Shown: piece by piece, positions 1-64,000 of the stretch
Position numbering within the stretch: the first letter of the stretch is position 1
Layout: every line of letters begins with the position of its first letter
From: Rhodospirillaceae bacterium
Lineage (GTDB): Bacteria > Pseudomonadota > Alphaproteobacteria > Dongiales > Dongiaceae
NCBI GenBank assembly: GCA_008012315.1
Contig: SSEL01000037.1
Coordinates: 62,001-126,000, forward strand
Direction: 5' to 3'
DNA: 64,000 nt
Notes under the pieces: generated by a model
Told to the model about the DNA's origin: nothing
Databases searched by the model: none
What the model saw: the letters and a program-made list of their open reading frames with translations, nothing else
Translations under genes and position numbers: made by a program

Positions 1-24
1 CTGCCCGCAGGGAGGTTTCGGTCT

Positions 25-333
25 GTGGGGGCAGTTGCGGTGGTGGCGATTCTCGCTGCCTGTACCGGCGCATCGCACCAGACGGTCTGGACCAAGAATG
101 ACGGCAATCCGGATCAGCGCGACCGCGATCAGCGGGGGTGCGAGGCCTATGCGCGGAGCCAGACCAAAGTGGATAGCGGCATCGACCAGGACCGTGCCGT
201 CATGGGTGGGGGCACCAATAGCGGCCTCAATCCGACCTTGAACGAGAATATCAACGCCTATTCGACCCAGAAGCGCTATGACGGGTTGGTCAATAGCTGC
301 ATGACCGATCTCGGTTACCGGCAGGTCAAGTAG
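25..333 (+). CDS. small putative lipoprotein
   Basis: Predicted 102-residue exported lipoprotein of unknown function. The GTG start at 25 follows a GGAGG ribosome site (11-15). A short hydrophobic stretch ends in a lipobox-like LAAC around residues 10-13, so the mature protein would be lipid-anchored at Cys13 after signal peptidase II cleavage. The rest is hydrophilic and contains a Cys-containing segment and a GGG turn; no enzyme motif is visible. The signal is short, so the true start could lie upstream of the window edge. It is followed 52 bases later by the CinA-like gene in the same direction. I do not recognise a named family. Confidence 0.6.
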   Translation: MGAVAVVAILAACTGASHQTVWTKNDGNPDQRDRDQRGCEAYARSQTKVDSGIDQDRAVMGGGTNSGLNPTLNENINAYSTQKRYDGLVNSCMTDLGYRQVK

Positions 334-385
334 GCGGTGCGACGTGAACCGGCGTGAAGTGACGATATAACGAGGCGATGTGATA

Positions 386-1171
386 ATGACGGCTGCTCTC
401 TCAACTGCACCACAACCACGTATCGTCACCGCCGCCGTCCTGGTGATCGGTAATGAAATCCTCTCCGGGCGCACCAAGGACGCCAATCTCAATTACCTGG
501 CAACGACGCTGACTGAGATCGGCATCCGTTTGATGGAAGCGCGCGTGGTGCCGGATATCGAGGCGACCATCATCGCCGCCGTGAATGAATTGCGCGCCCG
601 TTACGATCACGTCTTTACCACCGGCGGAATCGGTCCGACGCATGACGATATCACCGCCGCCAGCATCGCCAAGGCCTTCGACCTGCGGCTGATCCGCGAC
701 GACCGGGCGGTCGATCTTCTCACCCGGCAATATGGCGGGCCGGAGCATCTGACCGAGGCCCGGCTGCGCATGGCCCATGTGCCCGAAGGCGCCGTGCTGA
801 TCGACAATCCGGTCAGTGCCGCGCCCGGTTTCCAGATTGGCAATGTCTATGTGCTGGCCGGTGTGCCGCGCATCTGCCAGGCGATGTTCGATGGATTGAA
901 GGGACGGCTGCAAGGCGGCGATAGGGTGTTGTCGCTCACGGTCAGCGCCCATATCGGCGAAGGCGTCATCGCCAAGGATCTCGGCTTGCTGCAGGATCGC
1001 TATGGCGATCTCGATATCGGGTCTTACCCGTATTTCCGCCAGGGCCGCTACGGCGCCAGTTTCGTGATGCGCGGGACCGACCAGGCCCGCCTGGAAGCGG
1101 CGGCGGTCGAATTGCGGGACATCATCCGCCGGCTTGGCGCCGAACCGATCGACGGCGAGCCGGCGGCTTGA
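386..1171 (+). CDS. CinA-like molybdopterin-binding (MoaB/Mog) domain protein
   Basis: A 261-residue protein made of one MoCF/MoaB domain, the N-terminal half of CinA (competence/damage-inducible protein A). The start contains the family motif GNEILSGRTKDANLNYLA, and later TTGGIGPTHDD, which in this fold forms the phosphate- and pterin-binding loop. The CinA C-terminal nicotinamide-nucleotide amidase domain is absent, as in the many alphaproteobacterial short forms often annotated as competence/damage-inducible protein A. The exact reaction is unknown; relatives bind molybdopterin or hydrolyse ADP-ribose. A GTG two codons upstream (380) is an alternative start, but ATG at 386 matches the usual N-terminus better. 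Confidence 0.85.
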   Translation: MTAALSTAPQPRIVTAAVLVIGNEILSGRTKDANLNYLATTLTEIGIRLMEARVVPDIEATIIAAVNELRARYDHVFTTGGIGPTHDDITAASIAKAFDLRLIRDDRAVDLLTRQYGGPEHLTEARLRMAHVPEGAVLIDNPVSAAPGFQIGNVYVLAGVPRICQAMFDGLKGRLQGGDRVLSLTVSAHIGEGVIAKDLGLLQDRYGDLDIGSYPYFRQGRYGASFVMRGTDQARLEAAAVELRDIIRRLGAEPIDGEPAA

Positions 1172-1203
1172 TCACCGGGTTTCTGGTTACGGGGCGTCTC
1201 TGA

Positions 1204-1617
1204 TTACGGGGCGGCGTGCTCGGCCGCGGCGGCGACTTTCAGGATGGTCAGGCGGCGCTCCTCGCCACTGCGGGTATGCCAGTCGATCGACTGGCCTTCG
1301 CTGAGGCCGATCAGCGCCACGCCCACCGGTGTCAGAATCGACAGCCGGTCATCCTCGCCATGCGCCTGATCCGGATAGACCAGTTGCTTGTGGTGAACGT
1401 CGCCGGTGATGTCGTCGCGGAAAGTCACATCCGCTCCCATCACGACCAGCGATCGCGGTAAATCTTCTTTCGGCGCCACCTTGGCCCGGTCCAACTCCTC
1501 CGCCAGCGTTGTGGCGAGATCCGGCTGGCTGCGTTCGATCGCGCTAACCAGATTATCGAGCCGCTCGAAATCGGCGCTGCTTAAGGTAATGGGTGGGCGT
1601 TGGGCATTTTGGGTCAT
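1204..1617 (-). CDS. rnk: Rnk-like GreA/GreB-family RNA polymerase-binding regulator
   Basis: A 137-residue protein matching regulator of nucleoside diphosphate kinase (Rnk, 136 residues in E. coli). It has a short N-terminal helical arm (about 1-50) and a C-terminal GreA/GreB FKBP-like domain with the family pattern ..LTPVGVALIGLSEGQSIDW.. near residues 95-115. Rnk binds RNA polymerase near the secondary channel and competes with Gre factors but lacks the long acidic coiled coil needed for transcript cleavage. The ATG at 1617 is chosen because the longer frame to 1746 adds 43 residues not found in the family. It converges with the CinA-like gene. Confidence 0.85.
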   Translation of the reverse strand: MTQNAQRPPITLSSADFERLDNLVSAIERSQPDLATTLAEELDRAKVAPKEDLPRSLVVMGADVTFRDDITGDVHHKQLVYPDQAHGEDDRLSILTPVGVALIGLSEGQSIDWHTRSGEERRLTILKVAAAAEHAAP

Positions 1618-1977
1618 GACGTATGTCTCCCTCAACGACGGTCTAATTGGACTTTTTGAATTGGATGAAGTGGTAAGGAAGATGCCCCGGCGGGCAGAAA
1701 TCAATCGTGCCGAACCGCCGGGGCGACGATGTCCTGTTGCGGGCATCCCCCTTGCATCATTTGATGATCGGTCGGCACGAATTGAGTCATTTAGTAAATG
1801 TGGCAGCCTCCTCGCCGAGTTTCAAGGGCGTGTTGCACGCGGCAAAAAAGGGGAGCTCAGGGGCCAAAAGGACGCCTTGGCTCAATGCTGGACGGGTCGC
1901 CAAGAGGATGATAGAGGATCGGCGGGCGCCGTTTTAAGCTGCCCGACCGGGTCCTTCATCCGGTTGCCGCCTTGCAG
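1618..1977. other. intergenic region between rnk and tRNA-Leu
   Basis: About 360 bases between rnk (minus) and tRNA-Leu (plus). It should hold the promoter of each. Short open frames on both strands have no recognisable protein pattern. I see no repeat or further RNA gene. Confidence 0.5.
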
Positions 1978-2066
1978 GCCCGCTTGGTGGAATTGGTAGA
2001 CACAAGGGACTTAAAATCCCTCGGAAGGAGACTTCTGTGCCGGTTCGAGTCCGGCAGCGGGCACCA
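1978..2066 (+). tRNA. tRNA-Leu (anticodon TAA)
   Basis: An 89-base class II tRNA with encoded CCA. The acceptor stem GCCCGCT (1978-1984) pairs with AGCGGGC (2056-2062), followed by discriminator A and CCA. The anticodon stem AGGGA/TCCCT encloses loop CTTAAAA (2010-2016) with anticodon TAA at 2012-2014. The long variable arm and the GGTTCGAGTCC T-arm are standard for Leu. Bases 2010-2049 are repeated exactly at 5050-5089, so its 3' half served as the attachment site of an integrated element; the tRNA itself remains intact. Confidence 0.97.
2010..2066 (+). repeat. attL-like site: 3' half of tRNA-Leu
   Basis: The stretch from the anticodon loop to the CCA end of tRNA-Leu. Forty bases (2010-2049) are identical to 5050-5089, and similarity continues imperfectly to the acceptor end. 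Integrases of the tyrosine recombinase family commonly use such a tRNA 3' half and leave a copy at the far end of the inserted DNA. Confidence 0.85.
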
Positions 2067-2146
2067 AATCAGTGTTTTAGTAACTGCCGCCGATGGCAGG
2101 ATCTGCAGTTGGACGAATCAGACCGCAGTTTGCAGTCGGCATCAAC

Positions 2147-2782
2147 TTAAGCATATGCTCCGTTCCCCCAAAACGCTCTCAATTGTTCGGGTGTACCGTT
2201 GAATAGATCTCTATCGCAGCGTCCGATGCCCTTTATCTCATGCGGCTCGGGTCCTATTCCCCCGTCGGTATACTGCCATAGTGTCCAGTTTTCCCAGCAA
2301 GGTGGGACGACCGGAGTGGGACCATATTGGGCTAGCCAAAACCAGCATTTAGAAAGGATCGGATCCTGCGCAGTACCTAAAACTCTTTTGATCGAGTGAC
2401 CACTGTAGAAGCCCGGATACCGGCCGAGTTTGTCTCGAACATGGGTTATGAAAGCGCGGGCCTCCTCTAGTGGCATTGAAGTACCAACCGGGTTGTCTTC
2501 GAAATCTAGTACAAGAAGAGTCGAATCCGATGGTTGTGCTATCTCGAGGAAGTGTACCGCTTGTGAAATACCATTGGCGCCGGTTCCGAAATGATACGCT
2601 CCAAATAGCAAATCATTTTTAATTGCTGCTTTCCGATTGGTATCGAGCATCGGGTCAATATAGGCCTCCCCCTGCGTTGCCTTGTGAATTACACCGAGTA
2701 GCCCGTCCTCTGCTGCTTTGCGAAGATCGACACGCCCATTGTGATGCGACAGATCTGCAATTGCGTTCGTTGAAGCGTCCAT
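2147..2782 (-). CDS. glycoside hydrolase family 25 lysozyme
   Basis: A 211-residue GH25 muramidase-like protein, expected to cleave the MurNAc-GlcNAc bond of peptidoglycan. Family landmarks are in order: ADLSHHNG near residues 8-15 (first catalytic Asp), GVIHKATQG, a YHF segment, LVLDFEDN (the D-x-E catalytic pair), WLAQYG and LWQYT. No signal peptide is apparent, as in phage endolysins that rely on a holin or another route. The ATG at 2782 has an AAGGAAGA ribosome site; the frame runs upstream to 2842 without support. It lies inside the tRNA-Leu element with two other minus-strand genes and is visibly less GC-rich than the flanking genes. Confidence 0.85.
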   Translation of the reverse strand: MDASTNAIADLSHHNGRVDLRKAAEDGLLGVIHKATQGEAYIDPMLDTNRKAAIKNDLLFGAYHFGTGANGISQAVHFLEIAQPSDSTLLVLDFEDNPVGTSMPLEEARAFITHVRDKLGRYPGFYSGHSIKRVLGTAQDPILSKCWFWLAQYGPTPVVPPCWENWTLWQYTDGGIGPEPHEIKGIGRCDRDLFNGTPEQLRAFWGNGAYA

Positions 2783-2838
2783 TTCGTCTTCCTTTTTGGC
2801 GTGCTCTTCAATGGATGGGCATCGAATCGCTCTGTTAG

Positions 2839-3522
2839 TCAAATGCAGTCAACTTGGGTCGGCTCCACATTATAAAAAGCAATTGTCCACTGCAGATCAT
2901 TCGTCGCGCGTAGGGTGACTGCTTCTTTTCGGCATTTCTGGTCTTTGGCATATTTCGAAATAAAGAAGGTTCGATTGTAGAGGCCCACAGGGACGGCCGG
3001 TGGATTGCGAACCGTTTCTACTCCGATCTTTTTCCTGCTCACTAAATTGCCTGATGCGCCCAAGATCGCGTCGTACATTTCTTTCCAACCGTCGATAGTC
3101 AGCCCTGTTTCTTTCACGAGTTCCTTGTCGAAAAGGTCAAATGTTGCCTGCATATCGTGGGAGTCCAATTGGGTGAGAAATTCCTCGATTACAGGTTTGG
3201 TGGGTGCGCTAGGAGTTTTTAAATTGGCGATACTTTTTGTAATTGCTGGCGACGAAAACCAAACAATAACAAACAGAGCCAATGCTCCGCCTGCCTTCAC
3301 AACATGGGGAACCTCAGCCTCAATAGAACCTGGGAGCATGGCACCCACACCACCGGCAGCTAAAGAGAGGATCAATTTGAAGGTGAATATTTGCCATTCC
3401 GAGGGATTAGGAAGCCAGACGGCAAATCCAAGCATTATAAAGAGAAAGGCAGTGCCAAAAGCAAATGCCAAGAGCAAATTGATGTTTAGTTTCCCATCAA
3501 CCATTGCCATGAGCTTTTGCAT
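2839..3522 (-). CDS. membrane protein with C-terminal DUF4019-like domain
   Basis: A 227-residue protein with two or three hydrophobic segments in the first 100 residues (about 14-36, 45-65 and 78-93) and a soluble C-terminal part of about 110 residues. That part has the layout of DUF4019: a helical start (FLTQLDSHDMQATFDLFD), a W-x-x-x-Y helix, an R-KKIG strand and a last strand with ..LRATNDLQWTIAFYNV. DUF4019 has no assigned biochemical role. It lies 56 bases upstream of the GH25 gene in the same direction, so it may act with it, for example as a membrane partner for lysozyme release; this is inference. Part of the low-GC cargo of the tRNA-Leu element. Confidence 0.6.
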   Translation of the reverse strand: MQKLMAMVDGKLNINLLLAFAFGTAFLFIMLGFAVWLPNPSEWQIFTFKLILSLAAGGVGAMLPGSIEAEVPHVVKAGGALALFVIVWFSSPAITKSIANLKTPSAPTKPVIEEFLTQLDSHDMQATFDLFDKELVKETGLTIDGWKEMYDAILGASGNLVSRKKIGVETVRNPPAVPVGLYNRTFFISKYAKDQKCRKEAVTLRATNDLQWTIAFYNVEPTQVDCI

Positions 3523-3568
3523 AGTAACCTCTTTCCGACTTCGAAGCCGATCCGAGACGCTTCTGCAG

Positions 3569-4036
3569 TTAGGGATATTGGCTGTAACACTTCATCATAA
3601 TGGCTAGCCGATTTGTCCCCGGAGGATGCATTATATCGCCTGGTTTGTTCCAAAGCAGCGCGATCAAAGAGTTAAAGGCCTGAGGTGGGAACCAACCTTG
3701 ATTGCGTCCTGCCTTGATCGCCCAGCAATCCGCAGCCGACTCATCGGCGCCAACTTTGTAATGGCCGCATTCATGCGCTGCGATGTAAAGCTTAAGTGGC
3801 GTAGGCATCGGACCCATAATGCCTGGATGAAGATATATGTGGCCCTGTCCGTCCGCTATCGCGACATCAGGGATATTCGGAGTAACTACAAACACGACCG
3901 GCCCACAACTGAATGGAAGTCCATCGATATAGAATGTGCCTGGAGGAAAAGCCTGCGACCAGGAAACCGTTGGCGTCAGGAGAATAATGCAGCTGGCAAT
4001 GATGGTGATGGCACTAGTGAGAGATCGATTCCGCAT
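3569..4036 (-). CDS. secreted HExxH zinc-peptidase-like protein
   Basis: A 155-residue exported protein. The ATG at 4036 follows a GGGAGGG ribosome site and a signal peptide of about 27 residues ends at SWSQA. The mature part holds AAHECGHYKVGADESAADCWA around residues 95-115. HECGH fits the HExxH zinc motif, and the following DESAAD could supply a third acidic ligand as in gluzincin-type peptidases. Cysteines flanking this region may form disulfides. Small proteins of this shape are usually annotated as hypothetical or metalloprotease-like. First gene of the three-gene minus-strand cargo of the tRNA-Leu element; substrate unknown. Confidence 0.6.
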   Translation of the reverse strand: MRNRSLTSAITIIASCIILLTPTVSWSQAFPPGTFYIDGLPFSCGPVVFVVTPNIPDVAIADGQGHIYLHPGIMGPMPTPLKLYIAAHECGHYKVGADESAADCWAIKAGRNQGWFPPQAFNSLIALLWNKPGDIMHPPGTNRLAIMMKCYSQYP

Positions 4037-4394
4037 GGTCGCCCTCCCCCGACTATGTGGCAAACAGGGTACTCCTATTCTTTGCAGTTTGGATTATGTC
4101 ATTAAACCTATTCCATGAATTTCAGCCTCGAGAACCTTGATCAGCTGGGAAAGCGCCCCTTTACCGTAGTGCCGAGGCTATTGACTTGAATTAGCCTTGC
4201 CACCAAATTCGAGTTTGCGAATGCTGTCGCATTCCGACGTGGCGCCGCGCTCTGGCTGCCGGCGTCTATCTCACATCGCGGTAGCCAACAGAGCCGCCGG
4301 TTCCCTTGCGGCTTCTCTCAATAACAACTGACCCATGGCCGAGGGGCGGGCAATGCCCCTTCCTTTACAAGGCGCCATGCATCACTTCCGGACA

Positions 4395-4924
4395 ATCTAA
4401 GAAGGTCGCACATGGCGCAAGCGGTTGGACGAAGGACAGCAGCAAGAATGCGATCCCCAACGCTGGCTTCGCATTGAAGGCCCTCCTTGGTGCCAACAAG
4501 CCGTTGAGCGAGACACCACGACAGGCACCGACGATTGAGTCGAGGAGATGATAGACCTCGGCAACGCTGATGGCCCGATTAACTGCAAGCTTCCCTGCTG
4601 TCGGCCATGTTCGACGAGGCGATGAAACAGGTCATGCCCCAGTCGCACGCATTTCTCGTTCCCCAGCGAACACGAAGGGCACATCCGTCGCCTGGACGAG
4701 GCTGAGGAAGACACCATCCTGCGGCTGATGAAGCCGTGGGGCTATGACGATCACGCCGATCTGGTGATCCTCGGCATCGACATCAGAATGCGGATGGGTG
4801 AGATGCCGCGGGTCGGGACCTAGACTCCAACTGGCGGACCAGCATGGCGACGGTCTGGGTCAATAAGACTTACAAGCCTCGGTCGTTCGCGCTGACGAAG
4901 CGCCGAAAGAGGCTGCCCAACATC
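4395..4924 (+). pseudogene. decayed tyrosine-recombinase integrase
   Basis: No intact frame, but pieces of a phage-type integrase can be read in order in shifting frames. One N-terminal piece reads FALKALLGANKPLSE (about 4468-4515). Next come SAMFDEAM (about 4605-4630), then EAEEDTILRLMKPWGYDDHAD and VILGIDIRMRMGEM (about 4698-4815), which is the box containing the first catalytic Arg. The last piece is TVWVNKTYKPRSFALTKRRKR (about 4851-4910), the beta-hairpin after it. At least three frame changes and a stop separate these pieces, and the C-terminal HxxR...Y box is missing. The gene lies beside the displaced tRNA-Leu fragment, as expected for the integrase of this element. Confidence 0.75.
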
Positions 4925-5049
4925 GCATGAAGGCCATTCCGGTAGGCTGTTCCCATATACCACCCGTGGTTTCGGTAGGCATGGGACGGGCCGCAGGCCA
5001 AGATGGAGATGACCGAGTTCAGATTTTGTGCCGCACCTCTAGAAATGCT

Positions 5050-5105
5050 CTTAAAATCCCTCGGAAGGAGACTTCTGTGCCGGTTCGAGGCCGGCAGGGG
5101 CGCCA
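5050..5105 (+). repeat. attR-like partial copy of tRNA-Leu 3' half
   Basis: Forty bases identical to the anticodon-loop-to-T-arm part of tRNA-Leu (2010-2049), then CCGGCAG after one mismatch, then a degenerate acceptor end. It cannot be a functional tRNA because the 5' half is absent. It marks the right boundary of the integrated element. Confidence 0.85.
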
Positions 5106-5167
5106 TCTAGTTTAGGCAGTTTCAGTCCGTTAGGTCTCTCGTTTAGCTCCGGGAAAATTGAACGCCG

Positions 5168-5508
5168 CTATTGCTGTTCAGGGCACGGGCGCTGAATAAT
5201 GCGCCATTCGCCGCCTTCAGGGATATAGGTTGACGTACAACAAGTGAGATAGTCACCGGAGTCGGTGCGATGCGCCTTCGCCAAGTAGGCAAAACGGTGG
5301 CATCGCCTGCATGGCTGCTTGTCTGCAGTGACATCTCAACTTCTGTCCATCGCGGTGCATCTTTAAGGCTCTCGATGATCGCCCTGCCCTTCATGACGCC
5401 AATTGGTGCGGCGAAGGCCATGATGCAGTCCGGATGAACGATTGCCTTAAAGGCATCGACACCTTCCAGCCAGAGCCGCCGTTCACTGTGCCAAAGCAGA
5501 TCGGCCAT
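5168..5508 (-). pseudogene. SnoaL/DUF4440-like protein, frameshifted
   Basis: A small NTF2-fold (SnoaL/DUF4440-type) gene whose frame is broken once. The ATG at 5508 has a GGAGGAAT ribosome site and begins MADLLWHSERRLWLEG. The first half reads in one frame to GDATV. The second half reads in another frame as FAYLAKAHRTDSGDYLTC ... YIPEGGEWRIIQRP to a TAG at 5170-5168. Adding one base at the four-A run on the plus strand (about 5291-5294) restores a single 113-residue protein ending in the expected 'GGEWRIIQ' strand. Without the repair the frame runs on to 5143 with an unrelated tail. This could be a real null allele or a homopolymer sequencing error. It lies just outside the tRNA-Leu element. 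Confidence 0.75.
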
Positions 5509-6024
5509 AGATTCCTCCGATAAGGATTTGCGCGGTCGGCACGCCAATATCACCGGCTACGTTAGCAGTGTAATGCCATGTTGCGATGTGCCTTGGTGGG
5601 GTAATTTTTATTTCATCGGCGAGACGTTAACGCGCGCCAGCCTTGCTGAAGCGCGCCGCGCCTGCGGGAGCCGGGATTGGGCGCCAATCCTGCCTGCGCT
5701 TTGCCCGTTGGACTTCACTGTGTTAAATTGAGAATAATTTGTAAAATCAGGAATGAACTGCGGCAGTTTGAAGCAAAGATTGCATGACGCTTGCTTCTTC
5801 AGCGGCGCAATCGATAATTGGCGCCGAGAGCCGATGATGCAGTGCCTGCCCGGGTGATATGCAGGCGACGCCAGTTAATGATTTGTAAGCGAGGGGTGCC
5901 GGTCGGGTAGGTCAGTCGGTTGCCGTTTCCATCGGGGATATTCAGCGGCGGCTGGTGGGGCTAGGGGGACAGAAATGTTTTCGCGACGGCGGGTGACCCA
6001 CTCTGACGTAAGGGGTGCGCAGAG
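5509..6024. other. upstream region of the cbb3 operon
   Basis: About 515 bases without a convincing gene, between the broken SnoaL-like gene and ccoN. It should carry the cco promoter. A perfect 7-bp inverted repeat with a 3-base spacer (GGATTGG-GCG-CCAATCC, 5674-5690) is visible. I found no clear FNR/FixK box (TTGAT-N4-ATCAA). Confidence 0.45.
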
Positions 6025-7695
6025 ATGATCGGGCAACTCACCAAAGGCGAGCGGCAGCTCGCACTTGTCATTCTCATTTTTCTCGGCCTGGTCGGTCTTG
6101 CCATGGCAGCGGGCGGCCGCCACGATCCGCTCGGCGCACATGGGGCACTGGTGATCGTCTGTGCGCTTGCCGGCCTCATGGCCGTGATCGCGGCCTATTT
6201 CGATCCCGAGCCGGACCCGGAACGTCTCGACCGTTATTACGACGATCCCAGCAAGATCGGCATCGTGATTGCCATGATCTGGGTCGTGGTCGGACTTTTC
6301 GTCGGCGACTGGGTCGCCTGGCTGCTGGTCAATCCCGATCTCACCTTCGATGCCGGCTGGGCGAGCTTCGGCCGGCTCCGACCGGTTCATACCACGAGTG
6401 TCATTTTCGGCTTCGGCGGCAATGCGCTGATCGCCACCTCGTTCTATGTGATGCAGCGTACCTCGCGCGCCCGCCTGCCGGACCAGTTGAGTCCGCTTTT
6501 CGTGCTCTTCGGCTACAATGTCTTCTGCCTGCTGGCAGTGAGCGGATATCTGATCGGCGTCACGCAATCGAAGGAATATGCCGAGCCGGAATGGTATGCG
6601 GATATCTGGCTCGTCATCGTCTGGGTAACCTATCTGGTGCTCTATCTGCGTACCCTTGCCCGCCGCAAGGAGCCGCATATCTACGTCGCGAACTGGTACT
6701 ATCTCGCTTTCATCGTCGTCGTGGCGATGCTGCATATTGTCAACAATCTCGCGGTGCCGGTCTCGCTGGGACACGCCAAGAGCTATTCGCTGTTTGCCGG
6801 CGTGCAGGATGCCATGACCGAATGGTGGTACGGCCATAACGCCGTCGCCTTCTTCCTGACAGCCGGCTTCCTCGGCATGATGTATTACTACCTGCCGGTG
6901 CGTGCGGGCCGGCCGATCTTCTCGTATCGCCTCTCGATCATCAGCTTCTGGGGCATCACTTTCTTCTATATGTGGGCGGGATCGCATCACCTGCATTACA
7001 CGGCCTTGCCGCAATGGGTGCAGACGCTCGGCATGACCTTCTCGCTGATGCTGCTGGTGCCCTCCTGGGCCTCGGCCACCAATGCACTGCTCACGCTGAA
7101 CGGCGCCTGGCACAAGGTGCGGGATGACGCCACCTTGCGCTTCATGATGGTGGCCGCGGTCTTCTACGGCCTGACCACCTTCGAAGGCTCGTTCATGGCG
7201 ATCCGCCCGGTCAATTCGCTGTCGCATTACACTGACTGGACCATCGGCCATGTTCATGCCGGCGCGCTGGGTTGGGTCGCCATGATCACCTTCGGCTCGA
7301 TCTATGCGTCGGTGCCCTGGCTGTGGAAACGGGAAAGCATGTATTCGCCAAGGCTGGTCGAGGCGCATTTCTGGCTCGCCCTCACCGGGACCATTGTCTA
7401 TGTGATGGCGATGTGGAATTCGGGCATCGTCCAGGGCCTGATGTGGCGGACATATGACGATAGCGGCACGCTGGCCTATTCCTTCCTCGATACCGTCATC
7501 GCCATGCATCCCTATTACATCGCGCGGGCTGTCGGCGGGTTGCTGTTCCTGATCGGCGCGCTGATCGGCTGCTACAATATCTGGATGACGATCCGGGGCG
7601 TGCCCTCGGCGGCACCGCGGGTCGCGACCGATACGGCGGCGGAGTCGCCTGTCGCAGTACCGGCCGGCGCCGCTGCCTTCCGGTCGGGAGAATAA
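6025..7695 (+). CDS. ccoN: cbb3-type cytochrome c oxidase subunit I
   Basis: Catalytic subunit of the high-affinity cbb3 terminal oxidase: an integral membrane protein of 556 residues with about 12-13 transmembrane helices that reduces O2 to water and pumps protons. Haem and copper ligands are all present: His122 (RPVHTT, low-spin haem b), His271 (WYGHN, CuB), His321-His322 (GSHHLH, CuB) and His409/His411 (IGHVHAG, high-spin b3 and low-spin b). The C-terminal 30 residues are Ala/Pro-rich and probably disordered. First gene of ccoN-O-Q-P, 3 bases before ccoO. Expression is probably oxygen-responsive, but no regulator site is clear. Confidence 0.97.
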   Translation: MIGQLTKGERQLALVILIFLGLVGLAMAAGGRHDPLGAHGALVIVCALAGLMAVIAAYFDPEPDPERLDRYYDDPSKIGIVIAMIWVVVGLFVGDWVAWLLVNPDLTFDAGWASFGRLRPVHTTSVIFGFGGNALIATSFYVMQRTSRARLPDQLSPLFVLFGYNVFCLLAVSGYLIGVTQSKEYAEPEWYADIWLVIVWVTYLVLYLRTLARRKEPHIYVANWYYLAFIVVVAMLHIVNNLAVPVSLGHAKSYSLFAGVQDAMTEWWYGHNAVAFFLTAGFLGMMYYYLPVRAGRPIFSYRLSIISFWGITFFYMWAGSHHLHYTALPQWVQTLGMTFSLMLLVPSWASATNALLTLNGAWHKVRDDATLRFMMVAAVFYGLTTFEGSFMAIRPVNSLSHYTDWTIGHVHAGALGWVAMITFGSIYASVPWLWKRESMYSPRLVEAHFWLALTGTIVYVMAMWNSGIVQGLMWRTYDDSGTLAYSFLDTVIAMHPYYIARAVGGLLFLIGALIGCYNIWMTIRGVPSAAPRVATDTAAESPVAVPAGAAAFRSGE

Positions 7696-7698
7696 GCC

Positions 7699-8487
7699 AT
7701 GAACATTTTCGGCTTCCATTACCGGCTGGAACGCAAGGGCATCGGCCTGGTCCTCGCCATCATCGCCGTTGCCAGTATCGGCGGCATCGTCGAGATCGCA
7801 CCGCTCTTCACCATCCATCAGACGGTGGAGACGGATCCCAATATGCGGGTCTATACGCCGCTCGAGCTTGCCGGCCGGAACATCTATATCCGCGAAGGCT
7901 GTTATGCCTGCCATTCGCAGATGATCCGCACCCTGCGGGACGAGGTGGAGCGTTACGGTCCCTATTCGCTGGCGGTCGAATCCAAATACGACCATCCGAT
8001 GCTGTGGGGTTCGAAGCGCACCGGCCCCGATCTGGCGCGCATCGGCGGCAAGTATTCCGACGAATGGCATGTCAGGCATCTCTACAATCCGCGCGATGTC
8101 GTCGCGCAATCCATCATGCCGGCCTATGACTGGCTGATGACCGCACAATTGCGCATTGAGGATCTGGGCGAACATCTGGAAGCGCAGCGGGATGTCGGCG
8201 TGCCCTATACCGATGAGATGATCGCCCATGCGACTGCCGATGCCGCGGCCCAGATCGCGCCGGATACACCGGCCGCCGAGGATCTGAAAAAGCGCTACGG
8301 CGCGGCAACCATCATCCACAGCTTTGCCGACAAGCCGGCCCAAGTGACGGAGATGGATGCACTGGTCGCCTATCTGCAGATCCTCGGTCGCCTGACGGAT
8401 GCGGCGGGCAAGCCGGTGGCCCAGACGGGAGAAACGCAGGCAAGCGGGACGCAGGTTGGAGAGGCGCAGGCGGGAGAAGCGCAATGA
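7699..8487 (+). CDS. ccoO: cbb3-type cytochrome c oxidase mono-haem subunit II
   Basis: A 262-residue membrane-anchored cytochrome c that passes electrons from CcoP to the CcoN haems. One N-terminal transmembrane helix (about 15-38) is followed by a periplasmic domain with the haem c motif C68-Y-A-C71-H72 (EGCYACHSQMIRTLRDE), which is highly characteristic of CcoO. The C-terminal tail after residue 245 is an unusual Gln/Ala/Gly-rich repeat-like stretch (..GETQASGTQVGEAQAGEAQ). It overlaps ccoQ by four bases (ATGA), indicating translational coupling. Confidence 0.97.
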   Translation: MNIFGFHYRLERKGIGLVLAIIAVASIGGIVEIAPLFTIHQTVETDPNMRVYTPLELAGRNIYIREGCYACHSQMIRTLRDEVERYGPYSLAVESKYDHPMLWGSKRTGPDLARIGGKYSDEWHVRHLYNPRDVVAQSIMPAYDWLMTAQLRIEDLGEHLEAQRDVGVPYTDEMIAHATADAAAQIAPDTPAAEDLKKRYGAATIIHSFADKPAQVTEMDALVAYLQILGRLTDAAGKPVAQTGETQASGTQVGEAQAGEAQ

Positions 8488-8654
8488 CGATCTATCACGA
8501 TACGCTGGTCTGGCTCGCGAAATCGGCCGGCCTCTTCTATCTCATGGGCCTGTCGCTGATCGTCCTCATCTATACCTACTGGCCGTCGAACAAGAAGCGG
8601 TTCAACGAAGCGGCGGAAACCATCTTTCAGGACGAGGACAAGCCATGTCGGTAG
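8484..8654 (+). CDS. ccoQ: cbb3-type oxidase small subunit
   Basis: A 56-residue single-span membrane protein. It begins MTIYHDTLVWLAKSAGLFYL, continues through one transmembrane helix (about 16-35) with the typical Y-x-Y-W-P-S-N-K-K-R-F-N-E-A-A exit, and ends DEDKPCR. CcoQ stabilises the CcoP interaction and the assembled complex. It is easily missed because of its size, but its position between ccoO and ccoP and the coupled ATGA start leave little doubt. Its last 10 bases overlap the ccoP start. Confidence 0.93.
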   Translation: MTIYHDTLVWLAKSAGLFYLMGLSLIVLIYTYWPSNKKRFNEAAETIFQDEDKPCR

Positions 8655-9526
8655 AAGAGCGCGATCCGCATACCGGCTACCTGACGACCGGGCATGAATG
8701 GAACGGGATCAAGGAACTGAACACCCCGGTGCCGCGGGCAGTCTATTTCTTCCTGATCGCCACGGCGCTGTTCTCGCTCGGTTACTGGATCCTGATGCCG
8801 GCCTGGCCGTTCGGGTCAGGCTATACAAAAGGCGTTCTCGGCATCGATCAGCGGCAGATCGTCTCGCAATCGATCGTTGAGGCGGCCCGCGATCGCGCCA
8901 CTTGGACAACCCGCATCCAGCAGGCGAGCTTCGCCGATATCCAGGCAGATCCCGCCTTGATGATGGTGGTGCGGGAAACCGGTCCCCGCTTGTTCGGCGA
9001 CAACTGCGCCGCCTGCCACGGCGCGGATGCCCGGGGCAACAAGGGCTTCCCGAACCTGACGACGAATTCCTGGCTTTGGGGCGGTTCGCCCGAGGCGATT
9101 GCCGAAACGATCCGGGTCGGCATCAATTCGGCGCATCCCGACAGCCGGGTATCGCAGATGCTGGCCTTCGGCCGGGACGGCATGCTGCAACGCCCCGATA
9201 TCGAGAATGTCGTCGCTTATGTGCGCAGCCTGTCGCATGCGGATCTGGCGACCGACAAGACGGTGGCCGACAGGATCGCCGCCGGCAACACCGTCTTCGC
9301 CAATAACTGCGCCTCCTGTCATGGTCCGGATGGCAAGGGCGATCCGTCGGTCGGTGCGCCCAATCTTACGGATGCGTTCTGGATCTATGGCGGCGATGAA
9401 CAGACGGTCTTCGACACGGTCTGGGGCGGCCGGCAGGGTCATATGCCGACCTGGGAGGACCGCCTGTCGGAGGTCGACCGCAAGATCCTGACGCTCTATC
9501 TGGTCGATCAGAGGATGGCGCAATGA
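8645..9526 (+). CDS. ccoP: cbb3-type cytochrome c oxidase di-haem subunit III
   Basis: A 293-residue membrane-anchored di-haem cytochrome c that accepts electrons from soluble cytochrome c or the bc1 complex. The N-terminus carries the CcoP signature 'GHEWNGIKELNTPVPR' and one transmembrane helix (about 33-53). Two haem motifs follow, C121AACH and C222ASCH, each in a cytochrome c fold with later Met ligands (for example HMPTWEDRLSE near the end). The ATG at 8645 overlaps ccoQ; a longer frame upstream runs antiphase through ccoQ and is not used. Its stop overlaps the next small gene by four bases. Confidence 0.97.
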   Translation: MSVEERDPHTGYLTTGHEWNGIKELNTPVPRAVYFFLIATALFSLGYWILMPAWPFGSGYTKGVLGIDQRQIVSQSIVEAARDRATWTTRIQQASFADIQADPALMMVVRETGPRLFGDNCAACHGADARGNKGFPNLTTNSWLWGGSPEAIAETIRVGINSAHPDSRVSQMLAFGRDGMLQRPDIENVVAYVRSLSHADLATDKTVADRIAAGNTVFANNCASCHGPDGKGDPSVGAPNLTDAFWIYGGDEQTVFDTVWGGRQGHMPTWEDRLSEVDRKILTLYLVDQRMAQ

Positions 9527-9774
9527 CGACCGCCGCCGCAATCGGATCTGCGCGCAAATTGAAGGCGCTGATCTGGCTGGCGGTCGTGGCCGTGGTCTTG
9601 ATCGTCCTCGCGGCCAATGCCCATCTCGTCTATGTCGCCGTCACCTCGCAGCCCGATTGCGTCGCGCATCGCGTGCCGGGTGGACAGGGAGAAGAGGCGG
9701 CATCTTTCAGCGCGGCGGAATCGGCCTGTTCGCCAACAACAGGACAGGCGGCCGCTACGCGGCAGTCAAAGTGA
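9523..9774 (+). CDS. small single-span membrane protein in cbb3 cluster
   Basis: An 83-residue protein with one transmembrane helix (about 14-36: LIWLAVVAVVLIVLAANAHL) and an outward-facing tail with two cysteines (QPDCV and ESACSP). It is translationally coupled to ccoP through ATGA. Its position and topology resemble a very short CcoH/FixH, the single-span assembly factor normally found between ccoP/ccoG and ccoI, but it is about half the usual length and has no clear FixH motif. The Cys pair could bind copper or form a disulfide. Function inferred only from context: cbb3 assembly or stability. Confidence 0.65.
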   Translation: MTTAAAIGSARKLKALIWLAVVAVVLIVLAANAHLVYVAVTSQPDCVAHRVPGGQGEEAASFSAAESACSPTTGQAAATRQSK

Positions 9775-9779
9775 GGTAG

Positions 9780-10592
9780 ATGATGGCAACGATCATTCCT
9801 GCAGTTGTACCGCCTTTGCCGCGCGACAGCGGCTGGAAGCAGCATTACGGACGCGACGTCGCGTTCCAATGGCTCGCCGCCGGCTGGCGCGATTTGATGG
9901 TGCAGCCGGGCCTCAGCCTGCTCTATGGTTTCGTCGTCTTCCTGATCTCGGTGGCGATCGTTGCCGGCCTCTTCGCCTTCGGCTGGGACTACATCCTGTT
10001 CCCGGCTTTCGCCGGCTTCATGGTGGTCGGCCCCATCCTCGCGGTCGGCCTGTATGAAAAGAGCCGTCGGCTGGCGGCGGGCGAGCCGGTCACGCTCATG
10101 CGCATGACCATCGTCTTTCCGGCCTCGGCCGGGCAGATCTTCTTCACCGGCGTGTTGCTGTGTCTTCTCATGCTGACGTGGATGCGGGCAGCGGTCATCG
10201 TCTATGCGCTGTTCTTCGGCCTGCGGCCGTTTCCCGGCCTGCATCACATCATCCCCATGCTGTTCATGACGCCGACCGGCTGGGCGATGCTGGTCGTCGG
10301 CACCGCCGTGGGCGCCTTGTTCGCATCCTTCTCATTCGCCATCAGCGCCTTGTCGATCCCGATGCTGCTGGAGAAGCGGGTCGATGCCCTGACCGCCATG
10401 GGGACCAGCATGGCGCTGGTCTGGCACAACCTGCCGGTCATGCTGACCTGGGGCGCCATTATCCTCGTCCTCTTCCTGGCCAGCCTGGCGACCGGCCTGC
10501 TCGGCCTCATCGTCGTCTTTCCGCTGCTGGGCCACGGCACCTGGCATGCCTATCGCGCCGTGCAGTATCGGCGCACCGCCTCCGATGCGTGA
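9780..10592 (+). CDS. DUF2189 family integral membrane protein
   Basis: A 270-residue multi-span membrane protein with about six hydrophobic helices. Its pattern fits DUF2189: an N-terminal GWRDLMVQPGLSLLYGF and an internal ..SIPMLLEKRVDALTAMGTS.. helix. The DUF has no established biochemical function. Such genes are repeatedly seen beside cytochrome oxidase genes in alphaproteobacteria, and here it sits inside the cco cluster, 5 bases after the small protein and 36 before ccoI. ATG at 9780 and at 9783 are both possible starts. A role in oxidase biogenesis is inference. Confidence 0.8.
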   Translation: MMATIIPAVVPPLPRDSGWKQHYGRDVAFQWLAAGWRDLMVQPGLSLLYGFVVFLISVAIVAGLFAFGWDYILFPAFAGFMVVGPILAVGLYEKSRRLAAGEPVTLMRMTIVFPASAGQIFFTGVLLCLLMLTWMRAAVIVYALFFGLRPFPGLHHIIPMLFMTPTGWAMLVVGTAVGALFASFSFAISALSIPMLLEKRVDALTAMGTSMALVWHNLPVMLTWGAIILVLFLASLATGLLGLIVVFPLLGHGTWHAYRAVQYRRTASDA

Positions 10593-10628
10593 CCGGGCCG
10601 AAGCGGAACTGGAAGGGGAACCGGTGGG

Positions 10629-12956
10629 ATGACCTGCTGCGCGCCAGGGGCAACGATCGGCCTGGCCATGGCCGATGCCGCCCAGCGTGGGGACTATCGG
10701 GGCGGCGACCATCAGGGCGGGAATGAGGAATTGCGGCTGGCCAGCCGGGATCTCGGCGATGGCCTGCGGCAGAACGATCTTTCCGTGCCGGGAATTCATT
10801 GCGGCGCCTGCATCCAGCGGATCGAGCGAGCGCTGCATGACGTGCCCGGCGTGGCGCAGGCCCGGGTCAATCTCTCCACCAAGCGCGTCGCTGTCCGTTG
10901 GCGTGGCGAGACGCCGCCGCCGATCATCCCCGCCCTGGAAGCGATCGGCTATGACGCGCATCTCTTCGATGCCGGAAGCGATGAGGCTGATCCGCGCCAG
11001 AAGGACCTAATGCGCGCCTTGGCCGTTGCCGGATTTGCCTCCGGCAATATCATGATGCTGTCGATGGCGGTCTGGGCGGGTGCGGATGCAACCACCCGCG
11101 ATATTTTCCACTGGCTGTCTGCCCTGATCGCCGGCCCGACCATGATCTATGCCGGGCGCATCTTCTTCCGGTCGGCCTGGCAAGCCTTGCGCCACGGCCA
11201 GACCAACATGGATGTGCCGATCTCGATCGGCGTCTTGCTGGCTTTCGGCCTGAGCCTCTATGAGACGGTCGGTCATGGCGCCCATGCCTATTTCGATGCG
11301 GCGACCTCGCTGCTCTTCTTCCTGCTGATCGGCCGCACGCTCGACCACATGATGCGCGAACGCGCGCGGTCCGCAGTCAAAGGGCTCGCTCGTCTTGCCG
11401 CGCGCGGTGCGCTGCAGGTCCTGCCCGATGGCGGCCATGCCTATCTGCCGGTCGGGGAGATCCAGCCTGGCATGCTGCTGCTACTGGCGGCCGGCGAACG
11501 GGTGCCGGTGGATGCCGAGGTCATCTCGGGGCAATCGGAAATCGACCGCTCCCTCGTCTCCGGCGAAAGCCTGCCGCAACCCGTCCTTCCGGGGGCGCTG
11601 CTCCAGGCCGGTACGCTCAATCTCAGCGGGCCGCTGAACATCCGGGCGATGCGCGCCGCGACTGAATCGTTTCTCGCCGAAATGACCCGGATGATGGAGG
11701 CGGCGGAGGCCGGCCGATCGCATTACCGACGGATCGCCGACCGCGCGGCGCGTCTCTACGCACCCGTCATTCATCTCACGGCATTGGCCACCTGCATTGG
11801 CTGGTTCCTGGCGACCGGTGACTTGCACCGCGCCCTCACGATTGCCATCGCCGTCCTGATCATCACCTGTCCCTGCGCCCTCGGCCTGGCAGTGCCGATG
11901 GTGCAGATCGTCGCGGCCCGGCGACTGTTCGAACAGGGCATCATGGTCAGGGATGGCAGCGCGTTGGAACGCTTGTGCGAGGCCGATCACGTCGCCTTCG
12001 ACAAGACCGGCACGCTGACCCAGGGCCGTCCGCAACTGCTTGATGCCGCAGCGGTCGATCGCCGCTATCTCGCTCTTGCTGCCGGCATGGCGGTGCAATC
12101 GCGCCATCCTTATTCACAGGCTCTGGTCGCCGCCGCCCAGGCCAGGCACATCGAGGCGCGGCTGATCGATGCCGGCGCGGTGCGTGAATTTCCGGGAGCC
12201 GGCATGGAGGCGACAATCGAGGGCATCCGCTATCGGCTCGGACGCCCGGATTGGGCAGCGCTGGAAGAGGCGGGCGCGGGCTCAGGGGTGGGCGCGCCGC
12301 CAGCATCCGTCATGCTCACAGCCGACGGCCGGCCGCTTTGTGGCTTCGCTTTCCAGGATGCGCTGCGCCCCGGTGCCCAGACCGCTGTCGCTGCCTTGCA
12401 GGCGGCAGGCCTGCCGGCGGAGATCCTGTCCGGTGACCGGGCATCCGTGGTCGGCGATCTTGCCGCCAGGCTCGATATCCCGGCGGCGGGCGACTGCACC
12501 CCGGCCGGCAAGCTCGCGCGGCTCTCGGCACTGTCGGAGGCTGGCCGCAAGGTGCTGATGGTGGGCGACGGCCTCAATGACGCGCCGGCTTTGATGGCGG
12601 CGCATGTCTCGATGGCGCCGGCTTCCGCCGCCGATATCGGCCGCAATGCTGCCGATTTCGTCTTCCTGCGGGACTCGCTGACGGCGGTGCCGCTGGCGGT
12701 GGTGGTGGCGCGCCGGGCGGCGCGACTGGTCCGCCAGAATCTGATGCTCGCCATTGCCTATAACGTCATTGCCGTGCCGGTCGCCATTCTTGGACTGGTG
12801 ACGCCGCTGATTGCCGCCATTGCGATGTCGCTGTCCTCGATCCTGGTGGTCGCCAATGCCTTGCGCTTCGGCCGGCCGGCCCGGCGGGCAAAGCGCGGCG
12901 ACGAGCAGCCTGGCAGGACCGCGACATATCCGGCGGCGGGACGCGCCGCGGAATGA
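10629..12956 (+). CDS. ccoI: copper-translocating P1B-type ATPase for cbb3 assembly
   Basis: A 775-residue P-type ATPase of the CcoI/FixI class. It exports Cu(I) to the periplasm for insertion into the CcoN haem-copper centre. An N-terminal Cys pair (MTCC) and a heavy-metal domain with GIHCGACIQRIE (about 56-67) come first. Then follow a TGES-like actuator (VSGES), the metal-binding CPC in helix 6 (TCPCALG), the phosphorylated DKTGTLTQG loop, the HP motif (SRHPYS) and GDGLNDAPAL. It is coupled to ccoS through an ATGA overlap. cco clusters usually also contain ccoG and ccoH before ccoI; neither is recognisable here. Confidence 0.95.
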   Translation: MTCCAPGATIGLAMADAAQRGDYRGGDHQGGNEELRLASRDLGDGLRQNDLSVPGIHCGACIQRIERALHDVPGVAQARVNLSTKRVAVRWRGETPPPIIPALEAIGYDAHLFDAGSDEADPRQKDLMRALAVAGFASGNIMMLSMAVWAGADATTRDIFHWLSALIAGPTMIYAGRIFFRSAWQALRHGQTNMDVPISIGVLLAFGLSLYETVGHGAHAYFDAATSLLFFLLIGRTLDHMMRERARSAVKGLARLAARGALQVLPDGGHAYLPVGEIQPGMLLLLAAGERVPVDAEVISGQSEIDRSLVSGESLPQPVLPGALLQAGTLNLSGPLNIRAMRAATESFLAEMTRMMEAAEAGRSHYRRIADRAARLYAPVIHLTALATCIGWFLATGDLHRALTIAIAVLIITCPCALGLAVPMVQIVAARRLFEQGIMVRDGSALERLCEADHVAFDKTGTLTQGRPQLLDAAAVDRRYLALAAGMAVQSRHPYSQALVAAAQARHIEARLIDAGAVREFPGAGMEATIEGIRYRLGRPDWAALEEAGAGSGVGAPPASVMLTADGRPLCGFAFQDALRPGAQTAVAALQAAGLPAEILSGDRASVVGDLAARLDIPAAGDCTPAGKLARLSALSEAGRKVLMVGDGLNDAPALMAAHVSMAPASAADIGRNAADFVFLRDSLTAVPLAVVVARRAARLVRQNLMLAIAYNVIAVPVAILGLVTPLIAAIAMSLSSILVVANALRFGRPARRAKRGDEQPGRTATYPAAGRAAE

Positions 12957-13150
12957 TCAACTACTTCTTTCTCATTCCCCTCGCGCTGGTGATCGGCATC
13001 ATCGCCTTGATTGCGTTTCTCTGGGCCTTGCGGAGCGGTCAATACGAAGACCTCGACGGCGCCGCCACGCGCATCCTGTTCGACGACGACGCGCCCCAAA
13101 GGCAAGCCGCGGCAGATCTGAAACATGACGCCGATAAGCGCGTCGATTAG
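12953..13150 (+). CDS. ccoS: cbb3-type oxidase assembly protein CcoS
   Basis: A 65-residue single-span membrane protein required for cofactor insertion into CcoN. It starts MINYFFLIPLALVIGIIALIAF and has the invariant FLWALRSGQYEDLDGAA.RILFDDD segment after the helix, the hallmark of CcoS. Overlaps ccoI by four bases and ends the cco cluster. Confidence 0.93.
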   Translation: MINYFFLIPLALVIGIIALIAFLWALRSGQYEDLDGAATRILFDDDAPQRQAAADLKHDADKRVD

Positions 13151-13196
13151 ACTCACCAGCGCGAAGCCATGGCTGCGTTGAGGCGGGGAAAGATCG

Positions 13197-13820
13197 ATGG
13201 TCGATATCTTGACGATTTTTGCCGCCTTGGTCCTGGGCTACCTTCTAGGCAGCCTGAATACGGCCGTGATTGTCGGAAAAATATACGGCAAAGATATAAG
13301 AACGCAGGGCAGCGGAAATGCAGGGCTTACCAATACGCTGAGAGTCCTGGGGAAACCTGCCGCCGTCCTGGTTCTCGCCGGCGATATACTGAAAGGAATT
13401 ATCGCCTGTCTGATCGGGCTGCGCCTTGGCGTGTATGTTCAGTCGGGCGCGGCGTCGGACTGCATCAGCCTTTTAGCCGCGGGCGCCGGCGCGCTTATAG
13501 GCCATAACTGGCCGCTTTATTTCGGCTTCAAGGGCGGCAAGGGCGCGCTGACGGCTGTGGCTGTGCTGTTCATGTTCGACTGGGTGATGGCCCTGCTATG
13601 CCTCGGCCTCTTCGTGACGATCGTGGCTCTGACCCGTTATGTTTCCTTGGGCACCATCTGCGCTGCCCTGTTTTTTGTCGCTATCTCATTCATCCCTGTT
13701 TTTGACCACACCTTTTACTTCCATGTGTTCGCGTGCCTGATGGCACTGGTCATTATTTTCAAGCACCGGGAAAATATCCAAAGGCTGCTGGCACGAACCG
13801 AAAGCAAACTTTCCTTTTGA
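13197..13820 (+). CDS. plsY: glycerol-3-phosphate acyltransferase PlsY
   Basis: A 207-residue membrane acyltransferase that transfers an acyl group from acyl phosphate to glycerol-3-phosphate, the first step of phospholipid synthesis. It has the expected spans and the three conserved loops: GSGNAGLTNTLRVLGK (motif 1, normally GSGNPGATN), the central GHNWPLYFGFKGGKG (motif 2) and a third loop near the C-terminal TRYVSLGT. The Pro-to-Ala and Ala-to-Leu changes in motif 1 are unusual. No plsX neighbour is present, so this may be a second copy; codon use also looks a little less GC-rich than in the neighbouring genes. Confidence 0.88.
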   Translation: MVDILTIFAALVLGYLLGSLNTAVIVGKIYGKDIRTQGSGNAGLTNTLRVLGKPAAVLVLAGDILKGIIACLIGLRLGVYVQSGAASDCISLLAAGAGALIGHNWPLYFGFKGGKGALTAVAVLFMFDWVMALLCLGLFVTIVALTRYVSLGTICAALFFVAISFIPVFDHTFYFHVFACLMALVIIFKHRENIQRLLARTESKLSF

Positions 13821-13867
13821 GGTGCTGTCACGACGCGGCGATCACCGGTACGCCTCTTTCGTCCTTT

Positions 13868-14599
13868 TTACGCGATCGCGATGTCGTCCAGCCCTAACCA
13901 ATCGAGCCCGTTCGGCAGATCCAATGCCGAAAAATCCACCTGCAAGACGCGGCGGCGTCGCGGATGCGCTGCTTTATCTGACGCATGCAGGATGCCGGTC
14001 GAATAAAGCCAGACATCGCCTGCTTCGGCCAGGCATTGGAAACTGCCCAGCTTCGAGACGGCATGGGGAATGACATCAGCCGAGATTCGTCCCATATCGT
14101 GGGATCGCGGAGCGATCAATAGTGGCGCATTGTCTGGATCGACATCATCCAGATGCAAGCGAATCGTGATCATTTGGCGCGTTATATGAAACGGCGGCTC
14201 TACATGCAGGCAGCCGGATTTGGTGCTCCAGTTGCCGAAACCTTCCGTTTCGATCTGTTTGTGCACGGCGATGGTACGGTCCTGATGCCAGCTTAATGCC
14301 CAATTCGCGGTCGCTGATTTATCGAACATGACGGCACGCACGGGCCGTGCTGACGGGCCGAGAAACTGTGCCACTAATCCACCGATCTCGCCATCGGCTG
14401 CCATCAATTTCGTGATCAGGTCCGATGCATAAATCCTGACACCGGCTTTTCGACCGATGATCTGGTCGCACAAGCGTTGCAGGCCGGTGATCTCGATCGG
14501 CGATAAAAGTTTTGAATAAAATGCGGCCCCATGTTCGGCCAGGCCGAGGGCGGCGCGATCGAGGATTGGCATCATCTCGCGGGTTTGATCGTTATCCAC
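13868..14599 (-). CDS. phytanoyl-CoA dioxygenase (PhyH) family protein
   Basis: A 243-residue Fe(II)/2-oxoglutarate dioxygenase-like protein. The iron triad is recognisable: HQD near residue 105 (WALSWHQDRTIAVHK) and a distal His in TGILHASDKAAHPRRR, whose Arg cluster would bind 2-oxoglutarate. LHLDDVDPDNAPLLIAPRSH is the standard PhyH core. The substrate is unknown. Last gene of the minus-strand molybdenum hydroxylase operon, overlapping the MoaD-like gene by 8 bases, so it may act in the same pathway. Confidence 0.85.
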   Translation of the reverse strand: MDNDQTREMMPILDRAALGLAEHGAAFYSKLLSPIEITGLQRLCDQIIGRKAGVRIYASDLITKLMAADGEIGGLVAQFLGPSARPVRAVMFDKSATANWALSWHQDRTIAVHKQIETEGFGNWSTKSGCLHVEPPFHITRQMITIRLHLDDVDPDNAPLLIAPRSHDMGRISADVIPHAVSKLGSFQCLAEAGDVWLYSTGILHASDKAAHPRRRRVLQVDFSALDLPNGLDWLGLDDIAIA

Positions 14600-14837
14600 C
14601 CGTCATGCGGGGCAGCAGATAGACTTCGGTTTCCGGCTGCAAGGGCTGCAGCCAGCCTTCACGATAGATGAGGCCGTCGATCGAAACCGAGACGCCGCGT
14701 TTCAAGGTGGGCTGCAGGCCCGGATAGCTTTCGCCAAGCCGGGCCAGCAGTTCCATGACATTCCGCGCCTCGATTTCCACCGTGGCCTGGCCACCGGTTT
14801 GGCTCCTGAGCGAGCCCCAGACGGTGACCTTGGCCAT
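14592..14837 (-). CDS. MoaD/ThiS-family sulfur carrier protein
   Basis: An 81-residue beta-grasp protein ending in Arg-Met-Thr-Gly-Gly; the terminal GG is the adenylation and thiocarboxylation site of MoaD/ThiS proteins. It begins MAKVTVWGSLRSQTGGQATVEIEA, typical of the MoaD branch, and has the usual 'VSVSIDGLIYREGW..L.P.TEVYLLP' second half. It sits 3 bases downstream of the large molybdopterin subunit, so it may supply sulfur for the pterin dithiolene of this enzyme or act as an accessory factor. No MoeB or MoaE partner is in the window. Confidence 0.85.
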   Translation of the reverse strand: MAKVTVWGSLRSQTGGQATVEIEARNVMELLARLGESYPGLQPTLKRGVSVSIDGLIYREGWLQPLQPETEVYLLPRMTGG

Positions 14838-14840
14838 GGA

Positions 14841-17117
14841 TTACGACGCTTTCGCCAGGCTCACCGTATCCAGCGCCTTGAGGAGGCGGGGCGGCGAGAT
14901 CGGCAATTCGGTCATGCGCACGCCGACCGCATTGGAAACGGCATTGGCGACGGCGGCCAGCGGCGGGACGATCGATGTCTCGCCGACGCCACGGACGCCG
15001 TAAGGATGACCCGGATTGGGAATCTCCAGGATCTTCGTATCGATCATCGGCAGATCGGAGCAGACCGGGATGCGATAATCGAGGAAGCCGGCATTCTGCA
15101 GCCGGCCATCCTTGCCGTAGACATATTCCTCGTTCAGCGCCCAGCCGATGCCCTGGACGGCACCGCCCTGGAACTGGCCCTCGACATAAGAGGGATGGAC
15201 CGCCTTGCCGGCATCCTGCAGCACGGTGTAGCGCACGATACGGGTCGCCCCCGTCTCGGGATCCACCTCAACGTCGCAGATATGCGTGGCGAAGCTGACG
15301 CCCGCACCATCGGCCGAATATTCGTGATGGCCGGCGATCGGGCCGCCGGTGCCACCGGAGGCCGCCGCGATCTCCTTCAGCGAGAGCGGCGGGAAGTTGC
15401 CGGCATTGGCGCCGGCCGGCTTGGCATAGCCCTTCTCCCAGGTGACCGCTTCTTCGGGAATGCCCCACATCCGGGCCGCCCGCTGGCAGAGCTTCTTGAT
15501 CGCGTCCCGCGCCGCCAGGATGCAGGCCATGCCGGTGGCGAAGGTCGTGCGGCTACCATCGGTTACGTCGTTGTAACCGAGGGAACTGGTATCGGCGATG
15601 ATCGCCCGCACATGCTCATAGGGAATGCCGAGCTCCTCCGCCGTCATCAGGCACATCGAGGCGCGCGAACCGCCGATATCGGGCGAACCGACCGAGATCG
15701 TGACGGTGCCGTCCACCGGGATGTTCAAGCTGACGCAGGACTGGCCGCCGAAATTGAACCAGAAGCCCGCCGCCATGCCGCGGCCCTGATTGGGGCCGAG
15801 CGGGGCCTTGAAATGCGGATGCTTGCGCGCTTCTTCCAGCGTCGCCAGCAGGCCGATCGGTCCGTAGACGGGACCGTAGGACGACCGGGTGCCTTCACGC
15901 GCCGCATTCTTGATGCGGAAATCGATCGGCGCCATGCCGAGCTTATGCGCCAGTTCCTCGATCATGCTCTCGACCGCGAAATTGGCCATCGGCGCGCCGG
16001 GGGCGCGATAGGCCGCCTGCTTCGGCCGGTTGGTGACGACGTCATAGGCGATGGTGCGGACGTTATCGAGGTGATATTGCGCAAAAGCGCTCATCGCCCC
16101 GAATTCCGCCGGCGAACCGGGGAAGGCGCCACCCTGATAACGCAGCGTCGCATCGGCCGCCGTGATCAGGCCGTCCTTGGTGACGCCGATCTTGACATCG
16201 ATCGAGGCGCTGGAGGTCGGGCCGGTGCATTTGAAGACCTCGTCGCGGCTCATCACCAGCTTGACCGGGCGGTTGGCCTTGCGCGAGAGCGCCAGGGCAA
16301 CCGGTTCCAGGAAGACCGTGGTCTTGCCGCCGAAGCCGCCGCCGATTTCCGAGGCGGTGACGCGCAGCTTGGAGATTTCCAGGCCCAGCAGGCGGGCGCA
16401 GTAATCCCGCACCATGAAATGGCCCTGGGTGCAGACCCAAAGCTCGCCGCTGCCATCGGGCGAGACATTGGCGAGGCAGGCATGAGGCTCGATATAGCCT
16501 TGATGCGTCGCCTCGGTCTTGAAGCTGCGTTCGACGATGATATCGGCCTTGGCGAAACCGGCCTCGACATCGCCATGGCCGAATTCATAGCGCCGCGCGA
16601 TGTTGGACGGCTTCTTCGGCTTTTCCGCGAGACCTTCGGTGAAAAGCTTCGGATGCAGCACCGGCGCCGTCGGCTTCATCGCCTCATCGACATCGGTGAC
16701 ATGCGGCAGGACTTCGTAATCGACCTTGATCAGCTTCAGCGCCTGCTTTGCGACGGCCGGGCTGACGGCAGCCACGGCGGCAACGGCATGGCCTTCATAA
16801 AGCGCCTTATCGCGCGCCATGATATTGGTCAGGATATCGAAGAGGCCGCTATCGCCCGCCGTCTTGTCGGGGAAGTCGGCGCGCGTCACCACTGCCTTGA
16901 CCCCGGCAAGCTTCTCGGCCTTCGAGGTATCGATGCTCCTGATCCGGGCATGGGCATGGGGCGAGCGCAGGATGCTGCCGGCGAGCTGGCCGGGCGCAAC
17001 GGCATCGGCGCCGAATTTGGCGCGGCCGGTCACCTTGTCGAAACCGTCCTGGCGATCGGGCCGGGTGCCGACCAGCTTGTATTTACGGGTGTTTGCGGAG
17101 GGGTTGTCGAGCGGCAT
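14841..17117 (-). CDS. xanthine-dehydrogenase-family molybdopterin-binding large subunit
   Basis: A 758-residue catalytic subunit of a three-subunit molybdenum hydroxylase (CO dehydrogenase/xanthine dehydrogenase type), which hydroxylates a substrate C-H with water. The N-terminal TGRAKFGADAVAPGQLAGSILRSPHAHARI is the family start. GGGFGGKT (about residue 256), AYRAPGAPMANFAVE and the C-terminal GVRGVGETSIVPP hold molybdopterin contacts and the catalytic Glu. The active-site loop is AYRAPG, not the CO-dehydrogenase AYxCSFR, so the substrate is an aldehyde, purine or aromatic, not CO. Gene order is FAD, Fe-S, Mo, then moaD-like. Substrate unknown. Confidence 0.9.
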   Translation of the reverse strand: MPLDNPSANTRKYKLVGTRPDRQDGFDKVTGRAKFGADAVAPGQLAGSILRSPHAHARIRSIDTSKAEKLAGVKAVVTRADFPDKTAGDSGLFDILTNIMARDKALYEGHAVAAVAAVSPAVAKQALKLIKVDYEVLPHVTDVDEAMKPTAPVLHPKLFTEGLAEKPKKPSNIARRYEFGHGDVEAGFAKADIIVERSFKTEATHQGYIEPHACLANVSPDGSGELWVCTQGHFMVRDYCARLLGLEISKLRVTASEIGGGFGGKTTVFLEPVALALSRKANRPVKLVMSRDEVFKCTGPTSSASIDVKIGVTKDGLITAADATLRYQGGAFPGSPAEFGAMSAFAQYHLDNVRTIAYDVVTNRPKQAAYRAPGAPMANFAVESMIEELAHKLGMAPIDFRIKNAAREGTRSSYGPVYGPIGLLATLEEARKHPHFKAPLGPNQGRGMAAGFWFNFGGQSCVSLNIPVDGTVTISVGSPDIGGSRASMCLMTAEELGIPYEHVRAIIADTSSLGYNDVTDGSRTTFATGMACILAARDAIKKLCQRAARMWGIPEEAVTWEKGYAKPAGANAGNFPPLSLKEIAAASGGTGGPIAGHHEYSADGAGVSFATHICDVEVDPETGATRIVRYTVLQDAGKAVHPSYVEGQFQGGAVQGIGWALNEEYVYGKDGRLQNAGFLDYRIPVCSDLPMIDTKILEIPNPGHPYGVRGVGETSIVPPLAAVANAVSNAVGVRMTELPISPPRLLKALDTVSLAKAS

Positions 17118-17119
17118 GA

Positions 17120-17620
17120 TCAGGCCACCTTCTGCTGGATTTTTTTCGCGCTGTTCATTTCTTCGGCGGCCGCCTGGACGGCCCGCACGATCTTGTCATA
17201 GCCGGTACAGCGGCAGAGATTGCCGGCGAGGCCGAAGCGGATCTCGGTTTCGGTCGGCTCGGGGTTATGGTCGAGCAAGGCCTTGGCGGCGACCAGGAAG
17301 CCCGGCGTGCAGATGCCACATTGCAGGGCCGCATGCTCGATGAACTTCTTCTGCAATGGATGCAGCTCATCGCCCATTGCCATGCCTTCGATGGTGCCGA
17401 TATCGTGGCCATCGACCTCGGCCCCCAGGACCAAGCAGGAGCAGGTGAGGCGGCCATCGACGGTGACGCTGCAGGCGCCGCAATCACCGGTGCCGCAGCC
17501 TTCCTTGGCGCCGGTGAGGCCGAGGCGGTTGCGCAACACGTCGAGCAGGCTTTCATCGGCCTCGCAGACGAATTGAACCTCGTCGCCATTGATCTTGGTG
17601 GTGACATGAATGCCGGACAT
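17120..17620 (-). CDS. (2Fe-2S)-binding small subunit of molybdenum hydroxylase
   Basis: A 166-residue iron-sulfur subunit with two [2Fe-2S] clusters. The plant-ferredoxin-type motif is C-G-T-G-D-C-G-A-C with a distal Cys in RLTCSC (N-terminal half). The second set is QCGICTPGF and NLCRCTGYDKIV (C-terminal half). These relay electrons from the Mo site to FAD. It is encoded between the FAD and large subunits with a shared one-base stop/start overlap (17620) and a 2-base gap, so it is clearly an operon. Confidence 0.94.
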   Translation of the reverse strand: MSGIHVTTKINGDEVQFVCEADESLLDVLRNRLGLTGAKEGCGTGDCGACSVTVDGRLTCSCLVLGAEVDGHDIGTIEGMAMGDELHPLQKKFIEHAALQCGICTPGFLVAAKALLDHNPEPTETEIRFGLAGNLCRCTGYDKIVRAVQAAAEEMNSAKKIQQKVA

Positions 17621-18480
17621 TACTTACCTCCCGCGCGTTGGCGCGCAATGATGGCGGCGCGGCGCGCAAGCACGCCGGCGACCTTGATACGGAATTCGCG
17701 CGTGCCGCGCTTGTCGTCGATGGGGCTGCAAGCCGCGGCGCAGGCCTCAGCCAATTTATCGAGGGCTGCGTCTTCCATCTTAGTGCCGATCAGCGCCTTG
17801 GCGGCTGCCGGCACCAGGCGCACGGTCGGCGCGACGGCGCCGAGGGCAACCCGCGCCTTGGTGACGATGCCCTTGGCATCCAGCGTCACATTGACGCCGA
17901 CGCCGACCACGGCGATATCCATCTCGCTGCGCGGGATGAAGCGCAGATAAGCATCGCCGGATTTCGGCGCCCGCTTCGGCAGGATGATGCTTTCGACGAT
18001 CTCACCCTTCTTTAGCGAAGTCTTGCCGGGACCGGTGGGGATCTCTTCCACCGCCACCTTGCGTTTGCCCTTCGGCCCGACGATGACGGCCTTGGCGCCG
18101 GCGGCGACCAGGGCCGGCACGCTGTCCGCGGCGGGGGAGGCATTGCACAGATTGCCGGCCATGGTGCAGCGGCCCTGCACCTGTTTGGAGCCGATCAGGT
18201 TGGCCGCCTCGACCACGCCCGGCCAAGCCTTCTTCAACGCCTTATGCTCCCCGAGTTCGGCACCCGAGACGGCGGCGCCGATCTTGAAGCCGGATTCGGT
18301 CTTCTTGATCTCGCGCGAGCCGCCGATGCGCTTGATATCGACCACCAGGTCCGGCTCGATAAAGCCGGTCCGCATGCGCACCAGTAGATCGGTGCCGCCG
18401 GCCAGGATAAAGGCCTGGCCTTTTTCCTTGCTCAGCAGCTCGGCCGCTGCCTTGAAGGAGGTCGGACTTTCATATCTCAT
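17620..18480 (-). CDS. FAD-binding medium subunit of molybdenum hydroxylase
   Basis: A 286-residue FAD subunit of the CoxM/XdhB type, which takes electrons from the Fe-S subunit and passes them to the acceptor. FAD-binding motifs are LAGGTDLLVRM (about 27-37) and VQGRCTMAGNLCNASPAADSVPAL (about 100-125), followed by the C-terminal CO_deh_flav_C domain (RFIPRSEMDIAVVGVGV). The ATG at 18480 gives the family-typical MRYESPTSFKAAAELL start; an 83-residue upstream extension has no such similarity. First gene of the operon. Confidence 0.92.
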   Translation of the reverse strand: MRYESPTSFKAAAELLSKEKGQAFILAGGTDLLVRMRTGFIEPDLVVDIKRIGGSREIKKTESGFKIGAAVSGAELGEHKALKKAWPGVVEAANLIGSKQVQGRCTMAGNLCNASPAADSVPALVAAGAKAVIVGPKGKRKVAVEEIPTGPGKTSLKKGEIVESIILPKRAPKSGDAYLRFIPRSEMDIAVVGVGVNVTLDAKGIVTKARVALGAVAPTVRLVPAAAKALIGTKMEDAALDKLAEACAAACSPIDDKRGTREFRIKVAGVLARRAAIIARQRAGGK

Positions 18481-18850
18481 TCGCTGAATTTCCCTGACGT
18501 TAAGTTGAGGGTGAAAGAAGGGTGATTCCGGCCAGCGGGTTTCGGCAAGGATCCAGTTCCTGCCATTGCGGTAACCGACCGGAAGTGTAATCCATGCCGC
18601 GCGGGCCAATTTGCCAGCTAAAACAAGGGAATGTGGTTCGAGGCATAGTGATCGCGGGAACGCCGTCAAATAATCGATGCAACAGAAGTCGCCGAATTCT
18701 AGGCGGGGAGTTTCGTGCTTGGCAAGCAACCCGTTCGATTGCGCTATCCGCTTCGCGCATGGCTACTCGACACATTTCCCGGGTCAATTCCTTGGCTGGT
18801 GCCGTTGGCTCAACCAGTGCATGTCGCCGACAATCATGCGCCAGGCATAA
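18481..18850. other. intergenic region upstream of molybdenum hydroxylase operon
   Basis: About 370 bases that should contain the promoter of the minus-strand hydroxylase operon. Small frames on either strand show no protein pattern. No repeat was seen before the terminator at 18851. Confidence 0.45.
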
Positions 18851-18877
18851 AGAAAGGGCCGCATGGCGGCCCTTTCT
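18851..18877 (-). terminator. hairpin downstream of Gly-rich gene
   Basis: Perfect 12-bp stem AGAAAGGGCCGC / GCGGCCCTTTCT with a 3-base loop, 14 bases after the stop of the minus-strand Gly-rich gene. Its A/T edges fit an intrinsic terminator, which may also work on the plus strand. Confidence 0.7.
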
Positions 18878-18891
18878 TGCATGAAGCCGGC

Positions 18892-19290
18892 TTAGTTGCC
18901 GCTGCTTCCACCGGTGCCGCCGCTGCCGGCCGCACCGCCCGTACCGCCCGTACCGCCTGCTCCGGATGTGCCTCCGGATGCGCCACCCGTCCCGGACGTA
19001 CCCGCGGCGCCACCGGTTCCACTGGTGCCGCTTGTTCCGCCGGCACCGCTTGTTCCACCGGCGCCGCTCGTGCCGTTTGTGCCGCCGTTATTGGAATTGC
19101 CGCCGTTGGATTCGCCGGTACCACCGCCCGAGGTGCTTCCACCGGAGGCGCCAGGGGCGTTCGTGTCACCGGTCGTGCCCGGCGGTTGCAGATTTGTGCC
19201 GTCATTGGTGTTATTGCTCTGCGCGAAGCTGCCACCTGCCGATGCGAACAACAGGCAGGTTGCAGCGAAGGCTGCTGTCATCAGTTTCAT
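18892..19290 (-). CDS. secreted Gly/Ser/Thr-rich low-complexity protein
   Basis: A 132-residue exported protein. A signal peptide of 23 residues ends at GGSFAQ, then nearly the whole mature chain is Gly, Ser, Thr, Asn and Ala in irregular GTSGAGG/GTGG units. There are no Cys, aromatic or charged clusters after residue 60, so it should be disordered or form an extended matrix-like chain. The ATG at 19290 follows AAGGAGATAG, a strong ribosome site. Such proteins are usually annotated hypothetical; a cell-surface or stress role is only a guess. The gene has its own terminator and upstream region, so it is monocistronic. Confidence 0.75.
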   Translation of the reverse strand: MKLMTAAFAATCLLFASAGGSFAQSNNTNDGTNLQPPGTTGDTNAPGASGGSTSGGGTGESNGGNSNNGGTNGTSGAGGTSGAGGTSGTSGTGGAAGTSGTGGASGGTSGAGGTGGTGGAAGSGGTGGSSGN

Positions 19291-19450
19291 TGCTATCTCC
19301 TTCATCGTCGTCCACATGAAAACGACGAGAGGTGCATCTGTTCCTTCGCTCCTGATTGTGTGAGCAGCGCATCGGCCTGTGGTGGAAGTTGGCTAGGATT
19401 GCCAGAGCGCATTCGGCGCGCGCATGAAGAACGCGCACATGAAGAAGAAA

Positions 19451-19478
19451 AGCGGAGGCGACATGTTCCGCCTCCGCT
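19451..19478 (-). terminator. intrinsic terminator of small Gln-rich gene
   Basis: Perfect 10-bp GC-rich stem AGCGGAGGCG / CGCCTCCGCT with an 8-base loop. Read on the minus strand it is followed by TTTCTTCTTC, a U-rich tail, about 50 bases after the stop of the 60-residue gene. Confidence 0.7.
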
Positions 19479-19529
19479 GCAATAAGAAATCTGCAAGAAT
19501 CTACGCCGGTGAAGAGCGCTGCGTTGGCC

Positions 19530-19712
19530 TCAGCTTTTTTCGTTCTCGCGACCGACACGCACCTTGTCTTGATGCTGGGCGCGCTCCCGGTCCGTTTTCG
19601 GTTCTTGTTGCTGGGTCGCTTTTTCCTGATCCGTCAATTGATCCGGATGTTGCGTTTGATTTTGCCCTTGATCGGGAAGCCGGGTCTTGTCGGGTTGTTT
19701 GTTTTGAGTCAT
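19530..19712 (-). CDS. small hydrophilic Gln/Asp-rich protein
   Basis: A 60-residue protein beginning MTQNKQPDKTRLPDQGQNQT. It is very hydrophilic, dominated by Gln, Asp, Lys and Arg, with no hydrophobic core, and is predicted to be disordered. The ATG at 19712 follows AAAGGA with good spacing, and a terminator lies downstream, which supports a real gene. Small proteins of this kind are frequent among stress-induced hypotheticals in alphaproteobacteria. Function unknown. Confidence 0.6.
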   Translation of the reverse strand: MTQNKQPDKTRLPDQGQNQTQHPDQLTDQEKATQQQEPKTDRERAQHQDKVRVGRENEKS

Positions 19713-20098
19713 GGCGTGGTCCTTTCGGCAAAGCGAACGCGAAGCACCGCGCTCTTACCATTAAGTGCTTTCGGGTGGGGAGGTTCCGGTGTCTATCGAT
19801 GACGTTTCGCCACCGTGGCCGCTGCTCGCCATCCCGATCGTCTTTTTCCGCAAGGCGGTCTAATGGTTGTATGCGGTCAGCATTTCACAATCTTACATGG
19901 ATTTTCTCACCGACGCAGAAAATCCTGCACGCTCAACCGAGAATCCGGCCAACAAGAATTCAGGCGCGTGACAGGGGGCATGAAGCTAAAAGGACAGAAA
20001 GCCGCAGCGTGATGCCCGTCGCATTACCTTATGAGGGAACTTGTGCGACAGTTATGCGATTCGATATACCCATAAATATACGGCGATAAGGTCGGGAC
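19713..20098. other. intergenic region between divergent genes
   Basis: About 385 bases between the minus-strand Gln-rich gene and the plus-strand dioxygenase gene. It must hold both promoters. I see no further gene; short frames here lack ribosome sites and family patterns. Confidence 0.45.
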
Positions 20099-20104
20099 GT
20101 GGAA

Positions 20105-20911
20105 ATGGCGGAAGTAGAGACAGGTCAGCAGGGGGCTGTGCAGGATCAAGCGGAACAGCGCAAGTCCAGGAAGCGCGGTCCAGTGTTTCAGATGGTTAAA
20201 CGACTTCGGCTGTGGCTGAACCGGGTTCTGTCGGCGCATTCCGAAGTCGGGGATCCGGCGGTTTTCGACAGCGGTGTGTTTCCCTGGATCGGTGATCTGG
20301 AGCGGCATTGGCCGGCGATCCGGGCCGAGGTCGAGGCGCTGTTGGGAAAGCGTGACGAGATTCCCACTTTCCACAATGTCTCGCCGGACCAGTACAAAAT
20401 CTCCAAGGGCGATCAGTGGCGATCCTTCTTTCTTTGGGGCTTTGGTTACAGCGTGGCGGCGAATTGCGCCCGCTGTCCGCAGACTACCTGGGCCCTGGAA
20501 TGCGTACCCGGGTTGACCACGGCGTTCTTTTCGATCCTTGCGCCCGGAACGCATATCCCACGTCATCGTGGCGTCTCAAAGCGCCTCATCAACTGCCATC
20601 TTGCCTTGATCGTCCCGCGACAGCCGCGACCCGGCACTGAGGGCTGCCGCATCGCGGTGGACGACAAGATCTTCCGCTGGGAAGAGGGCAAGTGCCTGGT
20701 TTTCGATGACACCTTCCACCATGAGGTCTGGAACGACACCGACGAGACCCGGGTGGTATTGTTCCTGCAGTTCAAGCGGCCGTTGCGTCAACCGGGCAAG
20801 GTGCTCGGCGATTTGTTCCTAACCGCCGTGCGCTACAGTCCCTATGTGCAGGAAGCGCGGCGCAACATCAATGCCTGGGAAGCGGCCCAGCAGCGGATCG
20901 AGCGGGACTGA
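20105..20911 (+). CDS. aspartyl/asparaginyl beta-hydroxylase (LpxO-like) family dioxygenase
   Basis: A 268-residue Fe(II)/2-oxoglutarate dioxygenase of the Asp/Asn beta-hydroxylase family. Relatives hydroxylate lipid A acyl chains (LpxO) or protein Asp. The core is intact: GTHIPRHRGVSKRLINCHLALIVP supplies the first iron His and neighbouring Arg, and FDDTFHHEVWNDTDETRVVLFLQF supplies the second His and the 2-oxoglutarate-binding Arg. There is no clear membrane anchor. ATG at 20105 is preferred to GTG at 20099. The substrate cannot be decided from sequence. Confidence 0.85.
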   Translation: MAEVETGQQGAVQDQAEQRKSRKRGPVFQMVKRLRLWLNRVLSAHSEVGDPAVFDSGVFPWIGDLERHWPAIRAEVEALLGKRDEIPTFHNVSPDQYKISKGDQWRSFFLWGFGYSVAANCARCPQTTWALECVPGLTTAFFSILAPGTHIPRHRGVSKRLINCHLALIVPRQPRPGTEGCRIAVDDKIFRWEEGKCLVFDDTFHHEVWNDTDETRVVLFLQFKRPLRQPGKVLGDLFLTAVRYSPYVQEARRNINAWEAAQQRIERD

Positions 20912-21008
20912 GCCGGCGATCACGATACCGTCGCGTGAATTGTGCTGCAGGGCTTGCCATGGCATGATCATGCCCCGTTGGCGGTCAGACCGGGATAAGT
21001 GTGCTGCG

Positions 21009-21410
21009 ATGGTTCTCTCTTTGCCGAAGGCAGTCGGGATATTGTCGGCAACCTATGACACCAACACCAACGAAGTCGTGCTGTCGCTGAAAAGCGAAAC
21101 CGGCTCCGCCTACCAGGTCCGTTTCCATCCAGGCGTGGTGGCCAGCGTCGCCACAGCCCTGTTCGGGATCGGCCGTTCCTTCGCGCCGCCTGATGGCGCA
21201 AGCCATTTTGACGGTCAGGTCCTGCAGGTAACCGGCTGTCGCAAGGCTGTGGGACCGGATGGCCAGCCGATCCTGGACCTGCAGCTCGAAGGTGGCATGC
21301 GTCTTCCCATCACCTTTCCCGGCGAGGCGATCGATCTGCTGAAAGGCGATCTGACGCAGCTTCAGGAAATGACCGCAAAGCCCAAGAAGCGGGCCAGCCG
21401 GCTGCACTGA
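21009..21410 (+). CDS. conserved hypothetical protein
   Basis: A 133-residue soluble protein of alternating strands (EVVLSLKSETGSAYQVRFHPGVV, DGQPILDLQLEGGMRLPITFP) and a short helical end with a basic KKRASR tail. It has no signal peptide or membrane span. The frame and codon use look genuine and the ATG at 21009 begins the well-formed part. The all-beta layout resembles small ligand-binding or DUF folds, but I do not recognise the family. It may be cotranscribed with the dioxygenase 97 bases upstream. Confidence 0.6.
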   Translation: MVLSLPKAVGILSATYDTNTNEVVLSLKSETGSAYQVRFHPGVVASVATALFGIGRSFAPPDGASHFDGQVLQVTGCRKAVGPDGQPILDLQLEGGMRLPITFPGEAIDLLKGDLTQLQEMTAKPKKRASRLH

Positions 21411-21432
21411 TCGACCCGCCTCCTTGGTCGTG

Positions 21433-21834
21433 TCAGGGATTGAAGAATTCCGGATATTGCTGGATGAGGTCCGGGCAAAATTGTTGGGCGCTTTGCTGAA
21501 TACGGTTCAGCACGGTGGCATTGGTTGTCCGCTTCGGTGATGAAGGTGAATAGCCGAACCAGCGGACAAAGGCCGCATCGGCCTGCGGTGTCAGGGCGCC
21601 GCCATTGAAGACTGACAGCATCTGCGCCTGGTCGGCGGCCGGAATGCCATTGACGAAAGACCGGGCGCCGCAATCCAGCAGGCGGGATTTGACATCGGCT
21701 GGGTAGGGGCTGCTCGTATCGGCCGCCATCAAGGCGCGCAAGGCGGTCCGCAGGTCCTGGAAGGCAGCTTCGGCCGGGAGCGACGCGAGTTGCGCTGCGA
21801 CCAGGATCGATCCGAACAAAATCCTAAATTTCAT
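21433..21834 (-). CDS. secreted hypothetical protein
   Basis: A 133-residue protein with a clear signal peptide (MKFRILFGSILVAAQLASLPAEA, cleavage near 23). The mature part is about 110 residues and holds two Cys (LLDCGARSF and QFCPDLI) that may form a disulfide in the periplasm. It converges with the preceding gene and is transcribed away from the sugar island. No family recognised. Confidence 0.65.
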   Translation of the reverse strand: MKFRILFGSILVAAQLASLPAEAAFQDLRTALRALMAADTSSPYPADVKSRLLDCGARSFVNGIPAADQAQMLSVFNGGALTPQADAAFVRWFGYSPSSPKRTTNATVLNRIQQSAQQFCPDLIQQYPEFFNP

Positions 21835-21948
21835 CTCATAGCCCTCTGAATCTTCCTGCTGCAGCCATACAGCAATGGGACCGGGGCCGCCAGGGCCGGG
21901 CCTCCGGCGACCGTCATTCGCATGACGCCTCTGCCTGTATCGCTTAAC

Positions 21949-21983
21949 TGTTACATTTGAAACAGGTTGACGTTATATTTGAT
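21949..21983 (+). promoter_or_regulatory. possible accessory half-sites of the rpiB operator
   Basis: TGTTACATTTGA (21949-21960) and CGTTATATTTGA (21971-21982) repeat, with one or two changes, the half-site of the palindrome at 22040-22068. They are spaced 22 bases apart, about two helical turns, as if several regulator dimers bind the promoter. Confidence 0.5.
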
Positions 21984-22039
21984 CGGTGTATACGCTGATC
22001 ATGCTGGTTTACTTGGAAATTTTCCTGTAAATCCACCAC

Positions 22040-22068
22040 TAAATATAACAAATGAAATGTTATATTTA
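22040..22068 (+). promoter_or_regulatory. palindromic operator upstream of rpiB
   Basis: Perfect 11-bp arms TAAATATAACA / TGTTATATTTA around a 7-base spacer, 19-46 bases before the isomerase start. It is AT-rich in a GC-rich genome. The position suggests a repressor site overlapping the promoter or leader; the DeoR-family gene three genes downstream is the natural candidate regulator. Confidence 0.65.
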
Positions 22069-22113
22069 CTGAGGAACGAACCCTAGATGCAGGACAGTGC
22101 GGGAAGTGATCCC

Positions 22114-22578
22114 ATGACCAGTGCGAAATTGCGGGTGGCGATTGCCGCCGACAATCTTGGTTTTCAGCTCAAGAACGATCTGATGACCCATCTCAAGGCC
22201 GGCGGTTACGAGGTGCAGGACCTCGGCGTCGATAGCGAAGCGCCGGTCGATTATCCGGATATCGGCGGCGCGGCGGCGCAGCGTGTGGCGGCGGGGGAAT
22301 TCGATCGCGGCATTTTGGTTTGCGGCACCGGCGCCGGCATGGCGATCTGCGCTAATAAAGTGCCGGGCATCCGCGCCGTTTGCGTGGCCGATCCCTATAC
22401 CGCCGAGCGGGCCAAGGCCAGCAACGACGCCCAGATCATCACGTTGGGCGCTCTGACCACCGGCCGCGAACTGGCCAAGAAGCTGGTCGATATCTTCCTG
22501 CACGCGGAATTCCAGGGCGGCCGCTCGGCACCGAAGGTCGAGAAGATCATGGAGATCGAACGGCGCTATACGCGCTGA
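22114..22578 (+). CDS. rpiB: RpiB/LacAB-family sugar-phosphate isomerase (possible D-erythrulose-4-phosphate isomerase)
   Basis: A 154-residue isomerase of the RpiB/LacA/LacB fold. The active-site Cys lies in CGTGAGMAICANK, and the N-terminal RVAIAADNLGFQLKNDL matches the phosphate-binding part. The family interconverts ribulose-5-P and ribose-5-P, but close relatives in erythritol and threitol operons (EryI/DerI) convert D-erythrulose-4-P to D-erythrose-4-P. That is likelier here because a TpiA-type gene follows, as in those operons. ATG at 22114 has a GGGAAG ribosome site; ATG at 22087 (GAGGAA) is also possible and adds 9 residues. Confidence 0.85.
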   Translation: MTSAKLRVAIAADNLGFQLKNDLMTHLKAGGYEVQDLGVDSEAPVDYPDIGGAAAQRVAAGEFDRGILVCGTGAGMAICANKVPGIRAVCVADPYTAERAKASNDAQIITLGALTTGRELAKKLVDIFLHAEFQGGRSAPKVEKIMEIERRYTR

Positions 22579-22605
22579 GCGAGCGAGGGGAACGGGTCGC
22601 GCGCC

Positions 22606-23424
22606 ATGAGGCTGCCTTTCTGGATCGGCACCGGCTGGAAGATGAACAAGACCTTGGCCGAAGCGCGCGACTATGTCGGCACGTTGCGGCGATCCGCGAT
22701 CTGGCGGGATGACCGGCTGCGGCCTTTCATCATCCCGCCTTTCACCGCTTTGGCGACGGTGCGCGATGAGCTGGGGGAGGATGCGGCCACCAATGGTCAC
22801 GGCATCCTGCTCGGTGCCCAGAACATGCATTGGGCGGATCGCGGCGCCTATACCGGCGAGGTCTCCCCGTTGATGGTCAAGGATTGCGGCGCCGGCCTGA
22901 TCGAGCTTGGCCATTCGGAGCGCCGGGCACTGTTCAACGAAACCGATGAAGCAGTCAATCTCAAGGTGAAGGCGGCGTCGCGGCATGGCCTGCGCCCGCT
23001 GATCTGTGTCGGCGAAACCGGCGCGGAACGGCAAGCCGGCCAAGCGGTGGAGACGGTGACGCGCCAGCTGCGGATCGCCCTTGCCGGCATCGAGCCTGCC
23101 GGCTTGAAGCAGGTGCTGATCGCCTACGAGCCGGTCTGGGCGATCGGTGATGGCGGTGTGCCGGCGACCCCGGATGAGGCCAATGACATGCATGTCGAGA
23201 TCCGCCGCGCGCTCGCCGCGCTCGGCCCGGCAGCGGCCGATATCCCGGTGCTTTATGGCGGTAGCGTTAATCGGGCGAACTGTGTCGCATTGGCGCGGCA
23301 GCCGGCGGTGGATGGGCTTTTCATCGGCCGTTCCGCCTGGGAAGCCACGGGTTTCCTGGGAATCATCGCTTCGATCCAGGCCGTGCTGCCGACTCGGGAC
23401 AAGCCGTCGGCCGGGTCGCTATAG
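22606..23424 (+). CDS. tpiA: triosephosphate isomerase-family protein (possible L-erythrulose-1-phosphate isomerase)
   Basis: A 272-residue TIM barrel. The catalytic residues of triosephosphate isomerase are all present: Lys in GTGWKMNKT, His in ELGHSERR and Glu in YEPVWAIG, with phosphate loop YGGSVNRAN. The start is GTGWKMNKT, where housekeeping TpiA has GNWKMN. This variant is typical of the EryH/LerI/TpiA2 branch that isomerises L-erythrulose-1-P to D-erythrulose-4-P. With the adjacent RpiB-type enzyme it would feed D-erythrose-4-P to the pentose phosphate pathway. Plain TpiA activity cannot be excluded. Confidence 0.9.
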   Translation: MRLPFWIGTGWKMNKTLAEARDYVGTLRRSAIWRDDRLRPFIIPPFTALATVRDELGEDAATNGHGILLGAQNMHWADRGAYTGEVSPLMVKDCGAGLIELGHSERRALFNETDEAVNLKVKAASRHGLRPLICVGETGAERQAGQAVETVTRQLRIALAGIEPAGLKQVLIAYEPVWAIGDGGVPATPDEANDMHVEIRRALAALGPAAADIPVLYGGSVNRANCVALARQPAVDGLFIGRSAWEATGFLGIIASIQAVLPTRDKPSAGSL

Positions 23425-23460
23425 TAGCGGCCGTCTTAGCGGGGCAAGGTGACGCAAAGA

Positions 23461-24231
23461 ATGTCGATGACGGCGAATGAACGGCGCCAGGTGCTGCTCG
23501 ACCACATCATGAAAGCCGGGTCGGCACAGGTCGATGAACTGGCGACGCAATTCGCGGTCAGCCGGATGACCGTGCATCGCGATCTCGATGTGCTGGTGGA
23601 GCAGGGGATCGTCCGCAAGGTGCATGGCGGCGTCACCATGCATCCGTCCAGCCTGGTCGAAAGCAATCTCATCTATCGCAGCCAGCTCGCGGCCAAGGAA
23701 AAGGCTGCCATTGCCCGCGCCGCCGCCGGCTATATCGAACCCGGCCAGGCGATCATCCTGGACGATTCCTCCACCGTGGCGGCGCTCACCTATCATCTGC
23801 CGGCTTTGAAGCCGCTGACCGTCATCACCAACAGCCTTGGGGTGATCGATCGGCTGAAGGACGCCCATGGGGTAAAAACGCTTTGCCTGGGCGGCGATTA
23901 CAATGCCCGGTTCAATGCCTTTTTCGGCCTGCTCTGTGAACAGGCGATCGCCTCGCTCCGGGCCAATACGCTTTTCATGTCGGTGTCAGCGGTCATCGGT
24001 ACCATGGCCTATCACCAGGAAGAAGATGTTGTTAAGGCCAAGCGCGCCCTGATGGCTGCGGTGGATCGGCGCATCCTCTTGGTTGACAGCACGAAATTCG
24101 CTATGACGGCGCTGAACCGGCTGGCCGGCCTGTCGGAGTTCGATCTCGTCATCACCGATGAGGGCGTCGAACCGGCACAGATGGCGGCCTTGCGCGATGA
24201 AAAGATCAATGTGGTCGTCGCCCCGCTGTGA
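23461..24231 (+). CDS. DeoR-family transcriptional regulator
   Basis: A 256-residue sugar-responsive repressor. The N-terminal DeoR HTH (RRQVLLDHIMKAGSAQVDELATQFAVSRMTVHRDLDVLVEQG) is followed by the KVHGG hinge and the DeoRC sensor domain, with SNSLGVIDRL- and DSTKF-type phosphosugar-binding loops. Ligands in this family are sugar phosphates, so intermediates of the isomerases upstream are candidates. The AT-rich palindrome before rpiB is a likely target. A GTG at 23449 is an alternative start. Confidence 0.9.
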   Translation: MSMTANERRQVLLDHIMKAGSAQVDELATQFAVSRMTVHRDLDVLVEQGIVRKVHGGVTMHPSSLVESNLIYRSQLAAKEKAAIARAAAGYIEPGQAIILDDSSTVAALTYHLPALKPLTVITNSLGVIDRLKDAHGVKTLCLGGDYNARFNAFFGLLCEQAIASLRANTLFMSVSAVIGTMAYHQEEDVVKAKRALMAAVDRRILLVDSTKFAMTALNRLAGLSEFDLVITDEGVEPAQMAALRDEKINVVVAPL

Positions 24232-24277
24232 GGGTGCGCGGTAACAGTCAGGCGCTGCGGCGCGAGAAAGGACAATC

Positions 24278-25273
24278 ATGTCGGAACAGGCACTTAAAGT
24301 AGATCAATCGGCGGGAACCGCCCAGGACAAGCTGGCGCAATTGTCGCGCATGACGATGATCGTCGCCGATACCGGCGATATCGATGCGGTGAAGGCTTTC
24401 TCGCCGGTCGATTGCACCACCAATCCCTCGCTGATCTTCAAGGCTGCCCAGATGCCGGCCTATGCCCATCTGGTGCAGGAAGCCCGCGCCTGGGGCGAGG
24501 GCCAGGGCAAGACCTCGGAAGAGCGCCTGGATGCGGCGCTGGACCGGCTTGCCATCGCCTTCGGCACGGAATTGTCGCGCCTGGTGCCGGGCCGGGTTTC
24601 GACCGAGGTCGATGCTGCCCTTTCTTTCGATACCGAGGCGACGATCCGCAAGGCGGAACGGCTGATCGAGCTTTACGAGCAAGCCGGCGTGCCGAAATCT
24701 CGTATCCTGATCAAGATCGCCGCGACCTGGGAAGGCATCCGCGCGGCGGAGCGCCTGGAACGGGCCGGCATCAACTGCAACCTGACGCTGCTCTTCGGCT
24801 TTGCCCAGGCGACGGCCTGCGCCGATGCCGGCGTCTTCCTGATCTCGCCCTTCGTCGGCCGTATTCTCGACTGGCATGTGGCGCGGGGCGAGAGCTTCGC
24901 ACCGGGCGAGGATCCCGGCGTCGCCTCGGTCCGCCGCATCTATGAACATTACAAGCGGCATGGTTATCAGACCGTCGTCATGGCGGCGTCGTTCCGCAGC
25001 ACCGCGCAGATCGAAGCCCTGGCCGGTTGCGACCGCATGACGATCAGCCCGGCCTTGCTGACGGAGCTGCGCGGCCAGACCGGCGATGTGACGCGCCGCC
25101 TGGTGACGGGCGCCGAGACCGCGCCGCGCCCCGGCGCCGGATCGGAAACCGCCTTCCGCTGGGCGCTCAACGAAGATGCGATGGCGACGGAAAAGCTGGC
25201 CGACGGGATCCGCCTCTTCAATGCCGATGGCGTGAAGCTGCGCCAGTTCATTGCCAAGGCCGGTAAAGCCTGA
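24278..25273 (+). CDS. tal: transaldolase
   Basis: A 331-residue class I transaldolase of the TalB length class. It transfers a dihydroxyacetone unit from sedoheptulose-7-P to glyceraldehyde-3-P, giving erythrose-4-P and fructose-6-P. Signatures are [13 protein letters not shown] near the start, the Schiff-base Lys in [12 protein letters not shown] and [18 protein letters not shown], with [10 protein letters not shown] closing the barrel. Its place in the operon makes sense if the island produces erythrose-4-P that must enter the pentose phosphate network. A terminator follows 31 bases after the stop. Confidence 0.95.
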
Positions 25274-25304
25274 CGTCGAAGATCACTGCGAAAGTTTGTG
25301 TGGT

Positions 25305-25344
25305 AAGCGGCCTCGCCGGGAGCACTCCTGGGGGGCCGCTTTTC
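25305..25344 (+). terminator. intrinsic terminator after transaldolase
   Basis: AAGCGGCC (25305-25312) pairs with GGCCGCTT (25333-25340), followed by TTC; the inner region also pairs weakly. It closes the rpiB-tpiA-deoR-tal unit and separates it from the SorC-type gene. Confidence 0.65.
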
Positions 25345-25440
25345 ATATATGGCTGTGCTTTGGAAAGGCGTCTGGCCTCATCCGGGAGAAGGCCGCTATA
25401 CTCGGGTCGAGATTGTGCTTCAGCTTTGGTGGTTTTTGGC

Positions 25441-26421
25441 ATGCGCATCGTTCCCGGCCGCTTCAATTGCGATCCGATCCTTCAGGCAGCGTGGCTTTAT
25501 TATCACGACAACCTGACGCAGCAGGAGATCGCCGATATTCTCGGTGTGTCGCGCGCGACGGTGATCAATTATCTCAATTCCGCGCGCGACCAGCATGTGG
25601 TCACGATCAGCGTAAAGCCCGAGGTGATGAACACCATTTCGCTCGCACAGGAGTTGTGTGAGCGGTTTGCGTTGGAAGATGCACTGATCATTCCGGAAGA
25701 TGGTGGCCGCGGGAACCTCATCGATCGGATCGGCGCGGCGGCAGCGCATTATATCGGCCTGTCCTGCCAGAGCGGCGATGTCATCGGCGTTGCCTGGGGA
25801 CGTACCGTGCTGGCCATGTCGACCCGCGTCCCGCCCACCACCGCGACCGATCTCAAGGTCGTGCAGATCGTCGGCAGCATGCTGCTGGATGACGGCACCT
25901 CGGCCGAAGTCTGCACCGCCAATATCGCCCATCGTCTTGGCGCGGTCTGCGTCAACCTGCATCTGCCGGCCTTGCTCAGCAGCCGCGACTTGCGCGACGC
26001 GCTGATGACGGAGGCCATGGTGGTCGATCAATTCGACCTCATCCGGCGCTGCAGCCAGGTCTATTTCGGCATCTGCACCCTGGAGCGGGACAGCCTCGTC
26101 TATAACAGCGGCCTCACCACGCCGCAAAGCAGCATCACCTATCAGGAAGGTGGCGCCGTCGGCGTCATTGCCGGCCGCTTCTATGACCGGCAGGGACGTC
26201 CGGTACTGGCGGAAATCGACGACCGCCGGATCGGCATCACGCTGCAGGAACTGAAAGAGATTCCGAAGCGCATCGCCGTCGCCGGCGGACCGGAAAAGGT
26301 GAAGCCGATCCTGGCGGCCCTGGTCGGCGGCTACGTGACGACGCTGATCACCGATGAAGCGACCGCGCGCGGGGTTCTCGCCGAAGCGGATCAGCCGGCG
26401 AACCTGCGGCAGGCCGGCTGA
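25441..26421 (+). CDS. SorC-family transcriptional regulator
   Basis: A 326-residue regulator of the SorC/DeoR-like sugar-binding family. The N-terminal HTH reads AAWLYYHDNLTQQEIADILGVSRATVINYLNSAR. The C-terminal domain (about 60-315) contains GVAWGRTVLAM, GDVIGV and the GRFYDRQGRPV..EIDDR.IGI block that binds phosphorylated sugars. EryD of the erythritol operon belongs to this family. ATG at 25441 is chosen; a longer frame upstream overlaps the terminator. It converges with dhaL and probably controls the divergent dhaKL/transporter promoters. Confidence 0.92.
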   Translation: MRIVPGRFNCDPILQAAWLYYHDNLTQQEIADILGVSRATVINYLNSARDQHVVTISVKPEVMNTISLAQELCERFALEDALIIPEDGGRGNLIDRIGAAAAHYIGLSCQSGDVIGVAWGRTVLAMSTRVPPTTATDLKVVQIVGSMLLDDGTSAEVCTANIAHRLGAVCVNLHLPALLSSRDLRDALMTEAMVVDQFDLIRRCSQVYFGICTLERDSLVYNSGLTTPQSSITYQEGGAVGVIAGRFYDRQGRPVLAEIDDRRIGITLQELKEIPKRIAVAGGPEKVKPILAALVGGYVTTLITDEATARGVLAEADQPANLRQAG

Positions 26422-26427
26422 CGATCC

Positions 26428-27087
26428 TCAGTTCGTCAGCGCGGCGACACCTTGCGCCATGGTGCGCAGGGTGATGAAGGTCGAGGCGGCACCCGGATCC
26501 ATGTGACCCAGGGACCGCTCGCCGAGCTTGCTGGAGCGGCCTTTCTTCGCCGTCATATCAGCCGTCGCCTTCATGCCGCTTTCCGCGCCGCTCGCCGCCG
26601 CCTGCAGGCAATCGGCCAGCGATTTCCCATCCGCCAGGGCGGCTTTCGCAGCAGCGACGGCCGGCATCCAGGCATCGACCATGGTCTTGTCGCCGGGTTC
26701 CGCCTTGCCGCGATCGACGATGCCCTGTGCGGCGGCTTCGATGAAGGCGACCATGGTGGCGGCATCGAGAGTCTCGCGGCCTTTCAGCGCCGCGCCGCCC
26801 CGCATGAAGGCGGTGGCGTAAAGTGGCCCGGCCGAGGCACCGACGGCATTCAGGAAGGCCTTGGCGGCGGTATTGCAGATATCGGTGAAGCTCTTATCCG
26901 CGCCGATGCCGGCCAGCGCTTCGCGGACGGCAGTCCAGCCGATCGCCATGGTGACGCCGTGATCGCCATCGCCGATCACACCGTCGAGATCGGACAGCCA
27001 CCCCTTTTCCGCCTCGATCGCTTCGCCGATCCGGTTGAACAGGGCGACGAATTGAGCCGGTGTGATCTGTTGTATCGTCTCAGTCAT
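26428..27087 (-). CDS. dhaL: dihydroxyacetone-kinase-type subunit DhaL (nucleotide domain)
   Basis: A 219-residue all-helical DhaL domain that carries the nucleotide. The Mg-ADP-binding Asp cluster is intact in DLDGVIGDGDHGVTMAIGW. SAGPLYATAFMRGGAAL and the C-terminal KKGRSSKLGERSLGHMDPGAAS are the further nucleotide-contact loops. It works with DhaK, encoded 19 bases upstream in the same direction, to phosphorylate dihydroxyacetone or a C4 ketose such as L-erythrulose. No PTS DhaM is nearby, so the pair probably uses ATP directly. Confidence 0.92.
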   Translation of the reverse strand: MTETIQQITPAQFVALFNRIGEAIEAEKGWLSDLDGVIGDGDHGVTMAIGWTAVREALAGIGADKSFTDICNTAAKAFLNAVGASAGPLYATAFMRGGAALKGRETLDAATMVAFIEAAAQGIVDRGKAEPGDKTMVDAWMPAVAAAKAALADGKSLADCLQAAASGAESGMKATADMTAKKGRSSKLGERSLGHMDPGAASTFITLRTMAQGVAALTN

Positions 27088-27106
27088 GGGATCTCTCGAA
27101 TAACGG

Positions 27107-28117
27107 TTAGGCGACCTGGAACATCGCGCAGCGGCAGGGATGGTCGAGATGCTTCTTCAGATCGGCATCGAGCTTCATCAGCGTCACCGACATACCGGCC
27201 ATTTCCAGCGAGGTGACATAATTGCCGACGAAAGACCGATGGATCTTGATCCCGGCCTCGTCCAACCGCTGCTTGACCCGGCGATGCACGACATAAAGCT
27301 CCATCAGCGAGGTGGAGCCGAGCCCGTTCACCAGCAAGGCGACTTCATCGCCGGCACCGGCTTTCGCTTCCGCCAGGATACCGTCCACCAGGCTGTCGGT
27401 AACCGCATCGGCGCTTTGCAGCTTGCCGCGCGCGACACCGGGCTCGCCGTGAATGCCCATGCCGATTTCCATCTCGTCCTCGCCGATCTCGAAATTCGGC
27501 TTCAGCGTATGGGGCAGCGAGCAGGGACCGAGCGCGACGCCCATCGTATAGGTGGCGCGATTGGCCTTTTCCGCCACGGCGACGACAGCGTCCAGATCCA
27601 GCATCTGGTCGGCCGCCGCACCGGCGACCTTGAAGACGAAGAAATCGCCGGCGACGCCGCGCCGCTCTTTCCATTTATCCGCCGGGGCGGAGGCAACGTC
27701 ATCGGTGACGAGCACGGTGCGGACAGTGATGTCTTCCATCGCACACATCTCGGCCGCCATGTCGAAGTTCATCACGTCGCCGGCATAGTTGCCATAGAGA
27801 TAGACCACACCGGCGCCGCCATCGATCGCCTTGGTCGCCTCGATGATGGGATCGGGCGCCGGGGAGGCAAAGACATTGCCGACGGCGGCGGCATCGGCCA
27901 GGCCCTTGCCGACATAGCCGAGGAAGGCCGGCTCATGGCCCGATCCGCCGCCGATCAGGATGCCGACCTTGCCGTCGCGCGGGCCGTCCACGGCCACGAT
28001 CGATCTGGGATTGCTGTCCAGGCGGCGCAGGATGTCGCCATGGGCGCCGATGACGCCGTCCAGCATCTCGGTGATGATGTTGTTGGCATCGTTGATCAAT
28101 TTTTTGGTCTTGGCCAT
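27107..28117 (-). CDS. dhaK: dihydroxyacetone-kinase-type subunit DhaK (substrate domain)
   Basis: A 336-residue substrate-binding subunit. The ketose-binding GGGSGHEPAFLGYVGKGLADAA and VFASPAPDPI are present, as is MEIGMGIHGEPGVARG, whose His forms the hemiaminal with the substrate carbonyl. The ATG at 28117 follows GGGGAG; the frame runs on to 28168 without support. DhaK-type kinases in tetritol operons (LerK/DerK) act on erythrulose, so the substrate may be C3 or C4. It is transcribed divergently from the ABC importer. Confidence 0.92.
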   Translation of the reverse strand: MAKTKKLINDANNIITEMLDGVIGAHGDILRRLDSNPRSIVAVDGPRDGKVGILIGGGSGHEPAFLGYVGKGLADAAAVGNVFASPAPDPIIEATKAIDGGAGVVYLYGNYAGDVMNFDMAAEMCAMEDITVRTVLVTDDVASAPADKWKERRGVAGDFFVFKVAGAAADQMLDLDAVVAVAEKANRATYTMGVALGPCSLPHTLKPNFEIGEDEMEIGMGIHGEPGVARGKLQSADAVTDSLVDGILAEAKAGAGDEVALLVNGLGSTSLMELYVVHRRVKQRLDEAGIKIHRSFVGNYVTSLEMAGMSVTLMKLDADLKKHLDHPCRCAMFQVA

Positions 28118-28162
28118 TTGCCACTCCCCGCAATCGAAGCTGATGAGAGTGATAATTACATC

Positions 28163-28180
28163 TGCCAAACTGGTTTGACA
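28163..28180 (+). promoter_or_regulatory. candidate operator between dhaK and the importer genes
   Basis: Imperfect inverted repeat TGCCAAAC-TG-GTTTGACA (one mismatch) in the 144-base divergent promoter region. Placed between two operons of the same pathway, it is a candidate SorC-type site. Confidence 0.4.
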
Positions 28181-28261
28181 AACGTCGAAGTGCTGGCTAG
28201 CTTAAATCCAACAAGAAATTTTGCGTTGGCCCAGTTGCGGCATTTCCTCGGGGAGGCATCA

Positions 28262-29740
28262 GTGACGAGCAAGCTCGACTTCATGACATCATCATCCGGC
28301 CTGTCGCGCCGCCATGTATTGAAAGGCGCCGCCGCCGCGGCTTCGGTTGCGGGCTTCGGCGGATTGTCGCGCCTGGCTTTGGCGGACTCGCCGCTGAAAG
28401 GCGAATCGCTGCATCTCTCCATCCTCGGTATCGCCGGCTGGGTGCCGTCCTCGCTCGGTGTGAAGATGTCGCCGATCTTCGCGGAATACGCGAAGCAGAA
28501 ATACGGTTACGACGTCGATTTCAGCTTTGCCGATGCGCCCTTCTCGGCCTTGTTCCAGAAGGCGGCGACCTCGCTGGCGACCCGCTCGCAGGAATACAAT
28601 ATCATCATCTCCGACAGCCAGTGGCTGGGTGCTTTCGCCAAGCCGAAATGGGTCGTCAAGATCGACGATCTGCTGAAGGAGCAGCCGGGCCTGACGCCGG
28701 AATGGTATTCGCCGGTCATCAGCGCCACTTACCAGACCTATCCGGACGGCTCGCAGCAGCTCTGGGGCCTGCCGCAGGAAGGTGACGTGGTCGCCCTTTA
28801 TGTTCGCAAGGACATGCTGGAAGACCCGGCGGAGAAAGAAGCCTTCAAGAAAAAATACAATAAGGATCTGCCGCAGACCTTCGACGATTTCGCCGAGCTC
28901 ACCATGGCGGAGTTCGAAAAGGTCGCTGAATTCTTCACCCGGCCGGACAAGAACCTCTACGGCACGGCGATGCAGTATTCGCGCGAATACGATTTCATCA
29001 GCTGCTTCCTCTATCCCTTCATGTGGAGCCGCGGCGGCGAGATCTGGGATCCGAAGACCGCGCAGGTGCACGGCATCCTCAACAGCAAGGTCAATGCCGA
29101 AGCCCTCGAGCAGATGAAGCATTGGCTGAAATACATGCCGGACGGTGCGCTGAATTACGGCATTGCCGAGGAAATCGACGTCTTCACCCAGGGCAAGGTC
29201 TTCTCCTGCTTCCAATGGGCGGCCGTCGGTCCGGCGATGATCCCCGATGCGCTCAAGGGCAAGGTCATGGTGGTGCCGCCGCCCAAGCATGGCAACGGCT
29301 CGGATGCCAAGCGCGTCTATACCTTCGGTGGCCAGTCCTGGGTCATCAACGCCTTCAATGACGAAAACAACATGCAGGCGACGATCGACTTCATGCGCTG
29401 GTGGTATCAGCCGGACGTGCAGCTCGAATATGCCAAGCGCGGCGGCAATCCCTGCGACAAGGCGACCTTGTCGCGCTCCGATTTCGACGATATGCAGCCA
29501 TGGTTCCGCACCTATAAGTATATGCTGGCGGAAGGCCGGTCGCGGGACTTCTGGCACCATCCGAAATATGCCGAAATGCTCTCGGTGCAGCAGGAAGCCT
29601 TCACCAGCTTCATGACGGGACAGACCAGCGATCCGATGAAGGTGCTGGATTATGTCGCCTGCAAGCAGCAGAGCATTTTGTTCGAGGCCGGTACGGCGAA
29701 GGAGAAGGCGCCTGATACTTGCGCCAGCATCAGCCTCTAA
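28262..29740 (+). CDS. CUT1-type ABC transporter substrate-binding protein (Tat-exported)
   Basis: A 492-residue periplasmic solute-binding protein for a sugar or polyol. The GTG at 28262 follows GGGGAGG closely; ATG at 28283 is the alternative. The Tat signal SRRHVLKGAAAAASVAGFGG is followed by a long hydrophobic stretch, implying export after folding. The mature protein is large for the family and has the extracellular binding protein type 1 layout, with ..GLPQEGDVVALYVRKDMLEDP and FTFGGQSWVIN-like stretches. It heads the transporter operon opposite dhaKL. The ligand is not readable. Confidence 0.9.
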   Translation: MTSKLDFMTSSSGLSRRHVLKGAAAAASVAGFGGLSRLALADSPLKGESLHLSILGIAGWVPSSLGVKMSPIFAEYAKQKYGYDVDFSFADAPFSALFQKAATSLATRSQEYNIIISDSQWLGAFAKPKWVVKIDDLLKEQPGLTPEWYSPVISATYQTYPDGSQQLWGLPQEGDVVALYVRKDMLEDPAEKEAFKKKYNKDLPQTFDDFAELTMAEFEKVAEFFTRPDKNLYGTAMQYSREYDFISCFLYPFMWSRGGEIWDPKTAQVHGILNSKVNAEALEQMKHWLKYMPDGALNYGIAEEIDVFTQGKVFSCFQWAAVGPAMIPDALKGKVMVVPPPKHGNGSDAKRVYTFGGQSWVINAFNDENNMQATIDFMRWWYQPDVQLEYAKRGGNPCDKATLSRSDFDDMQPWFRTYKYMLAEGRSRDFWHHPKYAEMLSVQQEAFTSFMTGQTSDPMKVLDYVACKQQSILFEAGTAKEKAPDTCASISL

Positions 29741-29754
29741 TTCGGTGTTGCAAC

Positions 29755-29790
29755 GCACTCTCCCTCAGCCGGAAACGGCTGGGGGAGTGC
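29755..29790 (+). terminator. intercistronic GAAA-tetraloop hairpin after binding-protein gene
   Basis: GCACTCTCCCTCAGCCG - GAAA - CGGCTGGGGGAGTGC forms a long stem with one bulge, 15 bases after the stop of the binding-protein gene. No T-run follows, so partial termination or protection of the upstream mRNA (high binding protein, low permease) is likelier than full termination. Confidence 0.6.
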
Positions 29791-29824
29791 TGCATTTGAC
29801 GTATAGAGTAATAAGCGCGATGGA

Positions 29825-29863
29825 TAGAGCGCGATCGTCTTCTATCTTTCTTGATTAGAGCCG
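29825..29863 (+). repeat. vestige of the 138-bp palindromic repeat element
   Basis: TAGAGCGCGATCGTCTT matches the left end of the elements at 35876 and 52915, and TTAGAGCCGG nearby resembles an inverted right end. The internal hairpins are missing. The second piece lies just before the ribosome site of the permease gene. Confidence 0.5.
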
Positions 29864-29873
29864 GGGAGGCGTT

Positions 29874-30857
29874 GTGCAGAGTAATCGTTCCGGTTCACCA
29901 GCAAGCCGCGGCTTGCTTGCGGCGATGCATCCGACCGGCCAGGCAGGGTTGACGGCGCGGTTTTTTGCGCTGCTGAATGACCGGCGCTTTCTGCCGCTCA
30001 TGCTGCTGACCCCGGTTCTCGTCTTCTTCATCATCTGGAACACGATCCCGTTGCTCTGGCTGCTGGGCCTCAGCTTCCAGAAATATTCCTTGACCAGCGG
30101 CGACGACCCGGCCTTTACCGGCTTTGCCAATTATCTGGAGATTCTCGGCAACAGCTCGGTCTGGCAGGATCTCAGCCGGACCTTTGTCTGGGTCTTCCTG
30201 AGCGTCGTCCTGCAGACCGGCCTTGGCGTCGCGCTTGGTTTCCTGTTCTGGGGCAGCCACAAGCTGCCGGGCCGCCGCATCGCGCTGACATTGCTCTTCG
30301 CGCCGATGGTGCTGACGCCGGTCGCGACCGGCACCTTCTTCCGGCTGATCTATGATCCGACCTTCGGCATCCTCAACCAGGTGATCCGCGCCATCGGCTT
30401 GCCTTCGGTCGATTTCCTCGGCCAGTCATCGACGGCCTTCTGGGCGGTCCTGGCCGTCGATACCTGGATGTGGACGCCGTTCCTGATGCTGATGACCCTG
30501 GCGGCGCTCGGCTCGGTACCGAAGGCGGAACTGGAAGCGGCGGAAGTCGATCAGCTTCCCTGGCACCAGCGCTTGCGCCTGATCATTCTGCACCACGGCA
30601 AGTTCATCCTGATGCTGGGCGTCCTGCTGCGCACCATCGATAGTTTCAAGACGATGGACTTGGTCCTGCAGATGACCAAGGGCGGCCCGGGCTCGACCAC
30701 CAATCTGGTGGCGCTGACCCTCTACCGCCAATCCTTCGAGAGCTTCAATCTCGGCTGGTCATCGGCGCTCGCCGTCATCCTGCTGCTGATCTCCATCGCC
30801 TTCACCTCGATCTTCATCTTCGTCCTCAATCTCAAGCGGCGGGGAGATGCGGCATGA
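29874..30857 (+). CDS. ABC sugar transporter permease 1
   Basis: A 327-residue inner-membrane permease of the MalF/UgpA type. It has about six helices and the EAA loop ..ELEAAEVDQLPWHQRLRLIILHHG (normally EAAxxDGAxxxxxFxxIxxP), which docks to the ATPase. The GTG at 29874 follows GGGGAGG. The protein starts with a roughly 30-residue hydrophilic tail. Overlaps permease 2 by four bases (ATGA). Confidence 0.92.
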   Translation: MQSNRSGSPASRGLLAAMHPTGQAGLTARFFALLNDRRFLPLMLLTPVLVFFIIWNTIPLLWLLGLSFQKYSLTSGDDPAFTGFANYLEILGNSSVWQDLSRTFVWVFLSVVLQTGLGVALGFLFWGSHKLPGRRIALTLLFAPMVLTPVATGTFFRLIYDPTFGILNQVIRAIGLPSVDFLGQSSTAFWAVLAVDTWMWTPFLMLMTLAALGSVPKAELEAAEVDQLPWHQRLRLIILHHGKFILMLGVLLRTIDSFKTMDLVLQMTKGGPGSTTNLVALTLYRQSFESFNLGWSSALAVILLLISIAFTSIFIFVLNLKRRGDAA

Positions 30858-31681
30858 GCAATCTGCGCCAGACCCTCTACCACGCCTTGCTGTGGCTGAT
30901 CTCGCTGCTGTTCTTCTCGCCGGTCGCCTGGCTGATGCTGTCCTCCTTCAAGGGCCGGAACGACATTCTGGCGGTGCCGGCGAAACTCGTCTTCACGCCG
31001 ACTTTGGATAACTATGTCCAGCTCTTCGAGCGCAACGGCTTCCTGCAGCAATTGCTCAACAGTTTCATCATGTCGGTCGCCGCCGTGATCGTTGCGGTGG
31101 TCGTGTCGTTCCTGGCGGCTTTCTGTTTTTCGCGTTTCAAGCCGAAGGGCACGGACTTCCTGATGTTCCTGCTGCTCTCGGTGCGCATGTTGCCGGGAAC
31201 GGCGGTGATCCTGCCGGTCTATCTGATGTATGTGGCCTTCGGCTGGAAGGACAGCCATGCCGCGCTGACCCTGTTCTATGCGATGTTCTCGATCCCCTTC
31301 TCGGTCTGGATCCTGAAGGGCTTCATCGATGGCGTTTCGCTGCGCTTCGATGAAACCGGCCTGGTCAATGGTGCGTCCTGGTGGCATGTGATCTTCCGCG
31401 TGGTGCTGCCGCAGGTGCGGCCCGGGCTGATCGCCGCCTTCATCTTCAACATGATCTTCGTCTGGAACGAATTTCTTTTCGACTACATCATCGGCGGCCG
31501 CAAGACGGCCAATGTCCCGGTCGCCCTGGCGACCGGCGCCTATGCCGATGGCGGTGTCGACTGGGCTTTCGTATCGACCCTGTCGACGGTCTATCTGCTG
31601 CCGCCGATCATCGCCATTTACGTTTTCCAACGGTACCTGCTGGTCGGCATGACCTTCGGGACGGTGCGGGGAGAAGTCTGA
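30854..31681 (+). CDS. ABC sugar transporter permease 2
   Basis: A 275-residue MalG/UgpE-type permease with six helices. The EAA-type loop reads FDETGLVNGASWWHVIFRVVLPQVRPGL, and the usual MLPGTAVILPVYLMY segment is present. It pairs with permease 1 to form the translocation channel. Its stop TGA shares a base with the ATG of the next small gene. Confidence 0.92.
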   Translation: MSNLRQTLYHALLWLISLLFFSPVAWLMLSSFKGRNDILAVPAKLVFTPTLDNYVQLFERNGFLQQLLNSFIMSVAAVIVAVVVSFLAAFCFSRFKPKGTDFLMFLLLSVRMLPGTAVILPVYLMYVAFGWKDSHAALTLFYAMFSIPFSVWILKGFIDGVSLRFDETGLVNGASWWHVIFRVVLPQVRPGLIAAFIFNMIFVWNEFLFDYIIGGRKTANVPVALATGAYADGGVDWAFVSTLSTVYLLPPIIAIYVFQRYLLVGMTFGTVRGEV

Positions 31682-31965
31682 TGGTCGCGACCAGATCCTT
31701 CCCGGTCAAGGCGGAGATCGTGCTGATCTGCGCCATGCTGATCGGCTTCGCGCTGATCGCCCAGCAATGGAGCATGACGCTCTATAAAGTCGGCCTCGGA
31801 ATCGTCGTGCTGTCGACCTTGCTGGAAATCGCCGTAGGCAATCTGCCAAAGACGGCCTCGGTCGGCCGCAGCCTGACGATCATCGCCGTTATCCTGGCCA
31901 TCGTGCTCGCCGTCTTCCTGATCGGCATTGCGCTGGTTCCCTATCTGACCAATTTGGGGCGCTGA
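31681..31965 (+). CDS. small three-span membrane protein in ABC operon
   Basis: A 94-residue hydrophobic protein with predicted helices at about 12-28, 33-50 and 63-87. It is translationally coupled on both sides (one-base overlaps at 31681 and 31965), so its expression is tied to the permeases and ATPases. Some polyol importers, such as rhizobial glycerol GlpSTPQUV, also encode a small membrane protein in the operon (GlpU) and two ATPases; this one may play the same unknown role but is not recognisably homologous by eye. Confidence 0.75.
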   Translation: MVATRSFPVKAEIVLICAMLIGFALIAQQWSMTLYKVGLGIVVLSTLLEIAVGNLPKTASVGRSLTIIAVILAIVLAVFLIGIALVPYLTNLGR

Positions 31966-33095
31966 TGACGAGTGTCGCCTTTTCCGGATTGACCAAGAGC
32001 TATCGCGGCACGCCTGCGCTGGACGATCTCACGCTGACGGTGCGCGCCGATTCCCTGACGGTTCTTTGCGGCCCGCCGCAATCGGGTAAATCGGTGCTGC
32101 TGCGCCTGCTGGTCGGGCTGGAGAAAACCGATTCCGGCCAGATCGTCGTCGATGGGCAGGATGTGACAAAGCTGCCGCCGGGCGGCCGGCGCATCGGCTA
32201 TGTGCCGCAATCCTTCGCACTCTATCCGCATCTGACGGTCTATGAAAACATTGCTTATCCGATGCGCCTGCAAGGTGCCCGGAATGCCGATATCGCTGCG
32301 AAGGTCGAGCGCGCCGTCCAGCTGCTGTCGATCGGCCATCTTTTGAAGAAACGGCCGGATCAGCTTTCCGGCGGCGAGAAGCAGCGCGTGGCGATTGCGC
32401 GGGGGCTGCTCAAGGATGCGCAGATCTTCGTGCTGGACGATCCGCTGGTCGGGCTGGACTACAAATTGCGCGAACGCCTGATGGATGATCTGCGGACCAT
32501 GCGGCGGGAATTGGGCGCGACATTCCTTTACGCCACCTCCGATGCCTTGGAGGCGCTGACCATGGCCGAGGATATCGTGGTGATGGATCGCGGCCGCGTG
32601 GTCGAACATGCGCCGGTGGACCGCCTTTATCACGAGCCGCAGCATCTTCGCTCGATGGAGCTGGTCGGTTTCCCCGGCAGCAACCTGTTGCCCGGCCGGA
32701 TCGATGCCGGCATCTGCGTGACGCCGATCGGCCGGTTCGCCGTGACTCCGGAGGCGACCGCTCCGGACGCGACGGCCCCGGCAAACGGGGCCGAGGTCAT
32801 CGTCGGCTTGCGCCCGGAGGCGGTCGAGTTGCAGCCTGCGGGGACCGGTCAGCTAAGCGGGCAGGCCAGCGTCAGCCTGGTAGAGGATCTGGGCGGTGAA
32901 CAGGTGGTCTATCTGGAGACCGGCGGGCTGACGCTCGTGACCTGCCTCTCGGTCGGGCGCGGCGAGACGCCGGCTTATGGCCAGACGGTTGCCTATCGTT
33001 TCGATCCGGCAGCGGCGGTGATTTTCGATCCGGCATCCAGCCGGCGTGTCGGTTGTGGTTGTTTCGAGGGGCAGGAGAAGATCCGCCATGCCTGA
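31965..33095 (+). CDS. ABC transporter ATPase A (degenerate Walker B/H-loop)
   Basis: A 376-residue MalK-type ATPase with a C-terminal TOBE-like regulatory domain (about 240-360). Walker A is G36-PPQSGKS and the signature LSGGEKQ (134-140) is canonical. The catalytic Glu after Walker B is replaced by Asp (FVLDDP, D159), and the switch His is Ser192 (ATSDALEAL instead of THDxxEA). This subunit therefore probably binds ATP but hydrolyses it poorly. The partner ATPase has the reverse defects. Its last 8 bases overlap ATPase B. Confidence 0.92.
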   Translation: MTSVAFSGLTKSYRGTPALDDLTLTVRADSLTVLCGPPQSGKSVLLRLLVGLEKTDSGQIVVDGQDVTKLPPGGRRIGYVPQSFALYPHLTVYENIAYPMRLQGARNADIAAKVERAVQLLSIGHLLKKRPDQLSGGEKQRVAIARGLLKDAQIFVLDDPLVGLDYKLRERLMDDLRTMRRELGATFLYATSDALEALTMAEDIVVMDRGRVVEHAPVDRLYHEPQHLRSMELVGFPGSNLLPGRIDAGICVTPIGRFAVTPEATAPDATAPANGAEVIVGLRPEAVELQPAGTGQLSGQASVSLVEDLGGEQVVYLETGGLTLVTCLSVGRGETPAYGQTVAYRFDPAAAVIFDPASSRRVGCGCFEGQEKIRHA

Positions 33096-34173
33096 TATTC
33101 GCCTGGATGCCATCACCCGCCGCTTCGGCCAGCAGGTCGCCGTCGACAATCTCTCGATGACCTTCGATGAATGGACGGTCACCTGCCTGCTGGGGCCGTC
33201 TGGCTGCGGCAAGACCACGCTGATGCGCATGATCGCCGGCCTTGAAACGCCGACATCCGGCCGGATCTTTTTCGGCGAGCGAGAGGTAACCCATCTGCCG
33301 CCGCGCAAGCGCAATATCGGCATGGTGTTCCAGTATCCGGTGATGTATCCGACCTTGACGGTACGCGAGAACATCGCCTTGCCGCTGGACAACAATGCCG
33401 GCCTGGATGCAAAGACGTGCCAGGCACGGATCGACGAAGTGCTGAACATCCTGCAGCTCGGTGCCGTGGCCAATCGCTATATCGATCAGCTCGATGCCGG
33501 CACCCGCCAGAAGGTCGCCGTGGCGCGGGCGGTGGCGCGGCAGACCGATATCATCCTGTTCGACGAACCGACCACCAATGTCGAGGTCAATGCCAAGCTG
33601 CAATTGGTCCGGGCCTTCAAGGAAGTCGCGCAGCGCATGCGCCAGACGATCATCTATGTGACCCATGACCAGACCGAGGCGATGACGCTGGCCGACCAGA
33701 TCGCCTTGATGCGGTCGGGGGCGATCGTGCAATGCGACAAGCCGCGCGCCCTCTATAACCACCCGACCACGGAATTCGGCGGCTGGTTCCTCGGCAGCCC
33801 GGGCATGAATTTCATCACCGCCGCCGTCAAGGGCGGCCGGATCGAGGCGCCGCTTTTCCCGGCGCCGATCGCCGCACCGTCCGGCATTGCGGAAGGTGAG
33901 ATCACGCTTGGCTTGCGGCCTGAGGCCCTGCGTCTGCAGGCTGCGCCCGGTGCCGGGACCGTGCCGGCGGTGATCGAGGATATCTCCATTACGATCGGCG
34001 GGCGGTATCTTTTCCGTCTTGGCATCGGCGGCATTTCCGTGAAGGTTAAGCATGCTGGCGGCGCCGTGTCGGGATTGGAGATGCGGCGCGGGGCAACGGC
34101 GCATCTGGAATGTCCGCCGGCACAGATCGCATTCTTTTTAAAGGGCCAGAGGGTCGCGGCTGCGGCCGGCTGA
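33088..34173 (+). CDS. ABC transporter ATPase B (degenerate signature/D-loop)
   Basis: A 361-residue MalK-type ATPase. Walker A GPSGCGKTT (36-44), Walker B ILFDEP with Glu160 and the switch His193 (VTHDQTEAM) are canonical. The LSGGQ signature is changed to LDAGTRQ (135-141) and the D-loop SNLD to TNVE. Paired with ATPase A it would form one complete ATP site (B Walker motifs with A signature) and one degenerate site. The ATG at 33088 gives the normal family start; the frame upstream overlaps ATPase A. The TOBE-type C-terminus is present. Confidence 0.92.
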   Translation: MPDIRLDAITRRFGQQVAVDNLSMTFDEWTVTCLLGPSGCGKTTLMRMIAGLETPTSGRIFFGEREVTHLPPRKRNIGMVFQYPVMYPTLTVRENIALPLDNNAGLDAKTCQARIDEVLNILQLGAVANRYIDQLDAGTRQKVAVARAVARQTDIILFDEPTTNVEVNAKLQLVRAFKEVAQRMRQTIIYVTHDQTEAMTLADQIALMRSGAIVQCDKPRALYNHPTTEFGGWFLGSPGMNFITAAVKGGRIEAPLFPAPIAAPSGIAEGEITLGLRPEALRLQAAPGAGTVPAVIEDISITIGGRYLFRLGIGGISVKVKHAGGAVSGLEMRRGATAHLECPPAQIAFFLKGQRVAAAAG

Positions 34174-34192
34174 CCGATGGAGACCTTGAAAC

Positions 34193-35134
34193 ATGCGCTA
34201 TGACGTCAGCGTCGTCGGTTTGTACATCCTGGATATTCTCGGCCGCCCGGTCAGCCAGATTCCGGCCGGCGGCAATGTCGAGTTCATCGACCAGATCCGC
34301 CTGACGGTGGCCGGCACTGCCGGCGGCACGGTGGTCGATTGCGCCAAGCTCGGTCTGCGGTGCCAGGCGGTCGGCGCCGTCGGGGAGGACGAGAAAGCTG
34401 ATTTCGTCATCCAGCAATTACAGAAATTCGACATCGATACCGCCATGATGCAGCGCCTCTCCGGGGTGCCGACATCGGCGACGATCCTCAATATCCGCCC
34501 CAATGGCGAGCGCCCGGCGCTACATATGCGCGGCGCCTCCGATCATTTCGATATCCCGGAATCCGCCTATGACCGGGTCTTCGATGCGGAGATCATCCAT
34601 CTCGGCGGCACCGGCCTGCTGCGCAAGCTGGACGGTGCACCCTCGGTCAAGTTTCTCGCCGAAGCCAAGAAGCGCGGCCGGGTCACCACCTTCGACCTGA
34701 TCGCGGCGCGGCCGGAGACGATCGGGATCGTCGAGCCGATGCTGCCCTATATCGATTATTTCATGCCCAGCATCGAAGAGGCGCGCGACATGTCGGGCCT
34801 GACCGATGTCGGCGATGTGGCGAAATTCTATCTCGATCGTGGCGCGCAGACCTGCGTCTTCACCATGGGCGGCGAGGGCAGCTATGTCGCGACCAAGGAT
34901 GCGAAGCTGCGGGTGCCCGCTTTCGAAATCGACGTGGTCGACACGACCGGCTGCGGCGATGCCTATGATGCCGGCTTCATCGCCGGCTTGCGCCATGGCT
35001 ACGATCTCGAAACCTGCGCCCGTTTCGCCACGGCGGCCTCGGGCCTGGTGGCGACCGGGCTCGGCTCCGATGCGGGTATCGTCAGCTTCGAGGATACGCT
35101 GCAAGAGATGCGCAGCCTGCGCGTCAAATCATAA
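34193..35134 (+). CDS. PfkB-family carbohydrate kinase
   Basis: A 313-residue ribokinase-fold kinase that phosphorylates a sugar hydroxyl with ATP. The C-terminal signature DTTGCGDAYDAGFIAGL contains the catalytic Asp and anion hole; the usual DTTGAGDAFxAG has Ala-to-Cys and Phe-to-Tyr changes. The N-terminal GGTVVDCAKLGLRCQAVGAVGEDEKADFV is the substrate-lid part. It lies 19 bases after ATPase B and 20 before the aldolase, so it most likely phosphorylates the imported or partly processed substrate. Confidence 0.92.
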   Translation: MRYDVSVVGLYILDILGRPVSQIPAGGNVEFIDQIRLTVAGTAGGTVVDCAKLGLRCQAVGAVGEDEKADFVIQQLQKFDIDTAMMQRLSGVPTSATILNIRPNGERPALHMRGASDHFDIPESAYDRVFDAEIIHLGGTGLLRKLDGAPSVKFLAEAKKRGRVTTFDLIAARPETIGIVEPMLPYIDYFMPSIEEARDMSGLTDVGDVAKFYLDRGAQTCVFTMGGEGSYVATKDAKLRVPAFEIDVVDTTGCGDAYDAGFIAGLRHGYDLETCARFATAASGLVATGLGSDAGIVSFEDTLQEMRSLRVKS

Positions 35135-35154
35135 CTCGACTTAGGCAGGGGCGT

Positions 35155-35871
35155 TTGAGGGATATGGCACGGGCGGCATACAAGGCGATTGCGGACAAGA
35201 TCATCTGGGTTTGCCGGGAAATGAATCGTCTCGGCATCAATCAGGGGACGTCCGGCAATGTCAGCGCCCGTGTGCCTGATGGTTTCCTGATCACGCCTTC
35301 CGGCCTCGGCTATGACAACATGGCGGCGGAGCAGATCGTTGAGATGGATCTGGATGGCGGCTATCGCGGCGACCTGCTGCCCTCCAGCGAATGGCGCATG
35401 CATCAGGCGATCTATGCCGGCCGGCCCGAAGCCCAGGCGGTGCTGCACGCCCATCCCACCCACGCCACGGCGTTGAGCTCACTGCGCGAAAGTATCCCGG
35501 CTTTCCATTACATGGTGGGTGTGGCCGGCGGTATCGATATTCGCTGTGCCGATTATGCGACCTTCGGCACGCAGGCGCTCAGCGATCACATGCTGGCGGC
35601 GCTGCGGGACCGGTCGGCCTGCCTGCTGGCCAATCACGGCATGATCTGTTTCGCCAAGACCCTCGAGAAGGTGCTCGGCCTCGCCGTCGAAGTGGAATCG
35701 CTCTCGCGGCAATATCTCGAAGCCCGCCATGTCGGTGAACCGGTGGTGCTGTCGGCGGCGCAGATGGATGAAGTGCTGCAGCGCTTCCAGACCTATGGCA
35801 AGCAGCCCGGCGACCTGCCGCCGGGCCATGCCGCCGCAGCCGACGCACTCCATCGCATTGACCGCGCTTAA
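35155..35871 (+). CDS. class II aldolase/adducin-family protein (fuculose-phosphate-aldolase-like)
   Basis: A 238-residue zinc aldolase fold. NQGTSGNVSARVPDGFLITPSGLGYD is the phosphate-binding N-terminus, SSEWRMHQAIY holds the catalytic Glu, and HAHPTHATAL plus ANHGMICF hold the zinc His residues. Members split ketose-1-phosphates to dihydroxyacetone phosphate and an aldehyde, or epimerise ribulose-5-P. After a PfkB kinase the aldol cleavage of a phosphorylated sugar is likely. Start TTG at 35155 or ATG at 35164 is uncertain. A 138-bp repeat begins 5 bases after the stop. Confidence 0.9.
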   Translation: MRDMARAAYKAIADKIIWVCREMNRLGINQGTSGNVSARVPDGFLITPSGLGYDNMAAEQIVEMDLDGGYRGDLLPSSEWRMHQAIYAGRPEAQAVLHAHPTHATALSSLRESIPAFHYMVGVAGGIDIRCADYATFGTQALSDHMLAALRDRSACLLANHGMICFAKTLEKVLGLAVEVESLSRQYLEARHVGEPVVLSAAQMDEVLQRFQTYGKQPGDLPPGHAAAADALHRIDRA

Positions 35872-35875
35872 GTCG

Positions 35876-36013
35876 CTAGAGCGCGATCGTCTTTGATAGA
35901 AGCATTTTGCTTCCATCAAAGACGTGAATCGCCCTCTATCTTATGGATGAGAGGCGGATTCACGTTTTAGACAAAATCGCAAAGCGATTCCGTCTAAAAC
36001 GATCCGGCTCTAG
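35876..36013 (+). repeat. 138-bp palindromic repeat element, copy 1
   Basis: Terminal inverted repeats CTAGAGCGCGATCG and CGATCCGGCTCTAG (two internal mismatches) enclose three hairpins: GTCTTTGATAGAAGCA/TGCTTCCATCAAAGAC (35889-35923), GTGAATCG/CGGATTCAC and GTTTTAGAC/GTCTAAAAC. Same length and about 90 % identical by eye to copy 2 at 52915. No coding capacity. It lies between the convergent aldolase and LTxxQ genes and could also act as a bidirectional terminator. Confidence 0.85.
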
Positions 36014-36018
36014 AGAAT

Positions 36019-36510
36019 TTATTGGAAATCCGGATCGGCCAGCCAGCGCTGGCCGGTGCGGTTCAGGATTTGCGGCAAGCGCGGCCGCGTCGCGAAGAAG
36101 GCGAGCTTCAAGGTTTCGCGCTGGTCATCCGTCAGCTTTGCCTCCAGGGCCGATAGCAGATCGCCGAATTTGCGGTCCTCGGTGGCCTGTTGTTCCAGCC
36201 GCGCCGCTCTGCCCTCCAGCAAAGCCGATAAAGGCTGGGTATGATCGCGGTCTTTCGCGCCTTCCTGTTCAGCGGCTGCCCAGGCGGCGTTTTGCTGCCG
36301 CAGGAAATCCGCTACCGGTGCCCATAAGGGCTTCTGCGTCTCCGTCAGATTGAGGGCGGTGGCGATGAAGGCGATACGACCCTCATTCAGATTGCGGATC
36401 GTCTCTGCGGGGTCCGGATGGTCCGCCGCCGGTGCCGCCGTTTGCGCCTGCGTCACGGCCGGTCCGGCCAGGACCAGGGCCAAGGCAAGCAAAGCTGCAA
36501 ATATCCGCAT
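36019..36510 (-). CDS. periplasmic LTxxQ-motif (Spy/CpxP-like) protein
   Basis: A 163-residue exported helical protein. The signal peptide ends near AVTQAQ. Two LTxxQ repeats of the Spy/CpxP family, LNLTETQKPLW (about 55) and KLTDDQRETL (about 130), are spaced as in that fold. Spy-type proteins are periplasmic chaperones induced by envelope stress. ATG at 36510 is preferred because of GGGAG seven bases upstream; ATG at 36513 is adjacent. The C-terminus is Arg/Phe-rich. Confidence 0.8.
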   Translation of the reverse strand: MRIFAALLALALVLAGPAVTQAQTAAPAADHPDPAETIRNLNEGRIAFIATALNLTETQKPLWAPVADFLRQQNAAWAAAEQEGAKDRDHTQPLSALLEGRAARLEQQATEDRKFGDLLSALEAKLTDDQRETLKLAFFATRPRLPQILNRTGQRWLADPDFQ

Positions 36511-36781
36511 CATGTCACTCCCAAGTTCATCCGGATGGATCGATCTATTCACTTTATACGTGTTATTTAAAACAATCAATCACTGAAAAATAGCAAATCG
36601 CCAGACCCTCACCTGAACGTCGCGGCATCACAGCGCGGTGATTGTTCTTGGTTTTTTCCAGGCATGGGGAACTGTGGCAGAGAGAACGGGTTTTATCTTC
36701 ACATGTATTGGATCGAGGCAAAGCTCGATTTCGCCGTCGCTTTGATGGCTGTCTGCTTCCGCAGAAATGGAGGAGAGGGCG

Positions 36782-37132
36782 ATGGATCAGATGCGTTTCG
36801 ACGAGATGCTGGGCGATGTCGCCAAGCATTTCAAGCAGCCCGCCGATATCGTGGATGCCGAAGATCTCACCAAGCAGCAGAAGTGCAAGCTGTTGCAGCA
36901 GTGGGATTACGATCTGCAACTTCTTCTAACGGCAAGCGAAGAAAACATGACCGGTGGCGGCACCAATGCCACGGCCACGACGGCCGATACGGTGACGCAA
37001 CTTCGCAATGCCATGAAGGAGCTGGGCGTCGAGCGCGATCCCGATGCGACAGGCCCAGGGAAGATCGGCTCTCCTGTCGACAAGACGGCGAACGGCAAGA
37101 CGCCCGCTGAAAGGTCGACGGGAAAAAAATAG
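36782..37132 (+). CDS. hypothetical protein, stress-cluster
   Basis: A 116-residue hydrophilic protein. The first 55 residues are helical (MDQMRFDEMLGDVAKHFKQPADIVDAEDLTKQQKCKLLQQWDYDLQLLLTASEENM) and the rest is a Gly/Thr/Lys-rich disordered tail. The ATG at 36782 follows GGAGAGGG. It is 15 bases upstream of the plasmid-stabilisation-like gene in the same direction. I recognise the N-terminal pattern only as a common alphaproteobacterial hypothetical; no enzymatic motif. Confidence 0.7.
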   Translation: MDQMRFDEMLGDVAKHFKQPADIVDAEDLTKQQKCKLLQQWDYDLQLLLTASEENMTGGGTNATATTADTVTQLRNAMKELGVERDPDATGPGKIGSPVDKTANGKTPAERSTGKK

Positions 37133-37147
37133 AAGGAGGATTTGCTG

Positions 37148-37468
37148 ATGCCTCGGGGCGACAAATCCAAATACACGGACAAGCAGAAACGCCAGGCTGA
37201 GCATATCGAAGAAGGATATGAGGAGCGCGGGATCGGCGAAGAGGAAGCTGAACGCCGCGCCTGGGCGACCGTCAACCGCACGACCGGCGGCGGCCGCAAG
37301 GAAGGCGGGTCCGGCCGGGGCAAGCCGACCAACAAGGCACCGGCGCGCAAAGGCGGGCGGAAGGGCGGTGCTGCAGCGGCGGCGCGTCCAAAATCGGCGC
37401 GCGTCGCTTCGGCCAAGAAAGCGGCGGCAACGCGTAAACGTCATACCCAGCACAAGAAAGCATCATGA
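37148..37468 (+). CDS. plasmid-stabilisation-like small basic protein
   Basis: A 106-residue protein. Residues 1-45 (MPRGDKSKYTDKQKRQAEHI then EEGYEERGIGEEEAERRAWATVN) match a widespread short domain usually annotated 'plasmid stabilization protein'; chromosomal copies often sit beside stress genes. The tail is a Lys/Ala/Gly/Arg-rich H1-like region, likely to bind nucleic acid without sequence preference. The ATG at 37148 follows AAGGAGGA. It overlaps the next gene through ATGA. Confidence 0.8.
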   Translation: MPRGDKSKYTDKQKRQAEHIEEGYEERGIGEEEAERRAWATVNRTTGGGRKEGGSGRGKPTNKAPARKGGRKGGAAAAARPKSARVASAKKAAATRKRHTQHKKAS

Positions 37469-38037
37469 CGCCTGTGTTCGGCGAGCGGATTTCGTCCTAT
37501 GATCGCGTGTCAGATGGTCGCCGGATAGGACCCGGATGGAATAATTGGTGGATGGCACCCGACCGAGAAGAAAGCGATCAAGCGAAGGGAGCAATGCAGG
37601 CGGCGCGACAGCCGGCGCAGGAGCGGTCAATGCCGGATAATTTTCCGCAATGGTCGCTTTGGCTTGCTGTCTTGACGATCGGCGCCGATCTGCTGCGGCA
37701 TTGGAGTGCCGCCGATTTTTGGCCGCACCTTGCTTTGGGCAGCCTGGCGGGGCTGATCGTCCTCGAATCCATCTTGTTGATCCGGCCCGTGATGACAGCG
37801 GAAGGCTATCGCGAAAACCCGCAGGGAAGAGCGCAAACGCGGCGGCGGGGAGCGGTTATCGGTCTTGCCGCGATGAATTTATTGTCGCGTCTTTTTTGGC
37901 CGTCCCTGGAAACCCTGCCGATCGGGCTGGTTCTCTCGCTGGCCACAGTGTGGTTTGCGGCGCGGGACATGGCGGCGGTCCTGCGGGCGAGATGGCAGGA
38001 AACCGACGCATCCGATCCGCCGACAGGCGTGTACTGA
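37465..38037 (+). CDS. putative membrane protein
   Basis: Up to 190 residues. The first 55 are hydrophilic, then about four hydrophobic helices follow (WSLWLAVLTIGADLL, ALGSLAGLIVLESILLI, GAVIGLAAMNLLS and LPIGLVLSLATVWFA). It is coupled by ATGA to the preceding basic protein. ATG at 37630 (MPDNFPQW) directly before the first helix is an alternative start. No family recognised. Confidence 0.6.
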   Translation: MTPVFGERISSYDRVSDGRRIGPGWNNWWMAPDREESDQAKGAMQAARQPAQERSMPDNFPQWSLWLAVLTIGADLLRHWSAADFWPHLALGSLAGLIVLESILLIRPVMTAEGYRENPQGRAQTRRRGAVIGLAAMNLLSRLFWPSLETLPIGLVLSLATVWFAARDMAAVLRARWQETDASDPPTGVY

Positions 38038-38070
38038 CATCAACCCGCCCATCGTATCGGGGATTAACGG

Positions 38071-38095
38071 GGAACCTGTGGATTTGTGCGCAGTT
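38071..38095 (+). promoter_or_regulatory. possible EcfG-type general-stress promoter
   Basis: GGAAC (38071-38075), a 16-base gap, then AGTT (38092-38095), about 107 bases before the ferritin-like gene. The alphaproteobacterial general-stress sigma factor EcfG prefers GGAAC-N16/17-CGTT, so the -10 part has one mismatch. A similar GGAAC-N16-GGTT occurs at 36668-36692 before the stress-cluster genes. Confidence 0.3.
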
Positions 38096-38201
38096 CCTTT
38101 CTCAGTTCCGTCCGCTCGGATGACCCAACCGCCCGAACCAACGGCTGAACCAACCGACGACAAATCTCAGGCAAAATCGGCCAATAGAAGGGAGATGATC
38201 G

Positions 38202-38765
38202 ATGGATAATTTCGTTTCCGATATTAAGAATATCCGTAAACGTGCCCGTCAGCATATTTCCGACGGCGCGGTCACGGTCGCCAACAAGGCGGATCGCGAC
38301 CAGGTCGTAAAGGTCTTGAATGAGGTGCTGGCGACCGAGATCGTGTGTAACTTGCGCTATCGTCGCCATTATTACATGGCGGATGGCCTCTATTCCGAAT
38401 CCGTGAAGGCGGAATTTCTCCAACACGCCCAGGAAGAGCAGCAGCATGCCGATGCCGTGGCGACACGGATCGTCCAGCTCAATGGCGCGCCCGATTTCAA
38501 TCCGGTTAGCCTGAGTTCGCGCAGCCATGCGGAATATTCCGAAGGCAAGGACCTTGTCTCGATGATCGAGGAGGACCTGGTGGCCGAGCGCATCGCCATC
38601 GAGACTTATTCCGAGATCGTCCGCTGGCTGGCTGATCGGGACCCGACCACGCGCCGCGTGATCGAACAGATTCTCGAGAAGGAAGAGGAGCATGCCGAGG
38701 ATCTCGCCTCGCTGATCGCCCGCCTGCCGGCCGAAAAGAAGGCTACCCACGCGGCGGCCGAATAG
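38202..38765 (+). CDS. ferritin-like (bacterioferritin/Dps-type) protein
   Basis: A 187-residue four-helix protein of the ferritin-like superfamily. Diiron-type ligands are seen as E-x(n)-EEQQHAD in helix B (AEFLQHAQEEQQHADAVATR), EEDLVAERIAIETYSEIV in helix C and EKEEEHAEDL in helix D, with a helix-A Glu in LATEIVCNLRYRRHYY. It is expected to oxidise and store iron or protect against peroxide. The N-terminal 35 residues extend beyond the fold. It fits the surrounding stress genes. Confidence 0.88.
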   Translation: MDNFVSDIKNIRKRARQHISDGAVTVANKADRDQVVKVLNEVLATEIVCNLRYRRHYYMADGLYSESVKAEFLQHAQEEQQHADAVATRIVQLNGAPDFNPVSLSSRSHAEYSEGKDLVSMIEEDLVAERIAIETYSEIVRWLADRDPTTRRVIEQILEKEEEHAEDLASLIARLPAEKKATHAAAE

Positions 38766-38856
38766 CCACACCGACGATTCCACACCTGGCAATTCACCGG
38801 CGATGATGGCAGGCTTCGCCCTGACCGTCATGGCCGGTTCGCCATGATTGCCGGAG

Positions 38857-39747
38857 ATGCTGGGCGTGACGCAATCGAGCGGGAGAGAGCGCGAATGGGT
38901 GGATGTCGCGCGGGACGCGGAAACCGGCATTGAAACCATCCGTGCCCATTTTGACGGCCATGCTTATGATCCTCATTTTCACGATGCCTATCTGGTCGGT
39001 CTGACCGAACAGGGCGTCCAGGAATTCAGTTGCCGCCGTTCCCTGCATCGCAGCACGCCCGGCCGCATCATCCTGATCGAGCCGGGCGAGGTACATGACG
39101 GTCATGCGCCTGAAGAGACCGGCTTCACCTACCGCATGCTCTATCTCGATCCGCGCTTGATACACCGCCATGCCGGTCGGCTGACGGCGCGCCGCGCCAT
39201 GCCTGAACTCGGCTTTCGCGCCACGCTGATGGATGATCCGCAACTGGCCGGCGCCATTTCAACGGCCTTCGCCCTGCTGCATGGGCGCGATATCCGCTTG
39301 GCGCGTGAGGCAGCCCTGGATCACTTGATCGGCTGTCTTGCCAACCGCATGCTGGGACGCGAGAGCCTGGCGGTGCCAGCGCCGAGACGACCGGCGGTCG
39401 TGCCGGTCGATCTGCGCCGCGTGCGGGATCTTCTGCATGCGCGGCTGAGCATGGAACTCGGCCTTGATGATCTGGCGGCGGCAGCCGGTACCGACCGGTT
39501 TCGCCTGACCCGCGCCTTTCGTGCTGCCTATGGGCTGCCGCCCCATGCCTATCTGGTGCAGCTTCGCCTGATCGAGGCACGGCGGTTGCTGGCGCGCGGC
39601 GATCGGCCGGCGGATGTGGCAGCGGCCGTGGGTTTCGCCGATCAAAGCCATCTCGGCCGCTGGTTCCACCGGGCCTATCGGCTGACCCCGGCGGCCTATC
39701 GCAGATCCTGCACAAACGTTCCAGACAGGAATCCGGCGGCCGGTTAA
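38857..39747 (+). CDS. AraC-family transcriptional regulator
   Basis: A 296-residue regulator. The N-terminal cupin-type AraC ligand-binding domain (about 15-150) has FDGHAYDPHFHDAYLVGL and GRIILIEPGEVHDGHA. The C-terminal double HTH (about 190-285) has LDDLAAAAGTDRFRLTRAFR and the second HTH DVAAAVGFADQSHLGRWFHRAYRLTP. The DUF2000 gene 30 bases downstream is in the same operon, a common pairing. The ligand is unknown. Confidence 0.9.
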   Translation: MLGVTQSSGREREWVDVARDAETGIETIRAHFDGHAYDPHFHDAYLVGLTEQGVQEFSCRRSLHRSTPGRIILIEPGEVHDGHAPEETGFTYRMLYLDPRLIHRHAGRLTARRAMPELGFRATLMDDPQLAGAISTAFALLHGRDIRLAREAALDHLIGCLANRMLGRESLAVPAPRRPAVVPVDLRRVRDLLHARLSMELGLDDLAAAAGTDRFRLTRAFRAAYGLPPHAYLVQLRLIEARRLLARGDRPADVAAAVGFADQSHLGRWFHRAYRLTPAAYRRSCTNVPDRNPAAG

Positions 39748-39777
39748 TCCAACGGCAAAACCGCTCGGAGTTCCTCG

Positions 39778-40185
39778 ATGTTCGATACCAAGATTGCGCT
39801 TATCCTGCGGCAGGACCTGGCCGTCTGGCAGAAGCTGAATGTAGCGGCTTTCCTGGCCAGCGGCGTCGCGGCCGCCGATCCCACGGTTTGCGGCGAGGCT
39901 TATCAGGATGCGGCAGGCCGCTTATATACCAGCATGTTCGGGCAACCGGTTCTGGTCTTCGCCGCCGATCTGCCGCAATTGCAGAACAGCCATCGCATCG
40001 CTTTGGCGCGAGGATTGACCATCACGCCTTATGTCGCCGCCATGTTCACCACTGGCCACGACGCCGCCAATCGCGCGGTCTTCGCCGAAGGCGAGGCCGA
40101 TCGCCTCGATCTGGTCGGGCTGGGCTTGCGGGGCGCACGCAAGGATATCGACAAGGCCGTCAAGGGATTGCGCCTGCATGATTGA
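39778..40185 (+). CDS. DUF2000 domain protein
   Basis: A 135-residue soluble protein matching DUF2000. The start MFDTKIALILRQDLAVWQKLNVAAFL, the central QPVLVFAADLPQLQ and the late TTGHDAANRAVFAEG are typical. It has no known function; the fold resembles small peptidyl-tRNA hydrolase II-like proteins. It is regularly cotranscribed with AraC-type regulators, as here, so it may modify or sense the same compound. Confidence 0.85.
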   Translation: MFDTKIALILRQDLAVWQKLNVAAFLASGVAAADPTVCGEAYQDAAGRLYTSMFGQPVLVFAADLPQLQNSHRIALARGLTITPYVAAMFTTGHDAANRAVFAEGEADRLDLVGLGLRGARKDIDKAVKGLRLHD

Positions 40186-40210
40186 GCTGCTGCCTTTGGG
40201 CGGCTGAGAC

Positions 40211-40720
40211 TTAGAAGCTCACATTGACATGCAGTCCGTCATCCAGGCTCACCTCCTCGCGGTTACGGCCAGGCCCGGCACGGTCCAGCGTCAGGAAATT
40301 CATCCGGCGCTTCAGCGCGATCAATGGATGCTGCCAGATACCCTTGGCAAGGTTGACCCCCTGCTGCCCGTCGGAAACGAAAGCGCGCAGGCTAGCCGGA
40401 TCGGCCGTCGCGGTATTCGGTGCGACGATGATCATGAAGGGATAGAACAACAGCGGCATGATCACCCGGCTCGACAACTGGTATCGCTCCAGCGACTGGA
40501 TCTGCAGCGGCAGCTTGCGCGGCGTGGCGCGCACCAGGTTGAGCTGCGGCCGGCCATCCTTGGCGACGACATCGATCGTGGCCAGATCGGGATAGGTTTC
40601 GGCGAACTGATCTTCACTGAGCAGCGGTTCCCGGTCACCGATCTCGATGACCTCCCCGAACGGGGCGAAGCTTTCCGCGGTCAGTTGCTCGGCAGGCAAG
40701 GTGATTTTTTTCAAGCTCAT
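40211..40720 (-). CDS. allA: ureidoglycolate lyase
   Basis: A 169-residue cupin-fold enzyme that splits ureidoglycolate to glyoxylate and urea, the last step of one route of purine (allantoin) degradation. The start MSLKKITLPAEQLTAESFAPFGEVIE, central YPFMIIVAP and GVNLAKGIWQHPLIAL are characteristic, and the length is typical. The ATG at 40720 is the family start; 25 residues upstream are unsupported. It is divergent from the BMP-type importer, which suggests that importer carries a purine or ureide. Confidence 0.9.
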   Translation of the reverse strand: MSLKKITLPAEQLTAESFAPFGEVIEIGDREPLLSEDQFAETYPDLATIDVVAKDGRPQLNLVRATPRKLPLQIQSLERYQLSSRVIMPLLFYPFMIIVAPNTATADPASLRAFVSDGQQGVNLAKGIWQHPLIALKRRMNFLTLDRAGPGRNREEVSLDDGLHVNVSF

Positions 40721-41125
40721 GGAATTCCGGTGTTTTCTGGGGGAGGACAGGAACGGCACGGATCCCAAACGCTGGGAAGCCCGATCTTGTTGCATACCCG
40801 GTAATGAGATTCGAAATCACAATATTGCGACTGCCACGGGTAGACTGCGGGGCCACAGCCAGCATGGCGGCCCCGCGATCCGGGAAAAAAGCCAATCCGG
40901 GCAAGGGCTCGACCCAGGTTCCGGATCTGTCCGCTGCAAACAAAGATTGCAGGGTGGCCAGTCATCGCTTCTTCCTGTTGCGCCGCCGTGGATAATGCGC
41001 GAGGAAGGGGCTAGCCAGGATCGGTTGCGGGGTGAGCCGGGGAAATGGCACCCGGTGGAATAAAGCTCGCGAATCGGTCCTGGTCTCTGGATAATTGAAC
41101 CGAAGAACGGGGCAACGGGGCTGGC
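40721..41125. other. divergent promoter region between allA and importer operon
   Basis: About 405 bases with no convincing gene. It must hold both promoters. A GC-rich inverted repeat GGGGCC..GGCCCC around 40854-40877 is visible. No riboswitch-like structure was recognised. Confidence 0.45.
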
Positions 41126-42718
41126 ATGACGGATTCACGCAAAACGGCTGGAGCTGCCGGCGCGATGCCGTTGCTGCAGCTTGAGGGTATCGTCAAGCAA
41201 TTCCCCGGCTGCCTTGCCAATGACCAGGTCGACCTCGCGCTGATGCCGGGTGAAATCCATGCCTTGCTCGGCGAGAACGGTGCCGGCAAGAGCACATTGG
41301 TCAAGATCATCTACGGCGTGCAGCAGCCGGATGCCGGGCAGATCCGCTGGCAGGGCGAGGCCGTGGAGATCGCCAATCCGGCGCAGGCGCGGCGCCTCGG
41401 CATCGGCATGGTGTTCCAGCATTTCTCGCTCTTCGAGTCGCTGACCGTGGCGGAGAATATCGCGCTCGGCATCAGCGATGCCCGGCAGCGCAAAGGCTTG
41501 CGCAGCCGCATCAGCGACATTTCCCGCAGCTACGGCCTGCTGCTCGATCCCGACCGGGCGGTGCATGATCTCTCGGTCGGCGAGCGGCAGCGGGTCGAGA
41601 TCGTCCGCTGCCTGCTGCAGGAACCCCGGCTGTTGATCATGGATGAGCCGACCTCGGTGCTGACGCCGCAGGAAGTGGAGAAGCTGTTCGCGACCCTGCG
41701 GCGCCTGGCGGCGGAAGGCTGCGCCATCCTCTATATCAGCCATAAGCTGGAGGAGATCCGCGCGCTCTGCCATGAGGCGACGATCATGCGCCAGGGCAAG
41801 GTGGTGGCGACCTGCGATCCCCGCCAGGAAACCGCGGAACGCCTCGCCGAACTGATGATCGGCAGCCGGGTCAGCGCACCGGACCGGCCGGCATCGAGCC
41901 AGGCAGACAAGCCGGTCAAGCTGGCGGTTTCGCATCTCTCGCTGAAATCGGACCAGCAATTCGGCATCGATCTGAAGGACATCTCCTTCGGCGTGCGGGG
42001 CGGCGAGATTCTCGGCATCGGCGGCGTCGCCGGCAACGGCCAGAGCGAATTGATGGCGGCATTGTCCGGCGAGACGCCGGTCGCCGCTGCCGAATCCATT
42101 CGCATCGGCGATGTCGCAGCCGGGCGGCTGGGTCCGGCGCAACGGCGCCTGCTGGGTGCCTGTTTCGTGCCGGAGGAGCGCAACGGCCATGGCGCGGTCA
42201 GCGCCTTCAGCCTCACGGATAACGCCTTTCTCTCGGCCTTTCGCCGGCGCTCGCTGACGCGGCATGGCCTGATCGAGGGCGAGAAGACCCGCCGTTTCGC
42301 CGATGACATCATCCGGCTGTTCGATGTCCGCGGGCGTGGCGTGCGGGCCGAGGCGCGCTCCCTGTCTGGCGGCAATCTGCAGAAATTCATCGTCGGCCGG
42401 GAGATTCTGCAACGTCCCGACCTGCTGGTGGTGGCGCAGCCGACCTGGGGCGTCGATGCCGGTGCCGCTGCCGCAATTCATCAGGCGCTGATTGATCTTG
42501 CCGCCCAGGGTGCCGCGATCGTCATCATTTCCCAGGACCTCGATGAAATCCTGTTGCTCTGTCAACGCATCGCGGTGATCAATCTCGGCCGTCTCTCGGC
42601 GCCGCGCCCGGTCGGCGAGGTCACGGTGGAGCAGATCGGCTTGCTGATGGGCGGTGTGCACGGCACCGCGCCGGACGAACAGCTAGAGGGGGAGCAGCCG
42701 CGTGTGGCTCGCACTTGA
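41126..42718 (+). CDS. BMP-type ABC transporter ATPase (two nucleotide-binding domains)
   Basis: A 530-residue tandem ATPase of the RbsA/NupA-type class. Domain 1 has GENGAGKST, signature LSVGERQRVEI and Walker B LLIMDEPTSVLTP. Domain 2 (about 275-510) has the degenerate Walker A GVAGNGQSE, signature LSGGNLQKFIVGRE and the QPTWGVD region, the usual asymmetric arrangement of this class. It energises uptake by the two permeases that follow. Relatives import nucleosides, purines or riboflavin. Confidence 0.93.
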   Translation: MTDSRKTAGAAGAMPLLQLEGIVKQFPGCLANDQVDLALMPGEIHALLGENGAGKSTLVKIIYGVQQPDAGQIRWQGEAVEIANPAQARRLGIGMVFQHFSLFESLTVAENIALGISDARQRKGLRSRISDISRSYGLLLDPDRAVHDLSVGERQRVEIVRCLLQEPRLLIMDEPTSVLTPQEVEKLFATLRRLAAEGCAILYISHKLEEIRALCHEATIMRQGKVVATCDPRQETAERLAELMIGSRVSAPDRPASSQADKPVKLAVSHLSLKSDQQFGIDLKDISFGVRGGEILGIGGVAGNGQSELMAALSGETPVAAAESIRIGDVAAGRLGPAQRRLLGACFVPEERNGHGAVSAFSLTDNAFLSAFRRRSLTRHGLIEGEKTRRFADDIIRLFDVRGRGVRAEARSLSGGNLQKFIVGREILQRPDLLVVAQPTWGVDAGAAAAIHQALIDLAAQGAAIVIISQDLDEILLLCQRIAVINLGRLSAPRPVGEVTVEQIGLLMGGVHGTAPDEQLEGEQPRVART

Positions 42719-43799
42719 ACCGCGCGGACAGCGTTCCGCTTTCTGGACCTATGGCTCGCCGGTCCTGGCTTTGCTGTTGACCGTCGTCACGGCGGCGATC
42801 ATTTTTGCGGCTCTTGGACAGGATCCTGCCAAGGCGCTCTGGACCTTCCTGGTCGAGCCGCTGACGAGTGCCAGCGGCCTGCCGGAGCTGTTCGTCAAGG
42901 CCGCGCCGCTGATCCTGATCGGTGTCGGCCTGTCGATCGGCTTTCGCGCCAATGTCTGGAATATCGGCGCCGAAGGCCAGTTCACCCTGGGCGCCATCTT
43001 CGGCGGCTGGGTTGCCTTGCGGGTTGGCGAGGGCAGCGGCTGGTGGGTCTTTCCGGCGATGCTGCTGGCCAGCATCCTGGGCGGCATGATCTGGGCGGCG
43101 ATCCCCGCTTTGCTCAAGACCCGCTTCAATGCCAATGAGATTCTGACCAGCCTGATGCTGACCTATGTGGCGCAGCTCCTGCTGCTCTATCTGGTCACCG
43201 GCCCCTGGAAGGACCCGGAAGGCTACGGCTTTCCGCAGACCGCCATGTTCGGCGATGCCGCGACCGCGCCGATCCTGATCGCGGAGACCCGCCTGCATCT
43301 CGGTGTTTTCGTCGCCTTTGTTGCGGCACTCCTCGGCTGGCTCATTCTGTCGAAGTCCCTGCTTGGCTTCCAGTTGCGGGTACTCGGTTCGGCGCCCCGC
43401 GCGGCACGGTTTGCCGGTTTCAGCGAATCCGGCCTGATCTGGCTCTCCTTGCTGCTGGGCGGCGGTCTTGCCGGCCTCGCCGGGCTGTTCGAAGTGGCCG
43501 GGCCGATCGGCCAGCTCACGCCGTCGATCTCGCCGGGCTATGGCTTCACCGCCATCATCGTCGCCTTCCTCGGCCGCTTGCATCCCTTGGGCGTGGTGCT
43601 GGCGGGGCTCGTCCTCGCCCTTTCCTATCTCGGTGGCGAAGCGGCGCAGATCGATCTCGGCCTGCCCAACGCCGTGACGGGGATCTTCCAGGGCATTTTG
43701 CTCTTCTACCTGCTCGGCTGCGATGTGCTCATCCTTTACCGGCTGCGTTTCGGTGGCAAACAGCTCGGTGGCAAATCTCTGCGGGGGGCGTCGCGATGA
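42702..43799 (+). CDS. BMP-type ABC transporter permease 1
   Basis: A 365-residue BPD_transp_2-family permease with about ten helices. The early VNxGxEGQF-like NVWNIGAEGQFTLGAIFGGW is the class motif, and RAARFAGFSESGLIWL is the ATPase-facing loop. The GTG at 42702 follows AGGGGGAG and overlaps the ATPase gene by 17 bases. It works with permease 2 as a heterodimer. Confidence 0.92.
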   Translation: MWLALEPRGQRSAFWTYGSPVLALLLTVVTAAIIFAALGQDPAKALWTFLVEPLTSASGLPELFVKAAPLILIGVGLSIGFRANVWNIGAEGQFTLGAIFGGWVALRVGEGSGWWVFPAMLLASILGGMIWAAIPALLKTRFNANEILTSLMLTYVAQLLLLYLVTGPWKDPEGYGFPQTAMFGDAATAPILIAETRLHLGVFVAFVAALLGWLILSKSLLGFQLRVLGSAPRAARFAGFSESGLIWLSLLLGGGLAGLAGLFEVAGPIGQLTPSISPGYGFTAIIVAFLGRLHPLGVVLAGLVLALSYLGGEAAQIDLGLPNAVTGIFQGILLFYLLGCDVLILYRLRFGGKQLGGKSLRGASR

Positions 43800-44719
43800 G
43801 CCCGGAAATGATCAACATCCTGCTCAGCATCATGACCGCCTCGACCCCCCTGCTGCTGGCGGCGACCGGCGAGTTGGTGGCGGAGAAATCCGGCGTCCTC
43901 AATCTCGGCCTCGAAGGCATGATGTTGGTGGGCGCCGTCATCGGCTTCGCGGCTACCGTGCATACCGGCAGCGCCAGCCTCGGTGTCCTGGCGGCGGTGC
44001 TGGCCGGGATCGCCATGTCGCTGGTCTTTGCCTTCCTCTCGCTGACACTGATGGCCAATCAGGTGGCGACCGGCCTGGCGCTGACGATTTTCGGCACCGG
44101 GCTCAGCGCATTGATGGGGGCAGGCTATGTCGGCACCGCCTTGCAGCCGCTGCCGAAGCTCACCCTTCCCGGCCTCAGCGATCTGCCGGTCCTCGGCCCG
44201 CTGCTCTTCCATCAGGACGCATTGATCTACGGCTCCTTCATCCTGCTGATCGCCGTTGCCTGGTTCCTCTATCGCAGCCATGCCGGCCTGGTGCTGCGAG
44301 CGATCGGCGATTCCCACGATGCCGCCCATGCCATCGGCTATCCGGTGATTGCCATCCGCTATGCCGCAACGGCCTTCGGCGGCGGTATGGCCGGTCTGGC
44401 CGGCGCCTATATGTCGCTGGTTTATAGCCCCAGCTGGTCGGAAAACATGACGGCCGGGCGTGGCTGGATCGCTTTGGCGCTGGTGGTTTTCGCGACCTGG
44501 CGGCCGGGCTGGCTGCTGCTTGGCGCCTATCTCTTCGGCGGCATCATGTATATGTCGCTCTATATTCAGGGCCTGGGGGTCAATTTGCCGTCGCAATTCA
44601 TTTCCAGCCTGCCTTATCTGGCGACGATTGTCGTGCTAGTGATGATTTCACGGGACCGTCTGCGCATCCGGCTGAATGCGCCGGCTTGCTTGGGACGCCC
44701 TTTCTTTGCTGCGGGTTGA
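43796..44719 (+). CDS. BMP-type ABC transporter permease 2
   Basis: A 307-residue partner permease with about eight or nine helices. AEKSGVLNLGLEGMMLVGAV is the conserved substrate-path motif of this class and AIGYPVIAIRYAATAFGG is the coupling loop. It overlaps permease 1 by four bases (ATGA). The C-terminal tail after the last helix is short and basic. Confidence 0.92.
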   Translation: MSPEMINILLSIMTASTPLLLAATGELVAEKSGVLNLGLEGMMLVGAVIGFAATVHTGSASLGVLAAVLAGIAMSLVFAFLSLTLMANQVATGLALTIFGTGLSALMGAGYVGTALQPLPKLTLPGLSDLPVLGPLLFHQDALIYGSFILLIAVAWFLYRSHAGLVLRAIGDSHDAAHAIGYPVIAIRYAATAFGGGMAGLAGAYMSLVYSPSWSENMTAGRGWIALALVVFATWRPGWLLLGAYLFGGIMYMSLYIQGLGVNLPSQFISSLPYLATIVVLVMISRDRLRIRLNAPACLGRPFFAAG

Positions 44720-44747
44720 TGCCTGGATGATCAAACGGGAGAGCATG

Positions 44748-45833
44748 ATGGAAAGAAGAACATTCAATAAATTGCTGGGAGCTTCGCTGACGACCTTGGC
44801 CGCGCCGGCGATCATTCGCCCGGCTTTCGCGGCGGATCCGCTGAAGGTCGGTTTCATCTATGTCGGCCCGGTCGAGGATTTCGGCTGGACCCATCAGCAC
44901 GATCTGGCCCGCAAGGATCTGGAAGCCGAGCTCGGCGACAAGATCAAGACGACCTATGTCGAAAGCGTCAAGGAAGGTGCGGATGCCGAACGCGTCATCG
45001 CCGAGCTTGCCAATAAAGGCCATGGCCTGATCTACACCACCTCCTTCGGCTTCATGAATCCGACCCTGAAGGTGGCGAAGCGCTTTCCCAAGGTGAAGTT
45101 CGAACATGCGACCGGCTACAAGCGGGCGGAGAATGTCGCGACCTACAACATCCGGTTCTATGAGGGGCGTTATATCCAGGGCGTGATCGCCGGCAAGATG
45201 TCGAAATCGGGCATCGTCGGCTATATCGGCTCGGTGCCCATTCCGGAAGTCATCATGGGCATGAACGCCTTCATCCTCGGCATGCATTCGGTCAATCCCA
45301 AGGGCCGGATCAAGGCGGTCTTCATCAACTCCTGGTACGATCCCGGCAAGGAAGCCGATGCCGCCAAGGCGCTGATCGACCAGGGCGCCGATCTCATGGC
45401 GCAGCACACGGATTCCACCGCGCCGTTGCAGGTCGCGGAACAGCGCGGCATCCAGGGTTTCGGCCAGGCCACCGATATGATCAAGGCGGCGCCGAAGGCC
45501 CAGCTCACGTCCTCGACCGATCACTGGCTGCCATATTACATCGAACGCACCAAGGCGGTGATCGACGGCACCTGGAAAAGCCAGGATACCTGGGGCGGTC
45601 TCGCTTCCGGCATGCTGAAGATGGCCGACTACACCAACATGCCGGATGATGTGGCGGCGCTTGCCAAGCAGACCGAGGCCGATATCGCTTCCGGCAAGAT
45701 CGTCATCTTCAAGGGCCCGATCAAGGACCAAAGCGGCGCCGTCAAGGTGGCCGACGGCTCCACGCTCGACGATGCCTCCATCGCCGGCATGAACTGGCTG
45801 GCCGAAGGCGTCGACGGCAATCTGCCGAAGTAA
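44748..45833 (+). CDS. BMP-family ABC substrate-binding protein
   Basis: A 361-residue periplasmic binding protein of the BMP/PnrA (Med) family. The signal has a Tat-like MERRTFNKLLGASLTTLAAP. The mature start LKVGFIYVGPVEDFGWTHQHDLAR is the family ligand-site strand and loop; DFGW and GFMNPTLKVAKRFP are typical. Homologues bind nucleosides or purines. With allA divergent nearby, a purine or ureide ligand is plausible. ATG at 44748 or 44745 both follow GGGAG. Confidence 0.9.
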   Translation: MERRTFNKLLGASLTTLAAPAIIRPAFAADPLKVGFIYVGPVEDFGWTHQHDLARKDLEAELGDKIKTTYVESVKEGADAERVIAELANKGHGLIYTTSFGFMNPTLKVAKRFPKVKFEHATGYKRAENVATYNIRFYEGRYIQGVIAGKMSKSGIVGYIGSVPIPEVIMGMNAFILGMHSVNPKGRIKAVFINSWYDPGKEADAAKALIDQGADLMAQHTDSTAPLQVAEQRGIQGFGQATDMIKAAPKAQLTSSTDHWLPYYIERTKAVIDGTWKSQDTWGGLASGMLKMADYTNMPDDVAALAKQTEADIASGKIVIFKGPIKDQSGAVKVADGSTLDDASIAGMNWLAEGVDGNLPK

Positions 45834-45859
45834 CCTGCACCTCCGCTGATTCAATGTCG

Positions 45860-45891
45860 CACCCCGTTCCATCTTGTGATGGAGCGGGGTG
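45860..45891 (+). terminator. hairpin after BMP transporter operon
   Basis: CACCCCGTTCCATC pairs with GATGGAGCGGGGTG around a TTGT loop, 27 bases after the binding-protein stop. One mismatch in 14 bp. The T-rich tail is weak. Confidence 0.6.
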
Positions 45892-45966
45892 TCGTCATCT
45901 GGCATTTGCTCTCGCACCGTTTTGGCTCTAGGCGTCGTCGGGTGCTTTTGCTATCACCGCCGCACG

Positions 45967-46722
45967 ATGGACATTCTGGGGATTCCGCTCTGGCAATTGG
46001 GGATCAGTTCGCTCGCCATTTTCGGCGCGGCGATCGTGCGCGGTTTTTCCGGCTTCGGCTTCTCATTGCTCAGCATCACGGCAATTACGCTGTTCATGCC
46101 GCAGGCTGAAGTCGTGCCCTCGATCTTCCTGCTGGAAATCGCCGCGTCTTTGCATCTCATCCCCAGCATCTGGCGCGAGATTCACTGGCGCTCCTTGCTG
46201 TTCCTGATGATCGGCTGCCTGATCGGCACGCCGCTCGGTGTCTCCGCTTTGGCATCGGTGCCGGCCGCACCCATGACGCTTGCCATGTCGCTCTTCGTGA
46301 CGGTGACGGCCATTCTGATGCTGCGCGGATTCCACCTGGAAAAGACCCCCGGGCCGCTTGCGACCACCGGCACCGGTATCGGCTCCGGCCTGCTCAACGG
46401 CGCTTTCGGCATCGGCGGCCCCCCGGTCATCATCTTTTTCTTCTCGACACCCGGCGCCGCTGCCGTCGGCCGTGCCTCGGTCATCGCTTATTTCATCGGC
46501 ACGGATAGCCTCGGCCTTGCCTGGGACACCTATCACGGCCTCGTCACCAAGCAGAGCTTCCTGCAGGCTGCGCTCTGGCTGGTGCCGCTGCTGCTCGGCG
46601 TCACCGTCGGTGCCCGCAGCTTCCATCACGTCAGCGAAGCAGCTTTCCGCCGCTGGGTGCTGCGCTTGCTGATCCTGCTGGCGGTGATCAGCGGTGCGAA
46701 AGCGGCTCTTGCCTTAGTCTAG
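45967..46722 (+). CDS. TauE/SafE-family membrane exporter
   Basis: A 251-residue protein with about eight helices and the two TauE/SafE repeat motifs: VRGFSGFGFSLLSI near the N-terminus and GLLNGAFGIGGPPVIIFFF in the second half. The family exports anions, with sulfite and sulfoacetate named in sulfonate-degrading bacteria. It converges with ackA and lies about 1.3 kb from xsc, whose product releases sulfite, so sulfite export is the natural role. ATG at 45967 starts the first helix properly. Confidence 0.9.
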   Translation: MDILGIPLWQLGISSLAIFGAAIVRGFSGFGFSLLSITAITLFMPQAEVVPSIFLLEIAASLHLIPSIWREIHWRSLLFLMIGCLIGTPLGVSALASVPAAPMTLAMSLFVTVTAILMLRGFHLEKTPGPLATTGTGIGSGLLNGAFGIGGPPVIIFFFSTPGAAAVGRASVIAYFIGTDSLGLAWDTYHGLVTKQSFLQAALWLVPLLLGVTVGARSFHHVSEAAFRRWVLRLLILLAVISGAKAALALV

Positions 46723-46764
46723 GCCAGAAGCTGCACATCCAGGATGTTGCTGCACTGCAGGCTT

Positions 46765-47985
46765 CTACTGGCGGGAAAACAATTTCTGGCAATGCCGGGC
46801 AATAATGCCTTCTTCGTCGGTCGGGACAACCAGGACACGGACATCTTTACCCGCGATTGAAATCTGCAGCGGGCCGGCCGGATGAACGGCGCGCCTATTC
46901 GCTTCGTCATCCACCGATAGGCCAAGCCAAGCCGTTTCGGCGCAGACAGCAGCGCGGATATCAGCACCATTCTCGCCAACACCGCCGGTGAAGATCATCA
47001 TATCGAGGCCCTGTAATTCGGCGCTCATCCGGGCCAGTTCCACGGCGATGCAGTGGCAATAGATGTCGATGGCCCGGGCGGCGGCGGGGTCGGTGCTGTC
47101 GCTCAAGGTCTTCATATCGGCGCTGAGCCCCGACAGACCCAACAGGCCGCTTTCGTGATAAAGCAATTTTTCGAGATCGCCGAGACTCATGCCGTCATGT
47201 AGCAGATGCAAAAGAACACCGGGATCGATCGAGCCGGGACGTGTCCCCATCACGAGACCCTCCAGGGTGGAGAAGCCCATGCTGCTGGCGATGCCCTTGC
47301 CGTGCTTGATCGCCGCCATGCTGGCGCCATTGCCAAGATGGGCGATCACCAGGCGTGCAGGGATGTCGATTTTCTCCTGCCGCAGGCAATACAGGATGGC
47401 CTCGTAAGAGATGCCATGAAAGCCATAGCGGCGGATGCCGGCCCGCCAGAAACGCTCGGGCAAAGCGAAGCGGGCGACCCGTTCCGGATTATCCGCATGG
47501 AAGCCGGTGTCGAAACAAGCGACCTGTGGCATATCCGGCAGCAGGTCACGCAGCGCCTTGATCGCGGCGACATTATGCGGCTGATGTAAGGGCGCCAGCG
47601 GGCAGATGCTTTCCAGCGCGGCGATGTCGTCATCGCCGATGACGATCGGTGTGGAATAGGCCGTCCCGCCATGCACAACGCGATGACCGATGCCAAGCCA
47701 TGTGGTCTTCTCGCGGACGATGCCAAGCCGATCGATCAGGATCGATAAAGCGTCACGGTGATTGGCAACGGCATCTGGCTCGAACGGCCAATCCGGCGTT
47801 TCGCCTCGCAGGGCTTTGACTTCCAGCCGCGTGCGGTCCTGGCCGATGCCGGCGATCTGCCCTTTGAGCAGCAAGGCCGGCATTGCAGCGCCGGCCGCTG
47901 CGTCATAAACGGCGAATTTCAGGCTCGACGAACCGGCATTGATCACCAGCAGTTTATTGCCGTCAGGCGCGTCTTTTAAGGACAT
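46765..47985 (-). CDS. ackA: acetate kinase
   Basis: A 406-residue acetate kinase of the ASKHA fold that converts acetyl phosphate and ADP to acetate and ATP. Signatures are VINAGSSSLKFAVY, GHRVVHGG, CFDTGFH (catalytic Asp), RRYGFHGISYEAI, AHLGNGASMAAI, and SMGFSTLEGLVMGTRPGSIDPG. The ATG at 47985 is the family start. It follows xsc by 61 bases in the same direction; Xsc makes acetyl phosphate, so AckA would harvest it as ATP. No phosphotransacetylase, the usual xsc partner, is nearby. Confidence 0.95.
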   Translation of the reverse strand: MSLKDAPDGNKLLVINAGSSSLKFAVYDAAAGAAMPALLLKGQIAGIGQDRTRLEVKALRGETPDWPFEPDAVANHRDALSILIDRLGIVREKTTWLGIGHRVVHGGTAYSTPIVIGDDDIAALESICPLAPLHQPHNVAAIKALRDLLPDMPQVACFDTGFHADNPERVARFALPERFWRAGIRRYGFHGISYEAILYCLRQEKIDIPARLVIAHLGNGASMAAIKHGKGIASSMGFSTLEGLVMGTRPGSIDPGVLLHLLHDGMSLGDLEKLLYHESGLLGLSGLSADMKTLSDSTDPAAARAIDIYCHCIAVELARMSAELQGLDMMIFTGGVGENGADIRAAVCAETAWLGLSVDDEANRRAVHPAGPLQISIAGKDVRVLVVPTDEEGIIARHCQKLFSRQ

Positions 47986-47998
47986 GGCTCGGTGCTGC

Positions 47999-48035
47999 TC
48001 TCGCTGATCCCTCGAGATGGAAGGGATCAGCGAGA
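47999..48035 (-). terminator. intercistronic hairpin between xsc and ackA
   Basis: Perfect 14-bp arms TCTCGCTGATCCCT / AGGGATCAGCGAGA with a 9-base loop between xsc and ackA. No T-run, so it is probably an mRNA-stabilising or attenuating stem that sets the Xsc:AckA ratio. Confidence 0.6.
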
Positions 48036-48046
48036 CTAGCGGGTGA

Positions 48047-49765
48047 TCAGGCGACGGTGAAGCCCTTGTATTTGTCGAGCAACCGCTTCGGCTTTTTGAG
48101 TGCGTCACGGCGGAAGGGATCGCCCAGTTCCTGCGTCACCATCACTTCCAGGATGGTGCATTTGTTGGAACCGGTCGCTTTCTTCAAGGCATCGCCGATC
48201 TGGTCGGGATGATCGACCGTGATGCCCTCGGCACCCATGGCCCTGGCGATGCCGGCGAAGCTGGGATTGTTGAGATTGGTGCCGACATAGCGGTCGGCGT
48301 AGAAATCGATCTGGTTCTTCTTCTCCGCACCCCATTGCCCGTTATTGAAGACGACGGCGGTGACGGGGATATTTTCGCGCACGCAGGTCAGGGTCTCCTG
48401 CAGGCTCATGCCCCAGGCACCGTCGCCGACATAGGCCACGGCCGGCCGGTCCGGCGCCGCAACCTTGGCACCGATGGCGGTCGGAAAGGCATAGCCGCAA
48501 TTGCCGAAGCTCATCGCGGCGAAGAAGCTCTTCGGCTTGTCGAAGCGCAGATAGGAATTGGAGACCGAGCAGATATTGCCGATATCCGTCGTCACCATGG
48601 CATTCTTCGGCATCGCCTTTTCCAGCTCGCGCAGGGCCCGGCGCGGTGCGATGGGCGAACCGTCCTTCATCGACCACTCGGTCAGCTCGCCTTCCCAGGC
48701 ATCCTGCTGCTTCTTCACTTCGGCAAGACGGGCATCCTTGTTGCCCCGGCTGGCGATCTTTTCATTCATCGTTTCCAGCCGGTCCAGGATCTCGCCGGCA
48801 GCCGCACCGGCATCGCCGCAGACGCCGACCGTGATCGGCTTCACCAGGCCGATCACCCGGTGGTTGCTGTCCACCTGGATCAGCTTGGCATTCTTCGGCC
48901 AATAGTCGATATCGTGCTGCGGCAGGGTTCCGAATGGCCCCAGGCGCGAGCCCAGCGCCAGCACCACATCGGCCTGCTGGATCACCTTCATTGCCGCCTT
49001 TGATCCCTGATAGCCGAGCGGCCCGCAGAGCAGCGGATGCCCGGCGGGGAAGGCATCGTTATGCAGATAGGAGGTAACGACGGGGGCGGAGAGATATTCC
49101 GCCAGCTTGATCGCCTTGGCCTGGGCATCGGCCATCACCACGCCGCCGCCGGCGATGATGACCGGGAATTTCGCCTCGGCCAGGATCTTCGCCGCCTGAT
49201 CGAGGCTATCGACGCCGCCGGCGCCGCGTTCGATCCTGATCGGTTTCGGAATGGTGACATCGACCTCGCCATAAAACACATCGCGCGGGATATTGAGCTG
49301 GGTCGGCCCGCGTTCGGTCATGGCGAGATCGAAGCAGCGGCCCGTCAGCTCGGCGAGGCGGTCCTGCCGGCTGACATGGGCCTGGAACTTGGTGATCTTG
49401 GAGAAGATCGGCAATTGCTCGGTTTCCTGGAAGCCGCCGAGGCCGATCGTGTTGCTGCCGGTTTCCGGCGTGATCACCACGACCGGCGAATGCGCCCAAT
49501 AGGCGGCGGCGACGGCGGTGACGAAATTGGTGATGCCGGGGCCGTTCTGGGCGATGCAGACGCCATGTTTGTTGCTGGCCCGCGAATAGCCGTCGGCCAT
49601 ATGGGCGGCACCCTGCTCATGGGCCACCGAGATGAAGCGGATGCCGGCCGGCTCGAAAATATCGAGCGCATCCATATAGGCTGAGCCGACGATGCCGAAG
49701 ACGTGTTTGACACCCTGCGCGACCAAGGTCTCGACGAAAGCTTCACTTGGGGTCATCCGGGTCAT
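48047..49765 (-). CDS. xsc: sulfoacetaldehyde acetyltransferase
   Basis: A 572-residue thiamine-diphosphate enzyme that converts sulfoacetaldehyde and phosphate to acetyl phosphate and sulfite. It matches Xsc closely: MTPSEAFVETLVAQGVKHVF, HEQGAAHMADGYSRAS, QNGPGITNFVTAVAAAYWAHSP, SYLHNDAFPAGHP, SFFAAMSFGNCGYAFPTAIG, the ThDP-Mg motif GDGAWGMSLQETLTCVREN ... NNGQWGAEKKNQIDFY, and ELGDPFRRDALKKPKRLLDKYK. Other acetolactate-synthase-like enzymes lack these blocks. ATG at 49765 follows GGAGAGG. Xsc normally lies in taurine, isethionate or other C2-sulfonate pathways. Confidence 0.95.
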   Translation of the reverse strand: MTRMTPSEAFVETLVAQGVKHVFGIVGSAYMDALDIFEPAGIRFISVAHEQGAAHMADGYSRASNKHGVCIAQNGPGITNFVTAVAAAYWAHSPVVVITPETGSNTIGLGGFQETEQLPIFSKITKFQAHVSRQDRLAELTGRCFDLAMTERGPTQLNIPRDVFYGEVDVTIPKPIRIERGAGGVDSLDQAAKILAEAKFPVIIAGGGVVMADAQAKAIKLAEYLSAPVVTSYLHNDAFPAGHPLLCGPLGYQGSKAAMKVIQQADVVLALGSRLGPFGTLPQHDIDYWPKNAKLIQVDSNHRVIGLVKPITVGVCGDAGAAAGEILDRLETMNEKIASRGNKDARLAEVKKQQDAWEGELTEWSMKDGSPIAPRRALRELEKAMPKNAMVTTDIGNICSVSNSYLRFDKPKSFFAAMSFGNCGYAFPTAIGAKVAAPDRPAVAYVGDGAWGMSLQETLTCVRENIPVTAVVFNNGQWGAEKKNQIDFYADRYVGTNLNNPSFAGIARAMGAEGITVDHPDQIGDALKKATGSNKCTILEVMVTQELGDPFRRDALKKPKRLLDKYKGFTVA

Positions 49766-49938
49766 GGGCATCCTCTCCGCTTGCATTGTTACATGATGGG
49801 GCCGTCTTGCGCGGCTTGCTGTCGCTTCCCAGGATAGAAAACGCCACTCCGCTTGGGGTAGGTCCAGCGGGTGCGACTGCATTGGGCCAGATGGAGCCAG
49901 ATGGGAAAGGACCGGGAGAGGACTGAATTAGGCCGCTC

Positions 49939-51504
49939 TCAAGCCTGGCCCGGTCTTTCCCGCACGATCTGCGCCAGGATCTTGATCCCCGGCTCGATCC
50001 GCTCGATCGGGATCGACGAGACACCAAGCCGGCAATAGCGCATCCGTTCCGCCGGATGACGATCGGTGCGATGGAAATGCACGCCGCCGCTTTCAATCAC
50101 CACGCCGCGTTTCAACGCCTCGGCTTCGACCGCCGCCATATCCAGGCGCGGCGGCCCCTTGATCCACAACGCCGATCCGCCGGCGGCGGCATTGACGCTG
50201 AATTCCGGCAGATATTTGCCGAGCGCGGCGGTCGCCTCCAGCAGCCGGTCGCGATAGGCGTGGCAAAGCCGGCGCAGCAGCCCGTCGTAATGGCCGTCGG
50301 CCAGGAACAGCGCCACGGTCCGCTGGTTGTTGGCGGCGGGATGACGCAGCATCAGCCGGCGCAGGGCCCGGGCCTCGCGGATCAGCGGCTTCGGGCCCAC
50401 CATGTAGCCGAAGCGCAGGCCCGGGGCCAAGGTCTTGGACAGGCTGGCGATGAAGATCACCCGGTCCTGGCTGTCGAGCGATTTCAGCGCCGGTTGCGGC
50501 GAGCCGCTATGAGAGATCTCGCTCTCGTAATCGTCTTCGATGATGATGACGTCGTCGCGCCGCGCCGCCGCCAGCAGGGCCTGGCGGCGCGCCAGGCTCA
50601 TGGTCACCGTGGTGGGAAATTGATGGCTCGGTGTCACATAAACATAGTCGCACCCCGCCAAGGCATTCTCGCCGATGACCAGCCCCTCGCGGTCGACATC
50701 CAGGCCGGCCACATGTTCGGTGCGCAAGGCGGCGATGTTGCGGGCATCGGTATAGCCGGGATCTTCGATGCCGAAGCGCGTGCGGGCATCGAATAGCAGG
50801 CTGACCAGCAGATAGAGGGCGTTCTGTGCCCCCACCGTTACCAGGATCTCATCTGGCGCGGCGAGGATGCCGCGCCGCGGCAGCAGCCGCGTGCGGATCT
50901 GCTCCACCAGCTTCGGGTCGTCCTCGGTGAAGCGGTCCTTCGACCATTCGCGCACGGAATCGATGCTCAGCGCCTGGCGCGAACATTCCCGCCAGGCCGA
51001 GAGCGGAAAGATGTTCTGATCCACCTGGCCATAGATGAAGGGATAGGGCTGGTCGGCCCAGTTCATCGGCTTGACGGTGCTGTGCTGTTGCGAGGGATGA
51101 CGCTTCATGCGGCCATACCAGTCCGGCCGCTGATCATCGGCTTTGACCGGCGTGTCGCTGGGCGGGTTGCGGGCCGGTGGGCCGGCACGGTTGCGCAGGA
51201 TATCTGGATTGACAAAGAAGCCGCTGCGCTGGCGCGAGACCAGATAGCCTTCCTCGACCAGGTCCTGATAGGTCAGCACCACTGTATTGCGGGCGATCTT
51301 CAGGCTGCGGGCGAGGCTGCGACAGGAGGGCAGGGCGCTGCCGGCAGGGATCTGCCCGTCGAGGATCGCGGAAACCAGGCGGCGGCGCAATTGGGCCTGA
51401 AGGGTGACGGTTTTGTCCGTTTCCAGGTGAAACAGATAAGCGTGGCTGGCGTGGCCCAAAGAAAATCTCCGAACTGGCACAATGGCTGCACCGGAAAGCG
51501 GCAT
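49939..51504 (-). CDS. MocR/TauR-like GntR-aminotransferase regulator
   Basis: A 521-residue MocR-family regulator. The N-terminal GntR HTH has the family order LRRRLVSAILDGQIPAGSALPSCRSLARSLKIARNTVVLTYQDLVEEGYL. The rest is a class I aminotransferase fold with a PLP-Lys segment FIASLSKTLAPGLRFGYMVG. TauR, which activates tpa/xsc in rhodobacteria with taurine and PLP as effectors, is of this class. It lies between xsc-ackA (same strand) and the divergent importer/transaminase operon, the best place to control both. Confidence 0.92.
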   Translation of the reverse strand: MPLSGAAIVPVRRFSLGHASHAYLFHLETDKTVTLQAQLRRRLVSAILDGQIPAGSALPSCRSLARSLKIARNTVVLTYQDLVEEGYLVSRQRSGFFVNPDILRNRAGPPARNPPSDTPVKADDQRPDWYGRMKRHPSQQHSTVKPMNWADQPYPFIYGQVDQNIFPLSAWRECSRQALSIDSVREWSKDRFTEDDPKLVEQIRTRLLPRRGILAAPDEILVTVGAQNALYLLVSLLFDARTRFGIEDPGYTDARNIAALRTEHVAGLDVDREGLVIGENALAGCDYVYVTPSHQFPTTVTMSLARRQALLAAARRDDVIIIEDDYESEISHSGSPQPALKSLDSQDRVIFIASLSKTLAPGLRFGYMVGPKPLIREARALRRLMLRHPAANNQRTVALFLADGHYDGLLRRLCHAYRDRLLEATAALGKYLPEFSVNAAAGGSALWIKGPPRLDMAAVEAEALKRGVVIESGGVHFHRTDRHPAERMRYCRLGVSSIPIERIEPGIKILAQIVRERPGQA

Positions 51505-51745
51505 GATCTCAACGCGGATAGGACTATAGCAATCCACGCGGCGAGATTGAAGACGCTCCGCGAAGCGGATTAAGCTATCTGTCTTAAGAAAACCTCGGGT
51601 GGCCCGGGCATGCGGACTGCTTTATCCTGTTGCCGGAGCAAGCGGCGGCCGGACCGATGCCGTCAGCCGATAAAGGTCCCCGGGATGCAGGCGGCTCCAA
51701 GGAAAGCAAGCCTGCCAAATAAAAAACAACAACAGGAGGAGCTTC

Positions 51746-52918
51746 ATGGAGAGGGATACGAAAGCACAGCGTTCAGCCCATGCGACCCTGCTGCATGCCC
51801 GTGCATTCAGCCGTCGCGTGGTGTTGAAGCAGGCGGCGGCGGCCGGCGCCATCATGGCGGTCGGGCCGATGATCGTCAAAGACGCGTTCTCGTCTTCGGG
51901 CGAGGTTAATCTGCTGATGTGGTCGGATGAGTTTCCCGAGCCGGTCTTGTCGAATTTCACCAAGGCTACCGGCATCAAGGTCAATCAGACGCCCTTCTCG
52001 CAGAACGAGGAACAGATCAACAAGATCCAGGCGACCGGCGGCGAAGGTTTCGATCTCTGCCAGCCGACCCGCGATCGTGCACCGCAATTCCAGGAGCTTG
52101 GCCTGCTCGGGCCGATCGATACCAACAAGGTGCCGCTCGATGCATTGCTGCCCGCGATGCTGGAAGCCTCGAAGAGCGTTTGGACCTGGGATGGCAGCCT
52201 CTATCATCTGCCGCATCTCTGGGGCACCGAGGCGCTGGCCTGGCGCACCGATAAATGGAAGAAGGATTACAAGGATCTCAGCTACGGCGATCTCTGGGGC
52301 GATGACGTCAAGGGCAAGATCCAGGGGCGGCCGCACTCGCTCATGACCGGGATCGGCCTATGGATGGATCACACCGGCAAGCTGCCCTCGAACCGCATGC
52401 TCGACACCTTCAAGGATGAAGAGACCATGCGCAAGATCTGGACCGAGCTCACCAAATTCGCGGTCGACCACAAGCCCTGGGTCAAGCAGTTCTGGGATAC
52501 CGCCGACAACACCAAATCCGGTTTCATGGAAAACGATGTGGTGCTCGGCCAGACCTGGGACGGGCCCGCGCTCAGCCTCAAGAAAGCCGGCAAGCCCATC
52601 ACCTATATGGCGCCGCAGGAAGGCGCCATCGCCTGGCTCGACGGCCTCGCCATCCTCAAGGCGGCGAAGAACACCGACCAGGCTTATGAGCTGATCAAAT
52701 ATATCTACACGCCGAAAAGCGCTGCGGCGCTGGCCGAAGGCTCGGGCTATAACCCGGTCATCAAGGATGCCGACAAGCATCTCTCGGCGGAAGCCAAGGC
52801 GAATTTCAGCGAGGCCTATCCCGAGAACGCGGTCGATAATCTGTGGTGGCGGCCGCCGGAGCCCTCCTGGTATGGCACGGCGCGCAACGAATTCGCGGAA
52901 AAATTCCAGTCGGCCTAG
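51746..52918 (+). CDS. PotD/PotF-like ABC substrate-binding protein
   Basis: A 390-residue periplasmic protein of the polyamine-type binding family. A Tat-like signal (RRVVLKQAAAAGAIMAVGP) is followed by VNLLMWSDEFPEPVLSNFTKATGIKVNQTPF, the family start, and WGTEALAWRTD, AWLDGLAILKAAKN. The ATG follows AGGAGGAG. The TAG stop lies in the CTAG end of a 138-bp repeat element, so the element supplies the C-terminus or stop. By gene context the ligand is an amine, possibly an aminosulfonate, not necessarily a polyamine. Confidence 0.92.
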   Translation: MERDTKAQRSAHATLLHARAFSRRVVLKQAAAAGAIMAVGPMIVKDAFSSSGEVNLLMWSDEFPEPVLSNFTKATGIKVNQTPFSQNEEQINKIQATGGEGFDLCQPTRDRAPQFQELGLLGPIDTNKVPLDALLPAMLEASKSVWTWDGSLYHLPHLWGTEALAWRTDKWKKDYKDLSYGDLWGDDVKGKIQGRPHSLMTGIGLWMDHTGKLPSNRMLDTFKDEETMRKIWTELTKFAVDHKPWVKQFWDTADNTKSGFMENDVVLGQTWDGPALSLKKAGKPITYMAPQEGAIAWLDGLAILKAAKNTDQAYELIKYIYTPKSAAALAEGSGYNPVIKDADKHLSAEAKANFSEAYPENAVDNLWWRPPEPSWYGTARNEFAEKFQSA

Positions 52919-53052
52919 AGCGCGATCGTCTTTGATGGAAGCATTTTGCTTCCATCAAAGACGTGAATCGCCCTCTACCCTATTGAGGAGAGCCGGATTC
53001 ACGTTTTAGACAAAATCGCGAGGCGATTCCGTCTAAACCGATCCGGCTCTAG
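52915..53052 (+). repeat. 138-bp palindromic repeat element, copy 2
   Basis: Same structure and length as the element at 35876: TIRs CTAGAGCGCGATCG / CGATCCGGCTCTAG and three internal hairpins, the first a perfect 16-bp stem (52928-52943 with 52947-52962). It begins at the last base before the binding-protein stop codon and lies between that gene and the ATPase gene. Confidence 0.85.
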
Positions 53053-53398
53053 TCCGCTTTGCTCAGGACGCCCCGGTGGGCCGATGCAGGGATCGATGCA
53101 GGCCGCCGGGGCGTTTCGCTGCGCGCCTTTTCCCATCGGATGCATCTGCACCTATCGAATTGCCGTTATTGGCCCGACCCATGATGAAAGGCCTATGACT
53201 ATGATGACGGCGGCGGATGAATGCATGCGGCGCCCGTCGGCGGTGGCATTGCCAGCAGCGGCGGCATTGCTGGCGGCGCAAGCTTTGGTTACAGTCTTGG
53301 AAAGCATCAGACTGCCGGATGATCGGCGGACCACTTGCCGATGATTGACAGGCAGCGACCCGGTAGAGGCTCGGGACCATGTCTGGGGATTGAAGCGG
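53053..53398. other. gap between element and ATPase gene
   Basis: About 345 bases inside the otherwise tight importer operon. An 86-codon open frame (53084-53344) has no ribosome site or family pattern. It may hold a second promoter for the ATPase-permease-transaminase genes. Confidence 0.4.
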
Positions 53399-54490
53399 AT
53401 GAGTGCGGACGTCGAACTCGACCACGTCACCATTGCCTTTGGCAATTTCATCGCCGTCAATGACGCCAGTCTGAAGATCAATAACGGCGAATTCTTCAGT
53501 TTTCTCGGCCCTTCCGGTTGCGGCAAGACCACGATCCTGCGAACCGTCTCCGGATTTCTCGAACCGACCAAGGGCGCGGTGCGCATCGGCGGGCGGGACA
53601 TGTCGGGAATCGGGCCGAATAAAAGGCCGACCGCGCTGATCTTCCAGAACCTCGCTTTGTTCCCCCTGATGACGGTGGCGGAGAACATCGCTTACGGCCT
53701 GCGCGTGCGCGGCATGGGAAGGACAGAGCGTCGCCGCAAGGCCGAACATCTACTCAACATGATCGCCTTGTCCGACCAGGGCGGCAAGATGGTGGCGGAA
53801 TTGAGCGGCGGGCAGAAGCAGCGCGTCGCCATCGCTCGTGCCCTGGCGGTGGAACCCCAGGTGCTGCTGCTGGACGAACCGCTTTCCGCGCTCGATCTCA
53901 AACTGCGCCAGCATATGCGCAACGAGCTGCGGGCGATCCAGCAGCGTGTCGGCATCACCTTCATCTATATCACCCATGACCAGGGCGAGGCGCTGACCAT
54001 GTCGGATCGCATCGCGGTGATGAATGAAGGCGTCATCCAGCAGGTCGGCGATGCGAAAAGCATCTATGACCGGCCGGCAACCTCTTTCGTTGCCTCCTTC
54101 GTCGGCGAGAACAATTCCCTGATCGGCAAGGTCGTCCAGGTGGATGGCGCCTATGCCCAGATCAAGACGCAGATGGGCAATGTCACCGGCCGCAACCTGC
54201 AGGATATACGGATCGGCGAGTCAGCCGTCGCCTTCATCCGGCCGGAGAAGCTGACGCAGCACGCGGCCGCCAATCAGAACCGGTTGCAGACCACCGTCAA
54301 ATCCATCGCCTTCGAAGGCAATCTCAGCCATGTCTATCTGGTCGGGCCCGGCCACCGGCATCTCACCATGACGGTGGGGCGCGAAACCCCCTTGCCGGAG
54401 GCCGGTGCCGATATCGGCCTGCATGCGGCGATCGACGACACCCTGATCCTGCCAATGGGGAAGTTGGCGAGCGGGGAAACTGGCCAGTGA
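53399..54490 (+). CDS. PotA/PotG-like ABC transporter ATPase
   Basis: A 363-residue ATPase of the polyamine/Fe class. Walker A GPSGCGKTTIL, Q-loop LIFQNLALFPLMTV, signature LSGGQKQRVAIARAL, Walker B LLLDEPLSALD and switch ITHDQGEAL are all canonical, in contrast to the pair at 32-34 kb. A C-terminal TOBE_2 domain (about 260-350) follows. The ATG at 53399 starts the family N-terminus MSADVELDHVTIAFG. Overlaps the permease gene by four bases. Confidence 0.93.
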   Translation: MSADVELDHVTIAFGNFIAVNDASLKINNGEFFSFLGPSGCGKTTILRTVSGFLEPTKGAVRIGGRDMSGIGPNKRPTALIFQNLALFPLMTVAENIAYGLRVRGMGRTERRRKAEHLLNMIALSDQGGKMVAELSGGQKQRVAIARALAVEPQVLLLDEPLSALDLKLRQHMRNELRAIQQRVGITFIYITHDQGEALTMSDRIAVMNEGVIQQVGDAKSIYDRPATSFVASFVGENNSLIGKVVQVDGAYAQIKTQMGNVTGRNLQDIRIGESAVAFIRPEKLTQHAAANQNRLQTTVKSIAFEGNLSHVYLVGPGHRHLTMTVGRETPLPEAGADIGLHAAIDDTLILPMGKLASGETGQ

Positions 54491-55494
54491 GTAGATTTCT
54501 CCTGCCGCTCATCCCGGTCGCCGTCGCGCTCATCTTCTGGGGCATGGCGGCGGCGGAACGCCGCGCCGTCGGCAATGTCGCGCATCTCGGTTTCTTCCGT
54601 CGCAATGGCGCGGCGCTGTCGGTCTATCTGCTCGGCGCCGTCGGCCTGTGGATCTTGCTGCTGATCGTCCTGCCGCAGCTTTACATGGTGGAGTTTTCCT
54701 TCCGGCCACGCCTGCCGCCAAGCGAGATGGGCGGGCCGAAGGATGCCTATACCCTGGCCAATTACAGCTATCTGATCTTCGGGCGACCGGGCGATCCCGA
54801 AGGCTATAACAAGCTGCATCTCGGCATTTTCCTGCGCACCATTGTCGCCAGCATCTTCGTCACGATGCTGAATTTCGCCATTTGCTATCCGATCGCCTTC
54901 TTCATGGCGAAAGTGGCCAAAGGCGGCCAGATGCGGCTGATGGTGCTGGCGTTGATCGTGCCCTTCTGGGTGAACGAGATCCTGCGGGCCTTTGCCTTCC
55001 GTATCCTGTTTTCCAGCAGCGGCGTCTTCAACACCCTGTTGCTGGCGAGCGGCCTGGTGGATGCACCGGTCGATTTCCTTCGGAGCGATATCGCGCTCTA
55101 TGCCGGCCTTTCCTATGCCTATCTGCTGCTGATGATCTTCCCGCTCTACAACGCGATCGAGGCGATGGACAGCAACCAGATCGAAGCGGCCCGCGATCTC
55201 GGCGCGCCGTGGTGGCATATCCATCTCTTCGTCGTCATGCCCTATGCCAAGCCCGGCATCGCCGCCGGCTGCACCATGGTCTTCATGCTGACGGCGGGGG
55301 CTTTGGCGGCGCCGCAGGTTCTCGGCGGCCCCAGCAGCCTCTGGTTCACCCAGGTGGTCTATAACTGGTTTTATCAGGCCTTCAACTGGAACCTGGGCGC
55401 TGCCTATGCCTTCGCTTTGCTGATCGCCTGCATCATTTTCGTCATGGTGGTACTGCGTCTCTTCAAGGTGAGCTTGGGAGAGATCGCGCGATGA
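54487..55494 (+). CDS. PotB/PotH-like ABC transporter permease
   Basis: A 335-residue permease. The GTG at 54487 overlaps the ATPase stop. It has an unusual extra N-terminal helix (about 3-20) before the standard six. Family motifs are VPFWVNEILRAFAFRILF and the EAA loop IEAARDLGAPWWHIHLFVVMPYAKPG. It overlaps permease 2 by four bases. Confidence 0.93.
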   Translation: MSRFLLPLIPVAVALIFWGMAAAERRAVGNVAHLGFFRRNGAALSVYLLGAVGLWILLLIVLPQLYMVEFSFRPRLPPSEMGGPKDAYTLANYSYLIFGRPGDPEGYNKLHLGIFLRTIVASIFVTMLNFAICYPIAFFMAKVAKGGQMRLMVLALIVPFWVNEILRAFAFRILFSSSGVFNTLLLASGLVDAPVDFLRSDIALYAGLSYAYLLLMIFPLYNAIEAMDSNQIEAARDLGAPWWHIHLFVVMPYAKPGIAAGCTMVFMLTAGALAAPQVLGGPSSLWFTQVVYNWFYQAFNWNLGAAYAFALLIACIIFVMVVLRLFKVSLGEIAR

Positions 55495-56363
55495 CCTCCA
55501 AGGGTATTTTCCGCTTCTTCATCGGCTTCTATCTGCTGCTGTTCTTCGGCTATCTCTTCGGCCCGCTGCTCATCATGGGCGCGACGGCTTTCAACAATTC
55601 ATCCTATCCCCAGCTCTGGCCCTGGGAAGGCGGCACGCTGGACTGGTTCGTCAAGCTGGCCAATGACCAGGCCATGTTGCGCGGCATCGGCAACAGCCTG
55701 TTGGTGGGGCTCGGCGTCATCTGCCTCGCCGTGCCGATCGGCCTGGCCGGGGCCATCGTGATGACACAGATCTATTGGCGCGCGCGCGGGCTTTATTATC
55801 TCGTCGTCGTCTCGCCCTTGCTGACCCCCGGCGTCATCATCGGCATCTCGACGGTGCTGTTCTGGCGTCAGTTGCTGGGCGCCGATCATCCGCTTTATAG
55901 CGGCTATTTCATGACCATCCTCGGCCAGGCGACCTTCATCTCGGCCTATTGCATGCTGATCTTCCTGTCGCGCTTGCAGCGTTTCGATCGTGCCCAGGAG
56001 GAAGCAGCACTCGATCTCGGCGCCAGCAACCTGCAATTCTTCTGGCAGGTCTTGCTGCCGTTTCTGCGGCCGGCGGTCTTTTCCGCCGCAGTCCTGGCCT
56101 TCCTGTCCTCATTCGAGAACTACAACACCACCACCTTCACCATTCTCGCCCGTACCACCCTGACGACCGAGCTGGCCGGCCGCGTCCGGCAGGGTAGCAA
56201 TCCCAGCCTCAGCGCGCTGGCCTTGCTGATCATCACCATCACCCTGATCGGTGCCATTCTGTACGAGATCTACAAGCGTCGCGAAGACCGGCGCGAGAAA
56301 GACAGAGCCGCCGTTGCAGCGGCGGCGGAAGCCGAAGGCGAGCCGGCCATCATTGCCGCTTGA
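55491..56363 (+). CDS. PotC/PotI-like ABC transporter permease
   Basis: A 290-residue permease with six helices. The EAA loop is QEEAALDLGASNLQFFWQVLLPFLRPAVF. SSFENYNTTTF is the class-typical stretch before the last helices. The tail is Glu/Arg/Ala-rich and charged. It ends 113 bases before the transaminase gene. Confidence 0.93.
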   Translation: MTSKGIFRFFIGFYLLLFFGYLFGPLLIMGATAFNNSSYPQLWPWEGGTLDWFVKLANDQAMLRGIGNSLLVGLGVICLAVPIGLAGAIVMTQIYWRARGLYYLVVVSPLLTPGVIIGISTVLFWRQLLGADHPLYSGYFMTILGQATFISAYCMLIFLSRLQRFDRAQEEAALDLGASNLQFFWQVLLPFLRPAVFSAAVLAFLSSFENYNTTTFTILARTTLTTELAGRVRQGSNPSLSALALLIITITLIGAILYEIYKRREDRREKDRAAVAAAAEAEGEPAIIAA

Positions 56364-56476
56364 ATATTTACCCGTCGTCATCTGGCCCTGCCTATTGAAT
56401 CGGCCTGTCCCTATGGGGCGATCGCCGCCACGCTCTAGACTGACCGGAAATTCCCGTCAGCTACAGGAGCGCGGCG

Positions 56477-57787
56477 ATGCAATATGCGGCCAATAGTCTC
56501 GAAAACCATTGGATGCCTTTCACCACCAATCGCGACTTCAAATCCGACCCGCGCCTGATGGTGAAGGCGCAGGGTCTCTATTACTGGAACCACAAGGGCG
56601 AAAAGCTGGTCGATGCCTCATCGGGCCTGTTCTGCTGCGCCGCCGGCCATGGCCGCAAGGAGATCCTCGATGCGGTGACGGCGCAGATGGCGGAGATCGA
56701 CTATACGCCACATTTCCAGACCGGCCATCCCAGCTCCTTCGAACTCGCCCGCATGGTAGCGAAGATCACGCCGGACAATCTTGATTACGTCTTCTTCTGC
56801 AATTCCGGCTCGGAAGCGGTGGAAACGGCGATCAAGATCGCTCTGGCCTATCATGTCGCCAATGGGGAGGGCCAGCGCACCCGTTTCGTCAGCCGCGAGC
56901 GTGCCTATCACGGCGTCAATATCGGCGGCGTCTCGCTCAGCGGCATGATGCGCAACCGAGAAGCTTTCGGTGCGGTGATGCCCGGCGTGGTGCATCTCCG
57001 CCATACCTGGCTGCCGGAGAACCGCTTCTGCCTCGGCGAGCCGCTGACCGGCGTCGAATTGGCGGACGACTTGCAGCATTTCGTCGATCTCTACGGTCCG
57101 CGCGCCATCGCCGCCTGTTTCGTCGAACCGATCGCCGGCTCGACCGGTGTCCTCATTCCGCCGAAAGGCTATCTCAAGCGCCTGCGCGAAATCTGCGACA
57201 GGCACGGCATCCTGCTGGTCTTCGATGAAGTGATCTGCGGTTTCGGCCGCACCGGCAAGGCCTTCGCGGCGCAAAGCTTCGGCGTGACACCGGATATGAT
57301 CACCATGGCCAAGGCACTCACAAACGGCGCGTTGCCGATGGGCGCGGTGGCGGTCAGCGACAAGATCTACAACACCGTGGTCGGGGCGGCGGCCGACGGC
57401 GCCGTCGAATTCTTCCACGGCTATACCTACTCGGCTCATCCCGCCGCCTGCGCCGCCGGCATCGCGACCCTGAAGATCTACGAACAGGAAGGCCTGTTCG
57501 ACCGTGCGGCCGAGATGTCGGATTACTTCCTCGAGCGCATGTATGCCTTGAAGGACATCAAGGCGGTCACCGATATTCGCGGCTACGGCATGCTCTGCGG
57601 CATCGATCTCGCGCCGGGCGTCAGGCCGGGCCTGCGCGGCTACGATGCCACCAAGCGCCTGTTCAATCGCGGCCTGCATATCAAGTTCACCGGCGATGCC
57701 GGCATCTGCGCGCCGGCTCTGGTTGCCGAGAGAAGTCATATCGACGAGATCTACCAGATCTTCCGCGAGGTCTTCAGCGAGTATTGA
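56477..57787 (+). CDS. class III omega-amino-acid:pyruvate aminotransferase (BauA/Tpa-like)
   Basis: A 436-residue PLP transaminase. Its start NHWMPFTTNRDFKSDPRLM and DASSGLFCCAAGHGRKEI closely resemble beta-alanine:pyruvate transaminase (BauA). The PLP-Asp motif LLVFDEVICGFGRTGK, the Lys-containing ITMAKALTNGALPMGAVAVS and the FHGYTYSAHPAACAAG block are intact. This class also accepts taurine and other omega-amines, giving sulfoacetaldehyde from taurine, the substrate of Xsc across the locus. Substrate choice (beta-alanine, taurine, polyamine) cannot be fixed from sequence. Confidence 0.92.
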   Translation: MQYAANSLENHWMPFTTNRDFKSDPRLMVKAQGLYYWNHKGEKLVDASSGLFCCAAGHGRKEILDAVTAQMAEIDYTPHFQTGHPSSFELARMVAKITPDNLDYVFFCNSGSEAVETAIKIALAYHVANGEGQRTRFVSRERAYHGVNIGGVSLSGMMRNREAFGAVMPGVVHLRHTWLPENRFCLGEPLTGVELADDLQHFVDLYGPRAIAACFVEPIAGSTGVLIPPKGYLKRLREICDRHGILLVFDEVICGFGRTGKAFAAQSFGVTPDMITMAKALTNGALPMGAVAVSDKIYNTVVGAAADGAVEFFHGYTYSAHPAACAAGIATLKIYEQEGLFDRAAEMSDYFLERMYALKDIKAVTDIRGYGMLCGIDLAPGVRPGLRGYDATKRLFNRGLHIKFTGDAGICAPALVAERSHIDEIYQIFREVFSEY

Positions 57788-57825
57788 GACGGCGGACCGA
57801 TCTTCGCACAGCCTTAACGCATATG

Positions 57826-57912
57826 AGGTTGTCACCCCGGCCTCGGGCGCAACGTGGCTAACCATCTTCAGTTGCCAGGATGGACCCCGGCTCAAGGCCG
57901 GGGTGACAACCT
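57826..57912. repeat. extragenic inverted repeat
   Basis: Perfect 18-bp arms AGGTTGTCACCCCGGCCT / AGGCCGGGGTGACAACCT at the ends of an 87-base stretch. A related shorter palindrome (CCCTCGGACTTGACCCGAGGG) follows at about 58010-58031. Both lie between the convergent transaminase and dehydrogenase genes. This style is common between genes in alphaproteobacteria and may terminate both transcripts. Confidence 0.75.
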
Positions 57913-58077
57913 TGTTTGGTGTCGCGACTATGCGATGACGGGCAACAGCGTTGATGGCAAGCGGTGTTGCCCGTTATCGCACCGCGCTAGCCATAAACAC
58001 GCTTGTCACCCTCGGACTTGACCCGAGGGTCCATTGTGGCGACTGATGAATAGTACCGGCCTGACGTAGGAGCCTGA

Positions 58078-60513
58078 TCACACCTTCATGCGCGCACTGG
58101 TCGGATCGTGGAACGGTTTCAGGCTGGCCACGGCCGGCACGCGCTTGCCGACGACCTCGATCTCGAATTTGCCGCTGGCGACGAGGTCCGGCGTCACGCC
58201 GCCCGGATGCGTGACATAGCCCATGCCGATGGCGGCACCGATCGTATGGCCGTAATTGGCCGAGGTGACGAAGCCGGTGACCTTGCCGTCGAGATAGATC
58301 GGCTCGTTGTGATAGAGCAGCATAGCGGGATCGCTCAGCTTGAACTGCACCAGGCGCTTGGTCGGCGTGCCGGCGGCCTTCTGCTTCTCCACCACATCGC
58401 GGCCGGTGAAATCCTTCTTGAAGCTGCAAATGAAGGCGAGGCCCGCTTCCACCGGCGTATCGTCGGTGGCGATATCGTGGCCCCAATGCCGGTAGCCTTT
58501 TTCCAGGCGCAGGGCATCCATCGCATGCATGCCGGCGGGCTTGACGCCGAGATCGGTCCCGGCTTCCAGCACCGCATCCAGCACGCCGCGGGCATAATCG
58601 CTGGGGAGATAAAGCTCCCAGCCGAGCTCGCCGACATAGGAGATGCGCACCGCCAGAGCCTCCGCCGAGCCGATCACGATCCGGCGCGCGGCGCCGAAGG
58701 GGAAGGCGTCATTGGAGAGATCCGCATCGGTCAGGCGCTGCAGCAATCTGCGGCTGTTCGGTCCCATCACGCCGAGCGTGCCGAATTGCGTGGTGATATC
58801 CTCGATCCGCACTTCCGCGCCGGGTGTCAGGTTCGACTTGAGGTAATGCAGGTCGCGCGTCGCCGTGGCGGCGGCCGTGGTGATCATGAAGCGGGCTTCG
58901 TCGAGCTTGATGACGGTGAGGTCGGCCTCGATGCCGCCGCGCTTGTTGAGCCATTGGGTATAGGCGGCGCGACCGGTCTGGCTGACATCGGCGGTCGAGA
59001 TGCGCTGCAGTTCCTTTTCCGCATCCGGCCCGGTCACCAGGAATTTCGAGAAGGTCGAGAGATCGAACAGGCTGACATTCTCGCGCGTATTGCGGCATTC
59101 GGCGGCGCAGTAATCGAACCAGTTCTGCTTCTGATAGCTATATTGGTAGACCGGCTCGACGCCTTCCGGCGCATACCAGTTCGGCCGCTCCCAGCCGGCG
59201 ACCTCGCCGAAACAGGCACCCAGTTCCTTCCAGCGATCGTAGAACGGCGTCAGGCGCACCTGGCGTGAGGTCTTGAACTGGCGATAGGGCCAATGCATTG
59301 CATAAAGGAGACCCAGCGCCTCGGAGACGCGCGGCACCAGGAAGCTCTTGCGGCTCTGATGCGGCATGAAGCGGCGGATATCGACATCCCAGAGATCGAA
59401 GGGCGGCTCGCCTTCGGTGATCCAATGCGCCAGCGCCATGCCGGCCCCGCCGCCCGATTGGATGCCGATCGAGTTGAATCCGGCGGCGACGAAGAAATTC
59501 TTCACTTCCGGCGCTTCGCCCAGGCAATAAAGCTGGTCGGCGGTGAAGCTTTCCGGTCCGTTGAAGAATTTGCGAATGCCGACCTTCTGCAGGCTCGGCA
59601 GGCGGTGCATGGCGCCTTCCAGGATCGGCGCGAAATGCTCGAAATCCTCCGGCAGTTCATCGAAGCAGAAATCCGCCGGGATGCCATCGACGGCCCAGGG
59701 CTTGGCCTGGGGCTCGAAGGCGCCCAGCAGCAGCTTGCCGGCATCTTCCTTGTAATAGGCGCAGGCATCCATGTCGCGCAGCACCGGCAGATCGGCGGTC
59801 ATGCCTTCCATCGCCTCGGTGACGATGTAGAAATGTTCGCAGGCCTGGAGCGGGATATTGACGCCGATCTGCTCGCTAACCGCGCGCGCCCACATGCCGG
59901 CGCAATTCACCACCTTCTCGGCGCGGATGATGCCCTGGTCGGTCTCAACGCCGACCGCCACGCCGTTTTCGACGATGACGCGCTGGACATTGGTATCCTC
60001 GAAGATCTTCACGCCCTTCATCCGCGCGCCGCGCGCCAGCGCCATGGTGGTATCTGCCGGATTGCACTTGCCATCCTTCGGATACCAGATCGCGCCGATG
60101 ACATCATCGACATTCAGCAGCGGCCATTTCTGCTGCACTTCCTTGGGGCCGATCTCCTCGGCGATGACATCGAAGCCATGCAGCATGGACGCGCCGCGCC
60201 GCAATTCCTCCCAGCGTTCGGCATTGGTGGCGATCGACAGGCTGCCCGGCTGCACGAAGCCGGTGGCCTGGCCGGTTTCCTGTTCCAGGGTGGTGTAGAG
60301 ATCGACCGTGTATTTCGCCAGCCTGGTGAGGTTCTGGGTATAGAGCGAGGAGCGCACCAGCCCCGCCGCATGCCAGGTGGTGCCGCTGGTCAGCTTCTTG
60401 CGCTCCAGCAGCACGGTATCGGTCCAGCCGAGCTTCGCCAGGTGATAGGCGACCGAGCAACCGACGATGCCGCCGCCGATGATGACGACACGGGCCTGGG
60501 TGGGAAGTGACAT
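58078..60513 (-). CDS. dimethylglycine/sarcosine dehydrogenase-like flavoprotein with GcvT domain
   Basis: An 811-residue two-part enzyme. Residues 1-390 are a DAO-type FAD oxidase: GGGIVGCSVAYHLAKLGW dinucleotide motif and LTSGTTWHAAGLV, whose His in this family carries FAD covalently. Residues 430-811 are an aminomethyltransferase (GcvT) domain that takes the oxidised methyl to tetrahydrofolate. Such enzymes oxidise dimethylglycine, sarcosine or other N-methyl amines to the demethylated amine and 5,10-methylene-THF. The ATG at 60513 starts just before the FAD motif. Close to tpa- and xsc-like genes, so an N-methylated aminosulfonate is possible. Confidence 0.9.
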   Translation of the reverse strand: MSLPTQARVVIIGGGIVGCSVAYHLAKLGWTDTVLLERKKLTSGTTWHAAGLVRSSLYTQNLTRLAKYTVDLYTTLEQETGQATGFVQPGSLSIATNAERWEELRRGASMLHGFDVIAEEIGPKEVQQKWPLLNVDDVIGAIWYPKDGKCNPADTTMALARGARMKGVKIFEDTNVQRVIVENGVAVGVETDQGIIRAEKVVNCAGMWARAVSEQIGVNIPLQACEHFYIVTEAMEGMTADLPVLRDMDACAYYKEDAGKLLLGAFEPQAKPWAVDGIPADFCFDELPEDFEHFAPILEGAMHRLPSLQKVGIRKFFNGPESFTADQLYCLGEAPEVKNFFVAAGFNSIGIQSGGGAGMALAHWITEGEPPFDLWDVDIRRFMPHQSRKSFLVPRVSEALGLLYAMHWPYRQFKTSRQVRLTPFYDRWKELGACFGEVAGWERPNWYAPEGVEPVYQYSYQKQNWFDYCAAECRNTRENVSLFDLSTFSKFLVTGPDAEKELQRISTADVSQTGRAAYTQWLNKRGGIEADLTVIKLDEARFMITTAAATATRDLHYLKSNLTPGAEVRIEDITTQFGTLGVMGPNSRRLLQRLTDADLSNDAFPFGAARRIVIGSAEALAVRISYVGELGWELYLPSDYARGVLDAVLEAGTDLGVKPAGMHAMDALRLEKGYRHWGHDIATDDTPVEAGLAFICSFKKDFTGRDVVEKQKAAGTPTKRLVQFKLSDPAMLLYHNEPIYLDGKVTGFVTSANYGHTIGAAIGMGYVTHPGGVTPDLVASGKFEIEVVGKRVPAVASLKPFHDPTSARMKV

Positions 60514-60547
60514 GGTTGGGTCCTTAATTAGTCGTTCGTCAGTTTTG

Positions 60548-60643
60548 CCCCTCACCCCAACCCTCTCCCCAAAGGGGCGAGGGAGAGTGGGGAGCGCATT
60601 TTCTCCCTCGCCCCGCTTGCGGAAAGAGGGCCGGGGTGAGGGG
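60548..60643. repeat. extragenic long palindrome
   Basis: CCCCTCACCCC (60548-60558) pairs with GGGGTGAGGGG (60633-60643), with imperfect pairing between. This GC-rich intergenic palindrome type recurs in many proteobacterial genomes. It separates the two tandem dehydrogenase genes. Confidence 0.75.
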
Positions 60644-60650
60644 TAAGTCC

Positions 60651-63089
60651 CTACATCCGCAGCCTGGCATTCGCCGGATCGTAAAGCGGCTCTTCCGCCA
60701 CGACCGCCATGCGTCGCTCACCCAGCACCAGCACCTCGAGCGCCGTGCCGGGCTTGGCGAGATCGCTGCGCACATAAGCGAGCGCGATGCTCTTGCCGAG
60801 CGTGTGGCCATAGCCGCCGGAGGAGACGAGGCCGACATAATCCTCGCCGAGATAGACCGGCGCGCAAGCGGGCGCGTCGCAATCCTTGGCATCCTCGAGC
60901 AGCAGCGGCACGAAACGCTCCTTCGGTCCCGTCTGCCGTTCCGCCGTCAGGGCCTTGAGGCCCTTGTAATCCGGCTTCTGGAAATCGACGAAGCGATCGA
61001 GGCTCGCCATCAGCGGGGTATATTCATGGGTCATGTCGCTCTTCCAGCCGCGATAGCATTTCTCCAACCGCAAACTGTCCATCGCATACATGCCGAAATC
61101 GGCGATGCCATGGGTCTCGCCGGCGGCCCAGAGCCGGTCATAGACCGCCACCATATGTTCGACCGGGCAATGCAGCTCCCAGCCCAGCTCGCCGACATAA
61201 TTGACGCGCAGCGCCAGCATGCGGGCAAAGCCGATCTCGATCTCCTGGGCGGAAAGCCAGGGGAAGGCCTTGTTGGAAAGATCGGTCTCGGTCACCTGCG
61301 ACAGCACCTCGCGCGCTTTCGGCCCGGCGAGAACGATCGAGCCCATGCGGGGCGAGATATTGCTGAGCGTGACGGAACCGTCCGCCGGCAGATGCTTCTC
61401 GATCCAGTCGATGTCATGCCATTCGGCGGCGGCGGCGCTGATCAGATAGAAGCGGTTTTCCGCCAGCCGCGTGATGGTGAATTCGCTGACGATGCCGCCT
61501 TTGTCGCTCAGCATGTAGGACAAGGTGATGCGGCCGATCTTCGGCAGCTTGCCGCAGATCATCCCGTCCAGCCAGGCGGCGGCGCCGGATCCGTCCAGCA
61601 TCAGCTTGGTGAAGCCGCCGAGATCGAGAATACCGACCCGCTCGCGCACCGCCTTGCACTCTTCGGCGACGGCGGCGTGCCAGTTGGTGCGGCGGAAACT
61701 CGGGCGCGGTGTCGGCTCGATACCCGGCTGCGGGAACCAGGCGGCGCGTTCCCAGCCGCCCCGGGCGCAGAAATTCGCCTCCTTGGCTTTCAGCTTGTCA
61801 TAGAGCGGCGTCACCTTGGCGGGCCGGCCCGCCGGCCATTCGTTGTTGGGAAAAGCGATGGCATATTCGTTCTGATAGAGCTCCAGCGCCTTCTCCACCA
61901 CATAGCTCTTGGTGGCGTAATCGGTATAGCGCCGCGGGTCGAGCGACCAGAAATCCCATTCCGGTTCGCCATGGGCAATCCATTCGGCCACCGTCTTGCC
62001 GCCACCGCCGGATTGCGCGATGCCGAAGCTGAAGCAGCAGCACTGATAAAAGTTCGGCAGGCCATGGGCCGGGCCGATATAGGGATTGCCATCGGGCGAA
62101 TAGGGGATCGGGCCGTTGATGACGCGCTGGACGCCGACCTTGCCCAGGATCGGCACGCGGCCGATCGCCGCCTCGATATAGGATTCCAGCCGCTCCAGAT
62201 CGTCGGGATAAAGCTGATAGGCGAAATCCTCGGGAATGCCGTCCAGCCAATGGGCCTGGGCGCGTTCCTTCTCATAGGGGCCGAGAATGAGGCCGTGGCG
62301 CTCCTGGCGCAGGTAGTAGCTGACATCGGGATCGCGCATCAGCGGCAGCTTGTCCTGATAGCTTTCCAGCTCGGGAATGGTCTCGGTGACCAGGTATTGA
62401 TGCGACATGGAAATGATCGGCATGTATTGCCCGACCATCGCCATGATCTCGCCGGCCCGGTAGCCGGCCGCATTGACGACGATCTCGCACAGGATGTCGC
62501 CCTTGTCGGTAATGACTTTCCACTCGCCCTTCGGCGTGCGCTCCAGCCCGGTCACCTTGGTGAAGCGCTGCACCCGGGCACCCTTGTCCTTGGCGCCCTT
62601 GGCATAGGCCTGGGTCAGCTGGCTGGGATCGATATCGCCGTCATAGGGGTCCCACAACCCGCCGACGATGTCGTGCAGCTCCATGAAGGGATACTTGGCC
62701 TTGATCTCGGCCGGCCCCAGCAGATCGAAGTCGATCCCTTGGGCGCGCGCCATGGCGACGACATGCCAGTATTCGTCCATCCGCTCCTGGCTATGGGCCA
62801 GGCGGATCGATCCGGTGAGATGGTAATTGATCGGATAATCGACCTCTTCGCCCAATTTCTCGTAGAGCTTGGTCGAATGGCGCTGGAACTTGATGACGTT
62901 CCAGTTGGTGGAGAAGTTGGGGCAGTTGCCGGCGGCATGCCAGGTCGAGCCGGAGGTCAGTTCATCGCGCTCCAGCAGCAGGCAATCGGTCCAGCCCAGT
63001 TGCGCCAGATGGTACAGCGCGCTGCAGCCGACGGCGCCGCCGCCGATGATCACGACACGGGCGTAATCCGTGCAGGCATGATCGCTCAT
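60651..63089 (-). CDS. second dimethylglycine/sarcosine dehydrogenase-like flavoprotein with GcvT domain
   Basis: An 812-residue paralogue of the downstream gene with the same architecture: GGGAVGCSALYHLAQLGW, covalent-FAD type LTSGSTWHAAGNCPNF, and a C-terminal GcvT domain (VNYVGELGWELHCPVEH). Sequence around the flavin and substrate site differs clearly from the other copy (AAGNCPNF versus AAGLVRSS), which suggests a different N-methyl substrate. The ATG at 63089 follows AAGGGGAGA. The two could act in succession on a di- and a mono-methylated amine. Confidence 0.9.
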   Translation of the reverse strand: MSDHACTDYARVVIIGGGAVGCSALYHLAQLGWTDCLLLERDELTSGSTWHAAGNCPNFSTNWNVIKFQRHSTKLYEKLGEEVDYPINYHLTGSIRLAHSQERMDEYWHVVAMARAQGIDFDLLGPAEIKAKYPFMELHDIVGGLWDPYDGDIDPSQLTQAYAKGAKDKGARVQRFTKVTGLERTPKGEWKVITDKGDILCEIVVNAAGYRAGEIMAMVGQYMPIISMSHQYLVTETIPELESYQDKLPLMRDPDVSYYLRQERHGLILGPYEKERAQAHWLDGIPEDFAYQLYPDDLERLESYIEAAIGRVPILGKVGVQRVINGPIPYSPDGNPYIGPAHGLPNFYQCCCFSFGIAQSGGGGKTVAEWIAHGEPEWDFWSLDPRRYTDYATKSYVVEKALELYQNEYAIAFPNNEWPAGRPAKVTPLYDKLKAKEANFCARGGWERAAWFPQPGIEPTPRPSFRRTNWHAAVAEECKAVRERVGILDLGGFTKLMLDGSGAAAWLDGMICGKLPKIGRITLSYMLSDKGGIVSEFTITRLAENRFYLISAAAAEWHDIDWIEKHLPADGSVTLSNISPRMGSIVLAGPKAREVLSQVTETDLSNKAFPWLSAQEIEIGFARMLALRVNYVGELGWELHCPVEHMVAVYDRLWAAGETHGIADFGMYAMDSLRLEKCYRGWKSDMTHEYTPLMASLDRFVDFQKPDYKGLKALTAERQTGPKERFVPLLLEDAKDCDAPACAPVYLGEDYVGLVSSGGYGHTLGKSIALAYVRSDLAKPGTALEVLVLGERRMAVVAEEPLYDPANARLRM

Positions 63090-63402
63090 TCTCCCCTTAC
63101 TCCCATTCTCATTCTCATTGTTGGCCGGGTTTTCGCCAGTTTCGGGCTTTCGCAGACCGCAGTGTCGCCCCATCCCGGCCCGGCCACAACGCCCGCAGAT
63201 GTTGTCCAGGCATGAAATCAGCTCATGACCCGCCTGCCTTGAACTGGCCTCACGGAAGGCACCGTGAACAGTTGCCTGGCGGGGCAGGATTGCCGGCATT
63301 CTCTGCTTATCCGGGGCGAAACCGCAAGCGAGACTATTTCACCAATAGATGAGGTGTATTCATGAGATGCGGCGTCACAGCGCTCGGGCCGCAGGCGGGA
63401 TG
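63090..63402. other. intergenic region upstream of dehydrogenase pair
   Basis: About 310 bases holding the promoter for the two minus-strand dehydrogenase genes. A short direct repeat CTCATTCTCATT is visible just upstream of the start codon. No gene seen. Confidence 0.4.
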
Positions 63403-63999
63403 CTAGACCTGCCGCAGTTCCCGGCCGCGGAGACCTTTCAGCCAGAAAATGCCGATGACGGCGCAAAAGACGGGAACCAGGATCAGGCCCGAGATAACCG
63501 GCCAGCCGAATTCCGTCAGCAGGCTGCCGGAGGCGAAGGAGCCGATCACCATGGCGCCGAAGACGACGAAATCGTTCAGCGACTGCACTTTCGGTCCCTC
63601 GTCGCGTTCATGGCAGGTCAGGACCATGGCGGAGGCGCCCAGGAAGCCGAAATTCCAGCCGATGCCAAGCAGGACCAGCGCCAGCCAGAAATGATGGACC
63701 GTGATGCCGCTCAATCCGGCGGCGGCGGCAAGCGCGATGGAGAATAATCCGGCGAGGATGATGTTCGGTGCGCCGAAGCGGGTGATCAGCCGGCCGGTGA
63801 AGAAGCTCGGCGCATACATCGCGACGACGTGGAACTCGATCCCGTAATTGGCCGAGGTGCGCGATATGCCGCACAATTCCATGGCGAGCGGCGCCGAGGT
63901 CATCATGAAATTCATCATCATGTAGCTCACGACGCCGCTCAGCATCGCGACGATCAATTGCGGCTGCCGGATGATTGCCGAAAGCGGGCGTCCGCCACC
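63403..63999 (-). CDS. MFS transporter, C-terminal part (runs off the window)
   Basis: The last 198 residues of a major facilitator superfamily permease, with six hydrophobic helices. APSFFTGRLITRFGAPNIILAG is the MFS helix 8-9 type loop, and LVLLGIGWNFGFLGASAMV and SLNDFVVFGAMVIGSFASG follow. The N-terminal half lies beyond position 64000. Substrate unknown; same strand as the dehydrogenases, 313 bases upstream of them, so cotranscription is possible. Confidence 0.88.
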   Translation of the reverse strand, partial: GGGRPLSAIIRQPQLIVAMLSGVVSYMMMNFMMTSAPLAMELCGISRTSANYGIEFHVVAMYAPSFFTGRLITRFGAPNIILAGLFSIALAAAAGLSGITVHHFWLALVLLGIGWNFGFLGASAMVLTCHERDEGPKVQSLNDFVVFGAMVIGSFASGSLLTEFGWPVISGLILVPVFCAVIGIFWLKGLRGRELRQV

Positions 64000-64000
64000 G

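Follow-up and report, generated by a model that had tools for sequence, protein, structure and literature searches.

We examined three adjacent genes at positions 2147 to 4036 of a 64,000-nucleotide stretch of contig SSEL01000037.1 from a Rhodospirillaceae bacterium (the whole stretch is called the window here). A preliminary description, made from the sequence alone, had read these genes as a possible three-gene module for lysis, antagonism or defence, formed by a GH25 muramidase, a DUF4019 membrane protein and a secreted HExxH protein, and lying beside a decayed integrase. The locus thus raises the question of which of these genes belong together, and of what those that do might be doing in the cell.

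A tRNA-bounded island of low GC content

The genes lie in an island of 3.0 kb, which is bounded by tRNA-Leu(taa) and by a copy of its 3' half. The features of the island are:

1978-2066, plus strand: tRNA-Leu(taa) (ARAGORN), integration site and left end of the island
2010-2060, plus strand: left direct-repeat copy (att-like), 3' part of the tRNA, 51 bp (repeat search)
2147-2782, minus strand: GH25 muramidase, 211 aa (P0001; Pfam PF01183, PHROGs endolysin)
2839-3522, minus strand: membrane protein, 227 aa (P0002), three-helix (3TM) domain followed by DUF4019 (PF13211, phrog_5814, hydropathy)
3569-4036, minus strand: HExxH protein, 155 aa (P0003), with an N-terminal export-type stretch (motif, hydropathy, model)
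4626-4820, plus strand: possible tyrosine-recombinase integrase remnant (resemblance by eye only)
5050-5100, plus strand: right direct-repeat copy, 96% identical to the left one, right end of the island

The repeat of 51 bp contains an exact core of 40 bp, and none of 100 shuffles gave a match even at 3 mismatches. With the copy of the tRNA 3' part at 5050-5100 as right boundary, the three genes are inside the island, and such a distal direct repeat of a tRNA 3' end is the arrangement of a tRNA-integrated genomic island. All three open reading frames are intact and are separated by 46 bp (HExxH to membrane gene) and 56 bp (membrane gene to GH25). The GC content across 2147-4036 is 0.494, and none of 568 overlapping stretches of the same size, taken in 100-base steps from 5200 to the window end, was equally low (mean 0.622, minimum 0.572); the two lowest-GC blocks among the 64 one-kb blocks of the window were 2001-3000 and 3001-4000. 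The intact, same-strand, low-GC genes of the preliminary description were therefore borne out, and each ATG has upstream of it a purine-rich stretch of the kind expected for a ribosome site.

The decayed integrase was not confirmed. The resemblance at 4626-4820 was seen by eye only: Pfam and PHROGs returned nothing, tblastn gave no match against plasmids at E 0.01, and the best match against phages was an annotated integrase with a non-significant E of 0.7. Five frame pieces of 4401-5009 contained no Pfam family and three of these pieces no PHROG, while the integrase-like ORF of a related island, used as query, had no convincing match. The window island contains no phage structural gene. No empty site could be demonstrated, because the island flank (5101-6024) had no similarity to the relatives' sites.

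Split or extra pieces of the tRNA 3' end, with other genes between them, were also observed near tRNA-Leu(taa) in 5 of the 16 family relatives (G005, G007, G008, G009 and G014). This pattern suggests that tRNA-Leu(taa) is a hotspot of integration in this family; profile searches found none of the GH25, membrane and HExxH genes at those five sites.

The GH25 muramidase gene

The assignment to GH25 was clear with Pfam PF01183 (E 6.6e-31, 108.5 bits against a curated cut-off of 27) and with the PHROGs endolysin family (E 3.8e-34), and known muramidases were matched in a sequence search of solved structures. Residues D10, D93 and E95, which we take to be the catalytic acidic residues of GH25 (D and DxE), were invariant across six aligned proteins. 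Hydropathy gave no hydrophobic stretch and no signal peptide was seen, in agreement with the muramidase without signal peptide that had been proposed. The nearest relatives in phage records were lysozymes/endolysin of Wolbachia phage WO (47-48% identity) and those in plasmid records were found in two Azospirillum, as single genes next to hisG, with 43-45% identity; a viral-contig scan with this protein found no relative.

Matches to GH25 were present in 8 of 385 genomes of the class, window genome included (E <= 1e-25). Profile searches found neither the membrane nor the HExxH gene at any of 16 other GH25 places (0/16), comprising all 9 other places from the class search (about 2.5 to 6.5 kb of DNA per side), 6 plasmid or phage places drawn from 48 matched plasmid and phage records (2 to 7 kb) and one further place in the same genome (1.5 kb). 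A weak GH25-like match in the same genome (L003, E 0.007) was left out of these counts, as it was not recovered by the profile search. Among the neighbours of the window gene, Pfam and PHROGs identified no holin and no phage structural family, and the arrangement is not that of a phage lysis cassette. The gene is read here as a separate phage-derived (phage-WO-type) lysozyme gene.

The HExxH protein

Hydropathy of the HExxH protein gave a single, N-terminal hydrophobic stretch. The protein contains the motif HECGH (H88, E89 and H92), followed by E99, A102 and D103, and HECxH together with these three downstream residues was invariant in all six aligned proteins. This agrees with what we take to be the hallmark of M48 peptidases, HExxH plus a downstream glutamate in ExxAD. 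No Pfam family was found at E 1, including any M48 sequence profile, and we therefore call the protein M48-like and not M48. The AlphaFold2 model was good (pLDDT 87.9) and BepA ranked first in the structural comparison (Z 9.2, rmsd 3.5 over 123 residues), with a Z only moderately above the background of no clear match and a weak Foldseek E of 0.033. Searches of a viral fold library with the model (E <= 0.001) and of solved structures with the sequence family gave nothing and nothing meaningful, respectively. Based on the motif and the model, the protein is probably a mini M48/BepA-like zinc peptidase, and its N-terminal stretch predicts export to the periplasm.

The membrane protein

The DUF4019 match (E 7.4e-11, 42.9 bits against a curated cut-off of 26.5) is preceded by three hydrophobic stretches within the first 90 residues, and residues 17-93 matched phrog_5814 (E 6.1e-17). 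An EccD-like transmembrane match remained under its cut-off (17.2 bits against 30), and a sequence search of solved structures with the family gave nothing meaningful. The AlphaFold2 model was poor (pLDDT 51), so the topology is based on hydropathy: the three helices would be the membrane anchor, and DUF4019 is predicted to face the periplasm, because positive loops usually stay inside. Together with PF01183, PF13211 and the HExxH motif, the hydropathy profiles (three stretches in one protein, one N-terminal stretch in the other) fit the three identities given in the preliminary description.

A holin identity was considered and rejected for this protein. Its best phage family, phrog_5814, is of unknown function, and the sole hint was a Phage_holin_2 match under the cut-off (E 0.079) on a distant relative (P0008).

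In proteins encoded on a P. aeruginosa plasmid, on plasmids of Cronobacter and Salmonella and in the G-FI interval of P2-type phages, a soluble part precedes the three-helix domain; some other proteins have the domain close to their N-terminus. On the basis of these plasmid and phage occurrences, and of the cassette arrays described below, both this domain and DUF4019 are present on mobile DNA. Near-identical DNA to the insert of the P2-type phages was found in 1 of 5426 E. coli genomes.

On the P. aeruginosa plasmid the gene of the three-helix membrane protein is beside Hachiman HamA (L008 5455-7618). In the P2-type phages, a two-gene insert (86 aa, and a three-helix membrane protein of 233 aa) lies from tail fibre assembly G to tail sheath FI (L010 4245-5207; L143 4001-4963). 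DUF4019 alone was observed as a small protein with a signal-like start, with four copies in one genome (L136-L138), in arrays of small one-way genes that resemble (chromosomal) integron cassettes.

Recurrence of the pair in a Pseudomonas-type phage

A viral-contig scan with the HExxH protein found one relative, on contig L025 (48% identity over residues 1-152; 48-49% over the full length of the protein). A 3TM-DUF4019 gene comes directly after this homologue, in the same order and on the same strand as in the window, and the two genes overlap at ATGA. Between the window and L025 HExxH genes, codon position 2 was conserved the most (0.707) and position 3 the least (0.367). For the L025 HExxH protein export was read by eye only; the hydropathy test flagged no stretch of that type in it.

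Contig L025 contains lambda-type tail genes and a phage-type transposase, and the pair is inverted between tail genes K and lipoprotein/I, with a GC content of 0.462 vs 0.616 for K-L and 0.574 for I. Among 19 matching phage records, none of which covered more than 80% of the query, the best was Pseudomonas phage PseuP_222, which aligns at 77-83% with both flanks (L025 1176-2153 and 3673-5295). The sequence between them (2154-3672) had no blastn match in PseuP_222, where a different lipoprotein gene stands, and vB_Pae_CF53a has two small unrelated ORFs at the K-I spot. The gene content of the K-I interval differed in all 3 Pseudomonas-type phages compared (L025 2154-3672, L147 4431-5416, L148 4238-4878). 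Because these other phages carry other genes there, we regard the K-I interval as a site of variable cargo, in which the pair is a moron-like cassette; extra genes that are absent from the same spot in relatives and differ in GC, as in phage morons, were found for L025 only.

Other viral-contig scans added little to this picture: those with A4 and with P0012 found the L025 contig only, the one with A3 found L025 and a contig with the membrane domain alone (L028), and those with the window membrane protein (P0002) and with P0004 found no relative. The L025 membrane protein had no relative in phage records (tblastn), nor had the window HExxH protein in phage and plasmid records. Contig L145 is the same phage as L025, ends at a contig end, and was for that identity not counted as an independent locus.

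Occurrence of the genes in other genomes

Both genes are rare. In the class search the membrane protein was matched in 4 of 385 genomes (E <= 1e-4, window included), three of which had the membrane domain only, and the HExxH protein in 5 of 385 (E <= 0.001, window included); one HExxH match (G036, E 6.8e-4) was left out of the place counts, as the profile search did not recover it. In the phylum, the membrane/DUF4019 profile matched 18 of 398 genomes, with the window match as the only one in that profile sweep carrying both domains, and the HExxH profile matched 6 of 388. None of the 16 family relatives had the window membrane gene (E <= 0.001).

By profile, the pair was found at 2 of 14 HExxH places (the window and L025), and is known from these two lineages only. 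The other 12 places, several of which are close to a contig end, had no membrane gene, so the HExxH peptidase can stand alone; these relatives adjoin unrelated genes in other genomes. A scan of 84,980 genomes with the HExxH alignment gave two relatives, both among the 12. The family was also observed as three tandem genes on a Hyphomicrobiales MAG contig (L029 1293-3050).

A third 3TM-DUF4019 gene was found on a plasmid of Rhizobium sp. NXC14 (40% over 96%), followed after 10 bp by a gene for a papain-like protease with a Peptidase_C70 match above the cut-off; this protease has an export look by eye, and the hydropathy test flagged no stretch in it. Each of the three independent 3TM-DUF4019 genes therefore adjoins a protease-type gene (HExxH twice, papain-like once), which is suggestive, at three cases and with tools that reach close relatives best.

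Since the HExxH and membrane genes recur together while GH25 had neither of them beside it at the 16 other places examined, we describe the locus as a two-gene cassette and reject the three-gene module. The part of that proposal that stood is the pair, which has co-occurrence in one other lineage and phage structural neighbours (it lies between tail genes); for GH25 no co-occurrence was found at those 16 places.

Proposed function and alternative explanations

Starting from the ends and gene content of the island, the second occurrence of the pair amid phage tail genes, and the peptidase-like motif and model, we propose that the locus is the remnant of a tRNA-integrated element with a separate lysozyme and a moron cassette whose products act in the periplasm, superinfection exclusion being their most likely role. 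We give this reading, which is drawn from sequence, a probability of about 0.4. A small element, of which the present stretch would be the remnant, would have inserted at the tRNA-Leu(taa) 3' end, carrying a phage-type accessory (moron) unit of two genes and a phage-WO-type GH25 gene alongside. The first gene of the cassette would encode a small zinc peptidase that is exported into the periplasm, and the second a three-helix inner-membrane protein with DUF4019 in the periplasm. Peptidase and DUF4019 protein might act jointly in the envelope, with DUF4019 as a docking or regulating partner, and the lysogen would be protected against superinfecting phages, most likely at the step of DNA injection. 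The pair probably alters the cell envelope, perhaps shutting out other viruses, and an antagonism or defence role, as in the preliminary description, is possible for it. Its inverted position amid tail genes in the phage makes a role in lysis unlikely.

As an alternative, DUF4019 could restrain a secreted peptidase that is harmful or otherwise in need of control, in the manner of effector-immunity or addiction pairs, by which the element would be retained in the cell. The translational overlap in L025 would fit such an inhibitor, and so would the protease neighbours, of two unrelated classes, at all three 3TM-DUF4019 genes; however, the 12 HExxH places without DUF4019 mean that the partner is not always needed, and none of the three proteins had an above-cut-off match to a family for toxin delivery or secretion systems; we consider this explanation doubtful. 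Those same solitary HExxH relatives beside unrelated genes would be expected if the pair consisted of a quality-control peptidase of M48-like type and a DUF4019 membrane protein that had envelope housekeeping roles and hitch-hiked by chance on two elements. A chance pairing is hard to obtain with genes this rare (HExxH in 5 and the membrane gene or domain in 4 of the 385 genomes), and the same order in an island and in a Pseudomonas-type phage, both of locally low GC, argues against it; housekeeping is improbable. A lysis or antagonism module of all three genes, in which the membrane protein would form a holin-like pore, GH25 would be the endolysin and the peptidase would assist, we regard as highly improbable. 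It would account for an endolysin-like GH25 gene on the same strand and only 56 bp behind the membrane gene, but not for the 16 GH25 places without partners, the inverted pair amid tail genes, or a best phage family that is of unknown function and not holin.

A more far-reaching version of the exclusion reading appears unlikely to us. It would be a new periplasmic protease-based phage exclusion, in which a minimal zinc peptidase and an anchored DUF4019 move between bacterial tRNA islands and the phages of Pseudomonas. The three-helix domain would then be an anchor common to various envelope or defence proteins of phages and plasmids, whose soluble parts can be exchanged, and the zinc peptidase could give way to other proteases.

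Searches of defence and protein family collections gave no name to the pair: PADLOC on nine proteins had no significant match (one weak, E 0.043, on a distant relative) and NCBIfam had no match above the cut-off for the three proteins. Both moron cassettes and tRNA islands are familiar kinds of element. In the titles and abstracts of the literature searched there was no prior description of the HExxH and 3TM-DUF4019 pair; searches for a periplasmic protease toxin with DUF4019 gave nothing relevant, those for Pseudomonas tail-region morons nothing useful, and the P2-borne accession numbers had no mention. In a library of 5.39 million papers, DUF4019 came up in a single paper, on machine learning for Salmonella case severity, as far as the parts of the text available go. 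Through its recurrence, the pair links DUF4019, a domain that has been little studied, to a defined partner and a phage setting, which makes its function testable; if the pair does exclude phages, it would be a small protease-based envelope defence.

Comparison with known systems

The HExxH protein has in common with BepA and other M48 zinc peptidases the HExxH motif and the downstream ExxAD, and BepA ranks first in its fold comparison; it differs in its length of just 155 aa, in having no Pfam family and in its Foldseek E of only 0.033, and it lacks the further domain of BepA. The GH25 protein is similar to the endolysin of Wolbachia phage WO along nearly its whole length (47-48%) and retains D10, D93 and E95, whereas the phage gene is located between terminase and portal genes and the window gene has no phage structural neighbour. 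The WO endolysin is a member of the horizontally transferred lysozymes described by Metcalf et al. 2014 (PMC4241558). The membrane protein shares with phrog_5814 and with WP_016233338, from the P2 G-FI interval, a common domain that spans some 85 residues and contains three hydrophobic helices, and which in those proteins is C-terminal to a soluble part, whereas in the window it is N-terminal and followed by DUF4019.

Among exclusion systems, the closest by description are SieA of phage P22, an inner-membrane superinfection exclusion protein (PMC10883804), and the HK97 moron gp15 (in the references of PMC11436027). Unlike them, the window pair has two genes, one of them a peptidase, and we claim no sequence link; the likeness is that of an accessory phage product predicted in the inner membrane, with the L025 copy being an extra low-GC insert amid tail genes.

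Follow-up and report, generated by a model that had tools for sequence, protein, structure and literature searches.

The window, a 64,000-nucleotide stretch of contig SSEL01000037.1 from a Rhodospirillaceae bacterium, encodes an ABC importer with two different MalK-type ATPases, A and B, whose motif losses are complementary. Judged from sequence, the two proteins very probably serve a CUT1-type importer for a polyol or ketose, as an A/B heterodimer that would offer one hydrolyzing and one ATP-holding site. For a symmetric machine with two ATPs, the maltose importer is the standard textbook example. The lopsided motor described here looks like a selected design, with one working and one holding pocket, rather than the outcome of decay. 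The sequences of homologous pairs support extending the one-site asymmetry from a single pair to a family-wide rule.

Operon organization and predicted substrate

The forward strand of the window carries, in this order, the genes of a substrate-binding protein (SBP; 28283..29740), permease 1 (29874..30857), permease 2 (30854..31681), a small integral membrane protein of 94 residues (31681..31965), ATPase A (31965..33095), ATPase B (33088..34173), a PfkB-family sugar kinase (34193..35134) and a class II aldolase (35155..35871). The SBP is of the SBP_bac_1 family (PF01547, 3e-18), starts with MTSSSGLSRR and has a Tat-type signal, SRRHVLKG. Both permeases match PF00528 (3e-7 and 3e-13, respectively), and permease 1 is UgpA/GlcT-like. 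From permease 1 through B, neighboring genes overlap by 1 to 8 bases, and these overlapping transporter genes are one operon; after B, the gaps are about 20 bases (19 between B and the kinase gene). The longest listed open reading frame of B starts with a GTG at 33046. Most likely, however, translation starts at the ATG at 33088, which follows a GGAG, gives a protein beginning with MPDIRLD and produces an 8-base overlap with A.

The neighboring kinase (PF00294, 1e-45) and aldolase (PF00596, 2e-54) suggest a ketose or polyol, probably a small one, as substrate. The aldolase is L-fuculose-phosphate aldolase-like, with a score of 248 bits against NF005984 that lies below the family cut-off of 264. 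Head to head with the SBP gene, dhaL and dhaK, encoding dihydroxyacetone kinase subunits, occupy 26431-28123 of the reverse strand. Upstream of them are genes for a transaldolase (24278-25273) and a triose-phosphate isomerase (22606-23424), together with regulators of the DeoR type (23449-24231) and of the SorC type (25300-26421). This gene set suggests a catabolic island for a polyol or ketose around the SBP gene.

All motif losses fall in one ATP site of the predicted heterodimer

ATPase A (376 residues) has a Walker A motif GPPQSGKS (residues 36-43), the Q-loop Gln, a normal D-loop (GLD) and the signature LSGGEKQ (residues 134-140; 32364..32384, this and the following on the forward strand). 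Its Walker/switch half is degenerate: Asp159, within the Walker B sequence VLDD, occupies the catalytic Glu position (32439..32441) and Ser192, within YATSD, that of the switch His (32538..32540). ATPase B, 361 residues long from the ATG to its end at 34173, has a good Walker A motif (GPSGCGKT), Walker B motif (LFDEP, with E160) and switch His (H193). Its signature is replaced by LDAGTRQ (residues 135-141; 33490..33510) and its D-loop reads NVE, within TNVE (33577..33585). The original prediction had named the signature, Asp159 and Ser192 of A and the Walker B, His, LDAGTRQ and TNVE of B, and each of them was found, those of A under the same numbering. The two ATPases are 31% identical. Their AF2 models have pLDDT values of 90.8 (A) and 94.4 (B); that of B shows the MalK fold, and its best solved Foldseek matches are MalK-type chains. 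PF00005, PF08402 and PF17912 were found, with OB_MalK of A under its cut-off; an ABC_tran domain followed by a C-terminal TOBE/OB domain, together with the MalK fold, identifies the ATPases as MalK-type.

In ABC dimers, one domain contributes the Walker motifs, Q-loop and H-loop to a nucleotide site and its partner contributes the signature; in TM287/288, the TM288 D-loop extends to the nucleotide that occupies the degenerate site (PMC7756269). Hence, the Walker half of A together with the signature and D-loop of B would make up one site gathering all the losses, and the Walker half of B together with the signature and D-loop of A the other site, with zero losses. The partition of residues bears out the earlier claim of one complete and one degenerate site; the heterodimer that this claim presupposes is deduced from sequence. 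Loss of the signature, replacement of Glu by Asp and loss of the switch His are the changes listed for human degenerate sites, TAP especially (PMC7756269), and the losses of the window pair match this set.

Among 30 MalK-type ATPases compared in the genome, 26 have the SGG signature, DEP and the switch His intact. The four deviants are the proteins of two tandem pairs, the window pair and a GlpST-like pair (C79:24184-26371). The latter belongs to an operon with DUF2160, of the GlpST glycerol-importer type, and is partitioned as in the window: the A-type protein has YATTEP at the switch His, the B-type protein LGADAKQ at the signature. The 29 nearest UgpC-type relatives are canonical at all motif positions. 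The motif losses of the window pair in this genome are more than chance would give.

The unequal partition is conserved in 77 pairs

A check proposed with the original prediction was whether defects always fall in complementary halves in operons with two such ATPases, GlpS/GlpT included. They do so in all 77 readable pairs, and the result that would have spoken against it, a homologous pair with both sites canonical, occurs in 0/77. The A-type protein invariably keeps SGG and lacks the switch His, while the B-type protein lacks LSGG and keeps the Walker motifs, Glu and His. The set comprises 48 GlpST pairs of the class, 20 GlpST pairs of other classes, 8 pairs of a second operon kind and the window pair. 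This absence of exceptions covers pairs found via GlpT, SBP, B and DUF2160 searches, and the 77 pairs are not counted as independent events in statistics, since most share ancestry.

When 385 genomes of the class were searched with GlpT, 48 had matches, and 48 complete GlpS/GlpT pairs were read, one of them in the window's genome. LSGGQ, Glu and the D-loop Asp are kept in 48/48 GlpS proteins, with the switch His replaced by Thr (39) or Ser (9). Conversely, Walker A Lys, Glu and His are kept in every GlpT protein and LSGG in none of the 48. GlpS (for example L058, 7272-8411) has also lost the aromatic A-loop residue, with Val there in 45 of 48 proteins, which adds to the losses of the already degenerate site. 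In other classes of the phylum, reached via DUF2160, the partition is identical in 20 of 20 GlpST pairs.

Searching with the window SBP revealed the second operon kind in 8 genomes, with the gene order A-SBP-permease-permease-B-small membrane protein and one copy cut by a contig end; 8 complete pairs were read, including one added by the phylum scan. All eight have Pro at the switch His of A and Glu at the third signature position of B. The consensus-site motifs are intact, except that the first signature residue, Leu, is Ala in two A proteins. At the loci of this kind (L057, L117, L118, L120-L123 and L154), the ATPase genes stand at opposite ends and the B signature reads AEG, GEG or SEG. L120 also carries a homologue of the window PfkB kinase (357 bits), and at L154 the A-SBP-permease-permease-B operon is followed by a third ATPase (10417-11091), truncated and lacking Walker A.

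In the 57 pairs that were tabulated, the consensus site does not change and the residues of the degenerate site vary: the switch His becomes Thr, Ser or Pro, and the SGG of the signature becomes TAD, GAD, SPD, AEG, DAG or others. Walker A Lys and Walker B Asp are retained in both subunits of 57/57 pairs. The degenerate site can therefore plausibly bind ATP, and probably does.

The window pair is the most degenerate one seen. It alone among the 57 has additionally lost the catalytic Glu and the D-loop Asp; Asp for the catalytic Glu is found in no other A-type, the D-loop Asp is present in every other B-type, and the two extra losses affect the site that is degenerate in the other pairs too. Close orthologues of the pair were absent from its own order, the class sample, plasmids and the contig collection, the best match of A elsewhere being 40% identical, so that selection on the window pair itself is not measurable. 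Its small protein and SBP are those of the second operon kind; its ATPases lie closer to GlpST. Compared with the second kind, the SBP is 30-35% identical, the permeases score about 155-223 bits and the small protein 20 bits; the ATPase genes, split in A-SBP-P-P-B, are adjacent in the window.

Ancestry of the A-type and B-type ATPases

In a tree of 67 ATPases from which the motif columns carrying the trait had been removed, the A-types (window A, GlpS and second-kind A) stand apart from all others (94/92), and the B-types form a single clade (91/89). Window A is nearest to GlpS (88/79) and window B to GlpT (99/98), both on long branches, and the inner order matches in A and B. This matching order argues for one old duplication followed by joint inheritance of the pair. 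AU tests of two alternative groupings gave p values of 0.09 and 0.06; with these values and the long window branches, a single old duplication is favored, not proven.

Alternatively, the unequal pair could have arisen separately in the three operon kinds, which would concern its origin only and would be compatible with the mechanism proposed below. Second-kind B shares 47% identity with canonical UgpC proteins, each operon kind has its own substitutes for the lost residues, and the AU tests do not reject the two other groupings. Against this, the best tree sets the A-types apart, unites the B-types and gives both the same inner order, and we regard separate origins as unlikely. A broader reading, in which a widespread and hitherto unnoticed branch of MalK-type sugar/polyol importers works with a single hydrolyzing site and a long-lived ATP-holding site, an arrangement that arose repeatedly, each time through loss of the switch His from one subunit and of the signature from its partner, appears quite improbable from these sequences.

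Proposed mechanism and competing readings

From the observed residues, their partition and its conservation, we infer heterodimerization and hydrolysis at a single site. In a binding-protein-dependent CUT1-type importer, the two permeases would rest on an obligate A/B ATPase heterodimer. The site formed by the Walker half of B and the signature of A has consensus motifs and would hydrolyze ATP. The site formed by the Walker half of A and the signature of B, without switch His, catalytic Glu, signature and D-loop Asp, would show little or no hydrolysis and could act as a hinge keeping both subunits together through several cycles.

Decay, in which a duplicated ATPase pair is turning into pseudogenes and the complementarity is due to luck, could explain the long branches of window A and B and the extra losses at Glu159 and in the D-loop. 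However, all frames are intact and overlapping, both AF2 models are confident, the extra losses are confined to the already degenerate site, and the partition is kept in 76 other pairs across classes, which makes decay highly unlikely. Hydrolysis at both sites, with the lost motifs functionally compensated, could draw on the slow hydrolysis that remains possible when Asp replaces Glu (PMC7756269), but 77/77 pairs have lost both the switch His and the signature, and the window pair Glu and the D-loop Asp as well, and we consider this reading very improbable. That A and B are separate homodimers for different transporters or states, as would suit MalK-type ATPases, which are normally homodimers and some of which serve several transporters, is hardly tenable: in A2, His and Glu would be missing from both sites, and in B2 the signature, both genes lie inside a single operon with one permease pair, and A and B are co-inherited with matching trees.

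This importer family, in which one site is disabled in all members examined, offers a natural test of the need for two hydrolysis events per import cycle. It could also show if importers follow the holding-site model drawn up for exporters. With the GlpST operon, the question is directly testable in culturable rhizobia.

Comparison with known transporters

The window ATPases share the fold of MalK/UgpC of CUT1 importers, including the TOBE/OB domain. However, MalK/UgpC proteins (E. coli MalFGK2) form homodimers in which both sites are equal and of consensus type, whereas the window encodes two unlike ATPases with complementary losses.

The closest parallel in composition is GlpSTPQUV, the glycerol ABC importer of Rhizobium leguminosarum with two ATPases (Ding et al. 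2012, as cited in PMC7912956); its passages on GlpST make no mention of unequal ATP sites. Common to both systems is a pair of unlike MalK-type ATPases whose sites are unequal in the same way, along with two permeases, a binding protein and a small membrane protein. On the other hand, the window ATPases are only about 30-37% identical to GlpS/GlpT, and the gene order is SBP-P-P-small-A-B instead of A-B-P-P-U-V. The small protein after permease 2 is not DUF2160 (GlpU), and the SBP is not recognizably related to that of the genome's GlpST operon. Catalytic Glu and D-loop Asp are missing from the window pair in addition. Moreover, the genome carries its GlpST set separately, besides the window operon. 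GlpT relatives are 52-68% identical to the genome's own GlpT, and of the two loci in this genome a GlpT search at 1e-80 returns that of C79, not that of the window.

In heterodimeric exporters, one subunit lacks the signature and the other has Asp for Glu and, in TAP, an altered H-loop (PMC7756269). TAP, TM287/288 and BmrCD thus show the same set of changes at the degenerate site as the window pair, but have the exporter fold and the opposite transport direction and, as pairs, are not related to it. Among importers, the fused CUT2 ATPases RbsA and NupO, of sugar and nucleoside importers, have one degenerate site (PMC11466899); they differ in having two domains in one chain, other defects (loss of the Walker A Lys) and type II permeases. 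The DppDF importer, with two different ATPases, is reported to have functional motifs in both (PMC12136057). The original prediction had called this asymmetry well known in some exporters, which is correct, and little noted in sugar importers, which fails for the fused CUT2 ATPases RbsA/NupO (PMC11466899) and stands for MalK-type importers with separate ATPases, for which no report was found. Novelty is confined to the latter: no statement of a complementary unequal pair in MalK-type importers was found in the openly accessible literature, and no solved structure of one was among the PDB matches.

The small membrane protein

The 94-residue protein has no Pfam family, and a match to PF09928 (DUF2160) is absent even at E 10. 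It is related to the small membrane protein encoded after B in 8/8 second-kind operons (20.1 bits, compared with 7.6 for the best of 1000 shuffles), and by analogy with GlpU it is possibly an extra importer subunit. Such a protein was considered as a hallmark of unequal pairs and rejected, as short DUF2160-like proteins also adjoin single canonical ATPases. Shortened DUF2160-like proteins are encoded at G429:C335:142353-142526 (beside L135), G623:C48:30614-30790, G635:C78:42833-43006 and G280:C7:318647-318829, and several of these four, including that of G429:C335, adjoin single canonical UgpC-type ATPases.
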